Virus record (IMG/VR): IMGVR_UViG_3300025646_000032
Span: 1 to 64,000 of that record
Source: a virus
Length of the DNA stretch: 64,000 bases
Direction: 5' to 3' (one strand)
Each line of letters starts with the position of its first letter. The first letter of the stretch is position 1. A program made the translations under genes and the position numbers. Under the pieces are notes generated by a model. The model was not told the DNA's origin and ran no database searches. It saw only the letters and a program-made list of their open reading frames with translations. Positions 1 through 64,000 of this stretch are shown here, one piece after another.

Positions 1-2
1 AA

Positions 3-1652
3 TTAAAATTTAAGTCCTAGTTCTTTAACTTTCTTTTGAAAGTCATCATCTAATATCCAATAATCGCCATCGATAACCTCTCCTTCTGGTTCGTCTGTTC
101 CCTTTCGAACATAAAAAGGAGTTAAATTTTCTTTTATATGTGCCATTTGTTTGTTATACAAACCGTCTCTGGTATTGATGTCTGTTAACTCTTTAAAAAA
201 AGTATTAGTTGACAACCATCCAAACAACACCATACACATAACTAAGTCATCATGATACCCTTCGTCCGCTTGATAAGTATTACCTTTTTCTACAAACGTA
301 GATATCTCATGTATAGTTTCTGCGTCAAAACAGAGTAACTTCTGTTCCTCCATTAAACTTTTAAAACTAAAACACCCCTGTCTTTTAACTTGCTTAGAAG
401 TACTTACACCACGTCTAGTAACTTTACCAAACCCTGGTGATACATACTGTCTATTTTTTTCAGTGACAGTACTAAAAATATTGTCGTATTCTATCTCCTC
501 ATGTAAAATGTCAACGACTTGTTGCCCAATGTCATTAGTTTCAATTAAGACATAGGCATTATTATAATCCTCACCTAACTTTGCTACAACGTTAGGATAT
601 AACATTGGCGCAATTTTATTATCTCTATATGTTGCTACTACTTTATATGGCATTTCAGTAATGTCAAAAACAACGCATGCTGAATAGTCACCACCAATAC
701 CTCTTGCAGTATCTACCGTAATTACATAGTATTTATTGATCTCAGGTTTTTCGTATACTTTTAAGGAATCGTTTTCAAATACCGGCTCTTTAGAACTTAA
801 TGCTCCAATAGTTCTAGCGTTAATAAGAGTATTAGATGAACCTAAAAACTCACATAAAACTTCCTGATTATACTTTAGTTCGCCTAAAAGTTTTAGTTGC
901 TCCTCAGCCCACTTCTCATCTCTACCAGGTATTTCACTGTAATGAATAAAATGATTTATGAAGCCATTAGTCCCTTTCTCAGATTCGTTCCAAAACTTCC
1001 AAAAATGATTATAACCTAGTGGGGTGGAGGTGAGAAGAATTTTTGTTGTCTCACCAGCAGAAATAGTAGGATATACAGAAGCAAAGAACTCATCAGCAAC
1101 ATTGTTTGGAATAATTGCAGCCTCGTCAATGTATAGCCAGTTTACTGACTTACCTCGAATACCTGAGGTTGTTGTGGCTGCTGTAAAAATACGACAATTA
1201 TTTTCTAACTCTACGTCACCTTTGTTCCAAGTTTTAACGCCCTGTTGCATCCAGATAGGTAAGTTCTCATACATAGTTTGATAACGTGCTAAAACTTCTC
1301 TAGCAGAAGCAGTCTTGTTACCCATAATAGCTACTGTTTTATCGCTACTAAAAATAGTATAATGTAGAATACATGCAGCGGCAGTAACAGTCTTACCTTG
1401 CTGTCTGCCTTCCATCAAAATAACTTTACGATTGTTAAGAATAAGATCTACTTTTTTCTTTTGACACTCATAAAGTTTAAATAATTGTAAGCCTCTATCT
1501 AGTGTAATAATTTGGCAATAATTTTCAATAAAGTAAATAGGATCTTCTTTACACTTTAAATATTCTTCAACCTGCTCCTTAGTAAACTCGTGAGCATACC
1601 CAATCGATTTTAGATTAGGATTGCCGTGATAAGAAGTTTCTTCGTTGCTCAT
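3..1652 (-). CDS. 17: Terminase large subunit (gp17)
   Basis: Motor ATPase and headful nuclease that packages concatemeric phage DNA into the prohead. The ATPase half shows Walker A EGRQQGKT (residues 81-88), Walker B LYIDEAA (173-179) and a coupling motif LLTSTP (206-211). The RNase H-fold nuclease half starts at ITVDTARGIGGDYS, with D314 as a likely metal ligand, and a later YHDD near the C-terminus. The length of 549 residues compares with 610 in T4, so it looks complete. The ATG overlaps the stop of the upstream methyltransferase by 4 bases (ATGA), so the two are probably translationally coupled. It is the last gene of the 13-14-15-16-(MT)-17 late block. Identification is by motif and synteny. 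Confidence 0.97.
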   Translation of the reverse strand: MSNEETSYHGNPNLKSIGYAHEFTKEQVEEYLKCKEDPIYFIENYCQIITLDRGLQLFKLYECQKKKVDLILNNRKVILMEGRQQGKTVTAAACILHYTIFSSDKTVAIMGNKTASAREVLARYQTMYENLPIWMQQGVKTWNKGDVELENNCRIFTAATTTSGIRGKSVNWLYIDEAAIIPNNVADEFFASVYPTISAGETTKILLTSTPLGYNHFWKFWNESEKGTNGFINHFIHYSEIPGRDEKWAEEQLKLLGELKYNQEVLCEFLGSSNTLINARTIGALSSKEPVFENDSLKVYEKPEINKYYVITVDTARGIGGDYSACVVFDITEMPYKVVATYRDNKIAPMLYPNVVAKLGEDYNNAYVLIETNDIGQQVVDILHEEIEYDNIFSTVTEKNRQYVSPGFGKVTRRGVSTSKQVKRQGCFSFKSLMEEQKLLCFDAETIHEISTFVEKGNTYQADEGYHDDLVMCMVLFGWLSTNTFFKELTDINTRDGLYNKQMAHIKENLTPFYVRKGTDEPEGEVIDGDYWILDDDFQKKVKELGLKF

Positions 1653-2218
1653 CTATTAACCTTAAAAACTGCCTTTTGTTTTTCTGTAGTATAAGGCATA
1701 CTATACTTTTCTGAAAATTCGTCTACTGCCTCTTGTACATCTTTCATTTGCAAATCATCTACAATCATCAAATCTGTGCACCACTCTACCCAATACTCCA
1801 TATTTCTAATTGTAGATTTTTTTCTATGACATGCATCAATATAAACTATATTATAATCTTTAGTATTTTTAAAATTATTCCAATTCATTGGAACATGAAA
1901 GGGTAATTGTTCGTGTGTTATACCAGAGTCCTTTGTGTTTTCAATAAAGTCTTTATAGTCTCTATCGATAGCAACCGAACGATCATAAGGATTAATCCAA
2001 GAATCCATACAGTGTATGGACCAATCAATGTTTAACTTTTCAAATATATCTTTAAAAGCTAAAGCACTTCTTCCAAGATAACTTCCTACCTCTAAAACAG
2101 ATAATTTATCTTTTTTCAAAGAGGCAATCTGATTATAGAAAATGTAATAGTCTGCTTCATCGAATGTAGTCCCAATCCAGTAGTCAGGATAACTCTCGAC
2201 CTGCTTCCACGTGCGCAT
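1649..2218 (-). CDS. Class I SAM-dependent methyltransferase, inserted between gp16 and gp17
   Basis: A 189-residue protein with a Rossmann SAM-binding motif LEVGSYLGRSALAF (about residues 42-55) and a later VYIDACH strand (about 125), the pattern of the Methyltransf_24 type. The substrate is unknown. By family these act on small molecules or sugars rather than DNA, and there is no DPPY-type DNA methylase motif. It sits with a 2-bp gap after gp16 and a 4-bp overlap into gp17, so it is co-transcribed with the packaging genes. In T4 itself gp16 and gp17 are adjacent, so this is an insertion (a moron-like gene) in the most conserved operon of the phage. Confidence 0.75.
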   Translation of the reverse strand: MRTWKQVESYPDYWIGTTFDEADYYIFYNQIASLKKDKLSVLEVGSYLGRSALAFKDIFEKLNIDWSIHCMDSWINPYDRSVAIDRDYKDFIENTKDSGITHEQLPFHVPMNWNNFKNTKDYNIVYIDACHRKKSTIRNMEYWVEWCTDLMIVDDLQMKDVQEAVDEFSEKYSMPYTTEKQKAVFKVNR

Positions 2219-2220
2219 AA

Positions 2221-2670
2221 TTAATTACCTTCAATTACTTTTGACTCTTCTTTACCTAAAGCCCTTAATAAATCTTTTGTACTTCCAACAAAAAGATTAT
2301 TATTTGTTACTCCTTTTTGTTGTACCTTATTATCGTCTTTTTGTACTTTTTTCTTTTGTCCTTGAATATCCATCATGTCTTTTGCATTTTCTTGCATAGT
2401 CTTAATAAGTTGTCCAGCGACTTCGTATGCTCTAGGATGATCGCTGTTTTTTGCTATGTGTAAAATGCCTTGAATAGCTTCTTCACTGTAAGCGCCAGCT
2501 CTTTTAAGCATGTCTCTCGCTTCTTGAAAGTCCTGTTCAAGTTGTTGTTCTTCAGTTGTGTGTGTAGAAGGAAGATTTTTTTCTTTTCTGTGTTCAACAA
2601 GAGATTTATCTAGAGCCGCTGTTGGGCTAGTTTTAAACTTCTTATCTAATTCTTCAAATGGATTATCCAA
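2221..2670 (-). CDS. 16: Terminase small subunit (gp16)
   Basis: Small terminase regulator that is expected to form rings and stimulate the gp17 ATPase. Assignment rests on position directly between gp15 and gp17, size (about 150 residues, T4 gp16 is 164) and a highly charged helical composition with a central coiled-coil-like stretch (TEEQQLEQDFQEARDMLKRA). I place the start at a TTG at 2670 because GGGAG sits 6 bases upstream. A longer reading frame begins at another TTG at 2685. The start overlaps the end of gp15 by 8 bases. Sequence motifs in this family are weak, so synteny carries most of the evidence. Confidence 0.8.
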   Translation of the reverse strand: MDNPFEELDKKFKTSPTAALDKSLVEHRKEKNLPSTHTTEEQQLEQDFQEARDMLKRAGAYSEEAIQGILHIAKNSDHPRAYEVAGQLIKTMQENAKDMMDIQGQKKKVQKDDNKVQQKGVTNNNLFVGSTKDLLRALGKEESKVIEGN

Positions 2671-3472
2671 GATTGTCTCCCTCAAAATCCTCTAGGATTT
2701 CTTTTATATAATCATATTTGTCTGCTGGTGTTAAAGTTAAATCTTCTAAACCGGTTTCAGCATCTGCAATTGATGAAGTTGACCTTAACGTATTATCAGT
2801 TAATATGTCTGTATCACCATAAAGGTTTGCAATAGCTTTCTTAATAACACCGGCATTGCTAACATACCCATAAAAGTTTAGTCTCATTGTAAAATTTAAA
2901 GTCCAAATAATACTTTGTCTAGCAGACATGTCACCTTCATATTGATCATCATAATTAATTCCATCTAATGTAATTTTAATATCTCTTTTAATACCTAACT
3001 CAGGAAGTTCATTTACAGTAACATTAAAATCTGGATTAAAATATGGTAAAATTTGTTCTACAATTTGTAGTGCGTCCTCTTGGTTTTTAGCAAAAACATA
3101 TAATGAAACGCCCATGTTGTATGGTGTAGAAACAAAAGTGCTTCTTACTGTATTAACATTATCATTTTCGCCAACAGCTCTATTTCTTTGTATTGGCGAA
3201 ACTTTTCTTGCAGGGTCAAAGACAAATTGATCAATCTCAAAACCCATTCTAGGCAAAGTAATTGCAACCTCGCCTCTTGCTAGTTCGTCTGGAATAGCAG
3301 CAATTCTAGCTAAAAACTTTTGTTTCGTAGAGTAAGATAGAGGTACACGAATGGACTGTGACAAGTTTCCGTCAGAGTCTCTTCTATCAACATTAATGTT
3401 ATTAAATATCATACCAAAGGCAATAATTGCCTTCTTAACGTGCTGATGATAAAATGTTTGATTCTTAAACAT
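2663..3472 (-). CDS. 15: Tail sheath stabilizer and completion protein (gp15)
   Basis: Terminates the contractile tail and joins it to the neck. The N-terminus MFKNQTFYHQHVKKAI, followed by FNNINVDRRD and the RVPLSYSTKQKFLARI segment, is the typical opening of T4-like gp15. The length of 269 residues is close to T4 gp15 (272). The ATG shares one base with the stop of gp14 (TAATG), indicating coupled translation. It acts as a hexameric ring on the last sheath/tube layer, which fits its place between gp14 and the terminase genes in the late operon. Confidence 0.9.
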   Translation of the reverse strand: MFKNQTFYHQHVKKAIIAFGMIFNNINVDRRDSDGNLSQSIRVPLSYSTKQKFLARIAAIPDELARGEVAITLPRMGFEIDQFVFDPARKVSPIQRNRAVGENDNVNTVRSTFVSTPYNMGVSLYVFAKNQEDALQIVEQILPYFNPDFNVTVNELPELGIKRDIKITLDGINYDDQYEGDMSARQSIIWTLNFTMRLNFYGYVSNAGVIKKAIANLYGDTDILTDNTLRSTSSIADAETGLEDLTLTPADKYDYIKEILEDFEGDNLG

Positions 3473-4227
3473 TACGAGTTACTACCTATCTCACCAAATG
3501 GATTTATTTCTGTGAAGTCTAAAATGTCTTCAATATTATTTAGTGTACCAAAATTGTAGTTATCTGTCGTTGTATTTGTTTTAACAACCGAGAAACCTTC
3601 TAAAGTAAATGGCTCAGAATCTTCTGCAATTAAATATTCTCCATCCTCTGTCAACAGACCATATTCAAGTTGATCTAAAGTATTATCATCTTGGAAGTCA
3701 TCTACCTGTTGTATACCTGTCTCAAACTCTTCTGAGCTGTATTCGAACAATTCACACTCTAGTCTATAAACGTATAGTTTGCCTGCTTGATAAAAAGGAT
3801 TGGCAAAGTCAACTAGTTTAATTTCAAATATAGAGTTTGTTTTAGGAAAATAAATTAAATCTCCTTCAGCGGGCCTTGAGTCAACATTGTAAACACCGCC
3901 AGATGTGGATACTAATTCTTCCCATCTTCTTCTAGGAAGAACAAACGTTGCAGAGTCTCTAACCTCTATACCAAATTTTGTAAATATATCTCCATCACCG
4001 TCAAAACCATTAACGTTCTCAAGATACATCTCAATAGGGTATGCCTGAGTAAACTCAGACAAAGTATCTTCGTCAAAAAGTAAATCTTCGTTAACTACGG
4101 TTCTGGGAAGGTAATAAACATCATTGCCATAAATTTTTATAGACTCGATGATTAAATCTTCAATAAGGCGCTGTTCATTAGTAGTCCCTATCGATTCGCC
4201 TTGTTGGAAATAGAAGTTAGTGGGCAT
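3472..4227 (-). CDS. 14: Neck protein (gp14)
   Basis: Head-to-tail connector (neck) component. The N-terminal region MPTNFYFQQGESIGTTNEQR, then IYGNDVYYLPRT, and the FVLPRRRWEELV segment are characteristic of T4-like gp14. 251 residues against 256 in T4. It is transcribed with gp13 (4-base gap) and gp15 (1-base overlap), the canonical order 13-14-15. The acidic C-terminal third is rich in D, E and T, as is common in marine T4-like versions. Confidence 0.92.
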   Translation of the reverse strand: MPTNFYFQQGESIGTTNEQRLIEDLIIESIKIYGNDVYYLPRTVVNEDLLFDEDTLSEFTQAYPIEMYLENVNGFDGDGDIFTKFGIEVRDSATFVLPRRRWEELVSTSGGVYNVDSRPAEGDLIYFPKTNSIFEIKLVDFANPFYQAGKLYVYRLECELFEYSSEEFETGIQQVDDFQDDNTLDQLEYGLLTEDGEYLIAEDSEPFTLEGFSVVKTNTTTDNYNFGTLNNIEDILDFTEINPFGEIGSNS

Positions 4228-4231
4228 TGGC

Positions 4232-5200
4232 TTACCCTATCATGAATGTCGGAGGTAATTCGTATCTTCTCTGCATTTCATCTTCAATGGTTGAAATTTC
4301 TTGAATTGCTTCTTGGAAGATCGTATCCCCGTTTAGTGTTACACCCCCAGGTAATTGTATGCCTCCGAACTTTTTCATATTCTCGCCCCACTGACGCTTA
4401 ATAAGTGCTGTTGCGTATTTCTTTAAAAACATGTCATCATATACCTCTGAGTAGTTAGCGGGATCTAAAATAGCATAAGCCTCAGCGACAACATAATCTC
4501 CGGGGTTGAAAGTTTTATCCCAATCAGTATCAATATAAAGTCTGTTCGTCTTTCTATTCCAACGAATTTGGCGAGATGAAACTAATAGTTGTTCTAGTGT
4601 TGTTAAATGAGACTGAACGATCGTGTAGTATGTCATATCTGCTCCTAGCAAATTATACAAATCGTTCTGTCTAAATTGATACATAATATCAAAGAGGTTA
4701 CCATCCCTGGTATTAGCAGTAGCTGCTCCTCCAAAATTAAAAAGTCTAATAATACCTGTAATGCCGTTTGAAATAGGAATGTATCCCTTTTCAATATCGC
4801 CTTCGGTATAAAAATCTGAAGCAGAGACAGTTGCAACAATGCCAGACTCGGCACCGCTTACTGTTTCACTTGCTTGAAATGTGCCTGTAATTTTTTCAGC
4901 AGTAACATATTGTCCCGAAACAGAAGAAACTTTAGTAAATGCACCAGATGTTGCACCAATAATAGTCTCCCCTACTTGGAAATTTTCTACGACTGAAGAT
5001 GTAAATTTAATCTTTGAGCCTTCAATTTGATGTCTAACATAAGTTCTCTCTACGCCATCAAAATGATACTCCTGAAAAAACTGCAAAGCGTCATCGATTC
5101 TATCGTTAATTTGATCTTCATCAACGTTTATCTCGATGACAGGAAACCCTAGCCTTCTAAGACAATAGTCAATTAAATCTTGTCTTGTAGATAAAGCCAC
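4232..5200 (-). CDS. 13: Neck protein (gp13)
   Basis: Connector protein that binds the portal vertex and starts neck assembly. The N-terminus STRQDLIDYCLRRLGFPVIE and the following INDRIDDALQFFQEYHFDG are diagnostic of T4-like gp13. 322 residues, near the T4 size of 309. A short beta-rich insert around residues 60-130 (GETIIGATSGAFTKV... ETVSGAESGIVATV) is a repeat-like decoration. The start codon is GTG at 5200, inside TAGTG, where the stop of the upstream fibre gene and this start share one base. AGGAG lies about 10 bases upstream. Confidence 0.93.
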   Translation of the reverse strand: MALSTRQDLIDYCLRRLGFPVIEINVDEDQINDRIDDALQFFQEYHFDGVERTYVRHQIEGSKIKFTSSVVENFQVGETIIGATSGAFTKVSSVSGQYVTAEKITGTFQASETVSGAESGIVATVSASDFYTEGDIEKGYIPISNGITGIIRLFNFGGAATANTRDGNLFDIMYQFRQNDLYNLLGADMTYYTIVQSHLTTLEQLLVSSRQIRWNRKTNRLYIDTDWDKTFNPGDYVVAEAYAILDPANYSEVYDDMFLKKYATALIKRQWGENMKKFGGIQLPGGVTLNGDTIFQEAIQEISTIEDEMQRRYELPPTFMIG

Positions 5201-5508
5201 TAGCTAAGTGCTCCTAAATCTTCTGTAGTTAATTGCCCGTTTGGTGTACTTAGATTATCAAAATTTGCAACCAAAGATTGTCCAAAAGCATCTGTACTTC
5301 CTGACAAACCTCCTAAGTCTCCTGTTGGAAACACAAGACTAGGATCAGCCACAGCATAGTTTGATAATTTAATAATATTACCCGAGCTGTCTTTTGTATA
5401 AAGAATTCTGTCAGCCGTGTTCATGGCAATCTCACCAACAGCTAGATCACTAACTGTTGGTGAGGATGAGCTCGTCTCACTTCTTTTAACTTTAATAGTT
5501 ATAGCCAT
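5200..5508 (-). CDS. Small fibre-adaptor protein with MAITIK-KRSET N-terminal domain
   Basis: A 102-residue probable virion protein. Its first 50 residues (MAITIKVKRSETSSSSP, VGEIAMNTADRILYTKD) closely match the start of the 118-residue protein at 7504-7860 and resemble the N-terminal domains of the two long fibre proteins nearby. This fold is common at the start of tail fibre proteins. The rest is short, with no receptor-binding repeat domain, ending in TTEDLGALS. It could be an adaptor or a remnant of a longer fibre. A late box lies 48 bases upstream of the ATG. The function is inferred only. Confidence 0.6.
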   Translation of the reverse strand: MAITIKVKRSETSSSSPTVSDLAVGEIAMNTADRILYTKDSSGNIIKLSNYAVADPSLVFPTGDLGGLSGSTDAFGQSLVANFDNLSTPNGQLTTEDLGALS

Positions 5509-5523
5509 TAAAATTTATCCGTT

Positions 5524-7269
5524 TTAGTTGAGTAATGTTCCTGCACTATTGTAAATATTTATACGATAATACGCACTACTTTGACCGTCTAACAAATCTG
5601 AATCTAAACCAGACCCAGAACCATCAACTGTTTTGAGTTTGGCCAACACATCTGCTGCTGTGTAAGAAGCACTTGCTAACTTAGCATTTAACTGAGTTTG
5701 AATGCTGCTTGTTACACCATCAACATAATTCAATTCAACAGTAGTAGCAGTAACACCGTCAAGCAAATTAAGTTCAGCTGCCGTTGCTGAGATGCTAAGA
5801 TCAGCTAGATTCTGTACTGCTGAATCTGCAAGTGCACCTTGAGCGCTAGTTGCTTTACCATTTAACTGTGTCTGGATATTGCTTGTTACACCATCAACAT
5901 AATTTAATTCAACAGTACTAGCAGTAACACCGTCAAGCAGATTAAGTTCACTAACACTTGCGGTTAAACCAGTAAGTGTAACTGCTGTTGAAGCATTAGA
6001 AGCTGTGCCTGTCAAGTTACCAGTTACATTACCAGTAACATTACCTGTTAGGTTTGCTTCAACTGTTCCTGCTACAAATGTCTCTGAACCAATTGTCCAC
6101 TTATCATTTGTTTCGTCCCACAAAAATGTTTTGGCAGTTGACCCGCCTCTGCTGATGCTAATTCCAGCATCTTCTGTAGGTGAACCAGATGTAAAGTTAC
6201 TGTTTAAAACAATAGTGTTGTCTGCTAAATTAATAGTCTCAGAGTTAACTGTAGTGGTTGTACCGCCTACTGTTAGGTTACCTGTGATGTTGATGTCGTC
6301 ATTAACAGTTACATTACCTGTACCGTTACCACTTAATACTAGGTTAGTATCAGTAGATTTGGTTGTAATCTGATCAACTTTAATGTTGTTAGCAAATGTA
6401 ATATCGTTTCCTGCACTGTTTGTAATGTTTTGCCCATCTTCAATTTGAAGTGTACCTTTAACTTGAACAGTACCTGTACCTGTAGGATCAAGTTCAATGT
6501 CACCAGATCCGCTAGTCTGTACAGCAACGTTTTGGTTAGAGTCTGCAGAAATTGTAATTGTACCTGAGTTATCGGATACAACCTGTTGTCCGTTAACATA
6601 TAACGAACCAGGACCTACATAAATATCCCTCCACTGTTTTGTAGAAGAACCTAAATCATAGGTAACGTCTGCTGAAGGAACAATACTGCCGTCTAGTACA
6701 GTAAGTAAGCTCTTAACTCTAGCATCTGTGTAATATTGGTTTGTTGAACCTTCTGAAACATCATCTGTATCAGCAGCTGCTAGTTTCGTATCGAAATCAG
6801 CATTTGCTCTTGCAGTTGTGTAGTAAAGATTAGTACTTCCTTCTGAAACATCATCTGTATCAGCAGCGGCTAGTTTCGTATCGAAATCAGCATTTGCTCT
6901 AGCAGCTGTGTAGTAAAGATTAGTTGAACCTTCAGTTACATCATCTGTAGTACCAGATAATTCACTTAAAGCATCTTTACTTTGTACTTGGGTGTCTACA
7001 TAGGATTTTGTTGCCATAGTATCAGTATCTGCTGAAATTTCACCAGTACTGTTATTATAAGAAATACCTGTGCCTGAACTTAAACTGCTAAGTGTAATAG
7101 CGCTGGTATTAGATAAATCTGCTAGGGCAATTTCAAATCCACCTTGTGTAGAACCATCATGAACAACAAGGGTATCTTTAGTAGTATTAACAGTTATCTC
7201 ACCTACTGCACCAGTAAATGATGAGTGTTCTGCTGTTGTTCCCCTTCTAAGTTGTAATATTGTTGGCAT
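5524..7269 (-). CDS. Tail fibre-like virion protein with repeated DDVSEGSTNLYYT and ELNLLDGVTA modules
   Basis: A 581-residue probable tail fibre. The N-terminus MPTILQLRRGTTAEHSSFTG with VNTTKDTLVVHDGSTQGG is an attachment-type domain shared with the 74-residue protein at 7280-7504. Then come three copies of a DDVSEGSTNLYYT-ARANADFDTKL repeat, a beta-rich region (TGNVTGNVTGNLTGTASN), and two copies of an ELNLLDGVTA-T-VELNYVDGVTS-IQTQLN unit. The repeats suggest a trimeric beta shaft. The C-terminus YNSAGTLLN matches the end of the protein at 17714-18214. A ribosome site AGGAGA precedes the ATG. It likely contributes to host adsorption, but the receptor is unknown. Confidence 0.75.
   Translation of the reverse strand: MPTILQLRRGTTAEHSSFTGAVGEITVNTTKDTLVVHDGSTQGGFEIALADLSNTSAITLSSLSSGTGISYNNSTGEISADTDTMATKSYVDTQVQSKDALSELSGTTDDVTEGSTNLYYTAARANADFDTKLAAADTDDVSEGSTNLYYTTARANADFDTKLAAADTDDVSEGSTNQYYTDARVKSLLTVLDGSIVPSADVTYDLGSSTKQWRDIYVGPGSLYVNGQQVVSDNSGTITISADSNQNVAVQTSGSGDIELDPTGTGTVQVKGTLQIEDGQNITNSAGNDITFANNIKVDQITTKSTDTNLVLSGNGTGNVTVNDDINITGNLTVGGTTTTVNSETINLADNTIVLNSNFTSGSPTEDAGISISRGGSTAKTFLWDETNDKWTIGSETFVAGTVEANLTGNVTGNVTGNLTGTASNASTAVTLTGLTASVSELNLLDGVTASTVELNYVDGVTSNIQTQLNGKATSAQGALADSAVQNLADLSISATAAELNLLDGVTATTVELNYVDGVTSSIQTQLNAKLASASYTAADVLAKLKTVDGSGSGLDSDLLDGQSSAYYRINIYNSAGTLLN
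5556..5563 (-). promoter_or_regulatory. Late promoter box TATAAATA before the 102-residue gene / neck operon
   Basis: A perfect minus-strand TATAAATA inside the end of the 581-residue fibre gene, 48 bases upstream of the ATG at 5508. It could give separate late expression to the adaptor, neck and terminase genes. Confidence 0.5.
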
Positions 7270-7279
7270 ATTTTATCTC

Positions 7280-7504
7280 CTAGTATGTCCCACCATCAAG
7301 AGCGTCAACTTGGGAACCTGGCACTACCGCGCTAACTGGTAAATTATCTAAGTCTGCTCTTAAAATTTCGTATCCCCCTTGTGTTGTTCCATCATGAAGA
7401 ACAAGGGTGTTTTTTGTTGTGTTTACGGTAATTTCTGCTTCAGCACCAGTAAATGATGCGTGCTGAGTAGTTGTACCGCGTCTAAGTTTAACTCTCGCTG
7501 CCAT
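7280..7504 (-). CDS. Small fibre-adaptor protein (stand-alone N-terminal domain, LDGGTY C-terminus)
   Basis: A 74-residue protein nearly identical in architecture to the first 55 residues of the downstream 581-residue fibre (KLRRGTTTQHASFTG; VNTTKNTLVLHDGTTQGGYE) and then ending abruptly in VDALDGGTY. The LDGGTY ending recurs in the proteins at 8371-9861 and 9936-10175. It starts inside TAATG with the upstream stop and has GAGGG before the start. It looks like a single-domain virion adaptor produced by duplication of the fibre N-terminus. The function is unknown. Confidence 0.6.
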   Translation of the reverse strand: MAARVKLRRGTTTQHASFTGAEAEITVNTTKNTLVLHDGTTQGGYEILRADLDNLPVSAVVPGSQVDALDGGTY

Positions 7505-7860
7505 TAGGTTAACCCTCCGTAATCTACGCTGTTATAACCAATGACTGTATCAGTAATGAGGCCATAATCTAAGTCAGCTGTTTGTGTACATCTGACAATA
7601 GCTGTTCCTGGACTACTTGTAGTATCTACTGTAAAGTTTCCAAATGTTGTATCCAAAAAGGATATATTGGAAACATCAGCACTAGTAGAACCATCATTCA
7701 CAGCAACACCACCGCCTATCGCTTGGATAGCATCACTTGAGTCTCTTACATACAGCTTTTTATCTGCTGTATTAATAGCAATCTCACCTACTGCTAGATC
7801 ACTAGTTGTAGGTACTGAGCTCGCTGTTTCCGATCTCTTCGGCTTGATTGTTATCGCCAT
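7504..7860 (-). CDS. Small fibre-adaptor protein paralogous to 5200-5508
   Basis: 118 residues opening with MAITIKPKRSETASSVPTT and VGEIAINTADKKLYVRD, a clear paralogue of the 102-residue protein at 5200-5508. The middle has a short beta-rich segment (NISFLDTTFGNFTVDTTSSP) and the end is YNSVDYGGLT. A strong ribosome site (AGGAGA) precedes the ATG. Its first 59 bases overlap the 3' end of the upstream coiled-coil gene in another frame, an unusually long overlap for this compact genome. It is probably a virion protein of the fibre/adaptor network. The biochemical role is unknown. Confidence 0.6.
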   Translation of the reverse strand: MAITIKPKRSETASSVPTTSDLAVGEIAINTADKKLYVRDSSDAIQAIGGGVAVNDGSTSADVSNISFLDTTFGNFTVDTTSSPGTAIVRCTQTADLDYGLITDTVIGYNSVDYGGLT

Positions 7861-8326
7861 TTAAATTCTCCTGTTCTTTATTAGTGTACTCTGCTAACTG
7901 TTTTTTCAAGGAGTCAATTTTCTTATCAGCCTGTGAAAGTTCTTTCACTAAAATATCATTAGAGGTTTTAAGTTTGTCGTCTATTAAAACTTCTTTAGGC
8001 TCGGCATTTTTCAATTCTTTAATTGCTTGCTTCGCCTTTTGTAATTCTTGTTTTAACATATCGTTCTCATTTTCTAAAAATGCGTTAGTTTCAACCAATC
8101 CTGAAACATCATCTGCACTTTTAGAGTTTTTTTCCTCTTGTTGATCTTCAAAACTTTGTCTTAAAGTAACAATATATTCTTCCAACTCTTTAACTTGTTT
8201 ATTAGCAAGTTTAAGTTTAGCTTCTAACAAAACTCCATCCATTGTTTTATCAGTTAACTTTTTTGATAAACTTTGAATGTATTCATTAATTAAAGCATCA
8301 TTTTGTTGTGTATTTGTATCCATCAT
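7802..8326 (-). CDS. Coiled-coil protein of unknown function
   Basis: 174 residues, almost entirely predicted helix with heptad character (LLEAKLKLANKQVKELEEYI; KQELQKAKQAIKELKN; KELSQADKKIDSLKKQLAEY). No catalytic motif, signal peptide or membrane segment. It lies between the 496-residue fibre and the small adaptors, so a role as fibre assembly chaperone or trimerising rod is possible but unproven. It starts with two adjacent ATGs after CTGAGGTGG. A GC-rich hairpin separates it from the upstream fibre gene. Confidence 0.6.
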   Translation of the reverse strand: MMDTNTQQNDALINEYIQSLSKKLTDKTMDGVLLEAKLKLANKQVKELEEYIVTLRQSFEDQQEEKNSKSADDVSGLVETNAFLENENDMLKQELQKAKQAIKELKNAEPKEVLIDDKLKTSNDILVKELSQADKKIDSLKKQLAEYTNKEQENLNGDNNQAEEIGNSELSTYN

Positions 8327-8339
8327 TCCACCTCAGTGT

Positions 8340-8358
8340 AAGGGGGCCGAAGCCCCCC
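8340..8358 (-). terminator. GC-rich hairpin with UUCG loop after the 496-residue fibre gene
   Basis: On the minus strand a 6-bp stem GGGGGC/GCCCCC closes a TTCG tetraloop, 12 bases past the stop of the gene at 8371-9861. Only two T residues follow, so it is a weak intrinsic terminator or an RNA-stabilising 3' end rather than a strong stop. It stands out in AT-rich surroundings. Confidence 0.6.
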
Positions 8359-8370
8359 TTTAATTATCAA

Positions 8371-9861
8371 TTAGTAAGTTCCACCGTCTAAAGTAGATGC
8401 CCATTCTGGTGTTCCGTTGTTAGAAACAAGGAAAGTACCGTCGGCACCCGCTGCTGTTACTTGTAAAGCACCTGTTCCGTTACCATACACAATACCGTTA
8501 GCTGTAAAGCTACCAGCACCTGTACCACCGTCAGCTACTGCAATAGCAGCAGATAGGCCGGAAACTGTACCGCCTGATAATGAACCAGTTACGTCACCAG
8601 TTATATCACCGGTGATATTACCTGTTACATTACCTTCTACGTTTGCTACCATAGTAGCTACTGCATAACCTGTTGCAGCAGTGTCTACAGTTGTAGTAGG
8701 AGCAGATTGGGAGTCCTTAAAGAGCTTCCACTTGCCGTCGTTTGCGTCTCGGAATAAACCAGCGTATAGGTCTTGTGAGCCACTTGTGTCATAAAGACCA
8801 AAGAAACCAATGTCTACTGCATCTGAGCTATTGTTGCCAGAAGCTAGTTGGAACAATGGATCGCTTACTGTTAAGTTTGTGGTGTCAACTTGTGTAGTAG
8901 TACCAGCTACTGTTAAGTTACCAGAAACAGTTAGGTTACCACCAATTGTTGGGTTAGTAACAAGGCCAACTGCTACTTGGTTACCAGAAACAGTAACTTC
9001 AGTTTCGTTAGTTGTACCAGCAAATGTAAGAGTTTCACCACCGTTAACTGTATCGGTGTTTGAACCATCTGAAATATCAAATGATGTAGCAATTGCTGCT
9101 GTAGAAGCTGCTGTAATTCTACCTTGTGCGTCAACTGTAATAACAGGAATCGCTGTTGTAGAACCATAAGAATCAGCAGTAACACCAGAAGCAGGCATGC
9201 TAATTTCTCCGCCTGACTTGCTAAGTGTTGAGTCTACTGAAATAGCACCTTGTGCTCTTGCATCTGTAAAGTAAAGGTTAGAAGAACCTTCGCCTAAATC
9301 ATCGGTATCAAATGCTGACATATCAACGTTAAGTGTAACGTCTCCTGATGTGCCGCCACCTGTTAAACCTGTACCCGCTACAACGCTCTCAATGTCACCA
9401 GCGTCGTTTGTGAAGCTAATAACACCAGTTGAAGAGTCGTAACTTAAATCACCACTTACACTAATTGAGCTTCTTGCTCTTGCGTCTGTAAAGTAAAGGT
9501 TAGAAGCACCTTCAGATACATCGTCTGTGTCGTGGTTGCTAATGTCACTAACTGTACCAGTTACATCACCGGTTAAGTTAGCAGTAATTGTGCCTGCTGT
9601 AAAGTTGCCTGAGGAATCCCTCTTAACAATAGCAGAGGCTGTGTTGGAGTTTGTAGCTCCATCAACAAGATCAGTGTAGTATTTACCGCCTACTTTCTGA
9701 ATAACCGCTGTGCCGTTTGAGTCCTTGGACTCAATGTACATAATAGCACTTGCACCGTCATTGGCTGCATCTTGGCTATACGCTAATTCGGCTTCGGCTA
9801 GATCAGTTGTTGTAGGTGCGGCTACACCACTAGATCTTTTAATCTGAATAACTGTCGCCAT
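8371..9861 (-). CDS. Tail fibre-like virion protein ending in LDGGTY
   Basis: 496 residues. The N-terminal domain MATVIQIKRSSGVAAPTTTD with ELAYSQDAANDG is a fibre-type attachment domain. Two copies of a DDVSEGASNLYFTDARA-type repeat match the repeats of the 581-residue fibre, followed by TGGGTSGDVTLNVD segments and a beta-rich TGNITGDITGDVTGSLSG stretch. The C-terminal part (AIAVADGGTGAGSFTANGIV; GADGTFLVSNNGTPEWAS) is typical of phage tail fibre tips, and the protein ends in LDGGTY. A very good ribosome site (TTAGGAGA) lies before the ATG. It probably forms part of the adsorption apparatus. Confidence 0.75.
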   Translation of the reverse strand: MATVIQIKRSSGVAAPTTTDLAEAELAYSQDAANDGASAIMYIESKDSNGTAVIQKVGGKYYTDLVDGATNSNTASAIVKRDSSGNFTAGTITANLTGDVTGTVSDISNHDTDDVSEGASNLYFTDARARSSISVSGDLSYDSSTGVISFTNDAGDIESVVAGTGLTGGGTSGDVTLNVDMSAFDTDDLGEGSSNLYFTDARAQGAISVDSTLSKSGGEISMPASGVTADSYGSTTAIPVITVDAQGRITAASTAAIATSFDISDGSNTDTVNGGETLTFAGTTNETEVTVSGNQVAVGLVTNPTIGGNLTVSGNLTVAGTTTQVDTTNLTVSDPLFQLASGNNSSDAVDIGFFGLYDTSGSQDLYAGLFRDANDGKWKLFKDSQSAPTTTVDTAATGYAVATMVANVEGNVTGNITGDITGDVTGSLSGGTVSGLSAAIAVADGGTGAGSFTANGIVYGNGTGALQVTAAGADGTFLVSNNGTPEWASTLDGGTY

Positions 9862-9935
9862 TTATTTTTCTCCTAAATATTTAGATTTTATTTTTTAGTA
9901 ATAACCAAGATCATCAATTTTTATTTTTTATAAAA

Positions 9936-10175
9936 CTAGTATGTTCCGCCGTCTAAATTTTGTATATTTTCTGACGAAATTGCTAAACCAGAAACAGGAG
10001 TTGCCTCCCATTTACCAGTATCGGCATTATATGTAAATGTGTAACCGTCTTGTGCACCTTCTAAATCAACATTAGCCAAACCTTCTAATTTTGTTGCTGT
10101 TTGAACTTTAGATGTTGATGTTGTCGTTGTTACAACGCCACCACTCCTGGTAGGAATCGTTACTTTAATCGCCAT
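9936..10175 (-). CDS. Small LDGGTY-terminated adaptor protein
   Basis: 79 residues: an N-terminal beta segment (MAIKVTIPTRSGGVVTTTTS), then LEGLANVDLEGAQDGYTFTY, TGKWEATPVSGLAI and the ending IQNLDGGTY. The D-G-Y-T-F-x-Y---TGKWEA pattern is a common phage fibre/tailspike element. It shares its C-terminal hexapeptide with two neighbours. The start overlaps the upstream stop by one base (TAATG). It is likely a virion-associated small protein of unknown function. Confidence 0.55.
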   Translation of the reverse strand: MAIKVTIPTRSGGVVTTTTSTSKVQTATKLEGLANVDLEGAQDGYTFTYNADTGKWEATPVSGLAISSENIQNLDGGTY

Positions 10176-10501
10176 TATCGTGTTACCTCTGGAGTTACTG
10201 TTATAATGCCTTCCAAAACTCGAAGTGTTTCTGCTGAGGACTCTATCTCAACATCATAAACATATCTGCCAGCTTTAAGGCTGGAGGTTTGTGCTGCAGT
10301 CAAAGAAATTGTCAACTCTCCTGTTAAATTCACTTTCGAGGTTGTAAAACTTGTATAAGTATTAGTATAATAACTTTTTCGTAACTGAGCTCTTGCCGTA
10401 TAATCAGACAGATCTTTTGCAGATCCGTCATCATTGGAAAGGTTTATTGATGTGGAAAATGTTGTTCCTTGATCAATAACAATGTTCGCTACAGTTGCCA
10501 T
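10175..10501 (-). CDS. Small beta-sandwich virion protein (fibre/baseplate attachment type)
   Basis: 108 residues with a repetitive beta-strand pattern: IVIDQGTTFSTSINL, then DYTARAQLRKSYYT, and a C-terminal LKAGRYVYDVEIESSAETLRV followed by EGIITVTPEV. This is the layout of short BppU/Ig-like phage structural domains, in which a polarised beta sandwich binds the baseplate or a fibre. It is the first gene of the leftward fibre/neck operon. A perfect late box (TATAAATA) lies 23 bases upstream of the ATG. The exact virion position is not determinable from sequence. Confidence 0.6.
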   Translation of the reverse strand: MATVANIVIDQGTTFSTSINLSNDDGSAKDLSDYTARAQLRKSYYTNTYTSFTTSKVNLTGELTISLTAAQTSSLKAGRYVYDVEIESSAETLRVLEGIITVTPEVTR

Positions 10502-10524
10502 TAGTGATTATCCTCTTACTCTGT

Positions 10525-10532
10525 TATTTATA
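10525..10532 (-). promoter_or_regulatory. T4-type late promoter box TATAAATA
   Basis: A perfect TATAAATA on the minus strand, 23 bases upstream of the ATG at 10501, in the divergent gap between the leftward fibre/neck operon and the rightward glycosyltransferase cassette. There is no -35 element, as expected for gp55/gp33-dependent late transcription. Confidence 0.65.
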
Positions 10533-10548
10533 AAAATTATTGGCTCTA

Positions 10549-11199
10549 ATGAAAACAATTTTAACATTAAAATACGGTAACAAATACCCAGCGAACGCTG
10601 TCAATTCTATTTATGAAAAGACAAACGGCAAGTACAATTATGTTTGTGTAACTGACAATCCTGCTGGTTTGAACAAAAATATTAAAATTATTAATATGGA
10701 TTGGGAGCCTGAAGGACACTGGGAAAAGATTAAACTACTAAGATATAATGATCTGGGTTCTGTTCTTTATATGGATTTAGATACAATTATACAAAAAAAC
10801 ATGGATCACATGTGGAATTATCTTGACAAACATCCAGTTATTTGTTATACTTATTGGAAACATAAGGACTTTCCTTTTTTAAAATCAAAGGATTGGTCTT
10901 ATAACTATCTCAGTAACTATAATTCTAGTGTTATGCTTTGGAAAGACGCATCTCACATATATAATTACTGGAGAGAGAATGCAGACTATTACATGGTAAA
11001 GTATGCAGGAGATGATAGATTTCTTTTTCATGAAGATTTTACATTTGATCTTTTTCCTGAACAAGAAATATATTCATTTAAATTTTCCGGCGGTGAGTAT
11101 AAAGAAAATTATACAATCGCCTTACTTAATGGACAAGAAGACTTTCCTAACTTAGCAGATGAATATAATAGGAGTATGTTATGGAAGCAAGAACAGTAA
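10549..11199 (+). CDS. Glycosyltransferase-like protein (array copy 1)
   Basis: A GT-A-type sugar transferase candidate of 216 residues. It has the array signature KYGNKYPANAVNSIYE at the N-terminus, a DxD metal/nucleotide-sugar motif in YMDLDTIIQKN, and an acceptor-side segment NYNSSVMLWKD followed by a conserved D-R/H-E stretch (GDDRFLFHEDF). It is the most diverged of four tandem paralogues. I use the ATG at 10549; an in-frame TTG at 10540 is possible. No clear ribosome site is visible. It opens a plus-strand cassette embedded among minus-strand late genes. The donor and acceptor sugars are unknown. Confidence 0.7.
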   Translation: MKTILTLKYGNKYPANAVNSIYEKTNGKYNYVCVTDNPAGLNKNIKIINMDWEPEGHWEKIKLLRYNDLGSVLYMDLDTIIQKNMDHMWNYLDKHPVICYTYWKHKDFPFLKSKDWSYNYLSNYNSSVMLWKDASHIYNYWRENADYYMVKYAGDDRFLFHEDFTFDLFPEQEIYSFKFSGGEYKENYTIALLNGQEDFPNLADEYNRSMLWKQEQ

Positions 11200-11417
11200 G
11201 AAATGCAACCGCGTTTTTTAGCAGTTTTGACGAATGGGACAAGCAAGACACGAATCAAATTTTAGACAAACTAAGAGATGGAGAATTTGTTTCAATTGTA
11301 GTACAAGGACCCAGAGAAGAATTTGATAACAAAGCAGCAAATATTTGCTCTGAACTAGTTAACTATGGATTAATGTATGGGAGAGACTACGTTATTCAAA
11401 ATGTAGTAAATGATTAA
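11181..11417 (+). CDS. Small hypothetical protein in glycosyltransferase cassette
   Basis: 78 residues, unrecognised. It is charged and probably alpha/beta (FDEWDKQDTNQILDKLRDGE; FVSIVVQGPREEF; YGLMYGRDYVIQNVV). There is no signal or membrane segment. GGAG lies 6 bases before the ATG, and the start overlaps the preceding glycosyltransferase gene by 19 bases, so it is co-translated with it. Its placement inside the glycosyltransferase array suggests an accessory role, but nothing in the sequence proves that. Confidence 0.6.
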   Translation: MEARTVRNATAFFSSFDEWDKQDTNQILDKLRDGEFVSIVVQGPREEFDNKAANICSELVNYGLMYGRDYVIQNVVND

Positions 11418-11426
11418 GTTCTTTAT

Positions 11427-12182
11427 ATGATGAATTTTGTTTGTATAAAATGGGGTACAAAATATACCGCTGAACATGTAAACAATCTCTATAAAATGGT
11501 TCAAAAAAACTATACAAGAGATTTTACATTTACATGTTACACGGAAGAGCCTGAAGGATTAATTTGTGATAGTGCATATATTCCTGATGACGGCACACTC
11601 CATCCTAAATATTGGTTCAACAAGGAAAACTATTGCTGGGATAGAGCGAAGTTTCTCGTATTTAATTCATACGAGTGGCTACACTATCCTGGCAAATGGT
11701 GTTACTTGGATTTAGATGTTGTTATACAAGGAAAAATAAATGATTTGGAGGTACTAGCTAACAAACCTCGCATAGTACACACCACCTGGCAAGATCCAAA
11801 ACAAAAACACGACAGACTTTTTATTGATATGCGTGGTACTTTCTTTAACTCTAGTGTAATGTGCTGGAACGGAGAGCAATGTAAGCACATCTATCACGAT
11901 GTTCTTATAAACGACAGAATGGTGTTTACTACTTTTTATAAAGGCTCAGACAATTATCATTATTGGCGATATCGCGATTTTTGGAAAAACATACCTCTAG
12001 ATTGGGTATATAGCTATAACAGAGGTATGAAGTATCCAGAAGATATTGAGCCTTTTAAATTTAGACCTGAAGCAAAATTTTGTTTGTTTAATACTGATAA
12101 TACGCCCGATCCTAAAGCTAAAGAACAAATTAAGTTTGAAGACTTAAAAGATGAGAAGTTATTAAAACTATGGAGAGGATAA
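11427..12182 (+). CDS. Glycosyltransferase-like protein (array copy 2)
   Basis: 251 residues. Array signature KWGTKYTAEHVNNLYKM at the N-terminus; HPKYWFNKENYCWDRAKFLVF matching copy 3; DxD motif in YLDLDVVIQGK; FFNSSVMCWNGE; and the C-terminal GSDNYHYWRYRDF--DWVYSYNRG element. These are the layout of GT-A nucleotide-diphospho-sugar transferases, with DLD as the predicted metal site. An adjacent second ATG at 11430 is also possible. It overlaps copy 3 by 13 bases. It is likely used to build or modify a surface glycan; the specificity is unknown. Confidence 0.72.
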   Translation: MMNFVCIKWGTKYTAEHVNNLYKMVQKNYTRDFTFTCYTEEPEGLICDSAYIPDDGTLHPKYWFNKENYCWDRAKFLVFNSYEWLHYPGKWCYLDLDVVIQGKINDLEVLANKPRIVHTTWQDPKQKHDRLFIDMRGTFFNSSVMCWNGEQCKHIYHDVLINDRMVFTTFYKGSDNYHYWRYRDFWKNIPLDWVYSYNRGMKYPEDIEPFKFRPEAKFCLFNTDNTPDPKAKEQIKFEDLKDEKLLKLWRG

Positions 12183-12997
12183 GAGTAAATTATATTGTTT
12201 GTAAATGGGGTACCAAATACGGACCTCACTTTGTAAACAAACTATATAATATGACAAAGAGGCATACGAATGATGAAAAATTTGATCACCATTTTTATTG
12301 CTACACTGAGCATCCTGATGGTTTGGATGATAATGTTAAAGTTATCCCCTTTCCTGATATTCCCAATATCCATCCTAAATATTGGTTTGGTAGTGATAAT
12401 TTCAAATATGGAATGGCAAGGTGTTGGGACAGGCCAAAAACATTTGTATTTAATACGCACAATTTTGCTGACGACAAACCTACTGGCCGTTTTGTATTCC
12501 TTGACCTTGATGTAATTGTACAAAATGATTTAGAACCAATCATTATGTATGACTTAGAACGTCCCACTAAACTTAGAAGTTGGTGGCAAGATCCACGTCC
12601 AATGAAAACAAGACAGTTTAAATTGGCACATGGTGCATACACAAATGGCTCTTGTCAAGTTTGGGGAGACAATCAGGCAGAAGTTATTTGGAAAGATGTA
12701 TTAGAGCATCAAGAAAGAATTTGGTTTACTTTTACAGACGGTACAGATAACTATCATAGTTGGAGGTGGGGAGAGTTTAGTAATGATCCTCTTTGGGGAC
12801 ATTTTCCCAGCGAATTCGCATACTCTTTTAATAGAGGAAGAGATTGGGAAGCAGGGGACTTAGAAGTAGACAAGTATAGACCAGAACCTATACTTTGTGT
12901 TTTTAATATTGATTTACTTCCTTTTGAAGATTCGAGTAGAGGTAAAACAAAACAAGATGAGTTGGTAGATCCAGACTTATTGGAGCATTGGAAATGA
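12170..12997 (+). CDS. Glycosyltransferase-like protein (array copy 3)
   Basis: 275 residues, the longest of the array and closest to copy 2: CKWGTKYGPHFVNKLYNM, HPKYWFGSDNFKYGMARCWD, DxD motif in FLDLDVIVQND, SWWQDPRP (TTWQDPKQ in copy 2), and GTDNYHSWRWGEF--FAYSFNRG at the C-terminus. The shared blocks indicate tandem duplication followed by divergence. It ends in an ATGA overlap with copy 4. Predicted cytoplasmic; no membrane segment. Confidence 0.72.
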   Translation: MERIRVNYIVCKWGTKYGPHFVNKLYNMTKRHTNDEKFDHHFYCYTEHPDGLDDNVKVIPFPDIPNIHPKYWFGSDNFKYGMARCWDRPKTFVFNTHNFADDKPTGRFVFLDLDVIVQNDLEPIIMYDLERPTKLRSWWQDPRPMKTRQFKLAHGAYTNGSCQVWGDNQAEVIWKDVLEHQERIWFTFTDGTDNYHSWRWGEFSNDPLWGHFPSEFAYSFNRGRDWEAGDLEVDKYRPEPILCVFNIDLLPFEDSSRGKTKQDELVDPDLLEHWK

Positions 12998-13677
12998 TAA
13001 ATATTTACACGGTGAAATGGGGTGAAAGATATGGACCCGAATACGTTAACAGAATACATAATTTATGCAAAGAGCATATTACAGAAGAATTTGAGTTCTT
13101 CTGCCTCACAGAATTCCCGCACAACCTAAACGTAGACATTAATGTTATTCCTTTACCTGAAGGAAACTACTACGAAAAATGGTGGAATAAATTACATTTG
13201 TTTGATAATAAAATTGTAAGACAAAGAGGAGAAAAACTTTTCTTTGACTTAGATATTAAGATACAAAAAAATGTTGATTGTATTGTTAATCATGAATGTG
13301 ATGATAGATTAGTTTTTGTGAGAACACATTGGCACAATCTTAAAAAAATGAAAACAGACGTAAAGGATATTCCATGGGCATACACTGAACTAAACTCTAG
13401 TGTATTGAGATGGAATGACAGTTTAGATACAAAGAAAATTACAAAATTTGTTCAAGACTATCCTACACAGATGTTTTATTATTATCGAGGCCTAGATAAT
13501 TTATTTGGGCATCAAAGGGAACGATTATTAAAATTAGACTATTTTCCAGATGGTTGGGTATATAGTTATAATAATGGTTATATGTGGCCTACAGATGTAA
13601 GACAGTTTGTAGAAAGAAAAGAGCCTTTAATTTGTCTATATGATTCAATGGAGAGACCAGAAGATGTTAAGTTATAA
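12994..13677 (+). CDS. Glycosyltransferase-like protein (array copy 4)
   Basis: 227 residues. N-terminal TVKWGERYGPEYVNRIHNLC, DxD motif in FFDLDIKIQKNV, ELNSSVLRWND, and GLDNLFGHQRERL--DGWVYSYNNG match the array consensus. I choose the ATG at 12994 because it forms an ATGA overlap with the stop of copy 3; a TTG at 12988 would add two residues. The downstream methyltransferase-like gene begins within its last codons. Activity is predicted from the family; the substrate is unknown. Confidence 0.72.
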   Translation: MINIYTVKWGERYGPEYVNRIHNLCKEHITEEFEFFCLTEFPHNLNVDINVIPLPEGNYYEKWWNKLHLFDNKIVRQRGEKLFFDLDIKIQKNVDCIVNHECDDRLVFVRTHWHNLKKMKTDVKDIPWAYTELNSSVLRWNDSLDTKKITKFVQDYPTQMFYYYRGLDNLFGHQRERLLKLDYFPDGWVYSYNNGYMWPTDVRQFVERKEPLICLYDSMERPEDVKL

Positions 13678-14317
13678 CTTCTTAAACAATTATAAAAACT
13701 GGGGTGATGCGTTAGATAAAATTCATTACGAAATGCCCTACAAAGACGAAGACTTTCGTAAGTCTTTAAATCCAAATTCTATGGAAGCCGCTATTTGGTT
13801 AGTAGAAAAACTTGATGAGTTTTTAGATAAGAGAAAACTTACAATTACAGTTCTCAATTCTTGGTTAGGGTTTCCTTTAGTGCCTTTACTTTGCGAAAAT
13901 TTATTTGTAAAGAAATTAAATCTTATTGATGTAGATAAAGATGCATTAGAATTATCTAAAGTATTTAATAGACATTATAGTGAAAACGGTGTGGAAATTA
14001 ACCACATTAATTGGGACGTACCTTTTGCTTTTCATGACATTAATGCACTACAATCCGATATTTTAATCTCTATGTGTGCAGAAACAATGTACCCCTTAAA
14101 AGAACTAACAACCGCTAACCCAGAGTGTATTTTTGCTGTACAAAATTCTAACGTTATTAAAGAAATGTATGGTATTAATTGTGTAGATAGTATACCAGCT
14201 CATTTAGAAAATACTGGTATTAAGTATCCTCTCTATAGTGGTAGTATAAAACAAAAATACTGGACGTTTGATGGACTAAATGAATTTGAACGTTTTATGG
14301 TTATTGGAACGAAGTAG
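13664..14317 (+). CDS. Methyltransferase-like protein closing the glycosyltransferase cassette
   Basis: 217 residues with a degenerate Rossmann layout: ITVLNSWLGFPLVPLL (motif I region, glycine-poor), NLIDVDKDALELSKVF (acidic end of strand 2), DILISMCAETM and FAVQNSNV. The order and the C-terminal YSGSIKQKYWTF--FERFMVIGTK block resemble the protein at 62525-63124, so the two are remote paralogues. The catalytic function is uncertain because the SAM glycine loop is weak. An earlier in-frame ATG exists at 13640. The 3' end overlaps the convergent gene at 14301-14951 by 17 bases. Confidence 0.55.
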   Translation: MLSYNFLNNYKNWGDALDKIHYEMPYKDEDFRKSLNPNSMEAAIWLVEKLDEFLDKRKLTITVLNSWLGFPLVPLLCENLFVKKLNLIDVDKDALELSKVFNRHYSENGVEINHINWDVPFAFHDINALQSDILISMCAETMYPLKELTTANPECIFAVQNSNVIKEMYGINCVDSIPAHLENTGIKYPLYSGSIKQKYWTFDGLNEFERFMVIGTK

Positions 14318-14951
14318 CATCTTCTCCAGAGATATCTTCAATCATATTTCTCCAGATTTCCAAATGAGGAATAACAAACCCTAAGGTTAAACGATCTTCG
14401 TAAGAGCCAGCACAATGATAATAAACTTTGTCTGGCTCTCTTCCTTTTCCGTAGTATCCTACTTTACAAGACCAACCAGGCTTATCTTTCATTTCTACTA
14501 TCTCATGTGTAATTGGATCTCTGTATTTAAAAAATCCATTACCCCTTTTTGTGTATGATAAAAGAATGTTGTAACCAGAAGCATTCCAGTTATTGTGCCA
14601 GCTCATAAATCCCCCTTCAGGATAATAAACTTGCACTGCTTGATTTCGTGCACCTAAATAAGAACAAAGTTCTTTATTAAGTATTTGACATTCTCTTCTA
14701 TGATGTTCCGGCGCTCGGCCGTCCATTAAAATATCAATAGAGTTTGTGTGTTCAGGATAGCCAATATGCTCTCCGTCTTTTTTCACAATCATATCTAAAT
14801 ATGCGTTATCACAACCAGTAATTACATTGTACCCACCCGCTCGGTTATGATCAATAGCCTGTTTTAAATCCGTCAAGTCTTGATTAAAAAACCAATCAGT
14901 GTATGGTTGTAGTAAATCGGTTAGTTCTTGACTAACATTAATCCATCTCAT
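14301..14951 (-). CDS. 2-oxoglutarate/Fe(II) oxygenase-like protein
   Basis: 216 residues with a double-stranded beta-helix pattern: VQVYYPEGGFMSWHNNWN, then YNILLSYTKRGNGFFKYRD, and KVYYHCAGSYEDRLTLGFVI. The candidate iron ligands are H119 and H179, and R187 could bind 2-oxoglutarate. The usual HxD is HxN here (N121), so activity is uncertain. It is last in the short operon that begins at the promoter at 16373-16401 and starts 4 bases inside the upstream gene (ATGA). It could modify sugars or proteins. Alternative: a non-catalytic cupin-like protein. Confidence 0.5.
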   Translation of the reverse strand: MRWINVSQELTDLLQPYTDWFFNQDLTDLKQAIDHNRAGGYNVITGCDNAYLDMIVKKDGEHIGYPEHTNSIDILMDGRAPEHHRRECQILNKELCSYLGARNQAVQVYYPEGGFMSWHNNWNASGYNILLSYTKRGNGFFKYRDPITHEIVEMKDKPGWSCKVGYYGKGREPDKVYYHCAGSYEDRLTLGFVIPHLEIWRNMIEDISGEDATSFQ

Positions 14952-15700
14952 TCGTCAAGTTTCCATTCTGGTATAGTGTAATGATAAAGAACACGCTCCG
15001 ATCCTTGTAGTTCTTCATCCCTATAGCCATTTACAAAATTCCATCTTGCATCAGGATCTTTTACAAAGCCCCAGTTTACACCGTGATCGCTATACTCTAA
15101 AAGCCTCCACATTGTAAAAGTGTCCCACTTAGTTGCATCCCTAGGATAATGTTCTAACTCATAATCTGGTTCTTGTTGACGATTATATTCTCCCCACCAA
15201 GAGCTCATTAGCTTAATAGTTTCAGGTTTGTCATTATAAATGAACCAGCCACAGTGTGCAGTCATTTCTTCAGTGTTAGAAAGTTTAGTTAACTTGGCAT
15301 TGTATGGACGGATCTTTGTAAACACTAGATCTTTATCTTCCAATAGATCAAAAATGTTTTCAATATCCTCATGTTCGCAATACATATCGCAATCTAAATA
15401 ACAAGTTGTTTTGTATGGAGTATGTTGCAACGCCCAAAGTTTAGCTCGGAGATGTGATGGCACTTCCCAAGTAATAACATTTTCAAATAACTGATAGTCG
15501 CCTGTACCTAAAGAACACTCATCGCTCTTTTGATCAATCCAACGTTCTTCTGTAAACAATGTGATTCTTGCATCAGGCCAAAAGTCTAGAATAGACTCTG
15601 CAAGTTTAACAGCGGCTTTATAGTAACCTACTCTTTTTGTTGCTACTAATAAAAAACCTTTTCCTTCTCTTACGACTTCCTTACTTTTTCTTTTTGGCAT
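14948..15700 (-). CDS. GT-A family glycosyltransferase-like protein
   Basis: 250 residues. KGFLLVATKRVGYYKAAVKL begins a nucleotide-binding half, and TTCYLDCDMYCEHEDIENI carries a DxD motif. AHCGWFIYNDKPETIKLMSSWW and the C-terminal LYHYTIPEWKLDE are typical of acceptor-side elements with a terminal histidine. It differs from the plus-strand array and is probably a separate family. The ATG at 15700 is preceded by AAGGAG; a TTG lies 6 bases upstream. It is part of the three-gene operon behind the sigma70-like promoter. Confidence 0.65.
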   Translation of the reverse strand: MPKRKSKEVVREGKGFLLVATKRVGYYKAAVKLAESILDFWPDARITLFTEERWIDQKSDECSLGTGDYQLFENVITWEVPSHLRAKLWALQHTPYKTTCYLDCDMYCEHEDIENIFDLLEDKDLVFTKIRPYNAKLTKLSNTEEMTAHCGWFIYNDKPETIKLMSSWWGEYNRQQEPDYELEHYPRDATKWDTFTMWRLLEYSDHGVNWGFVKDPDARWNFVNGYRDEELQGSERVLYHYTIPEWKLDE

Positions 15701-16337
15701 TATCAATCTCCTTTTGAAGAATTAATGTAGCATATAGCATAACCTCAGTAACAGTTTCTGCTGAGTGGATTTTTTTCTTTAGGGGGTTCCTAGACTGTTT
15801 AATGTCTAGCATTTCAAGAGCCTCGTTTTTAGCTCTTACCAAAGGATCCAATGCTCGTTCTTCGTTAAGTAGAAGCGTACAGTAAGCTGCAACTTCCATA
15901 GGAGATTTAGATTTTCTTATTAGTCGTTTAAACTCTGAATTTTTAGAGTTTTTAATTTCTTCAATCTCAAACGCTTCTAATTTTGCACCAAATAGCTGCT
16001 CTTGTTTTGCTCTTGCAGCCTGTGCTTCACGCCTTTCCATTTGACGTTTGATATTTTCGTTACGTCTTTTTAAACTATCCTCTGTATTCTTATCAATATC
16101 CTCTTCTGTATATTGAGAAAGAATAAGTTGCATATCAGGATTCGTACCATCTCTATCCATAATAGACATGATACGTTTTTGTCCTGTGGGTGTAACTGCG
16201 GTAACGATAAGATGACGATGTTCCTTATTAGACCAATAAGGAAACTCGTACGTCAGGTCGTCTTTTTTTGCTTTAGCAGGATCTACAAGATCGACTTTAA
16301 CGTCTTGTAAATCAAATTCATTTTGCACTTCTGGCAT
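15681..16337 (-). CDS. Conserved-type hypothetical protein, charged
   Basis: 218 residues, not recognised as a known enzyme. The N-terminal third (VDLVDPAKAKKDDLTYEFPY; HLIVTAVTPTGQKRIMSIMD) looks like a small beta domain. The central part is a long charged helix (RRNENIKRQMERREAQAARA) and the C-terminal part holds two similar helical units (KSPMEVAAYCTLLLNEE and AETVTEVMLYATLILQKE). It is the first gene after a perfect sigma70-like promoter, so it is probably expressed early, unlike the surrounding virion genes. GGAG lies 10 bases before the ATG. Confidence 0.65.
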   Translation of the reverse strand: MPEVQNEFDLQDVKVDLVDPAKAKKDDLTYEFPYWSNKEHRHLIVTAVTPTGQKRIMSIMDRDGTNPDMQLILSQYTEEDIDKNTEDSLKRRNENIKRQMERREAQAARAKQEQLFGAKLEAFEIEEIKNSKNSEFKRLIRKSKSPMEVAAYCTLLLNEERALDPLVRAKNEALEMLDIKQSRNPLKKKIHSAETVTEVMLYATLILQKEIDNAKKKK

Positions 16338-16372
16338 TATGTATTCACTCCATTATGTAGAAATTTATCTAT

Positions 16373-16401
16373 ATTATACTATATGTATAATGTCTTGTCA
16401 A
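16373..16401 (-). promoter_or_regulatory. Consensus sigma70-like (early) promoter
   Basis: On the minus strand TTGACA (16401-16396), a 17-base spacer and TATAAT (16378-16373). All 12 consensus bases and the ideal spacing are present. Transcription would start near 16366, about 29 bases before the ATG at 16337. It separates late fibre genes from the early-type operon 15681-14301. Confidence 0.85.
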
Positions 16402-16406
16402 GTATA

Positions 16407-17702
16407 TTATGCAGTTCTTAACCAAAGCCTAATTGTTGACACTGTATCTTTTGTAGCTTGGATAGTATCTCCAGCGTATGTTCCAGTATATGTACCGGAG
16501 TAGTAACCTACATAAGAACCAGTATAATAACCTGTATATGTTCCTGTATATGCTGATGTTCCAACATAGTAACCAACGTAAGGTCCAGAGTATGTTCCGC
16601 TGTATGTTCCTGAATATGTTTTAGCTCCAGTGTAATATCCGGTATAGTAACCAGTATAGTACCCGGTATAATATCCAGTATATGTTGCGTGTGCATAACC
16701 TGCATAAAAAAGAGTATAGTTACCAGTGTATGCTCCGGCATATGCACCTGAGTAACCACCTGCATAAGCAGATGTCCCTACATAGTTACCAGCATAGGTA
16801 CCTGAGTAAGTTCCAGTATAAGAACCACTATACGTTTTAGGACCAACATAGCTACCAACATAGTTGCCTGAGTATGTTCCGCTGTATGTTCCAGCATATG
16901 GTCCTGTGTAAGAACCTACATAGTTTTCAGATGCAACTGCTTGTCTTGTATCAGTAAAATCATTACCCATCTGTGTCCATGTTCCGCCGCTAGTAGGAGC
17001 AGATGCTTGTAATGCGTAAGTACCAACACCATTAGCAATAATTCTATTTCTAAAGTTAGGTACAAGTTGCTCAATTTCTGCTTCTGTCATCATTGTAGCA
17101 CTTGAAGAGCTAACTTTCATAGAAGCTAAATCAGAGTTGCCTGTATTTGTTGGTGTTGTTTTTTGCCACAAATATGTGGTGCTGTTACCGCCTTGTGCAG
17201 TATCAGTAATCGTGTATCGAGAAGTCCAAGTACCTCCAGCTGGAGCTGAGCCAGCTAGTACATATTGTCCTGCTGTATAGGTAGTCTCACCTACCATGTC
17301 GCCAATAACTTTATCTAAAATGTCTGTATCTAACGCAGTGTCATCAAATTCTTTAATACCGCCGTCGTAGCCTACGGGTCTGGTAGTAATACTTTCAGTA
17401 GCTGCTGATGTTACTTGTTTAAAATAATATGTTGTGCTGCTTGTTGCGCCAGCAGTTGGGTGATCTCCAATACTATCTTGTCTAATAGTATCAGTAAACG
17501 TACCAATAGATGTGCCGCTGAGAGCGTTAGCGGTATCTACATTTAATTCTGCTGTACCTGTTCCATCTGTATCAGATGCAAACTTTTTTGTAATTACATA
17601 AGAGAGATACTCTTGAATCTCTCCATCTGTCATTTCCTGCAAACCTTGGAAGTTTGAGGACGTAATCGGTGTTCCAGATGCTTTTACTCTTAATGGTCTC
17701 AT
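16407..17702 (-). CDS. Virion protein with long Y-x-G tetrapeptide repeat domain
   Basis: 431 residues. The N-terminal 230 residues have a mixed fibre-like composition (MRPLRVKASGTPITSSNFQG at the start; EAEIEQLVPNFRNRII later). From about residue 258 to 415 the chain is a near-continuous tandem of four-residue units of the form x-Y-x-G (for example YTGYYTGYYTGYYTG, SGTYSGTYSG). Such regular Tyr/Gly spacing implies a beta-solenoid, amyloid-like or adhesive fibre. It is co-oriented with other fibre genes, so it is likely a tail or capsid fibre. The C-terminal 16 residues return to normal composition. No enzymatic domain is visible. Confidence 0.7.
   Translation of the reverse strand: MRPLRVKASGTPITSSNFQGLQEMTDGEIQEYLSYVITKKFASDTDGTGTAELNVDTANALSGTSIGTFTDTIRQDSIGDHPTAGATSSTTYYFKQVTSAATESITTRPVGYDGGIKEFDDTALDTDILDKVIGDMVGETTYTAGQYVLAGSAPAGGTWTSRYTITDTAQGGNSTTYLWQKTTPTNTGNSDLASMKVSSSSATMMTEAEIEQLVPNFRNRIIANGVGTYALQASAPTSGGTWTQMGNDFTDTRQAVASENYVGSYTGPYAGTYSGTYSGNYVGSYVGPKTYSGSYTGTYSGTYAGNYVGTSAYAGGYSGAYAGAYTGNYTLFYAGYAHATYTGYYTGYYTGYYTGYYTGAKTYSGTYSGTYSGPYVGYYVGTSAYTGTYTGYYTGSYVGYYSGTYTGTYAGDTIQATKDTVSTIRLWLRTA
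16449..16926 (-). repeat. 12-bp-period coding repeat (x-Y-x-G units)
   Basis: The DNA repeats with a 12-bp period, essentially one tyrosine and one glycine codon per unit, for about 475 bp. Codons vary between units, so the repeat is conserved at the protein level more than the DNA level. It is not a CRISPR array: there are no spacers and it is in frame throughout. Confidence 0.85.
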
Positions 17703-17713
17703 AGTCCTCGTCC

Positions 17714-18214
17714 TTAGTTAATTCTAGTGCCAGATGAATCAAAAACAAGTACATCGGCCATGCTGTTCCATTTGGAACCTGAAACTGCAATAAGTTCCAT
17801 AGTCATGCCCGGCCCTAAAGATTTCGCTACGTTTGTACCGTTAGCGTCAATTTGATCTGAAGTCCCTGGATAAACGTTAATGTTTACTGATGTGTCGTTA
17901 ACAATCTTTACCACCAACCCTGTTACTGCTGATGGGAGTACGACACCCTGATTAGCGGCTGCTGCGGTTACAACATTATAGGTAGATGTAAGTGAAGTAG
18001 CATCTCCTTGTGTTGTACCTGCTGCTGAAACAGAACCGCCTACACTAAATGAAGATGATCCTGTTACTGTTAAATCTCCACCGACATCTAAGTCAGTTGG
18101 AGCCATATTATCACCGCTCTCGTACTTATCAGTATTTAGGTTGGTAAAGTTATTGTCAACTTCAGTATTCGTTAAAGGGCTACCTTTAACTGTTCTTAAT
18201 GTAAGTGTTGCCAT
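17714..18214 (-). CDS. Fibre-associated virion protein ending in SSGTRIN
   Basis: 166 residues: an N-terminal MATLTLRTVKGSPLTNTEVD--FTNLNTDKY motif found at the start of many marine phage fibre proteins, a short LTVTGSSSFSVGGSVSA beta stretch, then a compact domain (NQGVVLPSAVTGLVVKIVND; INVYPGTSDQIDANG; GPGMTMELIAVSGSKWNS). The end VLVFDSSGTRIN mirrors the end of the 581-residue fibre (YNSAGTLLN). It is probably a short fibre or fibre tip. A late box lies 78 bases upstream, inside the preceding small gene. Confidence 0.65.
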   Translation of the reverse strand: MATLTLRTVKGSPLTNTEVDNNFTNLNTDKYESGDNMAPTDLDVGGDLTVTGSSSFSVGGSVSAAGTTQGDATSLTSTYNVVTAAAANQGVVLPSAVTGLVVKIVNDTSVNINVYPGTSDQIDANGTNVAKSLGPGMTMELIAVSGSKWNSMADVLVFDSSGTRIN

Positions 18215-18226
18215 TTCTTTACCTTT

Positions 18227-18463
18227 TTAGTTAAATTTAGAAGTTATTAATTTTAACATACTCTTAATTTCATTAATCTCATCTCTGAGACTATTTATAT
18301 CATCTACGCACTTATCTAATTTAGCACGTTGATTATCACTGTTTTTCTTTCTCAATTTGTAGTCTTGCAAACCTCTTTTATTACAAGACAATAGTGCTTT
18401 AGAAGATAAGTCTCTAACAAAATCTGTTCTTCCTTCTATAGCAATCGTATTTATATCTTTCAT
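18227..18463 (-). CDS. Small coiled-coil protein of fibre locus
   Basis: 78 residues: MKDINTIAIEGRTDFVRDLS, a basic middle (KRGLQDYKLRKKNSDNQRAK) and a C-terminal heptad helix (VDDINSLRDEINEIKSMLKL). Proteins of this layout are found beside fibre genes in T4-like marine phages; the role is unknown. It lies 4 bases after the 2099-residue gene. A late box (TATAAATA) at 18292-18299 within it could serve the downstream gene. Confidence 0.6.
   Translation of the reverse strand: MKDINTIAIEGRTDFVRDLSSKALLSCNKRGLQDYKLRKKNSDNQRAKLDKCVDDINSLRDEINEIKSMLKLITSKFN
18292..18299 (-). promoter_or_regulatory. Possible late promoter box TATAAATA inside the 78-residue gene
   Basis: A perfect minus-strand box 78 bases upstream of the ATG at 18214. 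Location within a coding region makes chance occurrence possible. Confidence 0.35.
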
Positions 18464-18467
18464 AATC

Positions 18468-21400
18468 TTATACCTGCAACGCTATAGCTCGTAAGTCTTT
18501 AATCTTAGGCACTTGCGCTGTATTAGACGCCGTTGGCACAACCTTAATAGCAAACTGTTTGTACGTTTTATATGTAGTTATGCTCTGTGTTGCAGTTGCA
18601 GTAGCACTTGAGCCACCGCCTCCAGTAATGGTTACTGTAACAGTACCACCCTTATAATCTCTACCTGGATCTTCAATATTAATTGCTGTAATCTGTCCTG
18701 TACCTGTATTAACATCAGCAGTTGCTGTTGCACCGTATCCATCTAAATATCCGCCCGAGTGGGTAATGGTTACAGTAGGTTGTGAAGTGTAACCACTTCC
18801 ACCATTTGTTACTGCGATACTGCTAATTACATGCACATCGTATTCAAATACACCAGTAACAGGGTCTACGCCCGCATCATCGGTTTTTGCTCCCCCTCCA
18901 AGACTTGTTTTTTCAGGAATACTATAAACATATTCAATAAAGTCATCGGTTGTGTCTTCTGGTTTTGCTTCAAGCTCTAATGGAACCCAATGAGCATCTT
19001 CTGTTAATACACCTGGATCGTTTGAGTTTAAACCTTTGAAGTACGCATAAACATTAGCTCCTTCTGGAAGTTTGTTTGCTAGGAACACTTGCATATCTTC
19101 TGCATCTTGTCCTTCGTCTAATGTAACACGTCTTGAAATATATCTAGAAGCGGAATCTCCACCTCTTCTTCCATCTTCTCCGTTTGTTGTGTTGTTTATA
19201 TCATTCTTAAAACACAATGCTGTTACGGCTGCAACATCAACCATTGGAGATACATTAGAAGAACTTGAACTTAGAACAACATCCATGTTAAATGTTTTGT
19301 TACCACTATAAGTGTCAACCTCATTGCTTCTGCTGTAAATTGTTTTCTGATTTTCTAGTTCAGTTGTAAAGCCAATATCTGCGGGATCAAATTCAGTTCC
19401 TGCAGCAATTGAACCAGTTTGTGTCCAAGCAATGGAAGATCTAATAGTAGTGTTATTCGTTTGCAGCGCACCGTTCGTAATTACAAAGGCGTCCACTATT
19501 TTATCTGTTAAAGAAGATAGTGATGCATAACCAACAGAAGAACCTATTAAATCTCCTACGTTAAACGTAAATGCTCCAAATGCTTGTTCTGCTGTTGCAT
19601 AGCTGTATAAGGTATTCCATTCTCTTACGACAGCTGTTTTTAAGTCTAAAGACGCTGTAGCGTCTGTAGTCGCGCCGCCGCCAGTAATAGATACTGTTGG
19701 TGCCGAAATATAACCAACTCCTGGATTTGTAATTGTGATTCCTGTTAGTTCTCCAGTTGAAGTATTTACTGTTGCAGTTGCAGTAGCACCTGAGCCACCG
19801 CCTCCAGTAATTGTTACTGTGGGGGCTGATGTATAACCAGCGCCGGCTGTATCAACTGTAGGATCAAAAGCATGTAAAATAGTTCCTGGTTCAAATTTTT
19901 CTGCATCAAAGGACCAATTTTCAAATGACATCCAATCATATGGCTTGTTAACCATTCTTAAAGTTTTACTTCCTGTTTGGAAAATACACTTATTGATTTG
20001 GAACATCATGTCTTCACCTTGGCGAGGAGTCCAAGTTCTGTTATTAGCAGATGAGAACATCATACCACCATGTGGTTGTTTGTCAATTCTTTGGTCTGTA
20101 CCGTAGTGATTTTCCCCAAGAGTTGCTGTCCAAACATTATATGAATCGTTATCATTATCAGGAATTGGCACAAAACAATATTCGGTATTATTTTGTAAGT
20201 AAACAGGCACTGGGAATTGGAATCTTGTTCCAACAAATTGTGCAGCACCAGTTGATGGATCTTTTCCGGAAATCTGAATCTGTCCACCATTTAAATGAAC
20301 CTCACCAAAAGGTAAAACTCTTGGTCCTGGCATACCATTAATAACTTCTCTAATTTGTAATTTAACACCTAAAGATTCGGATCTAGTAGCAAAGAAAAGA
20401 TCAATTGAATCAATAAAACAACCTCCAGGGTGGTTCTGAACCATAAATGTTTGAGCTAATGGATCCATTGCCATGCCCCATGCGCCCTCGTTCACCCAAA
20501 AGTCATCCATGATATCGTCAAGAAGTGACTGCCAGTCGGTTGTTGGCGGAGGTGGAGGTGGCTCCGCTGTCGGGGGAGGATCAGTAGGCTCTGGTGTTGG
20601 CGGTACCGGCGTAGGTGTCGGCGGTACCGGCGTAGGTATAACAGGCTCCGGCGTTGGTGGCTCCGGCGTAGGTGGTTGCCCCGTTGGTGGCGGAACAATA
20701 GGAGTAGGCACTGGCGTCGGCCTAGGAGTTACTACCGGGTTTGATGGCTGTGGCACGAAAACAGTAACAGGCGGAACATAAACAGTAGGACCTGGTACCG
20801 GAATAGGATTAGGTATAATTGTTTCTGTGGGAGGAGGTAGTGGTGTTCCGCCCCCAGGAACAAAACTTAAAGATGTATCTGTTACTGTTCTATCTCGAGT
20901 TGTATGAACCGCGTTAACTGTTGCAGTTCTTAAAGATACAATAGTTCCTTGTTTTTGTTGTGATAAGCCCGATGAATAAAATTGAGAAACAGTGCTTGTT
21001 GTAATAAACAGTTCTCTATTTTGAGCATCGTCAACTAATAGAAAATTTCTATTACCTGTTCTAAATACTCCTGCTGGCACTCTAAAAGAGCCTCTAATAT
21101 TACCGGATGCGTCTGTGAGTAAAGGATCTCCGTAATCATTATCTCCAGCCCAAGCTGGACGGCAATGTTGTGAAACATTAATACCATCGAAGAAAGGATA
21201 TACTCTTGTATTAGGCCTTAAGCGAGATGCATTAAAGTTGATAATTATAGATCTCATAAAAGGAACAACGCTTGTATTAACTACACGTTCGCCTAAATCT
21301 TGTGTTTCAGAACCACCCTCTCCAATAACCAATGAGGTTCCAACTGACTGTTGATTCTGTGTTGTTGTTGTGGTTGTATATGTATCAGCAGTCCCGTTAC

Positions 21401-24400
21401 CTTGTCCTGGGGCAACAGCTCTGTCTACTGAAACACTAGTTTGAGAAACGCTTGCTGTTCCAACATCTTCCCATGCACCCCATTGTGTTCCAAAAGCATC
21501 TGCCATTTGTACCATGTTGTCATACAAGCCGTTAAAGTTTGCAGTAATTGCTGGAAGAGTTGAGGTGTCTACAAAAGTGTCAAATTCAGGATCTATTACC
21601 ATGTCACCATTGTAGTTAAATAAAAGCTCTGTTACTAAGTTTGTATAATTACTTGCTTGTTTTTGTGCTGTTAAAGGCCCGGTTGCATAAGGCAACATTG
21701 CTACACCCTCTTTAAGTTGAGGATATTCAAGAACATTAGGTCTTTTTACTAATACGTTTGTTGCAGATGAAGCACTCACCATCAACGGAATTTGTTCTTG
21801 GTTAAAGAAAGGCCTTAATTCTTGTCTTTTAGGATCAATAGCAGCGTGGAAATCGTCATCACTAACTGCTGAAATGTTGTGTCCTCTAAAATTGTCTACA
21901 AGAATACCGTTTTTAAATCTGTCATTGTTATTAGCATCTCGAATAGTTAACTCTGCCGCATTTTTTTCTAACAAACTCAATGCAGTATAGTATTCCATTC
22001 TTGTGATTCTTTGATCGAGTTGACCAATATCACGCATTGTATAACGTCTATTGTCGTTATGTTTAATATTAATTCTATAATCTTGTCTGTTGATATTTTT
22101 TGCAGCAGCTGCTGATAAACTTGGATATGGTGGAATAATAAAAGCTGCTAGTTCCATTGCATCTGGAACCATTTGAGGTAAGACAGGATTATCTTTGTAA
22201 TCTGACTCGAGGACTCTAAAATTTCCTTCTCCGTCTAAAATTACTCTTGCGCCGCGTCCTCTGTAATATTGTAAGTCTGTTGAAAATTGTTCTACAGGTA
22301 CAGGGTTAGTCAAACCATCTGCAGGTCTGTCAATTTGTTGTACTTGAGAAGGATTCTCTGGTGCAGTAGCTACTGATGAAGTTGGAGATGCAGTGTCTGT
22401 CATTCTAGGTCTAAAGTCGACACAATCTTTTAAATTAAAATCTCCATACTTCTGTGAACGATATAACGGAATTTCTTCTGTCTTAATTCCTGAAACACCT
22501 GTATCATCTACAGGATATGAATCCACGCAGAAGAAAGAGGCACCGTTACTAGTATGTGTAAAGTAATCAAACTTAACAAGAATATAAGGAAGTGTAGCTA
22601 AGTTTACTGTTGCACCTTGTTTTTTAATAATCTTACAATGTCCGTAATAATTATCGCCTTGTCCATTATCAAAAATAAACTGATTTGTTACATCAATTGC
22701 ACCAGTTTCGTAATCTGAATTTGATGATGCTGTAATTTCTTTTACACGGAAACCATCAGCTACACCAAGTAAGTATGTTCCACTTGTGCCGTTGACATGT
22801 GTGGCAGTATCAATTTTAACGTATCTATCTTCAACAATAGATTTAGATGTTGGTGCAGTATCTGCTCTTTGTACGTTAACATATACTCTTGCATTTGTTG
22901 CAATTGAAAAAGTGTCTGGCAAATCAATAGTTAAGGACTGAGGATTGTTAAGAGTAAATGTAGCGCCTGTTAAATCTAACCAGTCTCCATTATTTTTAAG
23001 TCCTGCAGGAGTTAAAGTAACTCCTCCCTTTAAAACCATTGAGAAGTTATTTTCAATGACTGTTTGTGTAAAACTTGTGTAAGGGAAAGTTTCGTCAGTA
23101 GAAAGTGTTAAAGTAAATTGTCCAGTTAAACCAACTGAGATATCAAACTCTTTAGTGTATTGGAAATTATAGTCATATGCTGTTCCCCCAGCATCTGCTC
23201 GAAGTGTTCTAATATTTTTCTTAGGTAGTCTCCATAAGAACTTATTAAAAGAAGTTTCTTTTATCTCTGCAAGTCCACTATCTAGAACAATGTCTCCAAA
23301 TGCTTCTGTGCCAGAATAGTTGTAATAAATAGATCTAACTGCACTAAACTCCCCAGATAACATCTTAATATCATAAAGGTATAATCTGTATACTGCTGCA
23401 GCTGTGCCAGCTGTTCCGTCTGAGTGGGTAACATGTCTAACTCTTGCAGTACCTACTTTTGTTCCTGAAGCTGTTCCTGTTCCGGAGCCACTTCCAGCAG
23501 TTACTTTGTTTTGTGCGGTATCATAAAGGTCTACTATACCCCCGCCATCAACATCAAATACACCAACTACTTCTTCAATGTTTACATAGTTACCATACGC
23601 AGTACCAATTGGAATGCCTTCTTTGGTAACATAGTTGGTTGATTTATCAATAGCTATTCTTACTGTTTCATATGTTTCTCTAGGAAATCCTTGTACTACC
23701 GATTTACCGGGAGCAACAGTAACAGCTAATTTTGAACTATCTCCAAGATCGGCAAGTGATAACCATCCTCCATTTCCATTACCATCTTCTAAATGCTCAA
23801 TAACATCAACTTTATGTCCTCTAATGGTGTAATCACCTGAGTTGTCATAAAATCTTTTAGCAATTTCTTTACCTAAAGAAGCAAATGGATCTGTTTTGGT
23901 ATCTACTTTTAAAATTGCTCCGTATTTAAAATCTATCCAATGATAAAAATCATCTGGAATTTCTGTACCTAATTCAACACCATACTCTTGTAGTTTAAGA
24001 GAGGTTAAATTTACAGTATATTTTAATCTGTCTGCACCTGGTGCGTTGTGGTTGTAAGAACCTTGAGCTGGATCTAGTAATGTCTGATCTGATCCTGACT
24101 GAACAATTGATTCACTTAACAACCAACCAACACTGTAATAACCAGCCATAGTATCTAATGTATCAATAAATATCGTTTGTGCATCTACTAATACAAATTT
24201 TCCTGCTAAGTAAACAATACCTTCTGTAATTGAAATTCTTTTAGTTTTACCATACCAAATTTCTCTTGCAGTTCCAGAAGTAGTATTATTAGTTACAAAT
24301 GTTCTACCGATTCCATCCCCTTCTACTACTGTTAATTTTTCATTAGGTAAAAACTCTTTTGCTGTACCTCTTCCGCCAACATAGTCGATGTATAATGCCT

Positions 24401-24767
24401 TTAAATCGGGTGCATCAGTTTCACTTCCCTGTGCAACATAGCGAACATAAGCAGAAACTTGAGATGTTGCTCCATATAGTTTGGATCCAACAACCTGTGA
24501 AAGATTTGAAACATCATTTCCATTAAAGTCTGTATCGTTAACTTTAATATAAGGAACATCAGTAATAGTTTCTGCACAACCTGTAATTACTGTACCTTCA
24601 GTAATTGCCCAGTTGCCAAGAGATTTGATGTTGTCTTGTAACAATGTTTGGAGCTGTGTTAACTCCCTTGCCTGTACAGCAACACCTGGCTTAAATAAAA
24701 TTCGCTGAAAGCCTTTGGTAGGATCAAAATCATCAAAATATGGAGCTGCGTTTAAATTAATTGCCAT
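18468..24767 (-). CDS. Very large virion structural protein, DUF4815-type (long fibre/baseplate-associated)
   Basis: 2099 residues. The opening AAPYFDDFDPTKGFQRILFK with PGVAVQARELTQLQTLLQDN is diagnostic of the DUF4815 family of myovirus structural proteins. A large conserved body follows to about residue 1370. A proline-threonine hinge (about 1370-1425, PTPVPPTPTPVPPTPEP) leads to a carbohydrate-binding-like region (MDPLAQTFMV; CFIDSIDLFFATRS). Near the C-terminus are GxGYTSAPTVTITGGGGSG modules (about 1640-1700 and 2000-2080). It is probably the proximal fibre or a baseplate-rim protein taking the place of T4 gp9/gp10 after gp8. The ATG follows the gp8 stop by 10 bases. Confidence 0.85.
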   Translation of the reverse strand: MAINLNAAPYFDDFDPTKGFQRILFKPGVAVQARELTQLQTLLQDNIKSLGNWAITEGTVITGCAETITDVPYIKVNDTDFNGNDVSNLSQVVGSKLYGATSQVSAYVRYVAQGSETDAPDLKALYIDYVGGRGTAKEFLPNEKLTVVEGDGIGRTFVTNNTTSGTAREIWYGKTKRISITEGIVYLAGKFVLVDAQTIFIDTLDTMAGYYSVGWLLSESIVQSGSDQTLLDPAQGSYNHNAPGADRLKYTVNLTSLKLQEYGVELGTEIPDDFYHWIDFKYGAILKVDTKTDPFASLGKEIAKRFYDNSGDYTIRGHKVDVIEHLEDGNGNGGWLSLADLGDSSKLAVTVAPGKSVVQGFPRETYETVRIAIDKSTNYVTKEGIPIGTAYGNYVNIEEVVGVFDVDGGGIVDLYDTAQNKVTAGSGSGTGTASGTKVGTARVRHVTHSDGTAGTAAAVYRLYLYDIKMLSGEFSAVRSIYYNYSGTEAFGDIVLDSGLAEIKETSFNKFLWRLPKKNIRTLRADAGGTAYDYNFQYTKEFDISVGLTGQFTLTLSTDETFPYTSFTQTVIENNFSMVLKGGVTLTPAGLKNNGDWLDLTGATFTLNNPQSLTIDLPDTFSIATNARVYVNVQRADTAPTSKSIVEDRYVKIDTATHVNGTSGTYLLGVADGFRVKEITASSNSDYETGAIDVTNQFIFDNGQGDNYYGHCKIIKKQGATVNLATLPYILVKFDYFTHTSNGASFFCVDSYPVDDTGVSGIKTEEIPLYRSQKYGDFNLKDCVDFRPRMTDTASPTSSVATAPENPSQVQQIDRPADGLTNPVPVEQFSTDLQYYRGRGARVILDGEGNFRVLESDYKDNPVLPQMVPDAMELAAFIIPPYPSLSAAAAKNINRQDYRINIKHNDNRRYTMRDIGQLDQRITRMEYYTALSLLEKNAAELTIRDANNNDRFKNGILVDNFRGHNISAVSDDDFHAAIDPKRQELRPFFNQEQIPLMVSASSATNVLVKRPNVLEYPQLKEGVAMLPYATGPLTAQKQASNYTNLVTELLFNYNGDMVIDPEFDTFVDTSTLPAITANFNGLYDNMVQMADAFGTQWGAWEDVGTASVSQTSVSVDRAVAPGQGNGTADTYTTTTTTQNQQSVGTSLVIGEGGSETQDLGERVVNTSVVPFMRSIIINFNASRLRPNTRVYPFFDGINVSQHCRPAWAGDNDYGDPLLTDASGNIRGSFRVPAGVFRTGNRNFLLVDDAQNRELFITTSTVSQFYSSGLSQQKQGTIVSLRTATVNAVHTTRDRTVTDTSLSFVPGGGTPLPPPTETIIPNPIPVPGPTVYVPPVTVFVPQPSNPVVTPRPTPVPTPIVPPPTGQPPTPEPPTPEPVIPTPVPPTPTPVPPTPEPTDPPPTAEPPPPPPTTDWQSLLDDIMDDFWVNEGAWGMAMDPLAQTFMVQNHPGGCFIDSIDLFFATRSESLGVKLQIREVINGMPGPRVLPFGEVHLNGGQIQISGKDPSTGAAQFVGTRFQFPVPVYLQNNTEYCFVPIPDNDNDSYNVWTATLGENHYGTDQRIDKQPHGGMMFSSANNRTWTPRQGEDMMFQINKCIFQTGSKTLRMVNKPYDWMSFENWSFDAEKFEPGTILHAFDPTVDTAGAGYTSAPTVTITGGGGSGATATATVNTSTGELTGITITNPGVGYISAPTVSITGGGATTDATASLDLKTAVVREWNTLYSYATAEQAFGAFTFNVGDLIGSSVGYASLSSLTDKIVDAFVITNGALQTNNTTIRSSIAWTQTGSIAAGTEFDPADIGFTTELENQKTIYSRSNEVDTYSGNKTFNMDVVLSSSSSNVSPMVDVAAVTALCFKNDINNTTNGEDGRRGGDSASRYISRRVTLDEGQDAEDMQVFLANKLPEGANVYAYFKGLNSNDPGVLTEDAHWVPLELEAKPEDTTDDFIEYVYSIPEKTSLGGGAKTDDAGVDPVTGVFEYDVHVISSIAVTNGGSGYTSQPTVTITHSGGYLDGYGATATADVNTGTGQITAINIEDPGRDYKGGTVTVTITGGGGSSATATATQSITTYKTYKQFAIKVVPTASNTAQVPKIKDLRAIALQV

Positions 24768-24777
24768 TTATTGTGTC

Positions 24778-26379
24778 CTAAAAATCTATAACTAAACTAA
24801 TGTTTTCTACTTGGTCGGAAGATCTTGTAATGGGGGATCTGTTTTCAATATATGTTACCTCCCCTGTAGACATTTTAACTTCCGGTTCTGTTACACTATT
24901 TATACTTAAACCGCTAACGCCTGTTGTAGTATTTTCTAGAACACTTTGATCTGTTATAACTGGTATATCTGCTACCAAATATAAATCAAAAGTACTTCCG
25001 TCTGTATTGTCTACAATTTGTGCTACTCTAAACTTACCACCGTCTGAATTAGTAATAACATCATCTACGGTGTAAGGAATTTTGTCATTTACATTAACAA
25101 CATAACAAGACGTTGCAGTAAGATTTGTAAAGTAACTCGATTCATCATAAGTGTAAACGTTTTTAATTACGCCTACTTGTCTAAAATCATTACCTAATAT
25201 TAAATCTGCATTTGAATTATCAGAGAATGATATATTTACACCAACTGTGGTTGCAAATAATTCTCTTATTGCGTTAGATCCGTGTCCTCCTTGAGGAGAT
25301 ATTACTGCCTCAGCGCGAGCATTAACACCAATACCAACAGGGCCGTTTTCAATAGTTACAGTAGCATAACTATAACCAGAACCAGCATTAGTAACATTAA
25401 TACCTAATATTGCACCTGTTTGTTCAGAAATAGTTAATGCTGCCTCAGCGCCTGAGCCGTCGCCCTCGATATGTACATAAGCATCACCTGAGCTATAGTC
25501 AACACCAGTATCTAAAATTTTAATTTTATCAATGGTTCCCATGACTGCAGCTGCTTCAACAGATGATTGAAGTACGGGAGAGGGATCATCATCACCCAAA
25601 GTAACCTCTGCTACAGCACCCGATCCTCCGCCACCGGAAAAGGTAACAAAAGCGAAAGAATATCCTTCGCCGGGGTTATCAATAGTAACACCGTCGACGG
25701 CACCTGCAGAGAAGGTAGCTGTAGCAACAGCACCTGTGCCGTCTCCGGATATAATGACTGCGGGTGCTGAAGTATATCCACTTCCTCCATCTGTTACTGT
25801 AATGGTATCAATTTCTCCGTTTACATCAAAAGTTGGATTACCAGTAATTTTTCTTACTGGTAGGTGTGAGGAATCTAAAAACTTAGTTCTATCAGCGGCA
25901 GAAACTTCAAACATAAACTTCCAAATATAACCGTCTGATAATTCAAATGCAGATGTACTAGTACTTGTTGGTTTAAATGTGCTTTGAGAATTGTAATTAT
26001 TATCTAAACACTTATAAACTTTGTACTCATCCGTCATTACATAAAAATTTGCTTGATCAAGAGTCTCAGCTCCTGATTGAGCAGGTGAGCTAGCGGAATA
26101 TTGATGATCATATGAATCATAAACAGTTCCGCTAACCCAATCTATTCTTCTTGCCAATAGGCAAACATCGCCATCATTGACCCTTTGTAAAAACATGGCT
26201 TCTCGTCTAAACTCGTTGATATAGTAATCAGAGTCAGTGGGAGAAGGAGGAGCTTCCTCATCCTCCCACGCTGTAGTTTTGCCAACTACAAAATAATAAT
26301 AGTCGTTTTCGTTAACTATATCTCTAAAAAAGGATCTAGCTAATTCAACTCTACCAAGTTTTCTTAGTAATAGGGCCAC
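24778..26379 (-). CDS. 8: Baseplate wedge protein (gp8) with inserted GYTSAP modules
   Basis: Baseplate wedge component. Matches to T4 gp8 that I can see are FRDIVNENDYYYFVVGKTTAW near the start, then RRIDW, YKVYKCLDN, DGYIWKFMFEVS, and the end TYIENRSPITRSSDQVENIS (T4: IYMENRPPIIMAMDQTEEIN). It is 533 residues against 334 in T4. The extra length is roughly residues 195-345, made of four GxGY-SAP-V-I-GDGTGA units shared with neighbouring proteins. The start is GTG at 26379. Order gp6, gp7-position gene, gp8 is kept as in T4. Confidence 0.9.
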   Translation of the reverse strand: MALLLRKLGRVELARSFFRDIVNENDYYYFVVGKTTAWEDEEAPPSPTDSDYYINEFRREAMFLQRVNDGDVCLLARRIDWVSGTVYDSYDHQYSASSPAQSGAETLDQANFYVMTDEYKVYKCLDNNYNSQSTFKPTSTSTSAFELSDGYIWKFMFEVSAADRTKFLDSSHLPVRKITGNPTFDVNGEIDTITVTDGGSGYTSAPAVIISGDGTGAVATATFSAGAVDGVTIDNPGEGYSFAFVTFSGGGGSGAVAEVTLGDDDPSPVLQSSVEAAAVMGTIDKIKILDTGVDYSSGDAYVHIEGDGSGAEAALTISEQTGAILGINVTNAGSGYSYATVTIENGPVGIGVNARAEAVISPQGGHGSNAIRELFATTVGVNISFSDNSNADLILGNDFRQVGVIKNVYTYDESSYFTNLTATSCYVVNVNDKIPYTVDDVITNSDGGKFRVAQIVDNTDGSTFDLYLVADIPVITDQSVLENTTTGVSGLSINSVTEPEVKMSTGEVTYIENRSPITRSSDQVENISLVIDF

Positions 26380-26390
26380 TAACTCTTACC

Positions 26391-26834
26391 TTAGCTGATT
26401 GTTACAGTCCAAGTAATAGTCATAGAGTCTGATGCGCCTTTATTGACTACTGAAAATACAGTTCTGCAAAGTAATGTACCGCCTGTGCCGTTGTTTAAAA
26501 CACCAGCTTCAGTTAGTGCACCTGTTCCTGTACCAGCAGCAAAAGTTGCTACATACTCAATAGCATTGTTAGTAACAGTAGCAGAATCAAGAGCTACTCT
26601 TGTAAGTTCTGTTCCTAAAGCAGTATCAGCTGATGCTGCAGCAGTGTTGTCTGTACCAACAGCCATATGTGACATAACAGCTTCTGATGTGCCGTTCATT
26701 CTAGATGCAATAAAATCCAATCCAGAGTCGACAACAAGGTTGTCAACTGTAAAATCTTGTTTTACAGAACCGAATTCGTCTCTAACTACAACGTTAACTT
26801 TACCTGTAGCCTTTTGAGTTTCTTTGTTTAACAT
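26391..26834 (-). CDS. Small virion protein, tail-fibre/baseplate associated
   Basis: About 147 residues: TGKVNVVVRDEFGSVKQDFT, a hydrophobic DNLVVDSGLDFIASRM helix, then MAVGTDNTAAASADTALGTE, TRVALDSATV and FAAGTGTGALTEAGVLNNG, ending SVVNKGASDSMTITWTVTIS. This is a widespread small phage tail protein type, often near fibre genes, without a known activity. The ATG at 26834 has GGAG at a good distance; an ATG 12 bases upstream would be inside that ribosome site. Confidence 0.65.
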   Translation of the reverse strand: MLNKETQKATGKVNVVVRDEFGSVKQDFTVDNLVVDSGLDFIASRMNGTSEAVMSHMAVGTDNTAAASADTALGTELTRVALDSATVTNNAIEYVATFAAGTGTGALTEAGVLNNGTGGTLLCRTVFSVVNKGASDSMTITWTVTIS

Positions 26835-26853
26835 TTCGTTCTCCATTTAGTAA

Positions 26854-29595
26854 TTAAATAGGTGTTCCTGAACCAACATAATCGCCTCCGAAGAAGCCTT
26901 CACTTGAATAGTTTTCTACTACTACCAAGCCTGTATCAGATGTTGTTAGTAACTCCTGTTTATTAGTTGTTGTTTGTAAATTTGTATTGTCTGTAGCTGA
27001 TAAAATATCTGCTACTCTCTTCTGTTTATTTATAACGGTGAAATATGTTCCTACATAATCTTCTAAGAAGTAATTACCATTAACATAATTCTGAATGCCG
27101 AAATTTAGTTCTTCATCAAGGTTAATGTCATCTCCAACTCCATCAGGACCAAATCCTTCAATTAGTTGAGTGAATTGTTTAGTAGGTGTATCACTTACCG
27201 TTCCTGTGTCAGTCACAGGTTTTGAAATATCTTTAGCATCTGTTTCTGTTGCTAAAGGTATTTCTGAAATAGCTTTGTTTATATCAAAACTATCAAGAGC
27301 ATCTGTGGATACTGCACTTTCTATAACATTCTTATTATATGTTATAATATCAATATCAGATGCAGTTTGTGTTTCAGTAAACACTCTTATAAACTGTATT
27401 ACATTTTCAAAAGACTGTAAAACAGTTAGCGTTTCTGTAAACGGTTTATTTAATAATTTAGTATCAGCTTCTGAAATAGAAACTGTATTGTCAATAGGTT
27501 TATTGATTTCTTTAATATTTGCTTCTGACGCAGTTAGATCTTCTTCTTTGTTTAAAGTAATATCTAATGCTTGATCGTCTGAATTAAATACAGTATCAAA
27601 AGGTTCTCTTATATAATCTACGACTCTTTCAAATACTTGAGATACACTTCCAACATCTGCCTTAGCAAGTCTTAAGTACTTAGAATCTTGTTCAATTGCA
27701 ACAGCAACCTCTTCTTTATTCATATCGTATCTGAAGAAGTCAAAGTCTGTTACATGTGTTAAATCAGTTACATTCTTGCGGTAATCAAGTTCTACAAGTA
27801 ATGTATCTGCTAATGCAAGGTCTGTAATGAATTTTCTAAATACTGTACCAGTAATTGCAACACTAATGGTAGAAGCAAAATCTACATTATGTTTAATAAT
27901 TAGATCAGAAAATACTTCTAAGCCCGCGGGGTGGATGAAGTCTTTTAAAGGTCCTTCCCATCGTTCTTGAGCAGTACCAGTCTTAACAACGTATGAATAC
28001 TTCTGCCATTTTTTGTTATCTTGTAATACGTTAACATTAGATAACTTTCCTTTGTCGTCAATATACTTACCAGCATAAGTTAACAAATAGCCAGATGTTA
28101 TTCTTATTGAAGCTACTGTTCCATTTCTCGAAGTTATATTAAGATCAGTATTTACATTTAAAAATCCATAACCTCCAGATATAACTTCCCATGCAACAGG
28201 TGCGTTATAATTATCTGGATCAACTTCTAGAATTTTAATATAGGCACCGTTTCTACCACCAATAAGAACATAATCTTCTTCAAAGTATGTGATAGAATAG
28301 CCTCTGCCATCGTCTCCAGTTTCATTAATTTCAAATGTATCTCCAACTCTAAAACCGGAGTCTGAGGTGTATGAAGTGGAATTTGTAGAAACTGAAACAA
28401 GTGTTCTAACTAGGTCTCCATACTTAGTCATTGAAGCGTGCATGCCAATGGCTAGATGAGTTTCTATAGGTGTTGTGTTTATAATTACGGTAGGATCAGT
28501 ATAACCACTCCCTCCGTCAGTAATTGTAACAGAAGCAATTTGTCCGTTTTCTATATTTGCTCTTACTGTTGCTCCTATTCCTGTTGGGTCCCCGATGCTT
28601 ATAGGTGGGGCAGCAATATATTCACTTCCCCCGTTTAAAACCTCTACATCGGTTACTACACCTGATGTAACAGTAATATTAAATGTTGCTCCGGTTCCAG
28701 GACCTTCTATTTTTGTTACTGTATCAGGTAAGTTAAGATATACTTCATAAGTTTGTGGAGCAGTGTAAGCAATTTTTTCAACTCTTTCTACAGTTGTATC
28801 AATTTCTTTAACTGTAGTAATTGTACCAGTTGTAGCATAATAGTGTATACCTACAACCTTACCTGGGAGGGTAAGAGGATCAGGACCTCCGTCAATTTCA
28901 GTAATTTTTATTGACTTTTCTACAACCCACTGTCCATCAGATGGGCGTAATAAGTAGTGTTGTGGATAATAAACTTCTACTTCTTCGTTGTAAAGAATCC
29001 TAAAAAACATTTCAATGGATCTTCTTGATCCTTTAGTTTCGTAAATGTCTTTTAGTCTTTTTAGTAAAGTTGTTTTATCTACCGATAAAATTTTAGGCAA
29101 ATCGATACCTAGGTATTTTTGCCACTTGTTTAAAAAGGCCTCTGAGGCCTTGTCTATATCGTTAACATGTTCGTTTAATAAAAACTTTTCTGGACCTTCC
29201 GTCGCCATCCACTCATAATATTTTTTAAGAAATAGAACAAATTGAGGATAACGATTTGTAATATATTCTGGAAACTGTTGTTCCAGTAATAGTGAATGTG
29301 TTTGATCGTATTCAGTGCTTGAGTCAGTAGCAAATGAAAGGATTGCTATAAGTTGTGCACCACCTCCTCCACCGCCTCCAGTTACAGTAACGGTAGGAGA
29401 ACTAGTGTATCCAGTTCCTGGATTAGTAACAGTTACGCCTACAATTTCTCCACTGTAAACCTCAGCAGTAGCTGTTGCTCCTGTGCCGCCGCCTCCTGAG
29501 ATTGTAAGTGTTGGCGCAGAAGAATATCCACTACCTGCATTTTGGATAGTTAACCTAGAAACATACCTGTAATAACTAGGAATGTAATGAGACAT
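26854..29595 (-). CDS. Baseplate wedge protein at the gp7 position, with GYTSAP modules
   Basis: 913 residues between gp6 and gp8, the place of gp7 in T4 (1032 residues). It begins with two [17 protein letters not shown]-type modules (residues 15-85). A conserved segment follows ([53 protein letters not shown]) typical of marine T4-like wedge proteins. Another pair of the modules sits near 300-375, and a repetitive C-terminal region has DxxxV-KP-x-T heptad-like repeats ([37 protein letters not shown]). It is probably the wedge initiator equivalent, although homology to gp7 itself is not visible. Starts in TAATG. Confidence 0.75.
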
Positions 29596-31502
29596 TAATC
29601 TTCTCTTACTCTAGCAGTTGTTGTTATAACCATACCGTTCTGACTTCCAGTATTAGTATTAAACGTGGTGTTATCTAATTTTAATATTGTGTTTCTAGAA
29701 GGCAAAGGTATGATTGGATTTTCACTTACAATAGTATTTCTTGTAAGTATATCTGTTTTAATATCTTTTACCGTTTCATGAGGTATAACATTAAACCTAA
29801 CAATATTTTCGTTTGAATAAGTTGACTTGACAATTAAATCTGGAAATACTATTTTTCCAGTATCATAATCAATAGTACCAATGCTTGCTATTCTTTTGCC
29901 GTCTGTACCTTCCAACATGAGAGTACCCATACCACTATAACTTGGAGCTACTACATCTGCATTAGGAACATCAATAACCTTTACCTTATATGTGTTGTTT
30001 GATAATTCGTAATTAAACCATGTACTGTAAAAAGTTCTTGGTTGTATTTTTGCATTAAATGTATTACGATATGTACCTACTGCATTAATGTCAGTGGTTG
30101 TAATTCTCTTTTGTAACCTGTAATTGAGAGCTAAAGAAACAACCGCATCACTGATATTTAAAAGTTCGTTGTGTAAATCGTTATAATATAAGTGTTTATT
30201 TAAACTATTTAAACTGTTAGAAAAATAATTAGTAATTGCGTCTTTTGCCAAATTAATAATTTGTCCAGAAGTTAGACCTGTTTCTTTTGAATTGTAAGAA
30301 ACATTCAATTGAATTCCTACATAAGTAAACTCTGGATCAACAAATTCAGGAATAATAGCAATTGGTGTTTTAGGACCAATAATTTCTGCTTGAATTTTAT
30401 CTTTATCTGACTGTGTGATAATAGAACCTGAAACAGGATTTAACGACAAAAACACCTTCCCGTAAATTGGGGGATCATTATCTTCACCTCCCCAAACAGA
30501 TACTGATTCAATATTTGGGTTTGCTGCTAAAATTAACGATTGATAATCTCTAGCAGTAACCGCACGTTCTTTTGTTGCGTTGTATCTTGGTGCATTTTTC
30601 TTAATACTATCTACAGACTCTCTAGCAACACCGCCTGCAGATGCTTGAACAGTTTGAACCTGAACCTCTTCTGTAGATAGTGTTAGAGTTTGTCCAACGG
30701 AAAACTGCCTCGCATTGTTGGCAGGTGCTCCCACTGTAGCAAGATAATCAATTATAACAATATTTCCTACCTCAAGAGCTCTACCTACAACACCGTCACC
30801 AAATCTAACTTGATATAAACCATCTGCGCCTTCTTCAATATAATAAGAAGCCGTCGTAGATTTAACATCTATAAATTTGTCTCTTTGTGTAAAGGTAGTA
30901 AGTCCAAAATCTGTTGCAGAGTTTTGTACTCTTACTCTTAGTGTTGATGTGTCAACACCGGCATTAGGGATCGTAAAAGGTCCAGTTAAGTTAGAACTAT
31001 TTACAATAAAACTATTTGAAACTCGCCGGCCTTCTTTGATTTTTAAACCTGGGAAGGCAAACAAATCTCTTCCCTGAAAATTTCTTAAAATAGAAAATTG
31101 TCCAGTTTGAGGAAAAAAGGTGTAAAACTGTCCGTCAATAGTTGTTTGAAAACGAGTATCTCTTGTAATACTTAAAATAGTATCAGTGTATCCTGCTGGA
31201 GGGTAAACGATTAAATTTACAGTTGCCTCAGCTGCTCGTCTTGATCTTGGTGTGTATCCAATAGCCTTTGCTAAGGATACCACCGAAGAACGTTTGACTG
31301 CACTGTCAAGAAAACTTTCGTTTACAATCATGTGGGACAACATAGCATTATAATGTGTATTATAAGCTAAGACGTCTAAGAGAATTGAAAGGCCAGAGCC
31401 CTCAAAATTATAATCTGAAAACTCGTCTTGAGCTTGCAGATAAGTTTGTAGGCTTTGCTTAATAGATGCAAAGTCTAATTCTGAGACATCTAGTTGTGCC
31501 AT
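29595..31502 (-). CDS. 6: Baseplate wedge protein (gp6)
   Basis: Core wedge protein that forms the iris ring of the baseplate. The N-terminus [38 protein letters not shown] and [30 protein letters not shown] is diagnostic for gp6 (baseplate J family). The middle [18 protein letters not shown] is another conserved gp6 segment. 635 residues against 660 in T4. It is followed by the gp7-position gene with a one-base overlap. Confidence 0.95.
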
Positions 31503-31524
31503 GTTACCCTCGATTTACTTTTTG

Positions 31525-31914
31525 TTATTCTACAACAACCCAATCTTCGTCAGCGTCGACAGTAGTAACTGTTAAGGTAATGCCATTTTCAGCATTCCAA
31601 GCGTCTCTGTCTAAGGCTTCTTGTGGCTTTGGATCTAACCACAACACTGGATCTTCGTCAGTGCATTTAATTCTAGTTTCCTTGTAATCCCCCCAATTAT
31701 CAGAAGATGTAACAATTAACTGACTCTTGTCAGTGTTTAGTTCTTCTGAGGTTGGAAAGGCGGGATCAATAGCATAAGATGCTTCGATCACATGAGGGTG
31801 TAAGCCTTCAAATCTAGGACTATCTGAATAGTCTGTAATTGACTCTAAATGATCATCAAACCATTCAGCAGTTTCAGGCTTTTCTTCTCGGATAATAGTA
31901 ATTTTATTAGCCAT
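31525..31914 (-). CDS. Hypothetical protein between gp25 and gp6
   Basis: 129 residues, acidic and unrecognised (ETAEWFDDHLESITDYSDSP; EASYAIDPAFPTSEELNTD; SSDNWGDYKETRIKC; DEDPVLWLDPKPQEALDRDA). There is no membrane segment or catalytic motif. It is tightly placed, 1 base after gp25 and 22 before gp6, and co-transcribed with the baseplate genes, so a minor baseplate component or assembly factor is a reasonable guess only. Confidence 0.6.
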   Translation of the reverse strand: MANKITIIREEKPETAEWFDDHLESITDYSDSPRFEGLHPHVIEASYAIDPAFPTSEELNTDKSQLIVTSSDNWGDYKETRIKCTDEDPVLWLDPKPQEALDRDAWNAENGITLTVTTVDADEDWVVVE

Positions 31915-31915
31915 T

Positions 31916-32320
31916 TTATCTTAATCTCCTTAAATTTAATGAAAGTGTTTGAGGCGAATCAACGCCTCTCACGGTATAATAGATCGCCACACTATACGAG
32001 TTTAGATCAACTGCTGGCTGAACGTCAACTCTATCAAGGCCAACTCTTGGCTCATAATTAGTAATGACTTGTTCTACAATTTTTTGTAATGCTACGGCAA
32101 CCTGAGGACTAACATTTTCAAACAATAATCCTCTAATGCCGGTTCCTAGTCTAGGTCTAAATAATCTTTCATTAAAATTTGTAGACACTAAACTAATGAG
32201 TGCTTGTTTGACTGCATTTACATCGACAACCTTAGAGATATCTCCGGTAGCCGGATTTGCTGTAAAGTTTAAATCCAGGTCCTTATATATTCTACTTGTT
32301 TTGGCTGTTTGTATTGGCAT
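31916..32320 (-). CDS. 25: Baseplate wedge protein (gp25)
   Basis: 134 residues, T4 gp25 is 132. Conserved features of the gp25/GpW family are DLDLNFTANPATGDISKVVD, DVNAVKQALISLVSTNFNER-LFRPRLGTGIRGLLFE and IVEQVITNYEPRVGLDRVDV, where NYEPR is the signature motif. It nucleates sheath assembly on the baseplate rim together with gp53 and gp6. A late box ends 5 bases upstream of the ATG and no ribosome site is visible, suggesting a leaderless transcript for this gene. Confidence 0.95.
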   Translation of the reverse strand: MPIQTAKTSRIYKDLDLNFTANPATGDISKVVDVNAVKQALISLVSTNFNERLFRPRLGTGIRGLLFENVSPQVAVALQKIVEQVITNYEPRVGLDRVDVQPAVDLNSYSVAIYYTVRGVDSPQTLSLNLRRLR

Positions 32321-32325
32321 AAATG

Positions 32326-32333
32326 TATTTATA
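32326..32333 (-). promoter_or_regulatory. Late promoter box TATAAATA immediately before gp25
   Basis: A perfect minus-strand TATAAATA separated by only 5 bases from the gp25 ATG. Late transcription normally begins about six bases past the box, which would put the start at or next to the ATG. Confidence 0.5.
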
Positions 32334-32337
32334 ACAA

Positions 32338-34158
32338 TTAGCCCTGTGGTCCTTTATATATTTTTGGTGGTTCAAAGTTTTCGAATCTTGCTTCTGCTTC
32401 TCCTATTCTAGCAGCAATATCAATTGTAAATACAGGTTCCGGTAAAGGTGGTAGTTTGTATCCTTTTAATATTGCTTTAGCATCTACTTCAGGGAAGGTG
32501 ATGCCTGTAGATTTTACAATAATCTCACCTGAAGGGTCCTCGTTAATGCTAGGCAATAACTTACAAAGAGCCGCTATATCTGTTGCTCCTTGCCCTAAAA
32601 GACTAGATGCTAAACCTAACAGCTGATCAAAGTCTCTTATTGGATTGCCTGAGAATTCAAATCCTCCAAGACTGTCAATAATGCCGCCCCACTTTTTACC
32701 TAATTGTTGCATCTTTGCTGCAGCAGCAAGAGCTTCGTTTCCACCGGCAGCAATTTTGTCAACTAAATCCAGTGCCTCTTTAAGGCCGCCTTCTAAGTTA
32801 TCGGCTTTTTCTTTTACTGCATCGGGAATCATGGCAACCAATGCGTCTTTGAGAGAACCTAGCTCGGCTTCAATTAAGGTTTCAACAGAATCAAGAAGAT
32901 CGGAAACTCCAAACAAAACAGAGTCTAACAAATCATCAAAAGCTTCGTCAAACTCGAGTATTTTTTGTGCTAATTCTCTTAGTCCTTTTGCAGGTCCACA
33001 ATCACTTGGATCGCCAAAACCAATACCATCAGTAATACCAGGATAGTTTGCTGGGGGCTTAGGTGTCTTAGGTGGCTTAGAACTTGGAGGCTGGCCAGCA
33101 GGTGGACTAGAAGCGCCCCCTGAGCCTCCGCCTCCTCCGCCGCCGGTAGCGCTCCCGCCTCCTCCGCCGCCGGTAGCGCTCCCGCCTCCTCCGCCGCCGG
33201 GAGCATCTCCTCCGCCTTCTGCAGTGGGTTCATATAATTTTGTTACTTCAATAACAGCAGGAATAGGATAACTATAACTGGTTGTTACCTCATCAACATA
33301 AAAACGATCTCCAACTTTGTATCCTTCTCCTCGATCAACTACACTTACATTTGTTAGAGTTCCAAGGTTAACAGCAGAAATTGTATATTCAAAGGTGGCG
33401 TTATTTCCAAGGTTGCCTGGAGATCTTCTAGAACGGACATTACCAGCTGATAGTCTTTCTCCAGGTTCAACAATTCTAACAAACTCAATAGGACCGGTTT
33501 TAGCGTCTACAATTTCTCCACCATAAAACCTTGCCTGAGAAGATTTTTGTAATACAGAATAAATCTTCATTGGAATTGATTGAGCGTTTACTGTCTTAAA
33601 AACAGATTCTAAATTTCCAGGCTCTTGTGTTAAATGAATTCCAATATAACCTTCAAAGCCATCATATGGAATTTCTAAAGAATTGACAGAGGGATTGACG
33701 TTTCCGTGAACAATGAAAAACATATAACGCCAGTATCTAACACCATCAACTGTATGTTCACCTTGATAAAATCCGCTTACTTTTTGTAATTTGGAATCTA
33801 CAGTAATAGGATTTGAACCTATATTTTGACTGATAGTTACTGTTATATTTGCAAATGTGCTATCTGAAAAACCTGTTATGTCTTTAAATGCATCAACTGG
33901 GATATGAACAAAAAATCTTCTCTCTCCCCAATCCTTATCCCCTTCATTAGAAACACCATCAGGAATTTTTGCGCTTCCCTCAACATAAGTTCCTCTAGAG
34001 AAAGGAAAATAAGCTACACCGTTGTTATTAACTCTAAAATCAGAAATACTACCTTTTTCAGCTAGCTCAAGAACAGGGTTCTCCTCAGGATTGAGAGGAG
34101 TATCCCACCCTAAGGAAAACATTTTTTCGTGTTCTAAATATCTATCAAATGATGCCAT
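32338..34158 (-). CDS. Virion structural protein with Gly-rich hinge, between gp5 and gp25
   Basis: 606 residues in three parts. The N-terminal ~310 residues are a beta-rich domain (MFSLGWDTPLNPEENPVLEL; FSRGTYVEGSAKIPDG; WRYMFFIVHGNVNPS) ending with LTNVSVVDRGEGYKVGD, a version of the GYTSAP module. Next is a low-complexity hinge (about 318-370) with tandem GGGGGGSAT units and a proline-lysine stretch. The C-terminal part is helical (LAQKILEFDEAFDDLLDSVL; DALVAMIPDAVKEKADNL) followed by a short proline-rich end (GYKLPPLPEP). It is likely baseplate-associated by position. The function is unknown. Confidence 0.7.
   Translation of the reverse strand: MASFDRYLEHEKMFSLGWDTPLNPEENPVLELAEKGSISDFRVNNNGVAYFPFSRGTYVEGSAKIPDGVSNEGDKDWGERRFFVHIPVDAFKDITGFSDSTFANITVTISQNIGSNPITVDSKLQKVSGFYQGEHTVDGVRYWRYMFFIVHGNVNPSVNSLEIPYDGFEGYIGIHLTQEPGNLESVFKTVNAQSIPMKIYSVLQKSSQARFYGGEIVDAKTGPIEFVRIVEPGERLSAGNVRSRRSPGNLGNNATFEYTISAVNLGTLTNVSVVDRGEGYKVGDRFYVDEVTTSYSYPIPAVIEVTKLYEPTAEGGGDAPGGGGGGSATGGGGGGSATGGGGGGGSGGASSPPAGQPPSSKPPKTPKPPANYPGITDGIGFGDPSDCGPAKGLRELAQKILEFDEAFDDLLDSVLFGVSDLLDSVETLIEAELGSLKDALVAMIPDAVKEKADNLEGGLKEALDLVDKIAAGGNEALAAAAKMQQLGKKWGGIIDSLGGFEFSGNPIRDFDQLLGLASSLLGQGATDIAALCKLLPSINEDPSGEIIVKSTGITFPEVDAKAILKGYKLPPLPEPVFTIDIAARIGEAEARFENFEPPKIYKGPQG
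33131..33202 (-). repeat. 27-bp tandem repeat encoding GGGGGGSAT
   Basis: Two perfect 27-bp copies (33131-33157 and 33158-33184) and a partial third copy. GC content is far above the surroundings. It encodes the flexible glycine hinge and is a likely site of slippage-driven length change. Confidence 0.9.
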
Positions 34159-34167
34159 TATAGTTCC

Positions 34168-35964
34168 TTATGCGTCCGGTTCTGTTGTATCTGCTGGAGC
34201 GCCGCTACCTGGTATCTCTTTATGTTTATGTGTAGCCAATGTAGGTCCATTGCCTGCATCTGTTGAAACATCTCCGCCTGCATGGATAGTATCTTCAACA
34301 TTCAACAAGCCTGATTGTGTACCAGAACTCATTATTGAAACATCACTCAAGAATCCTGTTCCTTCTGTATTTTGATGTATGTAGTAACCATTGTGTATTG
34401 TAGTAACTTTGTTTCCACCAGTTGCTGGTTTTTCTGGCGCCGCCTCTTGTGTAACATTTCCTTCTGCATCTGTTTCTTCTGGTACTGCAGGCTCATACGG
34501 AGTTCCTACATCAATATTCTGATCTACTCCAATCTGTGTTGATTGTGATTCCGCAACATTAATTTCTTGTTCTGCGTTAGTTCTAATAAACATCTTCTTC
34601 TCTGAAAGTACATCTAATTCATCGTCTCTTGATTCTATTGTCATTTTCTTTTTAGAGACAATGTAACCAGTGTCTGTAGTAGCAACGCTATATAGCCCAG
34701 CTACACCTAAATTATATTTACCACCAACAAGATTGGTCCAGTTGTCTGATACTGTAACCTTCATGTTCTTAAGATGCTTATATTTTACATCTCCGTAAAC
34801 TGTAGTTTGTTTATCTTTTCCAACCGAGTGGTACTGATTGCCTACAATAGTTTCTGAGTCGTCTCCAGAAACACGCAAGCCTTTATCGCCGTTAATTTGT
34901 GTGTTTTGATTAGACAATACCTCAAGAATGTCGTTACCTCCAATCTTTGTATGTCTATCCCCTCTAATTGTTACAAACTTATCCCCGTCAATTTCTTCGT
35001 AAACATCTCCGTTAACATACATGTGAGCATCGCCCTTAACATTAACTGTAAGGCGTCCCTCTACATAAACGTTTTTATCTTTTAATAAGATGCTAAAGTC
35101 ATTACCAACAACCTTGGTAATCTTTTGTCCGTCCCATTGTATTTCTTCAAAAGTACCCGAGTTATGATAAGTATGAATTCTACCATTGCCTGGAGAGTCG
35201 TCTACTTCAAAGGCATGCCCCGACTCAGTTTCTAAAACACTATTGTAAGGGTACATTGAAGTTTGACCTTTCTTAATAAGGTCTGATGTTGGTTTTGTTC
35301 CTAATGGTACATAAGAAGCTTCTCCAACATCTTTAATTTTATTCCCGTCAACTTCCATTTTACTAAAACGAGGCTTAGGCTCGTCATAGTGTGTCCTTTG
35401 ATAAATTTTACCGTCTTTTTGTCCTGCAACAGAACTAACATCTGGTGCCATAGCGACAGGAATGTCAGTAAGTCTCATTGCTCTCTTGTTAATAAGAGAG
35501 GCGTGCAGTTCTGCATCTTCACCTCTAGCTAGTCTGCTAGAGTCTGGCTCTTTTAAAGCGTTGTAACCTGTACCTGGAGGACATTTTGGATAAACACCTA
35601 AAGGATCTGTAAAACCCATTAATGGATCAGGGGGATCACATGAGTCTTCTTTTAATCCAGGACCCCTTTGTGGGTTTGCTGAGAAACAGCCCATAATAAC
35701 TGGCATTTGCATATCGTCTCCGTCAGCAAAAAATCCAATTACTCTAGCCCCTTCTACTAAAGCTGGGTTATGACCTACACCAGAGATGCCGGGCGTTGTA
35801 GTGGGAAGCATAGAAACTGCCCAAGGCAAGTCTTTAATAGGTAATGCTTCCTTATTACCGGTATTATAACCAATAATACGAACACGATAACGTCCAAGGA
35901 ATTCTGGATCGGCTCTGTCCTCAACAATACCAATCCACCAAAAGAAATTCATTCTACTAATCAT
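34168..35964 (-). CDS. 5: Baseplate hub / central spike protein (gp5), lacking the lysozyme domain
   Basis: Central spike protein below the tail tube. The N-terminal OB-fold (FFWWIGIVEDRADPEFLGRY; DLPWAVSMLPTTTPGISGVG; VEGARVIGFFADGDDMQMP; about residues 1-110) and FTDPLGVYPK follow T4 gp5. The C-terminal region (from about 225) has SVLETESGHAFEVDDSPGNG and then a triple-stranded beta-helix of octad repeats (VNVKGDAHMYVNGDVYEEID). The glycohydrolase domain that lies between these parts in T4 gp5 is absent; only about 90 unrelated residues join them. 598 residues. It is adjacent to the gp27-like gene, as expected for the gp27-gp5 hub. Confidence 0.93.
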   Translation of the reverse strand: MISRMNFFWWIGIVEDRADPEFLGRYRVRIIGYNTGNKEALPIKDLPWAVSMLPTTTPGISGVGHNPALVEGARVIGFFADGDDMQMPVIMGCFSANPQRGPGLKEDSCDPPDPLMGFTDPLGVYPKCPPGTGYNALKEPDSSRLARGEDAELHASLINKRAMRLTDIPVAMAPDVSSVAGQKDGKIYQRTHYDEPKPRFSKMEVDGNKIKDVGEASYVPLGTKPTSDLIKKGQTSMYPYNSVLETESGHAFEVDDSPGNGRIHTYHNSGTFEEIQWDGQKITKVVGNDFSILLKDKNVYVEGRLTVNVKGDAHMYVNGDVYEEIDGDKFVTIRGDRHTKIGGNDILEVLSNQNTQINGDKGLRVSGDDSETIVGNQYHSVGKDKQTTVYGDVKYKHLKNMKVTVSDNWTNLVGGKYNLGVAGLYSVATTDTGYIVSKKKMTIESRDDELDVLSEKKMFIRTNAEQEINVAESQSTQIGVDQNIDVGTPYEPAVPEETDAEGNVTQEAAPEKPATGGNKVTTIHNGYYIHQNTEGTGFLSDVSIMSSGTQSGLLNVEDTIHAGGDVSTDAGNGPTLATHKHKEIPGSGAPADTTEPDA

Positions 35965-35966
35965 AA

Positions 35967-37286
35967 TTAGCCCTCTTGTCCTCCCAAGCTAAATTCTAAG
36001 CCGTTTCTAATAACTTCTGCGAGAATAGTGTGTCTACTAGCATCAAATTTATGGTGTATTGCTGAGAGAACATAAACTCCAGATAACAATCTGTCAAAAA
36101 CCGGTTTATCATTATCCTCATATTTTTCATTGATTGTAGGAAAAGACACATAGATACAATCTCCAACTTGTATGTCTGTTCTTCCAGGTATCTCTATTCT
36201 AAATTTATATTGTTGGAAAGAGGCAAAATATGATTTTCTCCACATTGTTTGTCCAATGTATTCATCATTATATTCAAAGTCATCATAAAGATAAGAATTC
36301 AAAGGTATAAATGTTTGGTTGGCATAAGGATTGCTGTTTACCATTTTAGGTATTGGAACACCGTCATTTGTTTTTACAAAATCTTTAAAATATTTTTTAG
36401 CATCCCAAAAAGATTCAAAGTGCTCGCCAGTTGTAAAGTTAAAAGCTCGACCCGCACTGGAATAAAATCCTGAGTCCTGTGTTGAAAGAATATCCATTGT
36501 AGAAGGTATTTGAACGTCCTCTATAACAGTAAACCCGTCAGGAAGTTTTGCACCGCGATACCCATATCCATTTTGTCTTCTTGGTACTTTTGTGCCCCCG
36601 TGTTCTACTACATAGTGTTCAAACAAACTTCCTTGCACTTGTTCTTTAATTATTGTTTCAAGAGTTGAAAAATAAAAACTTTTGTTAGACTCGAAAAATA
36701 TAAAGTCAGTACCTCCGTTGTTTGCACCTCTACAGAGCTTAGCTAAATAGTTTAGTGTTCTTATAGGCGTCCAAAAACAGGGTGTAATACTAACTTCAAA
36801 TTGATGAGGGGTATCTGTTAATACTAATTTTCCTTCGTCTTTAATTTTATCAAATAACTTTTGCGCAATCTCATGCGTATAACCTCTAAAAGTTTCTGAT
36901 AATGTTATAATTTGATCGTTATAACCTTCTTTTGAAATAAACTGTAATTTAAATCCTTGTTCTCTATCATTAGAAAAGGTTCTACTTTCTAGAGCGTAAC
37001 ACTGGAATGTATGATCAATCATTCCAGCAGCTGCTTTTTCGAATATTTTTGTTCTATAGGTAATTTTTAAAGTTTCATTTCCTAATATAGGAAAATCTGT
37101 AATAAGGTTTGTAGAGTCAGACAGAACAATATCTCCGTACATAACGGGAGACCAGATGTCTTCGTAAATATTAACCTCTGCTATAAAATTTTCTATATCT
37201 ACAGTATTGCCAAATTGATTAGTTAGAGTTGCTGTCTCTAACTTAACGTCACCCGGCTCAGTACTTTTTTCATCTTCAGCTGACAT
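35967..37286 (-). CDS. 27: Baseplate hub protein (gp27-like)
   Basis: 439 residues. Opening DVKLETATLTNQFGNTVDIE, then EVNIYEDIWSPVMYGDIVL, LKITYRTKIFEKAAAG, FQCYALESRTFSNDREQGFK and CFWTPIRTLNYLAKLCRGAN follow the tube-domain pattern of gp27/VgrG hub proteins. The C-terminal RTDIQVGDCIYVSFP--LLSGVYVLSAIHHKFDASRHT is the second hub domain. T4 gp27 is 391 residues. It lies 2 bases upstream of gp5, whose trimer should plug into a gp27 trimer. Identification is by layout and synteny. Confidence 0.82.
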   Translation of the reverse strand: MSAEDEKSTEPGDVKLETATLTNQFGNTVDIENFIAEVNIYEDIWSPVMYGDIVLSDSTNLITDFPILGNETLKITYRTKIFEKAAAGMIDHTFQCYALESRTFSNDREQGFKLQFISKEGYNDQIITLSETFRGYTHEIAQKLFDKIKDEGKLVLTDTPHQFEVSITPCFWTPIRTLNYLAKLCRGANNGGTDFIFFESNKSFYFSTLETIIKEQVQGSLFEHYVVEHGGTKVPRRQNGYGYRGAKLPDGFTVIEDVQIPSTMDILSTQDSGFYSSAGRAFNFTTGEHFESFWDAKKYFKDFVKTNDGVPIPKMVNSNPYANQTFIPLNSYLYDDFEYNDEYIGQTMWRKSYFASFQQYKFRIEIPGRTDIQVGDCIYVSFPTINEKYEDNDKPVFDRLLSGVYVLSAIHHKFDASRHTILAEVIRNGLEFSLGGQEG

Positions 37287-37289
37287 TTA

Positions 37290-37823
37290 TTATCCTGAAA
37301 TTAAATCTTGATATCTATCAACAAACGAAGCAACACTATCTTTTCTTAAAACTTTAATCTGTCTTTTGTTGTCGTTTAATTGTGTTTCATATTCATAGTT
37401 TGTTACATCAAGTATCTCACTATTTGCCCATTTTGCTGGGTCGTAGTCTACTATAATTGGTTCATCATCGTCTTCTGTATCTGCTAAAATATAATGATGA
37501 GTATCTGTAGCGTTGTTTGCACCATATTTATCTTCTACATAATCAAACATATTGTTTTGATGTATTGGCCAATCTGTATTAAGATTTATAATGTCATTAA
37601 GAACTAGCACTGTCCAATAATATTCAACTGTCCCGTACAATGCCATTGAAACATGTTCAGGCATTTCTCCGTCGGTAACATAATAGTTAACTATAGAAAG
37701 TTTTTGATATAACGCTTTTTTTGCTATATTATTTTCAATACCAACACGTCTAACTATATCTCTAACTCTTATATTTTTATCTTTAAAAGGATAAATAATA
37801 GTTGGTAAATTATTAAAATACAT
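37290..37823 (-). CDS. 53: Baseplate wedge protein (gp53)
   Basis: 177 residues (T4 gp53 is 196). The typical pattern is present: a short N-terminal NNLPTIIYPFKDKNIRVRDI, VNYYVTDGEMPEHVSMALYG, then EYYWTVLVLNDIINLNTDWP (T4: PQLYWVLLMCND--YYGW). The end has NDNKRQIKVLRKDSVASFVD, matching the T4 LRQIKIIAKSDINSFMN segment. It joins wedges to the hub. Overlaps gp48 by one base. Confidence 0.92.
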   Translation of the reverse strand: MYFNNLPTIIYPFKDKNIRVRDIVRRVGIENNIAKKALYQKLSIVNYYVTDGEMPEHVSMALYGTVEYYWTVLVLNDIINLNTDWPIHQNNMFDYVEDKYGANNATDTHHYILADTEDDDEPIIVDYDPAKWANSEILDVTNYEYETQLNDNKRQIKVLRKDSVASFVDRYQDLISG

Positions 37824-38971
37824 TATAGTCCGTCCTCAATTCTTTGTGCATTAAGCATATCAAGTTCAGTAAATTCTAACGAAAGATTAATTTCTGCAGG
37901 AGCACCGTTTGTGTTTCTGACTGTATTAAATTGATCTCCGCCATATGTAACTTTCATATTTTTTAAAGCACATGATGCAATCTTATTAATGTGTACGTTT
38001 TGACTCCCTCTATAATAATATTCAATATTAAATTCTGAAGGATATATTAAAAACAAACCGCTTCCGCTAACTTCAGGGTGCATATGTCTTTTAAACTGAT
38101 AAATGATATTTTGAACATTTAAATATTCTTGTTGATTTCTAGGAACAAACTGATAATTAAAAGAAAACTCTCTAAAACGCATAGATTTAAATAATTGTTC
38201 TTTGTAAGGGTTAGCTACTTTTCCTGTTGTTGCTTCAATAGCACCGGCCACGTTCATATCAACTCCAAGTGCTTTAGGAATAGATGCAGCGGCGGCAATA
38301 ACACCCCTTCCCAATAATTCTGATGTTTCCGTATTTACAAGTCCTGAAATACTTGTTTTACCACTAGCCAATGCACCAACTACAGGGCCTAATTCCGCTG
38401 TTTCCCAATCTGCAGCATAGTTAACTTGTGGGGGATTATTAATGTGTAAACTAATTGAAGAGTCTAATCTATATTTTGTAGTAGTGTCTGTCATTGCACC
38501 TACAATAGTTCCTGCCGCTACTCCAGCACCTAATGGTAATAATGCCTTTGCCAATTTACTTGGATTATTACCCAATTGGGTACCCAATGCGGCACCCCCT
38601 GCTGCAAGAGCGGCTCCAGCACCCATTATTGTATCAGCGTTTTCACCTTTTGCTCTAGATTCTTTGGAAAGATATTCGTTTTGATAGGCTTGTTGGCTAG
38701 CAGCCCAGTCCTCATCATTTCCTTTTTGATCAAATAGTTGTTTGCCCATTGAACTATTAGATCTAACATTAATATGAAATACCACTGTATGAGGCATGTC
38801 AGGGCCGCCTGCATCTGAAGGATAAGACATAACTTTAGGTGTAAAATCATATGTTCTGTTTTCCACAGATTCATTATAACTCGAAACCTGATTTTCGAGT
38901 TTTCTCTCTTCTACAACCGTGTCGTTTCTGTCGCCAGTAAAGTAATTGACAACGTTATCTATCCATTCCAT
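37823..38971 (-). CDS. 48: Baseplate tail-tube cap protein (gp48)
   Basis: 382 residues. It caps the hub and starts the tail tube. The N-terminal YDFTPKVMSYPSDAGGPDMP--VVFHINVR and the C-terminal MRFREFSFNYQFVPRNQQEY, HPEVSGSGLFLIYPSEFNIE and INLSLEFTELDMLN are characteristic of marine T4-like gp48. The middle (about 115-165) is an Ala/Gly-rich hydrophobic segment, probably a loop or tube-lining region rather than a membrane helix. It is first in the leftward baseplate operon and faces an opposing promoter for gp4. Confidence 0.88.
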   Translation of the reverse strand: MEWIDNVVNYFTGDRNDTVVEERKLENQVSSYNESVENRTYDFTPKVMSYPSDAGGPDMPHTVVFHINVRSNSSMGKQLFDQKGNDEDWAASQQAYQNEYLSKESRAKGENADTIMGAGAALAAGGAALGTQLGNNPSKLAKALLPLGAGVAAGTIVGAMTDTTTKYRLDSSISLHINNPPQVNYAADWETAELGPVVGALASGKTSISGLVNTETSELLGRGVIAAAASIPKALGVDMNVAGAIEATTGKVANPYKEQLFKSMRFREFSFNYQFVPRNQQEYLNVQNIIYQFKRHMHPEVSGSGLFLIYPSEFNIEYYYRGSQNVHINKIASCALKNMKVTYGGDQFNTVRNTNGAPAEINLSLEFTELDMLNAQRIEDGL

Positions 38972-38985
38972 TTATGGTTTCCCCG

Positions 38986-38993
38986 TATAAATA
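38986..38993 (+). promoter_or_regulatory. Late promoter box TATAAATA for gp4 (plus strand)
   Basis: A perfect box 36 bases upstream of the gp4 ATG at 39030. Predicted transcription start about 39000. It faces the minus-strand promoter at 39006-39036. Confidence 0.7.
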
Positions 38994-39005
38994 AACATGT
39001 TATAG

Positions 39006-39036
39006 TATTTATAAAGGTTTCGTGATCTTATGTCAA
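39006..39036 (-). promoter_or_regulatory. Promoter for gp48 operon: TTGACA-N17-TATAAATA hybrid
   Basis: On the minus strand TTGACA (39036-39031), 17 bases, then TATAAATA (39013-39006). This reads both as a near-consensus sigma70 promoter (TATAAA) and as a perfect T4 late box. The distance from box to ATG is 34 bases. The -35 hexamer overlaps the start codons of gp4 on the other strand. Confidence 0.65.
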
Positions 39037-39473
39037 TGTATTCTAAAGATGTTTATCAAGGAAGGTATGTTCCCACAAATCCTTCTAAGTATAAGGGAGA
39101 TGTGACTAACATTATTTATAGAAGTTCTTACGAACTAAAATTTATGAATTGGTGTGATAAAAACAAAGATGTAAAACAGTGGGGATCAGAAGAAGTTTGT
39201 ATTCCTTACAGATCTCCTTTAGATAAAAAAGTTCACCGATATTTTCCAGACTTTTACATTAAAGTAAACAACAAAAAATATCTAATAGAAGTCAAGCCTT
39301 ACAAATTCACAAAAGAGCCAGTAATTCCAAAACGTAAAACAAAACGCTTTATTAATGAGGTTATGCAATACGGTGTAAACTTAGCTAAGTGGGAAACTGC
39401 AAAAGAATTCTGCTTAGATCGTGGGTGGGAGTTTTTGGTTATTACAGAGAAGGAGCTCGGCTTACCATTATAA
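39030..39473 (+). CDS. 4: Head completion nuclease (gp4)
   Basis: 147 residues (T4 gp4 is 150). NIIYRSSYELKFMNWCDKN, GSEEVCIPYRSPLDKKVHRY-FPDFYIKVNNKKYLIEVKP are the catalytic core: E in YRSSYELK, D in FPDF and ExK in IEVKP, the PD-(D/E)XK pattern of the gp4 family. It finishes filled heads before tail joining. It is first in the rightward operon with a late box upstream. The gene's stop lies inside the late box preceding the next gene. Confidence 0.95.
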   Translation: MSMYSKDVYQGRYVPTNPSKYKGDVTNIIYRSSYELKFMNWCDKNKDVKQWGSEEVCIPYRSPLDKKVHRYFPDFYIKVNNKKYLIEVKPYKFTKEPVIPKRKTKRFINEVMQYGVNLAKWETAKEFCLDRGWEFLVITEKELGLPL

Positions 39474-39476
39474 ATA
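39469..39476 (+). promoter_or_regulatory. Late promoter box TATAAATA immediately before the gp2-like gene
   Basis: A perfect box whose last base is 5 bases before the ATG at 39482, the same geometry as the box before gp25. Predicted leaderless start. The box overlaps the stop codon of gp4. Confidence 0.45.
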
Positions 39477-39481
39477 GTGGT

Positions 39482-40039
39482 ATGGCGACTACACCGTTTA
39501 CAGATATTAAAACAGAAGCAGGTACCCAAGATAGATCCTATCGTTGGTATATGTCTGCGATTAATAGATTAGCAGGAAACATACAAAATCAATCTTCTGT
39601 TTTTAGATCAGATATCGGAGAGTTAAAAGGCTCTTTAGAGATAGGTCATATGTATATGTTTTTGTATGATCCAAAGACAAAAGACACTTTACCTTATTGG
39701 GATAAATTTCCACTTTGTATACCTTATGAAAATACTAAAGGTGGGTGGTACGGATTAAACTTACATTACATACCCCCTATGCTTAGAATGCAACTTCTTG
39801 GCAAACTGTTAGATTATACAAACGAAGGTAAAATGGATGCTGCATGGGGATTGTTAAAAAATACTTCCAGATTTAAGGGAGTAAAACCATGTGTAAAGAG
39901 ATACCTAGTAAGCCATGTAAAATCAAGATTTTTAAAAGTAGATCCAGAACACTGGAAGGCTGCAATATTATTACCTTTGGCGGATTTCAAAGGAGCAACC
40001 AATCAGGAAGTATGGTCCGATAGCAGGAATTCACTATAA
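39482..40039 (+). CDS. DNA end protector protein (gp2-like)
   Basis: 185 residues: MATTPFTDIKTEAGTQDRSY, IGHMYMFLYDPKTKDTLPYW, KFPLCIPYENTKGGWYGLNL-HYIPPMLRMQLL and KPCVKRYLVSHVKSRFLKVD-PEHWKAAILLPLADF. These blocks match the protein annotated as gp2 in other T4-like marine phages, and its neighbour gp4 is also next to gp2 in T4. In T4 gp2 protects packaged DNA ends from host RecBCD and is injected. I place the start at the ATG at 39482; the open frame extends further upstream only through gp4. Function assignment is moderate. Confidence 0.6.
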   Translation: MATTPFTDIKTEAGTQDRSYRWYMSAINRLAGNIQNQSSVFRSDIGELKGSLEIGHMYMFLYDPKTKDTLPYWDKFPLCIPYENTKGGWYGLNLHYIPPMLRMQLLGKLLDYTNEGKMDAAWGLLKNTSRFKGVKPCVKRYLVSHVKSRFLKVDPEHWKAAILLPLADFKGATNQEVWSDSRNSL

Positions 40040-40572
40040 TGGCAAATTCAAGTTTTAAAATTAGCGACTTTTTAGGAACGGTTCGCAATTCACAAACACA
40101 AAGATCAGATAGATTTGAGGTTAGTTTTTTTCCTCCCGCAGCAGTTGGGGCAGGTAACGCTACAAGACTTGCTTCTATTCTTTGTGAAGAAGCACAAGTT
40201 CCCGGACTATCAGGAACAGTAGCTCCCCTTAAGGTTGGTGCATGGACAGAAATGAGAGTCAAAAATATAGAGTTTTTAGGTGAGGAGTATGTTTATACTT
40301 TTGTTTGTGATGAAGGATGGGGAATACGTTCCATGTTAGAAAATTGGATGAACTATATTGCAAGTCCAAGATCTAAAGAACTAGCATTTCCTTCAGACTA
40401 TATGGGACAAGTTAAAGTTTCAACACTTAACACTAAAGACGAAATAACAGGCTCATGGATGCTATATGATGCATTTCCTAAGCTTCTAAACGTAGTTCCT
40501 GTCAGTGCAGGAAATCCAGGTATTATTAGACTATCGTGTACTTTCGCATCAACCTGGTGGGAGCGACAGTAA
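40039..40572 (+). CDS. Tail-tube fold protein (gp19/gp54 family)
   Basis: 177 residues: SDRFEVSFFPPAAVGAGNAT, then EEAQVPGLSGTVAPLKVGAW, FVCDEGWGIRSMLENWMNYI and GIIRLSCTFASTWWE. The layout (N-terminal strand, amphipathic DExWxIRxxFExW region and C-terminal LxxxFxxWWE) is that of T4-like tail tube proteins. It sits with hub genes, away from where gp18/gp19 would lie, so it is more likely a baseplate tube initiator such as gp54 than the main tube protein. The AGGAA ribosome site is good. The start shares a base with the upstream stop. Confidence 0.65.
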   Translation: MANSSFKISDFLGTVRNSQTQRSDRFEVSFFPPAAVGAGNATRLASILCEEAQVPGLSGTVAPLKVGAWTEMRVKNIEFLGEEYVYTFVCDEGWGIRSMLENWMNYIASPRSKELAFPSDYMGQVKVSTLNTKDEITGSWMLYDAFPKLLNVVPVSAGNPGIIRLSCTFASTWWERQ

Positions 40573-40590
40573 AAAATAATGGAGAAAATT

Positions 40591-41280
40591 ATGTTACCAA
40601 AATTTGAAACGCCTACCTTTAAAGTTACTTTAAAGTCAAGTAAAAAAGAATACAAATGTAGGCCCTTCCTTGTAAAGGAAGAAAAACTATTAACAATGGC
40701 AGCTGCGTCTGACAATTATCAAGAAATGATTGCTTGTTGTCAACAAGTTTGCCAAAACTGTTTATTAGACGAGTTAAATGTTGAAAATTTAACTATGTTT
40801 GATTTACAGTGGTTGTTTTTACAAATTAAAGCAAAATCGGTGGGAGAAACTCACCCATTTACACTAATTTGTGGAAACTGCGATGCAACTTCGCCATGGG
40901 AGGTAAACTTTAATGAGTTTACACTTAATAGAGATGACGTTGATTATGAGAAAAAAATTGCTGTAAATGAAGAAGCAGGATTAATTTTACGATACCCGAC
41001 AAGCACATTAGTTTCTAAAATTGAAGAAACTGATGATTTAGATATTATCAGAGCGTGTATTAAAAATGTGTATACTGCAGATGAAGTTATTGACTTTTCA
41101 GAAGTAAGTGACGAAGAGGCACTCGAGTTCATTGAAGGCTTACCAATTCAGACATTAAAAGATATCAGAGAGTACTTTGAAACAATGCCTTATTTGGAAA
41201 AGACTATTGATTATAATTGTCCCAAATGTAAAGAGGACAATCAAGTTTACATTAATGGATATGAACATTTTTTCGGCTAA
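40591..41280 (+). CDS. 26: Baseplate hub assembly protein (gp26-like, T4_baseplate family)
   Basis: 229 residues. LPKFETPTFKVTLKSSKKEY, CRPFLVKEEKLLTMA, NLTMFDLQWLFLQIKAKSVG and the two Cys pairs (LICGNCDATSP about residue 91; NCPKCKEDNQ near the end) form a T4_baseplate (PF12322-type) protein with a probable zinc ribbon. It acts as an assembly chaperone of the hub. The start is the ATG at 40591, with GGAG just upstream; an ATG at 40579 would swallow that site. The last codons form a slippery T-TTT-TTC heptamer leading into a -1 extension. Confidence 0.85.
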   Translation: MLPKFETPTFKVTLKSSKKEYKCRPFLVKEEKLLTMAAASDNYQEMIACCQQVCQNCLLDELNVENLTMFDLQWLFLQIKAKSVGETHPFTLICGNCDATSPWEVNFNEFTLNRDDVDYEKKIAVNEEAGLILRYPTSTLVSKIEETDDLDIIRACIKNVYTADEVIDFSEVSDEEALEFIEGLPIQTLKDIREYFETMPYLEKTIDYNCPKCKEDNQVYINGYEHFFG

Positions 41281-41305
41281 CTCTTTCTCAGGATTCGTTG
41301 GAGAA
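41268..41305 (+). promoter_or_regulatory. Candidate programmed -1 frameshift site (gp26 to gp51-like)
   Basis: Heptamer T-TTT-TTC (41268-41274) in the zero frame of gp26, two codons before its stop. A 5-bp stem TTCTC/GAGAA (41285-41289 with 41301-41305) begins 10 bases downstream. After a -1 slip the frame is open for 61 codons. The site fits the X-XXY-YYZ rule. Confidence 0.75.
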
Positions 41306-41459
41306 TTATTACAAAACGAATTTCTTATTGATGCAAGAACATCATTATAGTTTAACAGAGTTAGAAGATATGATGCCCTGGGAAAGAGAAGTTTATGTTA
41401 CTATGTTGATACAGCACTTGGCTAAGAAAGCAGAAAAACAACAACAAAACAAGGGTTAA
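41274..41459 (+). CDS. gp51-like C-terminal extension made by -1 frameshift
   Basis: 61 codons in the -1 frame directly after the gp26 slippery site: starts RLTLSQDSLENYYKTNFLL, continues MQEHHYSLTELEDMMPWERE and ends VYVTMLIQHLAKKAEK. The H-YSLTELE-MPWERE-Y block is typical of the second part of tail/baseplate assembly chaperones made by frameshifting. The fusion would be about 289 residues from the 40591 start. An ATG at 41331 could alternatively give a free 42-residue product. It is too short and start-less to be found as an ordinary gene. Confidence 0.72.
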   Translation, partial: RLTLSQDSLENYYKTNFLLMQEHHYSLTELEDMMPWEREVYVTMLIQHLAKKAEKQQQNKG

Positions 41460-41462
41460 AAA

Positions 41463-44400
41463 ATGGCATTAGACCGTTCAAAAATTAGACAGGCACAGGA
41501 AGAATTAGAACAGCTTCTAGAAGAAGGTATTGGTTTAGAAGGCAAAAAAGCAGCCGATCACAAACTAAAAGTTTCTAGAAAAAGAAAAGAGGTTCGACGA
41601 TTAGAAAAGCAATTGTCTGGCGATGCTCAAGGTGCGCGCCAAGGCGATTCTTCCGCTGTTGATCAAAAGTCTGACGAACGGATTGCCGCAGAAAGAGAGA
41701 TTAAAGATCAGTCTCAGAAAGATGTTCGCGGTGAAGATGTTAACGCAATGGATAAAGTGCGTATTGGCGGTAAGTCTACTGTACGACAAGAAGTAGACAA
41801 ACAAGGCAGGACAAAATACAGAGACGAAAAATCAGGACGATATGCTAATGAAGAAGCATATCAAGATAGTGAAAGTCGTATCTCAATGCTTGCCAACTCT
41901 ATTAAAAAGGGTGCAACTACAGGCCCCACTTTAGCTACAACAACAAAAGCAAATCAGTTTGGTATATCTTCAGCATCTGCTAATATATCTAGAAGTTTAG
42001 GTGACAACGCTGGCTCTATCCAGAAAATGATGGATAAAGCAGAGCCTGGTACAAAAGATGAGTTGAAAAAACTTATTGATATGATGCAAAATGCCCAAAC
42101 TCTAAGAGGGCAAGACGCTTTAGAAGCAAAACAAAAAATTATACAACAAAAAGAGACATTAAGACTAACTGCAGGTGAGCAAGGAGACGCGCTTATTAGC
42201 AAGTTAGGCATGGATACATTACAAAAAGATTTAAATAAAGGAAGCCGTATTAAAGAAGCCTTAAACATAGATCAAGACGCCACAGGGTTTAAGGCAATAA
42301 AGCAGGCGTTCTCACCAACAAGATTATTTGGCGATCCTAACACCGGAGGATTGTCTAATTTTTATACAGCCGGTCAACAAGAAGCTGTTGCTAAAAAAGA
42401 AGCCGCTGTCGCCTTTGAGCAGAAACAACAAAACACCGGGCTCAACACTGCTGGCGAGTTATTGGAAGTTACAAAGCAAGAAGCAAAAGACGACGACAAA
42501 AAAGAACAAAGAGAAATAAAACAATCTAAAAAAGAACAATTAGCAAAAGAAGGTTTTGATGGTGGTGTAAAAGAGTCAGACGATGTTGTTAAGTTATTAG
42601 AAGAAATTCGTGACATTTTAGAAAACATGTCAGGGGGAATGGGCGCCGCTGGTGGTGGCGGTGGTGGTGGCGGTGGCGTGGGCCTCCTCGGTACCGCTGC
42701 GGCAGGTGCAGGCGCCGGTGGACTTTTTGCTTCAGCAAAAGCAAAAGGTGGACAATTACTACAAGGTGCAAGAAGTGCTGGTGGTAAAATTGTAGGTAGT
42801 GCAAGAGCAGCTGGCGGTGCATTAATGAGGGGTGCAGGAAAGCTATTAAGAGGCAGAGGTGCTTTAATAGCAGGCGGTGCAGCACTACTAGGATACGGTG
42901 CATCCAAAATATTTGGTGGTGATGATGAAGAACAAGCAGATGCTGCAAGTTCAGGTGAAGAAGCAAGTTCAGGAAAAACTGCTTATGACAGAGCAAAAAA
43001 CCGAGCAGATCGACGATTTGCACTTGCAGATCCTAATGTATCTGCTGTAGATGAGTCTGGTAATCCTATAGACACAACACAAGGAGACGCAGTACCAAGA
43101 GAAGGAAGTACCAATGATTCTATGGCAGGCATTCGTGGAGCACTCACAGGCGAGACAAGAGAAGAAGCCAATGCCAGATTAGAAAAATTAAAAAATCAAG
43201 AAGGTGACGCGGCCGAGCAGGAAGCCTTGCAAAGAGAACTTAATGCTAGTGATGCGGCTTTGTATGACAATGCTGCCGAGATGGGTGCGTTACCAAGCCA
43301 AAATATGGGAAACTCTGCCGACGGTTTACAAGATGCCTCTGATAGAGCGGCGGCGCAACTTCCATCATCAGGTGCAGTTGCTGCAACAGGTGCAGCAGGA
43401 GCAACAATAGCTGGTATGGGATCAGGAGATGCCGCACTAACTGCAACCATGGCGCGCGGCGGAGGACAAACTGCTGCTAAAGCAACGAGCGTTGGTGGCA
43501 GATTGATGTCCGGCCTCAAAACAGCTGGCCGTGTAGTAGGTAAAGTTGCACTTCCTGTTACAGCAGGATTAGCTGCATATGATGCTTACAAAGGATTCAA
43601 TGCAGACGAAAATGCTAGTTTTGGCGACAAACTTAAGAACGCTGGTAGTAGTGTATTAAGTGGTTTAACATTTGGTTTATTAGGTACAAGTGCAGATGAG
43701 ACTAAAGAACAAGCAGTAGCAAACGGTCCTGCTATGGAACCAGAGTCAGGAGATGGAGACGATAGCGAAGATGGTAAAGCCAAAGGAAAAGCGGTAAAAA
43801 ATTCACACCCAGAAACCGGTGATGGATTCCAACCATTGGATCCTGATGGTAATCCGGTTGTAGACGCACAAGGAAGGCCCGCAATATTTACAAAAGAAAA
43901 CGCAGAGGCATTTTCTGCAATGATAGCAGACTCTGATGGAGCCGTAAAAGGATCAGATATTGCAAGTAGTCAAAGATCGTTAGAAAAGAATATTGCAGTG
44001 GGCGGCGCGACAAGATCCAAACACATGACCGGGTCTGCAATGGACATACACGGAACATCAAATACATGGATTAGACAAAACGGTAGTCAGTATGGATGGA
44101 GAGCAAATGATTACAGTGGCTCGCACGGAGGACATTTTATTGCTGCATCTGGAGGTCCATTACCATCTGGAGCTGCTTTAGCATCTGCACCTATGATGTC
44201 TTCCGGTGGTGGAGGCGGCGGTGGCGGTGGCGGAAGTTTGTCATCGGGTGGTCCGATGGCGGCAATGTCTGCTGCTTTATCTTCTGGTAGTTCCTCTTCT
44301 GGTTCAAGATCCTCATCACTAGCAGCTGCTAGTAGTTCTCCGTCACCAACAATGGGAAGTATTCAACCTACAATGGTTGCAGAAAGTCCTACAGGCCCAG

Positions 44401-44585
44401 CAGTAGAAAATATGACACAAATAGCTTCTAACCAAGCTACTGTACCTCCTCCAGCTGTTATTAATAACATAACTAATAATAGCGGCGGAAAAGGTGTTAA
44501 TAATCTTCCCCCAGCAGGAATTAGTCCTAGAGGGACACGACAAAGTACAATGGAACGTTTCTTAGATAGAAGATTCTACGGCTAA
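41463..44585 (+). CDS. Tape-measure-like virion protein with C-terminal M15-type peptidase signature
   Basis: 1040 residues. The first 390 residues are charged and coiled-coil rich (AQEELEQLLEEGIGLEGKKA; EVTKQEAKDDDKKEQREIKQ). Next comes a glycine-rich stretch with hydrophobic Ala/Gly segments (GLLGTAAAGAGAGGLFA), and another Ala-rich hydrophobic region near 640-720. At 850-895 is a zinc-peptidase-like signature SKHMTGSAMDIHG (H854, D861) followed by GSHGGHFIA (H891), resembling D-Ala-D-Ala/endopeptidase family M15. H888 lies where the catalytic Glu would be expected. The tail is Ser/Gly-rich and ends RFLDRRFYG. Position after gp26/gp51 suggests a gp29-like hub tape measure. Confidence 0.75.
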   Translation: MALDRSKIRQAQEELEQLLEEGIGLEGKKAADHKLKVSRKRKEVRRLEKQLSGDAQGARQGDSSAVDQKSDERIAAEREIKDQSQKDVRGEDVNAMDKVRIGGKSTVRQEVDKQGRTKYRDEKSGRYANEEAYQDSESRISMLANSIKKGATTGPTLATTTKANQFGISSASANISRSLGDNAGSIQKMMDKAEPGTKDELKKLIDMMQNAQTLRGQDALEAKQKIIQQKETLRLTAGEQGDALISKLGMDTLQKDLNKGSRIKEALNIDQDATGFKAIKQAFSPTRLFGDPNTGGLSNFYTAGQQEAVAKKEAAVAFEQKQQNTGLNTAGELLEVTKQEAKDDDKKEQREIKQSKKEQLAKEGFDGGVKESDDVVKLLEEIRDILENMSGGMGAAGGGGGGGGGVGLLGTAAAGAGAGGLFASAKAKGGQLLQGARSAGGKIVGSARAAGGALMRGAGKLLRGRGALIAGGAALLGYGASKIFGGDDEEQADAASSGEEASSGKTAYDRAKNRADRRFALADPNVSAVDESGNPIDTTQGDAVPREGSTNDSMAGIRGALTGETREEANARLEKLKNQEGDAAEQEALQRELNASDAALYDNAAEMGALPSQNMGNSADGLQDASDRAAAQLPSSGAVAATGAAGATIAGMGSGDAALTATMARGGGQTAAKATSVGGRLMSGLKTAGRVVGKVALPVTAGLAAYDAYKGFNADENASFGDKLKNAGSSVLSGLTFGLLGTSADETKEQAVANGPAMEPESGDGDDSEDGKAKGKAVKNSHPETGDGFQPLDPDGNPVVDAQGRPAIFTKENAEAFSAMIADSDGAVKGSDIASSQRSLEKNIAVGGATRSKHMTGSAMDIHGTSNTWIRQNGSQYGWRANDYSGSHGGHFIAASGGPLPSGAALASAPMMSSGGGGGGGGGGSLSSGGPMAAMSAALSSGSSSSGSRSSSLAAASSSPSPTMGSIQPTMVAESPTGPAVENMTQIASNQATVPPPAVINNITNNSGGKGVNNLPPAGISPRGTRQSTMERFLDRRFYG

Positions 44586-44969
44586 ACTGTTAGTAGTATA
44601 CACGACATTCTTAATTCCAAACGTCGCTAAGGCTCTCTGACAGCCTTTACAAGGCTTGGCTATACCTGGTATAACCTCTTTTCCATTAGATGTGCGGCGT
44701 GCTCTTACAATATACATTGTATGTTTACTTAGATCTTTGAGCCTATTCTTACTCTTAATATAGTTTAAAATACACTCTGTTTCTGCGTGTAAAAAGATAG
44801 CGTCGTCATTACTGCTGTATTTAAACTGAAAAGGATGAGACTTTTTCTTATTTGTACCAATAGTTATTATTCGTCCCTTTTTATCAACAATAGCTGCTGC
44901 CATACGACTACCGCGTACAGGCTCTACAGTATTAGCAAGCTCTAGTAGTAACTTTACAATAGTATCCAT
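44562..44969 (-). CDS. Cytidine/deoxycytidylate deaminase family protein
   Basis: Zinc-dependent deaminase converting (d)CMP-type nucleotides toward dUMP, supplying dTTP precursors. 135 residues. The active site HAE is at 61-63 (FLHAETECIL), and the zinc cysteines are C107 and C110 in AKPCKGCQRAL. It is shorter than T4 gpCd (193). The ATG at 44969 is chosen because the open frame further upstream runs through the tRNA-Leu gene. It follows tRNA-Leu directly. The 3' end overlaps the convergent tape-measure gene by 24 bases. Confidence 0.82.
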   Translation of the reverse strand: MDTIVKLLLELANTVEPVRGSRMAAAIVDKKGRIITIGTNKKKSHPFQFKYSSNDDAIFLHAETECILNYIKSKNRLKDLSKHTMYIVRARRTSNGKEVIPGIAKPCKGCQRALATFGIKNVVYTTNSLAVESSI

Positions 44970-44975
44970 AATAAT

Positions 44976-45061
44976 TGGTGCCCGTGGCCAGACTCGAACT
45001 GGCACGATCAATGATCGAGAGATTTTAAGTCTCTTGTGTCTACCTATTCCACCACACGGGC
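44976..45061 (-). tRNA. tRNA-Leu (anticodon UAA)
   Basis: 86 nt with encoded CCA. Acceptor stem GCCCGTG/CACGGGC, anticodon stem AGAGA/TCTCT around loop CTTAAAA, long variable arm (CGATC-ATT-GATCG), T arm GCCAG-TTCGAGT-CTGGC. All stems pair. Reads UUA (and UUG by wobble), frequent in this AT-rich genome. Confidence 0.97.
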
Positions 45062-45105
45062 TTTGAGCAAGGATGATCCTTAAATTGTAGTAAATAGAAA
45101 TTTTC

Positions 45106-45182
45106 TGGCGCGCCCGGCAGGACTCGAACCTGCAACCCTCGGCTTAGAAGGCCGATGCTCTATCCAGTTGAGCTACGGGCGC
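45106..45182 (-). tRNA. tRNA-Arg (anticodon UCU)
   Basis: 77 nt with encoded CCA. Acceptor GCGCCCG/CGGGCGC, anticodon stem TCGGC/GCCGA with loop CTTCTAA, T arm GCAGG-TTCGAGT-CCTGC. Reads AGA/AGG. It begins only about 6 bases after the poly-T of the gp32 terminator. Confidence 0.97.
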
Positions 45183-45188
45183 CTTCAG

Positions 45189-45213
45189 AAAAAAGGGGGA
45201 GGGTTACTCCCCC
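45189..45213 (-). terminator. Intrinsic terminator after gp32
   Basis: On the minus strand a 7-bp stem GGGGGAG/CTCCCCC with a TAACC loop followed by six T residues, starting a few bases past the gp32 stop. A textbook Rho-independent terminator. Confidence 0.9.
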
Positions 45214-45219
45214 CACACC

Positions 45220-46137
45220 TTAGTCGTCGGATGCAAGTTTGGCAAAGTAGGATAGTGTATCCTCTTCGTCGTCACTCTCCACAACAGGTGTTACAGGTGC
45301 CTTAGGGGCAGTAGTAACAGACTTTAGAAAAGCCTCATCTTCTGCAGCGTCTTTGGCAGATACTGCTTCTGCTGTACCTACATTAGAACTGCTAGCACCA
45401 AGTACCATATTGAGCTTAGACTTTAACTCGTCATAAGACTTAAAGTTCTTAGGATCAATTAGTTCTTGTAATGAGTGCTGTTGATTCCAAATAGCCTCAA
45501 TAGCTTCATCGGTATCAGCAACAGGTGATGGTGCTTCAAACTCTGACTTGTCATAGTTACGATAACCTTCCACTTGACGAATCTTAATCTTAAAGTTTGC
45601 ACCTTCCCAAAAATCAAATGGGTTGATTGGATTCTCATCTTCAAATGTAGGGTTCATCATATCATTGAGCTTGTCAAAGATCTTTTTACCGTACTTGTAA
45701 AGGAAAACTTTTCCTTCATTAGCAGGGTTACCTGGATCACTTACAACCAAGATGTTTGAGAAGTAAGCAAGTCGACGCTTCTGTTTACGAGCAATCTCCT
45801 TGTTAGCCTCAACACCACTGTTCCAAAGCTCACTATTGAGTTCGGATACAGGATCACTTTGGTTTAGTGTAGTGAGAGAGTTTTCGATGTACCACTTTCC
45901 AGTAGGACCTTGGAATCCGTGATCCCACCTACGCACCCAAGGAAATTCCTCTCCTTTAGTTGGGGGTAAGAAACGAACTACGGCAAAACCATTACCGGCT
46001 TTGTCTACTGTGGGTTTCCATTCTCGATCATCGCCCTGCGATTGCTGGACGGGGTTAGAAATCTTCTCAACCTCTTTCATTAGCTTATCAAAGCCGCCGC
46101 GAGATTTACGAAGATCAGATAGTGAATTAAACGACAT
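45220..46137 (-). CDS. 32: Single-stranded DNA-binding protein (gp32)
   Basis: Coats single-stranded DNA in replication, recombination and repair. 305 residues (T4: 301). An N-terminal cooperativity-type basic start (SLSDLRKSRGGFDKLMKEVE), an OB-type core (GNGFAVVRFLPPTKGEEFPW; WDHGFQGPTGKWYIENSL; NILVVSDPGNPANEGKVFLY; FDFWEGANFKIKIRQVEGYR) and an acidic C-terminal tail (VESDDEEDTLSYFAKLASDD) for partner binding. The zinc-binding His/Cys set of T4 gp32 is not present; there are no cysteines in that segment. A consensus promoter lies upstream inside the neighbouring gene and a strong terminator follows. Confidence 0.96.
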   Translation of the reverse strand: MSFNSLSDLRKSRGGFDKLMKEVEKISNPVQQSQGDDREWKPTVDKAGNGFAVVRFLPPTKGEEFPWVRRWDHGFQGPTGKWYIENSLTTLNQSDPVSELNSELWNSGVEANKEIARKQKRRLAYFSNILVVSDPGNPANEGKVFLYKYGKKIFDKLNDMMNPTFEDENPINPFDFWEGANFKIKIRQVEGYRNYDKSEFEAPSPVADTDEAIEAIWNQQHSLQELIDPKNFKSYDELKSKLNMVLGASSSNVGTAEAVSAKDAAEDEAFLKSVTTAPKAPVTPVVESDDEEDTLSYFAKLASDD

Positions 46138-46163
46138 ATTTTTTCTCCTTATATAGCGTTATA

Positions 46164-46352
46164 TTACGTTTTATTACGTTCTTCATAGTAAAGTTGATCT
46201 AGCATTTCATCTAGATCGTCATCATGTTCACCACTATGTGATGAGTCATAATTATATATGTTATTTATGATTTTGTCAAGCGATTTTTTACTTTTTTTAA
46301 CAACTTTTTTAATTCTCTTATCGCGATCAAAATTGCGATTAGTTTTGGACAT
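46164..46352 (-). CDS. Small charged protein between gp59 and gp32
   Basis: 62 residues, unrecognised. A basic half (NFDRDKRIKKVVKKSKKSLD) is followed by an acidic end (SGEHDDDLDEMLDQLYYEE). The DLDEMLDQL segment could act as an acidic binding helix. Starts within the last codons of gp59 (14-base overlap) without a clear ribosome site. A perfect sigma70-like promoter for gp32 and a hairpin lie inside this reading frame, so part of its sequence is shaped by regulatory needs. Reality as a gene is likely but not certain. Confidence 0.55.
   Translation of the reverse strand: MSKTNRNFDRDKRIKKVVKKSKKSLDKIINNIYNYDSSHSGEHDDDLDEMLDQLYYEERNKT
46196..46217 (-). promoter_or_regulatory. Hairpin in predicted gp32 leader
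   Basis: Perfect 7-bp stem GATCTAG/CTAGATC with an 8-base loop, 59-80 bases upstream of the gp32 ATG and inside the predicted transcript. It is followed by an AT-rich, repeat-like stretch (two ACGTAATA units) running to the ribosome site AAGGAG. The arrangement resembles the autogenous translational operator of T4 gene 32. Confidence 0.45.
46251..46279 (-). promoter_or_regulatory. Consensus sigma70-like promoter for gp32
   Basis: TTGACA (46279-46274), 17-base spacer, TATAAT (46256-46251) on the minus strand, all consensus. Predicted start near 46244, giving gp32 a leader of about 107 nt. It lies within the coding sequence of the 62-residue gene. Confidence 0.8.
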
Positions 46353-46935
46353 TGCCGTACACCTTCTTCAAAGCGCTCTTGTGCTTGTTAAAAACTTTGT
46401 CCTTATCGAATTTAACAAACGGTTTATATTTTTTAATTAATAAACAATAGTCTTGTAACACAAAATCCTCTTTATATCTATCTACAAAAGGTAACAATTT
46501 TTCTAAAATTACAACAGTCTCAATCTGTATTTCTTTGGACATTAAAAGTTTAAAAACTAAAGGGTGTCCAGTATCGTATACTGCTGACTCTAATCTACGA
46601 ATTTCTTGTTGAAGTAGAATAGTGTCTAAATCAGTTTGTAAAGTATACAACAACCTTTGCCGTTTTGTCAACCAGAAATTGTATGTTTCTGTAGCTTCTG
46701 TATCAAATATACCGCCCCATTGATTACCGCTTACAAAGTTAGCTACTAGAAAGTCTATGATTTCATTCTTAGTATAGTCTCTAGCTAGTTTACGCATAGC
46801 AATAAGATCTTTTCTTTTTAAGAATGTTTCTCGTTTACCTTTTACTGCACCTTTATACTTGGTAATGTCATAATCAGGTGTTGTAAAGTGTAATCGTAAA
46901 GAAAGATACAGCCTGTAAACGTCAAAAGGATCCAT
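46339..46935 (-). CDS. 59: DNA helicase loader (gp59)
   Basis: Loads the gp41 replicative helicase onto gp32-coated forks. 198 residues (T4: 217). The N-terminal MDPFDVYRLYLSLRLHFTTP-DYDITKYKGAVKG is diagnostic, with FLKRKDLIAMRKLARDYTKN and FLVANFVSGNQWGGIFDTEA also conserved. It is mostly helical, as in the T4 structure. The order 33-59-32 is as in T4. ATG at 46935 preferred over a TTG two codons upstream; the start lies right after the gp33 stop. Confidence 0.95.
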   Translation of the reverse strand: MDPFDVYRLYLSLRLHFTTPDYDITKYKGAVKGKRETFLKRKDLIAMRKLARDYTKNEIIDFLVANFVSGNQWGGIFDTEATETYNFWLTKRQRLLYTLQTDLDTILLQQEIRRLESAVYDTGHPLVFKLLMSKEIQIETVVILEKLLPFVDRYKEDFVLQDYCLLIKKYKPFVKFDKDKVFNKHKSALKKVYGNVQN

Positions 46936-46937
46936 AT

Positions 46938-47213
46938 TCAATCCAAAGGAAGTTCGTTGCTTTTTTTCTCCTTGAGCATATTCAAATTCAATGCTTCGTT
47001 TTTAATTTTCTCTTTCAATGATGTGCTCAATAGTTTATTCACACTCTCAAGTTCAATTTCATTTCTTTCACAATAGTCAACTAAAACATCCATGTGACTA
47101 AGCTGTGTGCGTAATACTTGTTTCTCAATATGTTGAGAAAATTCTGTTGATGTATTAAATTTTTTTGTGATGAGAAAAATATCTGTTACTTTCTCGTCTT
47201 TAACTAATTCCAT
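46938..47213 (-). CDS. 33: Late transcription coactivator (gp33-like)
   Basis: 91 residues. In T4, gp33 bridges RNA polymerase and the sliding clamp to activate late promoters. Assignment is by position upstream of gp59 and gp32 and by the helical layout HMDVLVDYCERNEIELESVN-KLLSTSLKEKIKNEALNLN, which follows the gp33 core pattern. The end NELPLD is a short hydrophobic-acidic tail at the place of the T4 clamp-binding motif. The AAGGAA ribosome site precedes the ATG. Presence of TATAAATA boxes elsewhere in the window fits a gp33-dependent late system. Confidence 0.68.
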   Translation of the reverse strand: MELVKDEKVTDIFLITKKFNTSTEFSQHIEKQVLRTQLSHMDVLVDYCERNEIELESVNKLLSTSLKEKIKNEALNLNMLKEKKSNELPLD

Positions 47214-48063
47214 TATGATTCCTTTTTAGCCAATCGGCAATATACTCATGCACATCAGAAGGACAATTGATATATGGTTTTATGCACTGCGTAACCTGTG
47301 CCTCACCCGGTTTATCAAAAGAGTAAATAATGTCAGTATTAAAATCTTCTGCTATTGACATAATACTCTGTGGCAGTCCTTTTCCTAAATGTACGTCTGA
47401 ATGTTTTCTTTCATCGATCAATAACTGTAACAAGCCCTGGACAACATCATAAACATGAGTAAAGTCACGTTCTTTTTTTCCAGAACCAAAAACAGTTAAA
47501 GGACGACCATTTAAATAATCGGTTTTAAATTTTCTAATTACAGTGCTATATTCTCCATAATTAGCTTCACGTGGTCCGTACACGTTATAGAAAAACAATT
47601 TAGTACAAAAGATACCATATTGTTCTTCAAACATACTAATCATATCTTCACATGCTTTTTTACTCCAAGTGTAAGGATTTTTTGATTCCTTGTATTGTGT
47701 ACTTGAAGATGTAGCAAAGTAAAGTCTACAATTAAAAATTCTCGCCCAATCACATACCGCCGCGGTTGTAGAAATGTTATTAGAGATTGTGTCGCCAGGA
47801 TAATCAATCGAACGTCTTACTCTGGGACTGTTTGCTAAATGAAAAATAGCATTTGGAGGCGGTATGTGATGTGTAAAGGGCGAGAATCTAGATACATCTT
47901 GAATAAAATACCTAACATTAGGATGCTGTATAACAAAGTCTCCGGCTCTTTTATCATCAATAACTGTAACAAAGAAGCCTTCGTATAACAAACGTTCTAC
48001 AAGATGCGAGCCTATAAAGCCACATCCTCCAGTAACAATTATGTTAGGAATTGTATTAATCAT
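47200..48063 (-). CDS. NAD(P)-dependent sugar epimerase/dehydratase (extended SDR)
   Basis: 287 residues. The nucleotide-binding motif TGGCGFIGS (residues 11-19), IFHLANSP (73-80), SSST (119-122) and the catalytic Y131-x3-K135 (YTWSKK) define an extended short-chain dehydrogenase acting on nucleotide sugars. YNVYGPRE and FGSGKKERDFTHVYDVVQG are the substrate-side motifs, most like UDP-glucuronate decarboxylase or 4-epimerases. It likely makes a sugar nucleotide for the glycosyltransferases. A consensus promoter places the start of transcription at or next to the ATG. Confidence 0.88.
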   Translation of the reverse strand: MINTIPNIIVTGGCGFIGSHLVERLLYEGFFVTVIDDKRAGDFVIQHPNVRYFIQDVSRFSPFTHHIPPPNAIFHLANSPRVRRSIDYPGDTISNNISTTAAVCDWARIFNCRLYFATSSSTQYKESKNPYTWSKKACEDMISMFEEQYGIFCTKLFFYNVYGPREANYGEYSTVIRKFKTDYLNGRPLTVFGSGKKERDFTHVYDVVQGLLQLLIDERKHSDVHLGKGLPQSIMSIAEDFNTDIIYSFDKPGEAQVTQCIKPYINCPSDVHEYIADWLKRNHNGIS

Positions 48064-48070
48064 GTGTTAC

Positions 48071-48099
48071 ATTATACATTATACAAAAAGATTTGTCAA
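48071..48099 (-). promoter_or_regulatory. Consensus sigma70-like promoter for the epimerase gene
   Basis: TTGACA (48099-48094), 17-base spacer, TATAAT (48076-48071), minus strand. Only 7 bases separate the -10 element from the ATG at 48063, so the mRNA may be leaderless. A second TATAAT lies inside the spacer (48083-48078). The -35 overlaps the SleB stop codon. Confidence 0.8.
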
Positions 48100-48656
48100 T
48101 AGTTTTTTGTATAAAATTTGTGTACTCCGTGATATGCTACTAACTGCATATTACGGTTCCAATAAGGATTAACATAATTGGCATGATACCATAAAGCTCC
48201 ATTTGTATTGTCTTCTAGTTCACCACTCATTGCGTCGTGAGCAATACTAACGAACTCTCTATAACGACTCCAATCTTTAATAACATCGGATTTACCATCG
48301 CAGTACCAAGAAAATTGACATTGGTTTCGTAAAGGAATAACCTTACCGCGTTCTAAACCCCACTTGCTTAAACGTGCCTGGTAAACAACCTCGCATGGTG
48401 TGTTAGGATATTTACTAGATTTTGCACGATTTAAGACAACATGAGCTATAGCAATTTGTCCCTCTAGGGGCTCTCCACTAGCCTCAAAATAAATGTTTTT
48501 AGCAATACAAGACACTTGACGCGGGTCTTGTACTTCTTGTATTGCTTCGATATTAGGTGCTGCTTCAATAGTTTTTGCACTAACTGGCTCTTCATCTAGA
48601 GCATTGCAACCACCTAGGATTAGTATTCCGCATAACGATAAAAATACATTACGCAT
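48096..48656 (-). CDS. Cell wall hydrolase, SleB family, with lipoprotein signal
   Basis: 186 residues. Residues 1-17 form a lipoprotein signal peptide (short basic start, hydrophobic LSLCGILIL, lipobox LGGC with C17). The SleB/Hydrolase_2 domain starts near 48: CIAKNIYFEASGEPLEGQ with E58 as likely catalytic acid, IAHVVLNRA, CQFSWYCDG and the end GALWYHANYVNPYWNRN. SleB enzymes are lytic transglycosylases on peptidoglycan. It is probably the lysis enzyme, membrane-anchored after export by the host Sec/Lsp system. It lies downstream of the tmRNA. AAAGGAG precedes the ATG. Confidence 0.88.
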   Translation of the reverse strand: MRNVFLSLCGILILGGCNALDEEPVSAKTIEAAPNIEAIQEVQDPRQVSCIAKNIYFEASGEPLEGQIAIAHVVLNRAKSSKYPNTPCEVVYQARLSKWGLERGKVIPLRNQCQFSWYCDGKSDVIKDWSRYREFVSIAHDAMSGELEDNTNGALWYHANYVNPYWNRNMQLVAYHGVHKFYTKNY

Positions 48657-48684
48657 ATTTTTCTCCTTTAATACAAGGGCCCGT

Positions 48685-48990
48685 TTGATAACAAGGTGGA
48701 ACCCATACCCCGTCTAGCTTAAGCAGCTAGAGCAAATACCTCATCGTTGGCATTTATTTGTTTTGTTGCTTTCACAGTAGCTTCCGCACTGGTCCTCCAC
48801 TTTCCTACTTATTACCTGTCGAACCTGTTCACCCCCATCAGATATGCACTTACCGCAATTTGTTCCAATCAGATGATACCTATCAGTATCGTTTTCTCTT
48901 ACATTGTTACAAATACACAAATACATATCTGGTGGAGGTGGCGGGAATCGCACCCGCGTCCAAGTAACCTTTCAGTCCGTTTCATCGAAC
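48685..48990 (-). ncRNA. ssrA: Transfer-messenger RNA, circularly permuted two-piece form
   Basis: Order on the minus strand: acceptor piece, intervening segment, coding piece. The acceptor piece ends GGACGCGGGTGCGATTCC-CGCCACCTCCACCA, with CCA at 48932-48930. The coding piece starts GGGGGTGAACAGGTTCGAC at 48836. The 7-bp acceptor stem GGGGGTG/CACCTCC forms with one GU pair. P2 forms between AGGTAAT (48817-48811) and GTTACTT (48968-48962). The tag frame runs from GCA (48769) to TAA (48721-48719): ATKQINANDEVFALAA. Its stop sits in the loop of a 6-bp P5 hairpin TCTAGC/GCTAGA. The 93-nt intervening piece is framed by GATATG/CATATC. Outer ends are approximate. The T-loop has G at position 55. 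Confidence 0.93.
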
Positions 48991-49059
48991 AAGGTATTTA
49001 TAATAACACCTTTTGTTTAATATTAAACAAGGTATTTATAATAACACCTTTTGTTTAAT
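48988..49059 (-). repeat. Duplicated 34-bp promoter element upstream of tmRNA
   Basis: Two identical 34-bp copies (48988-49021 and 49026-49059). Each contains a TATAAATA late box (49002-48995 and 49040-49033) embedded in an inverted repeat AAACAA-AA-GGTGTT/AATACC-TTGTTT. Located directly 5' of the tmRNA acceptor piece and 3' of the dioxygenase gene. Confidence 0.9.
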
Positions 49060-49066
49060 TTGTCAA
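49038..49066 (-). promoter_or_regulatory. Sigma70-like promoter for tmRNA
   Basis: TTGACA (49066-49061), 17-base spacer, TATTAT (49043-49038), minus strand; 11 of 12 consensus bases. Overlaps the distal late box, so the tmRNA could be transcribed both early and late. Confidence 0.65.
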
Positions 49067-49068
49067 GC

Positions 49069-50091
49069 CTAAATTGCTATTTTTTGGCCTTCGTTGTATT
49101 CTTGTAATCTTTGCTGATCCACTAAACTAATAAACTCAGCGCCTGTCATTACTTTTCCATTTACTGTATAACTATCCCAATGTCCATGATTAGGATACAG
49201 TTTGTTCATATAAGAAACACTTCTCCACATCTTTCTCATATTACCATCTTTAATGTTGGTTGGACGTGCATGTAATGTAATATTTTGATCCATATACACA
49301 ACCTGTCCGTCTTGCCAATCATGTTCGTATATGTATTCGGGTTTATTTATTTGTTCCCAGAGATGCTCTTTAAATTTTAAACTGTCATACTCTGTCATAC
49401 CCTCGAAGTGAGAAAACAACGAGCCAGGAAAATGAATACCTTTAACACCGGCTGATGTTTCTTGCTGTAACTTACAAGACATACCGTCTATTGGAACCTG
49501 ATTGTAACGAACTAATGCTTTTTGTTCGTCAATTAAATCTCCAGTAAAGTTGACTCTATTCCACTTGTAAACACTACGAAGTTCATCTACCATTGTTTTG
49601 TCTTCTTGGCTCAGTTTGTCGTAAGCCTCGGCAGTACATAAGAAACAAGTTTGTGAATTTTCTGAATGTTCTACAGATACTAAACCAATTACTCGCGCGC
49701 CGTCATCAACAGCAACCTGATCACTATGCCAACCCAACGAGCCGTTGGCAAATAAACCTTTTGGGCGTCCTTTCTTACCTAGCTGATAGGTAACAACATT
49801 CATGGTGTCCCGATATTCGGGCTCAATCTCGCTTGAGACGTTGAAGATATCTAGTCGTAAACTGGACCAATGTTTACCCATGTTGCTAAGAGACACTGCT
49901 CGATTAACAATAGACTGTGCACCTTCGCCCCAACTATTTTGGACTTCCCAGGTTCTTTTTTGATTTAATTTTTGTTTAACTAGGACGACTGCTTTGTTTG
50001 CTACTAGTTTGCCCAAATCCTCGATGTGCTCATCAGAGTAAATGTCAAAGTCGTATGCTTCAGTTGCCCCGTTTAAGGATTTCGTTTTCAT
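49069..50091 (-). CDS. TauD/TfdA-like 2-oxoglutarate-dependent dioxygenase
   Basis: 340 residues. The iron site is H122-x-D124 (LGWHSDQV) and the distal H274 (NITLHARPTN), with R290 (KMWRSVSY) for 2-oxoglutarate. The length, the fold order and GLVSVEHSENSQTCFLCTAE match the TauD/TfdA family of Fe(II) oxygenases. The substrate cannot be predicted; taurine specificity is not implied. Chosen start ATG 50091; a TTG at 50109 would extend it by six residues. Overlaps the nuclease gene upstream by 32 bases. It precedes the tmRNA promoter region. Confidence 0.82.
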   Translation of the reverse strand: MKTKSLNGATEAYDFDIYSDEHIEDLGKLVANKAVVLVKQKLNQKRTWEVQNSWGEGAQSIVNRAVSLSNMGKHWSSLRLDIFNVSSEIEPEYRDTMNVVTYQLGKKGRPKGLFANGSLGWHSDQVAVDDGARVIGLVSVEHSENSQTCFLCTAEAYDKLSQEDKTMVDELRSVYKWNRVNFTGDLIDEQKALVRYNQVPIDGMSCKLQQETSAGVKGIHFPGSLFSHFEGMTEYDSLKFKEHLWEQINKPEYIYEHDWQDGQVVYMDQNITLHARPTNIKDGNMRKMWRSVSYMNKLYPNHGHWDSYTVNGKVMTGAEFISLVDQQRLQEYNEGQKIAI

Positions 50092-50728
50092 ATGCGTCCC
50101 GTGCTTCAAAAAGTTTTTCTACAAAGTTATCTCTCTTTTGTAAAAACACTATGGGCTCTTCTCCTTCAACTGCCATTAAAATAACAGTTTGAGATACGGG
50201 TATGCCAGTAAGTTCCTCAAACATAATTGCGTAAGCGCTACATTGTATGAAGTAGTTCTCGCACTGTGAGGGTGTCTTTCTTCTCTTTGATGTTTTAAAA
50301 TCAATAACAGATAACTTGCCATTATATTCTGCGATACAATCAACTTGTCCTGCAAGTCTTAAATGTTCACTATAGAGCTTTGTCTCCAATGCTCTAATAT
50401 TATTTATATCGTCTAACAAAGGGCGAAACTTACGAAACATTTCTTTGTCAATATAATTTAGATGAGTATCCTCTGTCAACTTATTGTCAAGAATGTCTTC
50501 ACAAAGTTTGTGAATACGAGTACCACGTGTCGTGGCTTGTTTAGAAATTTTATCTGCTTCAGCCTCGCCAATACGTTGACGCCAGGCCTGAATAAATGGT
50601 TTAGATTTGTGAGATAAAATTGTAGTAACAGAAGGCAAATGATCACCGGACGGAGTAACATACCTCCGTCCGTTTTCTGTATTTACTTGTTTGAGTTTAG
50701 GTACTTCTACTAGATTATGAATAAACAC
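50060..50728 (-). CDS. PD-(D/E)XK exonuclease-like protein (RecB/Cas4 nuclease fold)
   Basis: 222 residues. The core nuclease motifs are GTRIHKLCEDIL (motif with H), AGQVDCIAEYNGKLSVIDFK-TSK (D and DxK of PD-(D/E)XK) and QCSAYAIMFEE (the Q-x3-Y motif of the RecB-family). Such proteins trim or recombine DNA; in marine T4-like phages this gene is common near the replication region. No iron-sulfur cysteine cluster of Cas4 type is evident. Two bases downstream of the gene at 50731-51093. Confidence 0.8.
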   Translation of the reverse strand: MFIHNLVEVPKLKQVNTENGRRYVTPSGDHLPSVTTILSHKSKPFIQAWRQRIGEAEADKISKQATTRGTRIHKLCEDILDNKLTEDTHLNYIDKEMFRKFRPLLDDINNIRALETKLYSEHLRLAGQVDCIAEYNGKLSVIDFKTSKRRKTPSQCENYFIQCSAYAIMFEELTGIPVSQTVILMAVEGEEPIVFLQKRDNFVEKLFEARDAYENEILKRGN

Positions 50729-50730
50729 TA

Positions 50731-51093
50731 TTAAATAAAAGTCCCATCTCTTGGAGTTCCTGCCATAACACCTGAACAGTAACCTGGTCCGTATTGTAGC
50801 CTACGGTTCATTTCAAAACCATCAAACAAGTTACCTCTAGCTTTGTTAAGAGCTGGACCTGCCCAACCCTGAGCTAAAAGTACATCGCCTTCTTTGAACT
50901 TCTCATGGGCTAAGTTAATAAAACCCCAAACAGATCTGGAACCAGGTTGGTCCTCTCTGATGATTTTAATAAACTTTCTACCAGCCTTGTAAGTACAATT
51001 AAAGCCGTCTGCTAAAGTTGGATAATCTTTGCAGTGTTGTTCTACAATATCCTGACAAAGTTTTTCTACTACTTCTTTAAGTTCTGTTCTCAT
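50731..51093 (-). CDS. Hypothetical protein, first gene after early promoter
   Basis: 120 residues, unrecognised. TELKEVVEKLCQDIVEQHCK, then FNCTYKAGRKFIKIIREDQP, SVWGFINLAHEKFKEGDVLL and YGPGYCSGVMAGTPRDGTFI. Compact, soluble, with glycine- and aromatic-rich C-terminus. The ATG at 51093 has GAGG at a good distance; an ATG at 51111 lacks one. Driven by the consensus promoter at 51125-51153, so likely early. Co-transcribed with the nuclease and dioxygenase. Confidence 0.65.
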   Translation of the reverse strand: MRTELKEVVEKLCQDIVEQHCKDYPTLADGFNCTYKAGRKFIKIIREDQPGSRSVWGFINLAHEKFKEGDVLLAQGWAGPALNKARGNLFDGFEMNRRLQYGPGYCSGVMAGTPRDGTFI

Positions 51094-51124
51094 ATTTTCC
51101 TCACTTCTCATTGTTTATGCGTAC

Positions 51125-51153
51125 ATTATAGCACCTATTTCAGCAAAAGTCAA
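51125..51153 (-). promoter_or_regulatory. Consensus sigma70-like promoter
   Basis: TTGACT (51153-51148), 17-base spacer, TATAAT (51130-51125), minus strand. Drives the 51093-49069 operon. It sits in a 114-base gap downstream of PhoH that holds nothing else visible. Confidence 0.82.
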
Positions 51154-51207
51154 GCCTTTTTTACAAAAAATAGTGAATTTCTTTTGTAAGAATATCAATA
51201 ACTTACG

Positions 51208-51960
51208 TTAGGTGCCGTATTCATCCTCATATTTTAGCCTTGCTTCAATGTATTCTTTAACAAGATCAGAACGTACAATATCGTCTGTTGTAAACTCAAC
51301 AATTTTAAATGATTTCATATTTTCGGCGATAACCATGAATTTTTGTAATCCTGACATATCATGTCTCTTATATAAGTCAGTTTGTCTAAAATCACCGCAA
51401 AAAATAACTTTAGTGTTTACACCAATTCGTGTCATTATAGAGTTTAATTCCATATCTGTCATATTCTGACATTCGTCTACAATAACAATAGAATTGTCTA
51501 ATGTAATACCCCTAACAAAAGACGTACACATAAAGTCCATATATTTTTGTTCAATTAAACGTTGATATGGCTTTTCTTTTCCTGGAAATAGTTCTTGGCA
51601 CATTGCTTGATAAGGTAACGAATAAATTTCAATTTTATCCTTATCGTCACCTGGCAAGTGTCCAATTTCTCTTGATGGTACTGCTGAACGAACTAAGACC
51701 ACTTTTCGGTAAGGTGTTCCTTTCATGAGAACTTCCTCTAATGCTCGATACAGCGCAATATATGTTTTACCTGTACCTGCACAACCGTGTAATAAAAATG
51801 CTAAGGCATTTTTTGATTTGTATTGAGCAAAAAACTGTCCTTGCATTTCAGTTATTGCATCAATTGTCACCATGTCCTCGATTCTCATTCTGAGAGAATT
51901 GCTTGCTCCTGGTGCTGCACCTTGAGTGTGTACTAAGTCTAGTGCTTTACGTTTTGCCAT
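51208..51960 (-). CDS. phoH: PhoH-like ATPase
   Basis: 250 residues. Walker A GCAGTGKT (59-66), Walker B IVIVDECQ (158-165), then NTKVIFCGDFRQTD (sensor-like) and the final VEFTTDDIVRSDLVKEYIEA, all standard for the PhoH family. PhoH is widespread in marine phages and often associated with phosphate stress, though its activity there is not settled. The ATG at 51960 has GGAG about 9 bases upstream. A longer frame to 52014 would run through a terminator hairpin and is rejected. Confidence 0.93.
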   Translation of the reverse strand: MAKRKALDLVHTQGAAPGASNSLRMRIEDMVTIDAITEMQGQFFAQYKSKNALAFLLHGCAGTGKTYIALYRALEEVLMKGTPYRKVVLVRSAVPSREIGHLPGDDKDKIEIYSLPYQAMCQELFPGKEKPYQRLIEQKYMDFMCTSFVRGITLDNSIVIVDECQNMTDMELNSIMTRIGVNTKVIFCGDFRQTDLYKRHDMSGLQKFMVIAENMKSFKIVEFTTDDIVRSDLVKEYIEARLKYEDEYGT

Positions 51961-51988
51961 TTTGGTCTTTCTCCGTTTTTTAGATGAG

Positions 51989-52025
51989 AAAAGGGCAGAG
52001 TGCCTATTTGACATTCTGCCCTTTT
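51989..52025 (-). terminator. Terminator hairpin upstream of PhoH
   Basis: Minus strand: AAAAGGGCAGA pairs with TCTGCCCTTTT (11 bp, plus two inner pairs after one mismatch), loop TCAAATAGG. The A/T ends make it potentially bidirectional. It lies between the stop of the gene at 52050 and the PhoH ATG at 51960. Confidence 0.85.
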
Positions 52026-52049
52026 GTTGGTTTAGAAACTGCTGGATTT

Positions 52050-52370
52050 TTAGCTGTCAGTGCTAATATTTCCTATTTTCTTCTTTACTTTTTTAACGGC
52101 GTCTCGAATCTTAACCGACGTGGCGTCTTTCTTGCCCCATGTTTCTGCAAGCGCACTAGTAGGGTTACTTTGGGCAACCCTGGATAAAACATCTTTAAAG
52201 CCAGCTGGTGGTTTAGTTCGATCACCAGTTCCCTTCACTAAACTTGGAGCCCCTGTAATAATTGATTTAACATTAGGGTTTTCTTCCAAGTATTTGACCT
52301 TTTCATCCCACGACATAATTTTGTCATGTACTTCTCCGGTTTCGATGTTTTCAAAACTGTATATTGGCAT
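52050..52370 (-). CDS. Small protein resembling a zinc-ribbon regulator without cysteines
   Basis: 106 residues. MPIYSFENIETGEVHDKIMS has the shape of the FmdB-type N-terminus (MPIYEF-C-C), but there are no cysteines, so no zinc is bound. The rest, VKYLEENPNVKSIITGAPSL, GDRTKPPAGFKDVLSRVAQS and a basic C-terminal helix, matches a small protein often seen in marine T4-like phages. The function is unknown. It ends just before a terminator. 3 bases after the gene at 52374. Confidence 0.65.
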   Translation of the reverse strand: MPIYSFENIETGEVHDKIMSWDEKVKYLEENPNVKSIITGAPSLVKGTGDRTKPPAGFKDVLSRVAQSNPTSALAETWGKKDATSVKIRDAVKKVKKKIGNISTDS

Positions 52371-52373
52371 TAA

Positions 52374-52667
52374 TTATCCTACCTTCTCATCATATATTTC
52401 TTCAACGTGGTCTATAATATTATTTATGATTCTTTTTCCTTTTAATGATAAGAAATCTGTGTGATACAAAGACATTAGGCATCTTCTTATAAACACAGGA
52501 TCTAATTTTTTCATGTACTCTCTAGTATACTTAATTTCTCCAAATCCGTACATGTTTAAGGCTAGAAGAGCCATTTCGATTTCTTCTTCAGAATAGAAAG
52601 ACATCCTGTACCCAAGTACTTTCTTGGGCTTACTTTTCCATCTTTTTAGGTTTATGACGTCTCCCAT
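52374..52667 (-). CDS. Hypothetical small helical protein
   Basis: 97 residues. Basic N-terminus (INLKRWKSKPKKVLGYRMSF) then helices (YSEEEIEMALLALNMYGFGE; YMKKLDPVFIRRCLMSLYH; IINNIIDHVEEIYDEKVG). No recognised domain. 26 bases downstream of the carbamoyltransferase and 3 bases from the next gene, so co-transcribed with them. No promoter is visible in front of it. Confidence 0.6.
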   Translation of the reverse strand: MGDVINLKRWKSKPKKVLGYRMSFYSEEEIEMALLALNMYGFGEIKYTREYMKKLDPVFIRRCLMSLYHTDFLSLKGKRIINNIIDHVEEIYDEKVG

Positions 52668-52693
52668 ATCTTTATTTAGTTAAATTTAGTATT

Positions 52694-54145
52694 TCACTTA
52701 GCCGTAAAAACCTTAACACCATAGTGTTTTTCAAAGTCTTTTGCATTCTCTTCGGTGTTAACAATGGGCTGTCCTTTAATATTTAAACTTGTATTAAGTA
52801 ACATAGGACACCCTGTTTTTTCTTTCCATTTTGTAAGTAAGTTATACAAACCTGGGTGTTGCAATTTTGTTACTGTCTGCACTCTACTGGTTCCGTCTTG
52901 GTGTACAATAGCAGGGTATTTTTCAGGCTCTTTTGCTTCCACAATATATTGCATGTAAGGAGAGGTGAAGTGTGGACCAACTTTAAAATGATCTCTAACA
53001 TCTTCCTGTCTAATAACAGGAGCAAAAGGACGATATTCCTGTCTGTTTTTAACTGTGTTTACTTTGTCCTTCATCTCTATACCTCTAGGATCAGCGAGAA
53101 GAGAACGATTACCTAAAGCACGTGGACCAAATTCAGCGCGGCCATTTGCCACACCACACATACCGGTTTTAATCAATTCTTTAAACACCTTGTCTACAGG
53201 ATACTCACCCTCAATATTATGCCCCAAGTAAGGAGTTAACCAATTTGCTCTTTCTTTTGTTTGTGCTAAAATAGCACCTAACGAAGAGCCAGCGTCACCA
53301 GGGTTAGGCATAATCCAACTACTCTTAAAATAATCTGGAATAATTCTATTTGCCAGACAATTAAGAGCACACCCTCCCATAAAAACTAAATTTTCTTCAC
53401 CTGTCAGTTCTTTTGCTGTTGTAAGTATTCTTTTTAGATATACTTCATAAACCTTTTGTGTGGCAGCAGCAACATCAAAATAATCTTCCTCAGTAAGTTC
53501 TGGCTTCCACCATCTAATACCCCTGTGAAAATTATCGTGTAAAACAGATAGTTCCATAATTTCATCATAAAACCTATCAGGATTGCCGTAAGCAGCCATG
53601 CCCATTAAAATGTATTCGTCCTCATTTGCTTTTAGGCCAACTCTGTCTGTAAATGCACTGTAAAACAATCCTAATGATTTAGGATACTTCCAGCGATTTA
53701 AACATTTTAAGTCTGTATTAGTACCTTTCCAAATTGAGGTTGTGGTCCACTCTCCAATAGCATCAACAACTAAAACACAAGCGTTTGTAAAATGAGAAGT
53801 ATAATAACCAGCAGAAGCGTGACTTGCATGATGGTCTCCCCATACAACAACACTGTCAAAGATACCATAGCGTTCCATGTATTTCTTAGGTGATAACCAA
53901 ATGTCTTTTTGACCAGCATAAAGTTTTCTTGTTGCTTTAACAAGAGGGTTTTCATACCAGTAAATTTTTTCAGGATATCCATATTCCATCGCCTCCCCAA
54001 TTAAATAGTAATGTAAATCTTTATCGTTTTTCTTTCTAGAAAATCTTTCAGAGTGAGATGCAAAAAGAATATCATTTCCTTTCATCACTGTCAAAGATCC
54101 GTCATGTGTTCCTGCAGCTACACCCCAAACTACTTTATCACTCAT
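52694..54145 (-). CDS. Carbamoyltransferase (NodU/CmcH family)
   Basis: 483 residues. The N-terminal Kae1-like domain has GTHDGS (12-17) and the hallmark DHHASHASAGYYTS (104-117); then LVVDAIGEWTTTS, FMGGCALNCLANR and the C-terminal YrdC-related region GRAEFGPRALGNRSLLADPR, EYRPFAPVI. NodU/CmcH enzymes transfer carbamoyl from carbamoyl phosphate to hydroxyls of sugars or antibiotics. This version likely decorates a glycan. ATG at 54145 in an ATGA overlap with the upstream radical SAM gene, with GGAGG in front. Last enzyme of the cassette. Confidence 0.92.
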   Translation of the reverse strand: MSDKVVWGVAAGTHDGSLTVMKGNDILFASHSERFSRKKNDKDLHYYLIGEAMEYGYPEKIYWYENPLVKATRKLYAGQKDIWLSPKKYMERYGIFDSVVVWGDHHASHASAGYYTSHFTNACVLVVDAIGEWTTTSIWKGTNTDLKCLNRWKYPKSLGLFYSAFTDRVGLKANEDEYILMGMAAYGNPDRFYDEIMELSVLHDNFHRGIRWWKPELTEEDYFDVAAATQKVYEVYLKRILTTAKELTGEENLVFMGGCALNCLANRIIPDYFKSSWIMPNPGDAGSSLGAILAQTKERANWLTPYLGHNIEGEYPVDKVFKELIKTGMCGVANGRAEFGPRALGNRSLLADPRGIEMKDKVNTVKNRQEYRPFAPVIRQEDVRDHFKVGPHFTSPYMQYIVEAKEPEKYPAIVHQDGTSRVQTVTKLQHPGLYNLLTKWKEKTGCPMLLNTSLNIKGQPIVNTEENAKDFEKHYGVKVFTAK

Positions 54146-55653
54146 TCCCATTTCCTCCAAAAACTTGTAAACTCAGGGAACGTGTCTAAAAAGTTAGTTC
54201 CCCTCCTTTCGTCGTGTTGTTTGAAAAACTTAACAAAGTTCTTTCTTGCAATATCAAGTTTTTCTCTAGGCATATTTCTTTCACGCATCCATTCTAGATT
54301 ACGTTTAACTTTGGCAATCTCAAAGTCGTAAAAGCCTACAAAATCATCTACATTAGAATTGTGTTCCATAAACTCGATTGCTTCTTCTAAGTATTTTTCA
54401 AATTCTTCTGGCAAAGTATTAATACACTGCCATTCAGGATTTCTTAAAAGTGGAACATCGAACCAAATACGTTGTCTCGGGTGCACTTCAAAGTCCGGGT
54501 GAGTGTTATAAGGATCGTAGATGGGGATCTTTTTAACACCTTGGTTTTGTCTTGAATACTCGTGTCGTAATTCTAAAATATACTCCAAGAATTCCTTAAA
54601 ACTCGTTAAACTTAAACTGTTAAATGTATTAATAAATGTAATGGTTGTATTACATGTATCCCCTAAAATACGTTCAACATTTGTTTGTAGTGTGTCATAA
54701 TTTAAACCATTTCTAATATATTCTGCTTGTTTTCCTGCTCCGTCCAAACTTACAAATACTGCAAAGTTTTTCACTGCCATATTTACATACCAGTGATTGC
54801 CTGAACCGGGATTAAATCTGTCGCTTTGCCAAATTTGTATTTCTTCTAGTTTTTGAAGTTTTTCAACAAACATGTCCATCAGTTTAGGTTTATCGGGACA
54901 CATATTGCTTGTAACACTTACTTCTAGCCAAGCGTTTGGATTTTCATAAATGTAATCCAACACCTTGTAAGTATTACTATCCATTAATGGCTCTCCTCCA
55001 GTCATACGAAAAACTTCTAGTGTTTTATATAACTCTGGCCACCATTTCCAAAAAGCAGTTACATAAGGATTTTCATCCTGTGCAACTTTAATAGGCATTA
55101 AATCAATTTTTTCTAAATGAGCAATGTCATTGTGTTTCGTAGAATGCCCGTCTTGTCCAATAATATTGTAAGGACCTTCTTTTTTAACTTCTCGTTCCCA
55201 TGTAGTAGACAAGTGAGGGGAACAATAACTGCATTTAAAGTTACATGCCTGATTAAAATTAACTTCAACATAACGTGGATTAATGTTACCAATATCTAAG
55301 GTTTCGATTATATCTTTTCTGGCATTTTGAGCCCAGTATTCTCCACTTCGGTAAATACGATCACTTCTTCCCCCAACGTCCTCAATCTTCCAACAATAAG
55401 AACACCCAGCTGGACGTTTTCCTTCCAACATCATTTTGCGTTCTTCTTTTTTCTGTTTTGTATTGTGCAGAGCAGAAGGATTGTCTTGTATTTCTAAGAC
55501 ATCAATTTTATGTGTAGGGGGGTGATAACAGCTATGTGTTTGTCCGTTAGTAAGGTGCATGGATACCTGCGCCCACTTTGCGTAACACATGGTTTTAGAA
55601 ATATTTCGAAGCTGCTTTTCTGCCTGATCAGCAGCGCTGCCATAATCACTCAT
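54142..55653 (-). CDS. Radical SAM protein (cassette copy 1)
   Basis: 503 residues. The iron-sulfur motif C137-x3-C141-x2-C144 (QACNFKCSYC) and the SAM-side FRMTGGEPLMD are canonical, followed by VSVTSNMC and FVSLDGAG strands of the partial TIM barrel. A 130-residue N-terminal domain has conserved cysteines C23 (MCYAKW), C42 (SCYHP) and C84/C87 (CSYCW), which are shared with the paralogue at 61039-62532. The substrate is unknown. No SPASM-type C-terminal cluster is visible. It is coupled by ATGA to the carbamoyltransferase. Confidence 0.88.
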   Translation of the reverse strand: MSDYGSAADQAEKQLRNISKTMCYAKWAQVSMHLTNGQTHSCYHPPTHKIDVLEIQDNPSALHNTKQKKEERKMMLEGKRPAGCSYCWKIEDVGGRSDRIYRSGEYWAQNARKDIIETLDIGNINPRYVEVNFNQACNFKCSYCSPHLSTTWEREVKKEGPYNIIGQDGHSTKHNDIAHLEKIDLMPIKVAQDENPYVTAFWKWWPELYKTLEVFRMTGGEPLMDSNTYKVLDYIYENPNAWLEVSVTSNMCPDKPKLMDMFVEKLQKLEEIQIWQSDRFNPGSGNHWYVNMAVKNFAVFVSLDGAGKQAEYIRNGLNYDTLQTNVERILGDTCNTTITFINTFNSLSLTSFKEFLEYILELRHEYSRQNQGVKKIPIYDPYNTHPDFEVHPRQRIWFDVPLLRNPEWQCINTLPEEFEKYLEEAIEFMEHNSNVDDFVGFYDFEIAKVKRNLEWMRERNMPREKLDIARKNFVKFFKQHDERRGTNFLDTFPEFTSFWRKWE

Positions 55654-55668
55654 AATATAATCTTTTCT

Positions 55669-55782
55669 TTAGTCGTAAATAAAGGGATCTCGGTCTTTTA
55701 GTTCCTTAATTCTTTTTTCAAGTTCTTTTTTGGCTTTTCTGTCGAGCCACCAATTTTTAATTTTATTCCACAATTTTTTCAT
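55669..55782 (-). CDS. 37-residue basic microprotein
   Basis: 37 codons encoding MKKLWNKIKNWWLDR, a lysine/glutamate helix (KAKKELEKRIKELKD) and DPFIYD. The start is coupled to the upstream stop by TAATG. The amphipathic, tryptophan-containing N-terminus could bind membrane or protein. The compact coupling and clean reading frame support a real gene. The function is unknown. Confidence 0.65.
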   Translation of the reverse strand: MKKLWNKIKNWWLDRKAKKELEKRIKELKDRDPFIYD

Positions 55783-56033
55783 TAAAATATTTTCCTTAAA
55801 TCATATCCAACGGGATTGACAACTTTTATTTCATGTCGCATGCCGTTTTCTTCAATAAACACCATATGAAGGTGTGATAACTTTTTTATACGCTTGACGA
55901 TATACGTCTTGGGAGACACTGTTTCCAACCTGGTTCCGTCAGGCAAAACTTTTGTTTCTGCGGGAAAGTATATTGTTAACTCCCATCTCTCTAAAAATAG
56001 CTTTTTAAAAAAGTTTTTTAATGTTTCCTTCAT
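55782..56033 (-). CDS. Hypothetical small protein
   Basis: 83 residues: a basic amphipathic start (MKETLKNFFKKLFLERWELT) and a beta-rich rest (IYFPAETKVLPDGTRLET; TYIVKRIKKLSHLHMVFIEE; GMRHEIKVVNPVGYDLRKIF). No known domain. It shares one base with the microprotein gene downstream. 9 bases after the SGNH gene. Both are probably a co-expressed pair. Confidence 0.65.
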   Translation of the reverse strand: MKETLKNFFKKLFLERWELTIYFPAETKVLPDGTRLETVSPKTYIVKRIKKLSHLHMVFIEENGMRHEIKVVNPVGYDLRKIF

Positions 56034-56042
56034 ACAATTTAT

Positions 56043-56987
56043 TTATAACGGAAACTTCTTTTTAATATGACTAGCAGTAGATCTCATTACCTCAGCACCA
56101 GGGTGTAACAAATCTCTTGCTCTGTCTGCCTTAGAACCTAAATACGGAACATAATCTACTCTTGCAGCGTGTGCGGCACTCTGGAACCATGAAAAATGAT
56201 AATTTGGGACACCTGCCATATCACACATTTGCTGTATTACAGAAGCAGTAAAGTAGTTTCTTCCCACTTCATTAGACTTTGACAAAAAGTGTGCTAAGTA
56301 TTGTTGAGTTTTATTTTCTCCGTGTATGATTGTTTCTTTTTCTGGATAATTAGCAACATCCCAAGGACCAATACCATAAGCTCGCATATCTTCAAACGTT
56401 AATGCTCTATCTGTTGTTGTATATGAAACAATAACACCTGCTGGCATTGGAAAATATTTAAACAACATTGTTAGGTTGTATAAAATATGTTCGTTAGATC
56501 CTCCAGGATAACCTAAATTGATAAAAGGTCTACCGTTATATGCATCTGCTAATGCAGCATCAAGTGTTTCAAACTCAGACAAGCCTGTTCCAAAAACACA
56601 AGAGCAACCCAATACAACGACGCTGTTTTCCCAATCTATTTTTTCCCAAGGTTGTGCTCTATAACCATTGTTATTTAAATTATAAAACACCTCTTGTGTT
56701 CGGTACTTCCAATCATCAGGTTGTGTTTTTAGGTTATGTTGAAATTTATTTTCGTCGTCTCCTGTTGAAAACTTATAAGCACCTTTTGGCGTCTCATTAC
56801 AAGGCTCTTGGTAAACGAAGGGATAAGTTTCCTGTAAGAAAATAGGTACTGGAAAAACATCACAATCAGGAAAAAATTTTTCTTCTTCATGGATTTTTTT
56901 TCTTCTTTCAACAGGGATATCTTTTGTAATTGTCCAAAAAATATTGGGCTGGTATTGCAATCCATTTGTTTTATAATCACGCTTCAT
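56043..56987 (-). CDS. SGNH/GDSL-like hydrolase (cassette copy 1)
   Basis: 314 residues. An N-terminal extension of about 120 residues precedes an SGNH-like core: block I VVVLGCSCVFGTG (Ser nucleophile region), block II INLGYPGGSNEHILY (Gly), a strand VIVSYTTTDRAL, and the C-terminal DLLHPG (Asp-x-x-His) block V. The family acts on esters, often O-acetyl groups on glycans; here it could deacylate or transfer acyl groups. ATG at 56987 overlaps the upstream SGNH gene by 11 bases and has AGAAG in front. Confidence 0.7.
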   Translation of the reverse strand: MKRDYKTNGLQYQPNIFWTITKDIPVERRKKIHEEEKFFPDCDVFPVPIFLQETYPFVYQEPCNETPKGAYKFSTGDDENKFQHNLKTQPDDWKYRTQEVFYNLNNNGYRAQPWEKIDWENSVVVLGCSCVFGTGLSEFETLDAALADAYNGRPFINLGYPGGSNEHILYNLTMLFKYFPMPAGVIVSYTTTDRALTFEDMRAYGIGPWDVANYPEKETIIHGENKTQQYLAHFLSKSNEVGRNYFTASVIQQMCDMAGVPNYHFSWFQSAAHAARVDYVPYLGSKADRARDLLHPGAEVMRSTASHIKKKFPL

Positions 56988-57927
56988 TTTTAATCTTCTC
57001 ATATAATTTTTCTGCAAACAATTTATGTCCTTTGATAGAAGGATGCGCACAAGGTGTAACCCACCCACCAGGCGATCCTTTTCCCATGTAACCATAATAA
57101 GAGTTTCTATCCAACCCTTCTGCTTGTTCTACCAAATTCATAAATGTAAGTTCGCCATCTGGTTTCCACATATATTGATGCGGCCAATTCTTTTTATAAA
57201 ACTCTTTAGCTTTGCCGTTATAGTGCTGTTCATAAAGAGCATAGTCATAAGCAGGAACGATAATAAGTTTCCATTTTGCTCCTGTCGATTTTAACCAAGT
57301 TTCTAAAATTCTTACTTGTAAAACCTGTTCTTGTAAAATGTTTAAATCTGACAACAAATAATGTTTGTATGCTCCCCACAAATTGCTTCTCCAAATATCT
57401 TCAGGAAAACTATCTTCGTGCGGCCACATTGTAATAAAGTTATGATGATCATTAAGAGTCTTTTGAAAGAAATCAAAACGTTCAACACCTGCTGGGGTGT
57501 AAATAACAATAATTTCCTCTAAACGATGTAACAGTAATTCGGGGTGTGTAAACAGTTGACTAATACTTGCTCTATTACCGTTGCCTCGCATACCAAAGTT
57601 AATACCTGCATGATCTCCTAACATCTCTGCAAGCTGATAAGAATATGCCCGACGTCTTTCGTGCAAATGAAAATCTAATGTTGTGCCATTTTGCATCCAA
57701 CGAAGAGTTTTAACATCATGATATTTGGTTCTAACTTCACTTTGTTGTTCTCTGGTTAGTTTATCCCATTTGAGTGTGTTAGCGCCATCTATATACCAAG
57801 GATAATTATTAAGGATTTCTTCTTCAATGGCTCCTTGTCCATCTGAAAATGAACACCCAAAGCCAATAACAGCCTTCCTGTGTTTTATAATGTCATCGTT
57901 GACACGGGTATACTCATCCTTCCACAT
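56977..57927 (-). CDS. SGNH/GDSL-like hydrolase (cassette copy 2)
   Basis: 316 residues. Block I AVIGFGCSFSDGQG, block II INFGMRGNGNRASI, a strand EIIVIYTPAGVERFDFF, and the C-terminal CAHPSIKGHKLFAEKLY, where the His of the catalytic pair lies. An extra helical region (TREQQSEVRTKYHDVKTLRW) sits between blocks I and II. Paralogous to the next gene, but more typical of SGNH hydrolases. Predicted soluble. Substrate unknown. Confidence 0.75.
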   Translation of the reverse strand: MWKDEYTRVNDDIIKHRKAVIGFGCSFSDGQGAIEEEILNNYPWYIDGANTLKWDKLTREQQSEVRTKYHDVKTLRWMQNGTTLDFHLHERRRAYSYQLAEMLGDHAGINFGMRGNGNRASISQLFTHPELLLHRLEEIIVIYTPAGVERFDFFQKTLNDHHNFITMWPHEDSFPEDIWRSNLWGAYKHYLLSDLNILQEQVLQVRILETWLKSTGAKWKLIIVPAYDYALYEQHYNGKAKEFYKKNWPHQYMWKPDGELTFMNLVEQAEGLDRNSYYGYMGKGSPGGWVTPCAHPSIKGHKLFAEKLYEKIKNEA

Positions 57928-59230
57928 GAAAATATTCCTTATAGTAATTAATTAATTCAATCATAGAGTCAGGTAAGTATTCTTCTGAGTTTCTTTTTAG
58001 AACCTTTCTATTATGTTTTAAAATATCTTCCATACCTGCAAACCACTCTAGTTTATCTTCTATTGCATCAATTCGCTGTAGCTCTTTAGCAATGGCATTT
58101 AATCTTTCCCATGTAGGCAGCGTATCGTAAGTTTCATCAATAAAAGGATGAAATGTTTTGTAACCAAACTCTTTTAAATAACGTAAGGAGTCACGATTGC
58201 CAAATACAATAAAAGGATGCTCACACGCAATAGATTTAAATGTTTTTTCACTTAAAAAGCATGTTTGATCCGCATCAGCAAAAGAAGCTTCACTTACTAC
58301 ACTAACATAGGTATCTAATACTACATCACTATTAAATCTAGTAATATAGTAGCCATCATCTTTTTCATTATTAGCTACACCGTATGCTTTTAATGGTAAT
58401 CCTTTATTATACAACAAACAATGTTCGTTGTCAATACCTTTAGTTTCCATAAACGTTTGATCTGATTGAAATTCGTTCATACTACAAAGACCCTTATCAA
58501 CTAAGTCATGATCGTACAAAGTTTTAAACAACCAGGTTCTATGAGGACGAACTCTTTTTTGTAACGCATTAAAAGTCTTACAATCATTTGTCGCCTTGTA
58601 AGCCATATGATCTTCAAACGTTGGTAACGGATCTTTTTTATGAATTCTAACTTCATTAACAGCAGTTACATGAATCATATTTTCAAAGTGTGTGTGAGGA
58701 ATAACTTTTATTCTATTAACAAGACCATGTGTATTTGCCCACGCTGTGTATTGTTCTTTTGCTTTACAGTTACCAGTAACATAAACAACTGCTTTAGGAT
58801 TGATTAAATACATTTCACAAGAGTTATGAAACCAACTCCACAACCATTCTGTTTGATAGCCTTCATGACTTTGATCCAAAACAAGCATTGCGTTGCCTTT
58901 TTGTAAATCAGTCATTTGTTCGTAATCTAAACAGTCAAAAACATTTTTTCTGTTTGGGTGTTGAGGGTGTGCCCCTTGACCAATATTGTCTGGGCCGCAC
59001 CATTCGTGAGGATTATGATTTACTGCTGTTGAAATAACATACTTTTCTTTTTTGCTTGTAGAAAAGTCTTCAAAAGAAGCATTTTTGTATTTTTCTTTTG
59101 TTTGCCAATAACGAACAAGTGTAGTGGTTATTGGACATGGTGTAAAGCGCTGTAATCCTGACAGATTTAAGTTTTCTTCATCTTGAGGAAAGCATAATAG
59201 ATTCACTCTGTCCTTAAATCTAAAATTCAT
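57914..59230 (-). CDS. Glycosyltransferase-like protein (exostosin-type C-terminal motif)
   Basis: 438 residues. The C-terminal half has CFLSEKTFKSIACEHPFIVF and GNRDSLRYLKEFGYKTFHPF, the E-K-x-x-x-P-G/F-DxxY layout found in many phage GT-B or exostosin-like transferases. The N-terminal half (LVLDQSHEGYQTEWLWSWFH; AVVYVTGNCKAKEQYTAWAN) resembles a sugar-acceptor Rossmann domain. The identification is tentative. ATG at 59230 in a TAATG overlap with the epimerase stop; a TTG/GTG start further upstream is less likely. Confidence 0.55.
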   Translation of the reverse strand: MNFRFKDRVNLLCFPQDEENLNLSGLQRFTPCPITTTLVRYWQTKEKYKNASFEDFSTSKKEKYVISTAVNHNPHEWCGPDNIGQGAHPQHPNRKNVFDCLDYEQMTDLQKGNAMLVLDQSHEGYQTEWLWSWFHNSCEMYLINPKAVVYVTGNCKAKEQYTAWANTHGLVNRIKVIPHTHFENMIHVTAVNEVRIHKKDPLPTFEDHMAYKATNDCKTFNALQKRVRPHRTWLFKTLYDHDLVDKGLCSMNEFQSDQTFMETKGIDNEHCLLYNKGLPLKAYGVANNEKDDGYYITRFNSDVVLDTYVSVVSEASFADADQTCFLSEKTFKSIACEHPFIVFGNRDSLRYLKEFGYKTFHPFIDETYDTLPTWERLNAIAKELQRIDAIEDKLEWFAGMEDILKHNRKVLKRNSEEYLPDSMIELINYYKEYFHVEG

Positions 59231-60234
59231 TACATGAGACCCTCGGACCATGTTTTAGGAGTTTTTTCATTTTTAATCTCAACTGGCAAATTATAATTAA
59301 AGGGTTTAGGTCCTTTATCTTTTATATATTGTACCACAGACTCTACCATTTCTTCTACTGTAGTGTTTGTCTTAAAATGCAATAGTTTTCTAGCTTTATC
59401 AGCAGAACAATTTGCATGTTTTACTTCTTGAGGTCTGTCGTCCATATAAATTGGTTCTGCATTTACACCAGTTTTGTCTGCAACTAAATTAGCTAAATCG
59501 TTAATTGTAATGCTACCTTCGTCCGGGCCGATGTTAATAACTTCTTCGTTAATGTCATCTCTAAAAATCATTTCCATTAAACATCTAACGCAATCGTCAA
59601 CATAAGAAAAACATCTAGTTTGTTCACCGTCGCCGTAAATAATAGAAGGCTTACCCATTAAGTTTCTATTAGCCATAATGCTCATAACATTTCTAAAAGG
59701 ATCGTCATAACGTTGTTTAGGTCCAACGATATTATGAGGCACCGCAATATTCCATTTCATTCCGTGAACTTTGCTTAATATTTTTAACACATCTTCAGCC
59801 GCTACTTTTGCAACAGCGTAAGGATCAACTGGCTGTGGTGTCATATCCTCGGTAAAGGGGGACTCTTGATTTCCATATCTAGCCATTGAGCTACAAAAAA
59901 TAAATTTCTTAACATTATTAGCAACAGCGGCTGACATTGTAGTAACAGACGCTTCAAAAATATTTTTTGTAATAAATGAAGGTGAGAATACTGATAATCC
60001 TTCGTGTGCAGTGGCTGCTGCGTGTACGACAACATCAACCCCCTCCATTAAACGATTCATTTCATTAAAGTCACAACAATCTACAACTTCCCAATGAATA
60101 TGGGAAGGAACATTGTCTGCATAACCCCCAATAAGAGAATCATTTCCGATAATGTCTGCTTCTGTCATAGCAGAAAGTTTTTCTGCTAAATGACTACCTA
60201 AAAAACCTGCAATTCCTGTAATTAAAATTTTCAT
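59230..60234 (-). CDS. NAD-dependent sugar epimerase/dehydratase (extended SDR), cassette copy
   Basis: 334 residues. TGIAGFLGS (6-14) is the cofactor site, VVHAAATAHEG (69-79), CSS (114-116) and Y139-x3-K143 (DPYAVAKVAAED) the catalytic set. HNIVGPKQRYDDP and GDGEQTRCFSYVDDCVRC are substrate motifs of UDP-sugar 4-epimerases. It is a different family member from the protein at 47200-48063. It supplies nucleotide sugars to the cassette's transferases. ATGA overlap with the SGNH gene upstream. Confidence 0.9.
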   Translation of the reverse strand: MKILITGIAGFLGSHLAEKLSAMTEADIIGNDSLIGGYADNVPSHIHWEVVDCCDFNEMNRLMEGVDVVVHAAATAHEGLSVFSPSFITKNIFEASVTTMSAAVANNVKKFIFCSSMARYGNQESPFTEDMTPQPVDPYAVAKVAAEDVLKILSKVHGMKWNIAVPHNIVGPKQRYDDPFRNVMSIMANRNLMGKPSIIYGDGEQTRCFSYVDDCVRCLMEMIFRDDINEEVINIGPDEGSITINDLANLVADKTGVNAEPIYMDDRPQEVKHANCSADKARKLLHFKTNTTVEEMVESVVQYIKDKGPKPFNYNLPVEIKNEKTPKTWSEGLM

Positions 60235-61049
60235 AAGTCTAAAACTTCTATTAGTCTCCTAGAAAAAACGATATTGGCTTTTCTTGTTGCATGAGATCGA
60301 GGAGCAATCCATTTTTCAACGGTCTCGTTTCTTATATTATCTCGGTTAGCATCCATAGTATCATGTGGTTGTGTACTTAATGGCAAACCTGCCTTCTGAC
60401 AAAGCCATTGGTAATAATTGTTAGAGCCATCTACTGTAATATAATATTCCCAACCCATTCTTTTAAACAGACCCTCGTTCATTTTATATATGCCCTGCGT
60501 CGAGGGAGTTTTACGAAAATCTTTCATAATTTTCCGTGTGGTTTCATCATTAAAGGCAGGAAAAATAAATAATTTGTTAAAACCTTTTGCGTCATAAAAG
60601 TTTTTTAGAATTTGATAGGCTGTTAAAAAATCTTGCCTAACAGTCTGTGGGTTAGTAAAATCTACTAAAGCTGACTCTAATTTCTTTCTACTTTCACTCC
60701 ATTGTTCGTAAGGTTGTTTATTAGGAAATGGTGTAAATATTGGAGAGTTTCGTACTACACCCCAATTATCATCAGGATTCCATAATCTGTTGGCCATATC
60801 AAATCGATTTAAACCAGTAGGCATCCAGAAAATATATTTATTATTCCATTGACTCCAATCAATATCGTAAATAAGTGCTTTATATACACTCCCTAGATTG
60901 CCAATGCCTTCGTGTCCCATATTAACACAATCAAATCCTTTTTGATTGCAGTATTGGTTCAAAAAAGAGTGCTCTGCGCCACCAGCTTCTGATCCTTGTA
61001 AATAAGAATCTCCCAATCCCAGTATAACAGTATCTGAATTAGCTAACAT
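60231..61049 (-). CDS. SGNH/GDSL-like hydrolase (cassette copy 3)
   Basis: 272 residues. Block I VILGLGDSYLQGSEA, block II VNMGHEGIGNLGSV, then KYIFWMPTGLNRFDM, FNKLFIFPAFNDETTRK and the C-terminal RSHATRKANIVFSRRL with the catalytic His. It is smaller than the other two and lacks their N-terminal extensions. The Asp of the usual D-x-x-H is Arg here, so catalysis is not assured. Overlaps the radical SAM gene upstream by 11 bases. Confidence 0.68.
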   Translation of the reverse strand: MLANSDTVILGLGDSYLQGSEAGGAEHSFLNQYCNQKGFDCVNMGHEGIGNLGSVYKALIYDIDWSQWNNKYIFWMPTGLNRFDMANRLWNPDDNWGVVRNSPIFTPFPNKQPYEQWSESRKKLESALVDFTNPQTVRQDFLTAYQILKNFYDAKGFNKLFIFPAFNDETTRKIMKDFRKTPSTQGIYKMNEGLFKRMGWEYYITVDGSNNYYQWLCQKAGLPLSTQPHDTMDANRDNIRNETVEKWIAPRSHATRKANIVFSRRLIEVLDL

Positions 61050-62532
61050 TTACAATATCTATTCTATCTCTTGTTCTTTCTTCAGCAAGGCCTTTACAAA
61101 GATCCCAAAAAGAACTCATGTCTGGAAAGGTTTCTAAAAAGTTTGTATTTCTTCTGCGATCAATTTCTGTAAACCAGTTATAAAAATCGATTCTGCCTTG
61201 TTTTACTTTTTCCTCATCATATTGTACTTCTGCAAAGTAATCCCTTACACGACGAAAACGTTCATACTCAATATTACTAAATTTAGTGGTATCGTTGTCG
61301 TCTCTATTGTCATTAATAAACTGCAAAATTTTATCAAAGTGAGGTAAGTATTCTTCTTTTGGTAAAATGTGCATATCGTATTGTAATGGCTCTTTTAGAT
61401 ATGGTGTGTCAAATCTAATTTTTCTATCTTGAGGATTTTTAGGATCAAGAACAGGAATCACATCATCATACAATTCTCTCCAATCTAAAATCTTTTGCAA
61501 GTAGTCTGTAAAAGAAGTCACTGACAAAATATTAAATGTACACATGTGAGTGATATGACTTTTAACACCTCTTACATAAATGTCTTGATTCTTTTCCCAA
61601 GTCTCGATATCTAAACCAGTTCGCAAATACTCAGCACGTTTGCCCCAAGTATCCATGCTTGTAAACATTTTAAACTTACGAATTTTTTTCGTGTCTAATA
61701 ATTCAGTGATTTTAGGCACGAGCTTCTGAACATGTCTAGAGGACATACCTAAATTACTATTAACATTGATTTCTAAGTGTGGTTTTGGATTCTCTTTCAA
61801 ATCCTCAAACAAGCGCCATGTAGATTTATGTAACAATGGCTCGCCACCTGTAATACGAAGAATGTTCAACGTTTTAGACATCTCTGGCCACCATTCCCAC
61901 CACGCTTTAACAAAAGGATTATTATCTTCGTCTTTTAATGATGACAAAAGAGAACTTTTTTCAATATAATCAATATCTAAGGCATGATTTTTAACCATAT
62001 TGTAAGGACCAAACTTTTTAATCTCATTATAAAAGCTCGTACTTACAGCAGGGTGGCAATAGCCACATTTAAAGTTACATTCATTGTGAAAAGCAACTTC
62101 AATATATTCGGGATTAACGTCATAATCCCAAGGCATGTTTTTAATCTCTTCTACACGTTCTGGTGTGTAGATACTAGAGTTACGAATTTTTCTATCGCTA
62201 ATATGTTGTTGTTCGTAAGGTGTTTCGGGAGTATCTAAACTTTCAACATTCCAACAATACTTACAACCATCAGGTTTTTCACCAACAAGCATTTCTGCTC
62301 GTTCTTTCTTCTTCTGTCTTGTATTGTGTAGTGCTGCTGGGTTTATTTTAATATCTTCTACTGAGATATCATGAGGGCGAGGATGGTAACAACTATGTGT
62401 TTGCCCCGAATACATGTAAATTGAGGTATGATGCCATTTTGCTAAACAAAAAGTTGGGCTAAACTCTTTTTCAAGTTTAGCAGTTCTTTGTTTAATACCA
62501 TCAACATCAGATTCATATTCTTTTTTAGCCAT
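61039..62532 (-). CDS. Radical SAM protein (cassette copy 2)
   Basis: 497 residues. Iron-sulfur motif C152-x3-C156-x2-C159 (NECNFKCGYC), RITGGEPLLHKSTWRLF and INVNSNLG strands follow the radical SAM core. The N-terminal extension carries C29, C48 (SCYHP) and C90/C93 (CKYCW), aligning with the paralogue at 54142-55653. The two share the ALHNT-QKK-ER--ML-G segment. It is presumably another step of the same pathway or acts on a different substrate. ATG at 62532 with GGAAGAAAG upstream. Confidence 0.88.
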   Translation of the reverse strand: MAKKEYESDVDGIKQRTAKLEKEFSPTFCLAKWHHTSIYMYSGQTHSCYHPRPHDISVEDIKINPAALHNTRQKKKERAEMLVGEKPDGCKYCWNVESLDTPETPYEQQHISDRKIRNSSIYTPERVEEIKNMPWDYDVNPEYIEVAFHNECNFKCGYCHPAVSTSFYNEIKKFGPYNMVKNHALDIDYIEKSSLLSSLKDEDNNPFVKAWWEWWPEMSKTLNILRITGGEPLLHKSTWRLFEDLKENPKPHLEINVNSNLGMSSRHVQKLVPKITELLDTKKIRKFKMFTSMDTWGKRAEYLRTGLDIETWEKNQDIYVRGVKSHITHMCTFNILSVTSFTDYLQKILDWRELYDDVIPVLDPKNPQDRKIRFDTPYLKEPLQYDMHILPKEEYLPHFDKILQFINDNRDDNDTTKFSNIEYERFRRVRDYFAEVQYDEEKVKQGRIDFYNWFTEIDRRRNTNFLETFPDMSSFWDLCKGLAEERTRDRIDIVNVS

Positions 62533-63124
62533 TCTTTCTTCCAATAATCATAAATCTTTTCATCTCACCCAAATCAAGTGTTCCACTATAGAAAGGCAAT
62601 ACTTTAGATTGCTCCACAAACTCTTCAATGCTGTCTGCGGTTCTAACGTGTTCTTCTAAAGCAAAATTATTACTTTGTAGGATATAGTAAGTATTTATGG
62701 GAATATTATTATACCATTTATCGTATTCTTCTTGTGTGATGTGTTCGCAGCTTGTATTAATTACAAGACCAGGACGAGCGATATATTCATAATCAACCAT
62801 ATCGCATGTAACAGGGAAAATTTTATCTTGTTTTGTGGTTACTTGTTTAACAACTTTAACACACTCAGGATCTTTGTCAACTGTAACAATGTCATTACAC
62901 ATTTTGTTATCTCTAAAAAGTCCTGCTAGTATTCCGTACCAACCTCCAAAAATAACCACTTGACCAGTAATTATGTCTGGCAAGTAAAATCTCGTTTGAG
63001 TGATAAGCCAATCTTTTGACTTTAATTGAGAAGGGAAAAAACAGTCTGAGAATCTTTGACTTAAATGATTTTGGTATCGCACATAATCGAACCAAAGGGA
63101 AACTCTTTCGGGCCTAATAACCAT
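62525..63124 (-). CDS. Methyltransferase-like protein of the cassette
   Basis: 199 residues with a Rossmann layout: QVVIFGGWYGILAGLF (motif I), DIVTVDKDPECVKVV (strand 2 with acidic D), FPVTCDMVDYEY, LVINTSCEHI (motif IV region, NTSCEH) and TYYILQSNNFALEE. C-terminal FYSGTLDLGEMKRFMIIGRK aligns with the protein at 13664-14317. A SAM-dependent methyltransferase is plausible; the substrate is unknown. ATG at 63124 has GGAG upstream. First gene of the cassette after the membrane-protein genes. Confidence 0.68.
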   Translation of the reverse strand: MVIRPERVSLWFDYVRYQNHLSQRFSDCFFPSQLKSKDWLITQTRFYLPDIITGQVVIFGGWYGILAGLFRDNKMCNDIVTVDKDPECVKVVKQVTTKQDKIFPVTCDMVDYEYIARPGLVINTSCEHITQEEYDKWYNNIPINTYYILQSNNFALEEHVRTADSIEEFVEQSKVLPFYSGTLDLGEMKRFMIIGRKNG

Positions 63125-63125
63125 T

Positions 63126-63446
63126 TCATGCTCCAAAAATTGTTCGTAGTAATGAGCCAAACAACATAATACCAATAACGCCGTTTAGCAAGACAAGTGC
63201 TCTATCTTTCCACATAAAACCAACAACAAACCAACCCACTGCACCAACCCAACTTAAAAACACATCATACAGGTGAAGTTCGGGTACGTTTGAGCTTCGA
63301 ATAGCAACAGCAAAAAGAACAGCAATACTAGATATCCACTTAATATACCAGTCTACTGTTCCTTTTGGTGTTTGGCTTTTTTGAATTCGTTTGCTTTTTT
63401 CTAACTCTTCCTTAGAAAATTCGTTGGGTGCCATGCCATTACTCAT
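63126..63446 (-). CDS. Small integral membrane protein
   Basis: 106 residues. A charged N-terminus (EFSKEELEKSKRIQKSQTPK) precedes three hydrophobic segments: IKWISSIAVLFAVAIR, FLSWVGAVGWFVVGF and LVLLNGVIGIMLFGSLL. The size and layout fit a small phage membrane protein; a holin is one possibility, but there is no distinctive motif and it is not next to the lysis gene. Start overlaps the previous stop by 8 bases. Confidence 0.7.
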   Translation of the reverse strand: MSNGMAPNEFSKEELEKSKRIQKSQTPKGTVDWYIKWISSIAVLFAVAIRSSNVPELHLYDVFLSWVGAVGWFVVGFMWKDRALVLLNGVIGIMLFGSLLRTIFGA

Positions 63447-63660
63447 CCACTTTTATAATAGGGGAAATTGTGCTAGTATCATTATAGTCACCAGTTTCAG
63501 TGTTATAACACCTTGTATGTGTTTCCTCCACCAAATAACCGTTTTTGTTTTTAATAATGACAGTTTTTCTTTTCAACACAACACCGTCTGTGCATTTTTC
63601 ATTAATAGCGTCAGCATACGGACCTTCCAAATATTCCAATTTTCTAATTTTAATACTCAT
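63439..63660 (-). CDS. Small hypothetical protein
   Basis: 73 residues: MSIKIRKLEYLEGPYADAIN, then DGVVLKRKTVIIKNKNGYLV and ETHTRCYNTETGDYNDT. Probably a small beta protein; no known family. AAGGAG precedes the ATG at 63660; a longer frame to 63687 lacks a site. Overlaps PsiE-like and membrane-protein genes on both sides. Confidence 0.6.
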   Translation of the reverse strand: MSIKIRKLEYLEGPYADAINEKCTDGVVLKRKTVIIKNKNGYLVEETHTRCYNTETGDYNDTSTISPIIKVDE

Positions 63661-64000
63661 TTTCTTCTCCTTTTCTAAGCTTCTCAAGGCTTAGTTTATC
63701 TTTTAAACTCATTATATATGCCGCACCTGAAAGTATAAAAATAGCACCCGACTCTGCAACAAGAGTCAATGGTTCCATTTCTTTAGAGTGTAGCACGATT
63801 AGTCTACATAAAGCTGTCACAGCAATAATAATTGGCAATGTAACAGGTATTCTGCTAGTACTGTAAAAAGCACCAACCATACCAATAACCTCAGCGTAAA
63901 TAAACATCATGAACAAATCAGCAAGTGCTACATGCTGACTTAGGACCATATTGTAAACATACTGTCCCGCAGCAACAAAGGTTGCAATACCAATAATCGC
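63650..64000 (-). CDS. PsiE-like membrane protein (5' end beyond the window)
   Basis: Partial gene. The open frame continues without a stop to the window edge: upstream of the ATG at 63949 it reads IGIATFVAAGQYVYN, a hydrophobic helix that belongs to the protein. The seen part has three further hydrophobic segments: DLFMMFIYAEVIGMVGAFY, PVTLPIIIAVTALCRLIVL and SGAIFILSGAAYIMSL. The pattern matches phosphate-starvation-inducible PsiE proteins. The true start lies outside. Coupled with the two small genes downstream. Confidence 0.75.
   Translation of the reverse strand, partial: AIIGIATFVAAGQYVYNMVLSQHVALADLFMMFIYAEVIGMVGAFYSTSRIPVTLPIIIAVTALCRLIVLHSKEMEPLTLVAESGAIFILSGAAYIMSLKDKLSLEKLRKGEENEY

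Follow-up and report, generated by a model that had tools for sequence, protein, structure and literature searches.

A predicted Bfd-like minigene nested in the intervening sequence of a phage permuted tmRNA gene

What is the intervening sequence (IVS) of a phage two-piece tmRNA gene good for? Such genes have been catalogued as RNA genes and the IVS regarded as a discarded spacer, whereas at the locus considered here the spacer appears to be a conserved protein gene. The locus lies in a stretch of 64,000 nucleotides (the window), positions 1 to 64,000 of the IMG/VR virus record IMGVR_UViG_3300025646_000032, which has 70,028 bases in all. We think it very probable that this marine-type virus is a T4-like phage with a complete beta-type permuted tmRNA, whose IVS doubles as a minigene resembling bacterioferritin-associated ferredoxin (Bfd), in a slot used recurrently by phages and with late expression suggested.

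The identity of the RNA gene can be stated plainly. A complete circularly permuted two-piece tmRNA gene occupies the minus strand at 48670-48998, with the acceptor piece encoded upstream of the coding piece (Table 1). An earlier reading, made from the letters alone (the sequence-only reading), had placed a phage-encoded permuted two-piece tmRNA at 48685-48990, and this is borne out on the minus strand: the Rfam model RF04321 (tmRNA_permuted) matches 48719-48991 in cmscan with 121.8 bits (E 2.8e-23, cutoff 47), and ARAGORN independently calls a permuted tmRNA at the locus. Among the alpha, beta and cyano models the beta type scores highest (RF01850, beta_tmRNA, 48669-49041, 98.4 bits against a cutoff of 84). 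Of the two models which that reading had named for a check, alpha passes (67.8 bits, cutoff 50) and cyano stays below its cutoff (34.4 bits, cutoff 70); its hint of a SAR11 or picocyanobacterial lineage thus gives way to the better fitting beta type. Both RF04321 and RF01850 match over their full length and above their cutoffs, the difference from the beta model being that the window IVS is longer (79 unaligned letters as opposed to 15) and predicted to be coding.

Table 1. Features of the tmRNA locus and its neighbourhood (window coordinates)
Feature	Position	Strand	Basis
gp32 single-strand DNA binding protein; synteny marker and query for finding relatives	45220..46137	-	homology
gp59 helicase loader; synteny marker	46339..46941	-	homology
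gp33-like late-transcription coactivator; synteny marker	46938..47213	-	Pfam PF16805 1e-21
tmRNA coding piece (5' tRNA-like plus mRNA-like); starts GGGGGUGAACAGGUUCGAC at 48836, 3' end approximate	48670..48836	-	Rfam, ARAGORN
Tag reading frame ANDEVFALAA plus TAA	48719..48751	-	ARAGORN
Nested ORF, 61 codons plus stop; codons 1-30 (MYLCICNNVRENDTDRYHLIGTNCGKCISD) fill the IVS, the rest enters the tmRNA coding piece	48741..48926	-	sequence, purifying selection, Bfd-like profile match
Intervening sequence (IVS), 93 nt	48837..48929	-	Rfam alignment, folding, computed boundary
tmRNA acceptor (3' tRNA-like) piece; ends ...CACCUCCACCA at 48930, 5' end approximate	48930..48998	-	RF04321/RF01850 matches, ARAGORN, computed boundary
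Two perfect 34-nt direct repeats, 48988-49021 and 49026-49059	48988..49059	-	sequence
TATAAATA box, one per 34-nt repeat	48995-49002, 49033-49040	-	
Sigma-70-like TTGACA-17-TATTAT, 11 of 12 consensus; overlaps the upstream repeat	49066 to 49038	-	
PDDEXK exonuclease; synteny marker	50060..50728	-	homology; same order in Melnitz
PhoH, after the PDDEXK exonuclease	51208-52014		

The CCA 3' end, the 5' start downstream of it and the pairing acceptor stem, all pointed out in the sequence-only reading, can be seen directly in the letters. The stem has 7 bp (GGGGGUG/CACCUCC) and includes G3.U70, the alanine identity pair. Among 22 distinct acceptor stems from phage relatives, 17 have G3.U70, and at pairs 4-6 both sides vary with the pairing mostly kept, so that the stem is maintained across the break. 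Counted from the homologous resume codon, the tag reads GCC AAC GAT GAG GTA TTT GCT CTA GCT GCT TAA, that is ANDEVFALAA; the ALAA ending given earlier therefore stands, and the length comes down from the proposed 16 codons to 10. The tag stop codon does sit within a 6-bp hairpin, UCUAGC/GCUAGA, as had been noticed, and the predicted fold of the precursor RNA is far more stable than that of shuffled sequences (z = -4.8, 0 of 100 shuffles as low). As a side observation, the T-loop in the window (48930-48970) and in about 30 relatives is TGCGATT, not TTCGATT (position 55 changed from U to G), and in relatives with this loop the D-loop region before UCGA is mostly 1 nt shorter.

What kind of phage is this? 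Homologues of terminase, baseplate, gp32, gp59 and gp33 identify a T4-like myovirus of the Kyanoviridae type, and because terminase identity to isolates reaches at most ~48%, with marine Synechococcus and Pelagibacter myoviruses at the top, the phage is distant from all isolates compared. Its gene order, PhoH, PDDEXK nuclease, (others), tmRNA, (others), gp33, gp59, (others), gp32, is that of Melnitz, a cultured Methylophilales phage of the Kyanoviridae (PMC9004378; MZ577097; locus L336, L-numbers here denoting the loci of relatives used for comparison). Also in the neighbourhood are tRNA-Arg(TCT) and tRNA-Leu(TAA) genes directly downstream of gp32 (44976-45182; the same pair occurs in L058, L059 and L062), and auxiliary genes for a nucleotide-sugar epimerase (47200-48063), a TauD-like dioxygenase (49069-50109) and a carbamoyltransferase (52694-54160).

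A phage-borne permuted tmRNA as such is of an already known kind, found in the same gene neighbourhood as published. Indeed, 53 two-piece tmRNA structures have been described in isolate phages, with Melnitz included and 50 classed as marine or aquatic (Buchholz et al. 2022, PMC9004378), and the permuted form prevails among tmRNA-bearing relatives in IMG/VR (187 permuted against 25 other tmRNA calls, from several searches of which some were selected for permuted features), so the earlier view that a viral copy is unusual does not hold. Melnitz resembles the window phage in its permuted tmRNA, in an upstream TATAAATA and in having an open reading frame in its IVS, and differs in its alpha-type tmRNA, in its tag (ANDNYVPVDYALAA) and in an unrelated IVS protein, MFKWLSKTRLVV... 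(IVS ORF peptide MFKWLSKTRLVVITRDYF...); the published description makes no mention of the IVS ORF. We also found permuted beta-type genes, mostly unannotated, in Stenotrophomonas phage DLP6, in Pseudomonas phages SM1, PA_L9, UF_RH6 and FBPa45 and in Xanthomonas phage XacN1, and a permuted tmRNA gene in Xanthomonas phage X1 too; in DLP6 (102838-103059), SM1 and XacN1 (L347, L349) the unannotated gene lies between listed genes. The beta type consequently does not name the host, since these gammaproteobacterial phages carry beta-type tmRNAs though their hosts are not Betaproteobacteria.

The tag does not name the host either. An attempt to assign one failed, as the exact 31-nt tag region has no match in 84,980 bacterial and archaeal genomes, and we abandoned the notion that the tag derives from the host and matches its own. 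A degenerate pattern, TAAATGC followed by codons for ANDEVFA, likewise gave 0 matches in those 84,980 genomes and is present in dozens of viral contigs, and the valine at tag position 5 may be a phage signature. Other relatives have unusual tags or tags that depart from ...LAA, namely ANDNSYRMVA, AANDAFFDGEVLPLAA and AANDDYYEGLRLAA (among L111, L112, L114; L168; L064), and such phage tags may not be ordinary degradation tags.

We can now turn to the IVS, whose open frame, like the late-promoter box discussed below, escaped the sequence-only reading. The ATG of the nested frame comes 3 nt after CCA, its 30 codons reach exactly the last IVS base, and translation would then continue into the coding piece as far as the stop at 48741. 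A sceptic would see here an ordinary phage permuted tmRNA whose IVS is only RNA structure, a hairpin aiding processing, and whose frame is chance or a relic; after all, in the predicted fold the window IVS prolongs the acceptor stem as a long, imperfect hairpin, it has no Shine-Dalgarno sequence, its AUG is inside the predicted stem, and many relatives have simple stem-loops or very short spacers in this place, with no ORF. We nonetheless find this extremely improbable, given where the substitutions fall. Between the window and L149, both with the frame in the IVS, differences occupy 12 of 13.8 synonymous and 5 of 67.2 nonsynonymous sites, and third codon positions account for 12 of 17 differences (P = 0.002 under equal rates). 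Five IVS variants pooled give a pN/pS of 0.09, with 12, 22 and 82 pairwise differences at codon positions 1, 2 and 3, and the ratio lies at 0.09-0.25 against every homologue tested and at 0.10-0.25 against free-standing ones; in the latter, which lie away from tmRNA genes and need no IVS hairpin, the protein is conserved all the same. In addition, conservation is higher in the IVS than in the tmRNA pieces on either side (78% identity between window and L149, as against 60% for the acceptor piece and 56% for the coding piece), and several other, unrelated coding families occupy the same slot. Judged by this pattern of change, the IVS frame is a conserved protein-coding gene under purifying selection at the protein level, and its translation is predicted.

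The encoded mini-protein has a CxC...CxxC cysteine pattern, made up of a MYxCxC start and a G[TS]xCGxC motif, and the cysteines are invariant in 23 members. A profile of these 23 finds only Bfd chains at significant scores in the PDB (E 3e-4 to 6e-4), and the Pfam family Fer2_BFD is found in 18 of the 23 (best 1.2e-5). Taken alone, the window member reaches E 0.11 with Fer2_BFD (13.3 bits, below the Pfam cutoff of 26) and does slightly better with zinc_ribbon_6 (0.0075), and because it falls below the Pfam cutoff we call the protein Bfd-like and not a Fer2_BFD member. Its likeness to Bfd (PDB 4e6k, 6e6r) consists of the MYxCxC N-terminus, the G[TS]xCGKC motif and a profile alignment over the whole mini-protein; the difference is that the window member has 17 residues between the cysteine pairs, ~14 fewer than Bfd in the alignment, and that a cluster is only predicted here. 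An AlphaFold model was of too low confidence to be used (pLDDT 55). The assignment to Bfd is thus a remote one, and the mini-protein is predicted to bind a metal or iron-sulphur cofactor, either [2Fe-2S] or zinc.

Where else does this protein occur? A scan of IMG/VR with the IVS peptide returned 49 relatives, and a second Bfd-like subfamily, MVICSCRDIRDSQY..., has 25 there; a tblastn comparison of the Bfd-like peptides with isolate phages gave no usable match. Homologues sit inside the IVS of permuted tmRNAs (the window family, L149, L168 and L188-L204), just upstream of a permuted tmRNA (L173, L175 and L205-L211), or free-standing with no tmRNA nearby (L152, L157, L164-L167, L169-L172 and others). 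At a further set of loci a Bfd-like segment shares its frame with the beginning of a longer protein, helicase-like or other (L151, L154-L156, L158, L162; L150, L163), which may reflect a true fusion or a misplaced start. The same mini-protein is found in L149 and L145, yet the best older tmRNA model is alpha for the former and beta for the latter; together with an IVS that outconserves its flanks, this indicates that mini-protein and tmRNA have partly separate histories.

Could the minigene then be the selected unit, with the tmRNA a captured host remnant that has no rescue function and serves as a landing site or persists as a genomic scar? It is true that mobile DNA is known to insert preferentially into tmRNA genes, that the IVS shared by the window and L149 is better conserved than the tmRNA, and that no SmpB was found in the 70-kb phage record, which may be incomplete. 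We regard such a remnant as very unlikely, though, because the functional elements are all intact (G3.U70, a tag frame ending LAA, a covarying acceptor stem), the position of the tmRNA is conserved in many phages that have no minigene, and a late-promoter box stands at fixed spacing. The phage tmRNA most likely works in trans-translation, and since no SmpB turned up in the phage record, it would use that of the host.

The Bfd-like frame is by no means the only one of its kind. For example, IVS ORFs also encode a zinc-ribbon-like protein from an unrelated family (pN/pS 0.21), a 24-residue peptide with a single membrane span (0.40), the second Bfd-like subfamily (0.12) and the Melnitz-type protein (0.21-0.38 between its divergent members, where an 8-codon insertion keeps the frame), so that several of these families too are under purifying selection, and among single cases one matches PGDYG (PF14083, above cutoff) and one phrog_13558 (1e-12). 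We counted 65 IVS ORFs of at least 20 codons, which give no frequency because some of them were retrieved with a pattern that demanded, behind CCA, both a Shine-Dalgarno-like GGA and an ATG; at the junction TGAT|GGG, 32 of the 65 stop at TGA and 25 use GAT as the last IVS codon (57 of 65 do either). Of the 37 unique IVSs with at least 60 nt in sets that were assembled without regard to the IVS, 5 carry a Shine-Dalgarno sequence, an ATG and a filling ORF, where shuffles lead one to expect 0.4 (maximum 3 in 500 shuffles). The window family, having no Shine-Dalgarno sequence, is not counted in these five and adds four further IVSs. Many other phage IVSs, such as those of Pseudomonas and Xanthomonas phages, are plain hairpins or spacers of a few nucleotides with no ORF, so the slot is often but not always used. 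On this comparison of loci, phage permuted tmRNAs offer in their IVS a slot where small phage genes, unrelated to one another, nest time and again.

When would the locus be expressed? Each of the two direct repeats upstream of the acceptor piece contains one TATAAATA, the T4 late-promoter consensus. Of 126 upstream contexts, 32 contain it (expectation 0.009 per context), as do 17 of 29 among the relatives found by gp32; one 10-nt bin, located 71-80 nt ahead of the CCA end, takes 26 of the 33 matches, and the single copy in Melnitz lies ~74 nt upstream of that end. A box at so fixed a distance is a predicted T4-type late promoter and suggests late expression of the tmRNA.

For Melnitz, early expression has been proposed, with retagging or degradation of host proteins in the early phase of infection as the main role of the phage tmRNA (Buchholz et al. 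2022, PMC9004378). In keeping with such a role, the upstream repeat overlaps a sigma-70-like promoter that agrees with the consensus at 11 of 12 positions, which makes early plus late expression possible, and the tag ends in ALAA as host degradation tags do. Nevertheless, we think that early retagging is unlikely to be the main role, since in both the window and Melnitz the element that lies nearest and keeps its position is the predicted late box, which points to late expression, and several phage tags have no LAA ending (for example, ANDNSYRMVA); the conserved box argues for at least a late component. A glutamine riboswitch in Melnitz (RF01739, 52.8 bits, L336 3680-3728) is situated between the end of the tmRNA match and the gene for the gp33 coactivator; from that position gp33 is a likelier target of its control than the tmRNA, which differs from what was published.

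How might RNA and minigene work together? As we see it, the tmRNA would be made late in infection from the TATAAATA directly upstream, tRNA-type processing would remove the IVS from the mature RNA, and this IVS doubles as a gene, its 30-codon Bfd-like frame running from 3 nt after CCA to the exact 5' end of the coding piece and probably being translated into the mini-protein. Ribosome rescue and retagging are reasonable predicted roles for the phage tmRNA. The frame has no stop codon inside the IVS, so processing would cut the nested message, and the released IVS would be a nearly leaderless message with its AUG 3 nt from the 5' end, exactly in frame and with no stop. This raises a bolder and, we admit, rather improbable idea, namely that nested ORF and tmRNA are alternative fates of one late transcript: the intact precursor would yield the mini-protein, and RNase P-type processing would yield tmRNA and a stopless IVS message, whose stalled ribosomes would be rescued by the released tmRNA with the tagged product ...CISD-A-ANDEVFALAA. 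If true, it would amount to a self-coupled switch between a rescue RNA and a minigene.

Nested cargo in tmRNA genes has precedents. The 2025 tmRNA database (PMC11915505) reports a tRNA gene (tRNA-Ala) in one permuted IVS, which it singles out as unique, and in a second IVS a repetitive element, and mentions no protein gene in a permuted IVS; the former resembles the present case in having IVS cargo and differs in that the cargo is a tRNA. Group I introns with homing endonuclease ORFs in tmRNA genes (PMC11915505) are alike in nesting a protein gene in a removed segment, and differ in being self-splicing and lying in the T-loop, whereas the window has an IVS between two pieces and a tiny cargo that is no endonuclease. 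Literature searches on tmRNA IVSs with ORFs or small proteins, and on tmRNA with Bfd, returned nothing relevant, with subscription papers mostly outside the search and priority thus not proven; as far as the literature searched shows, a protein gene nested in a permuted-tmRNA IVS and recurring across phages is undescribed.

What does this mean for phage biology? In many phages the same slot holds different small genes (Bfd-like, zinc-ribbon-like, single-membrane-span and others), and the layout of a gene within an RNA gene hides short proteins from annotation. The late timing suggested here offers an alternative to the published early-expression proposal for phage tmRNA, and the arrangement raises the question of whether translating the nested gene competes with processing the rescue RNA.
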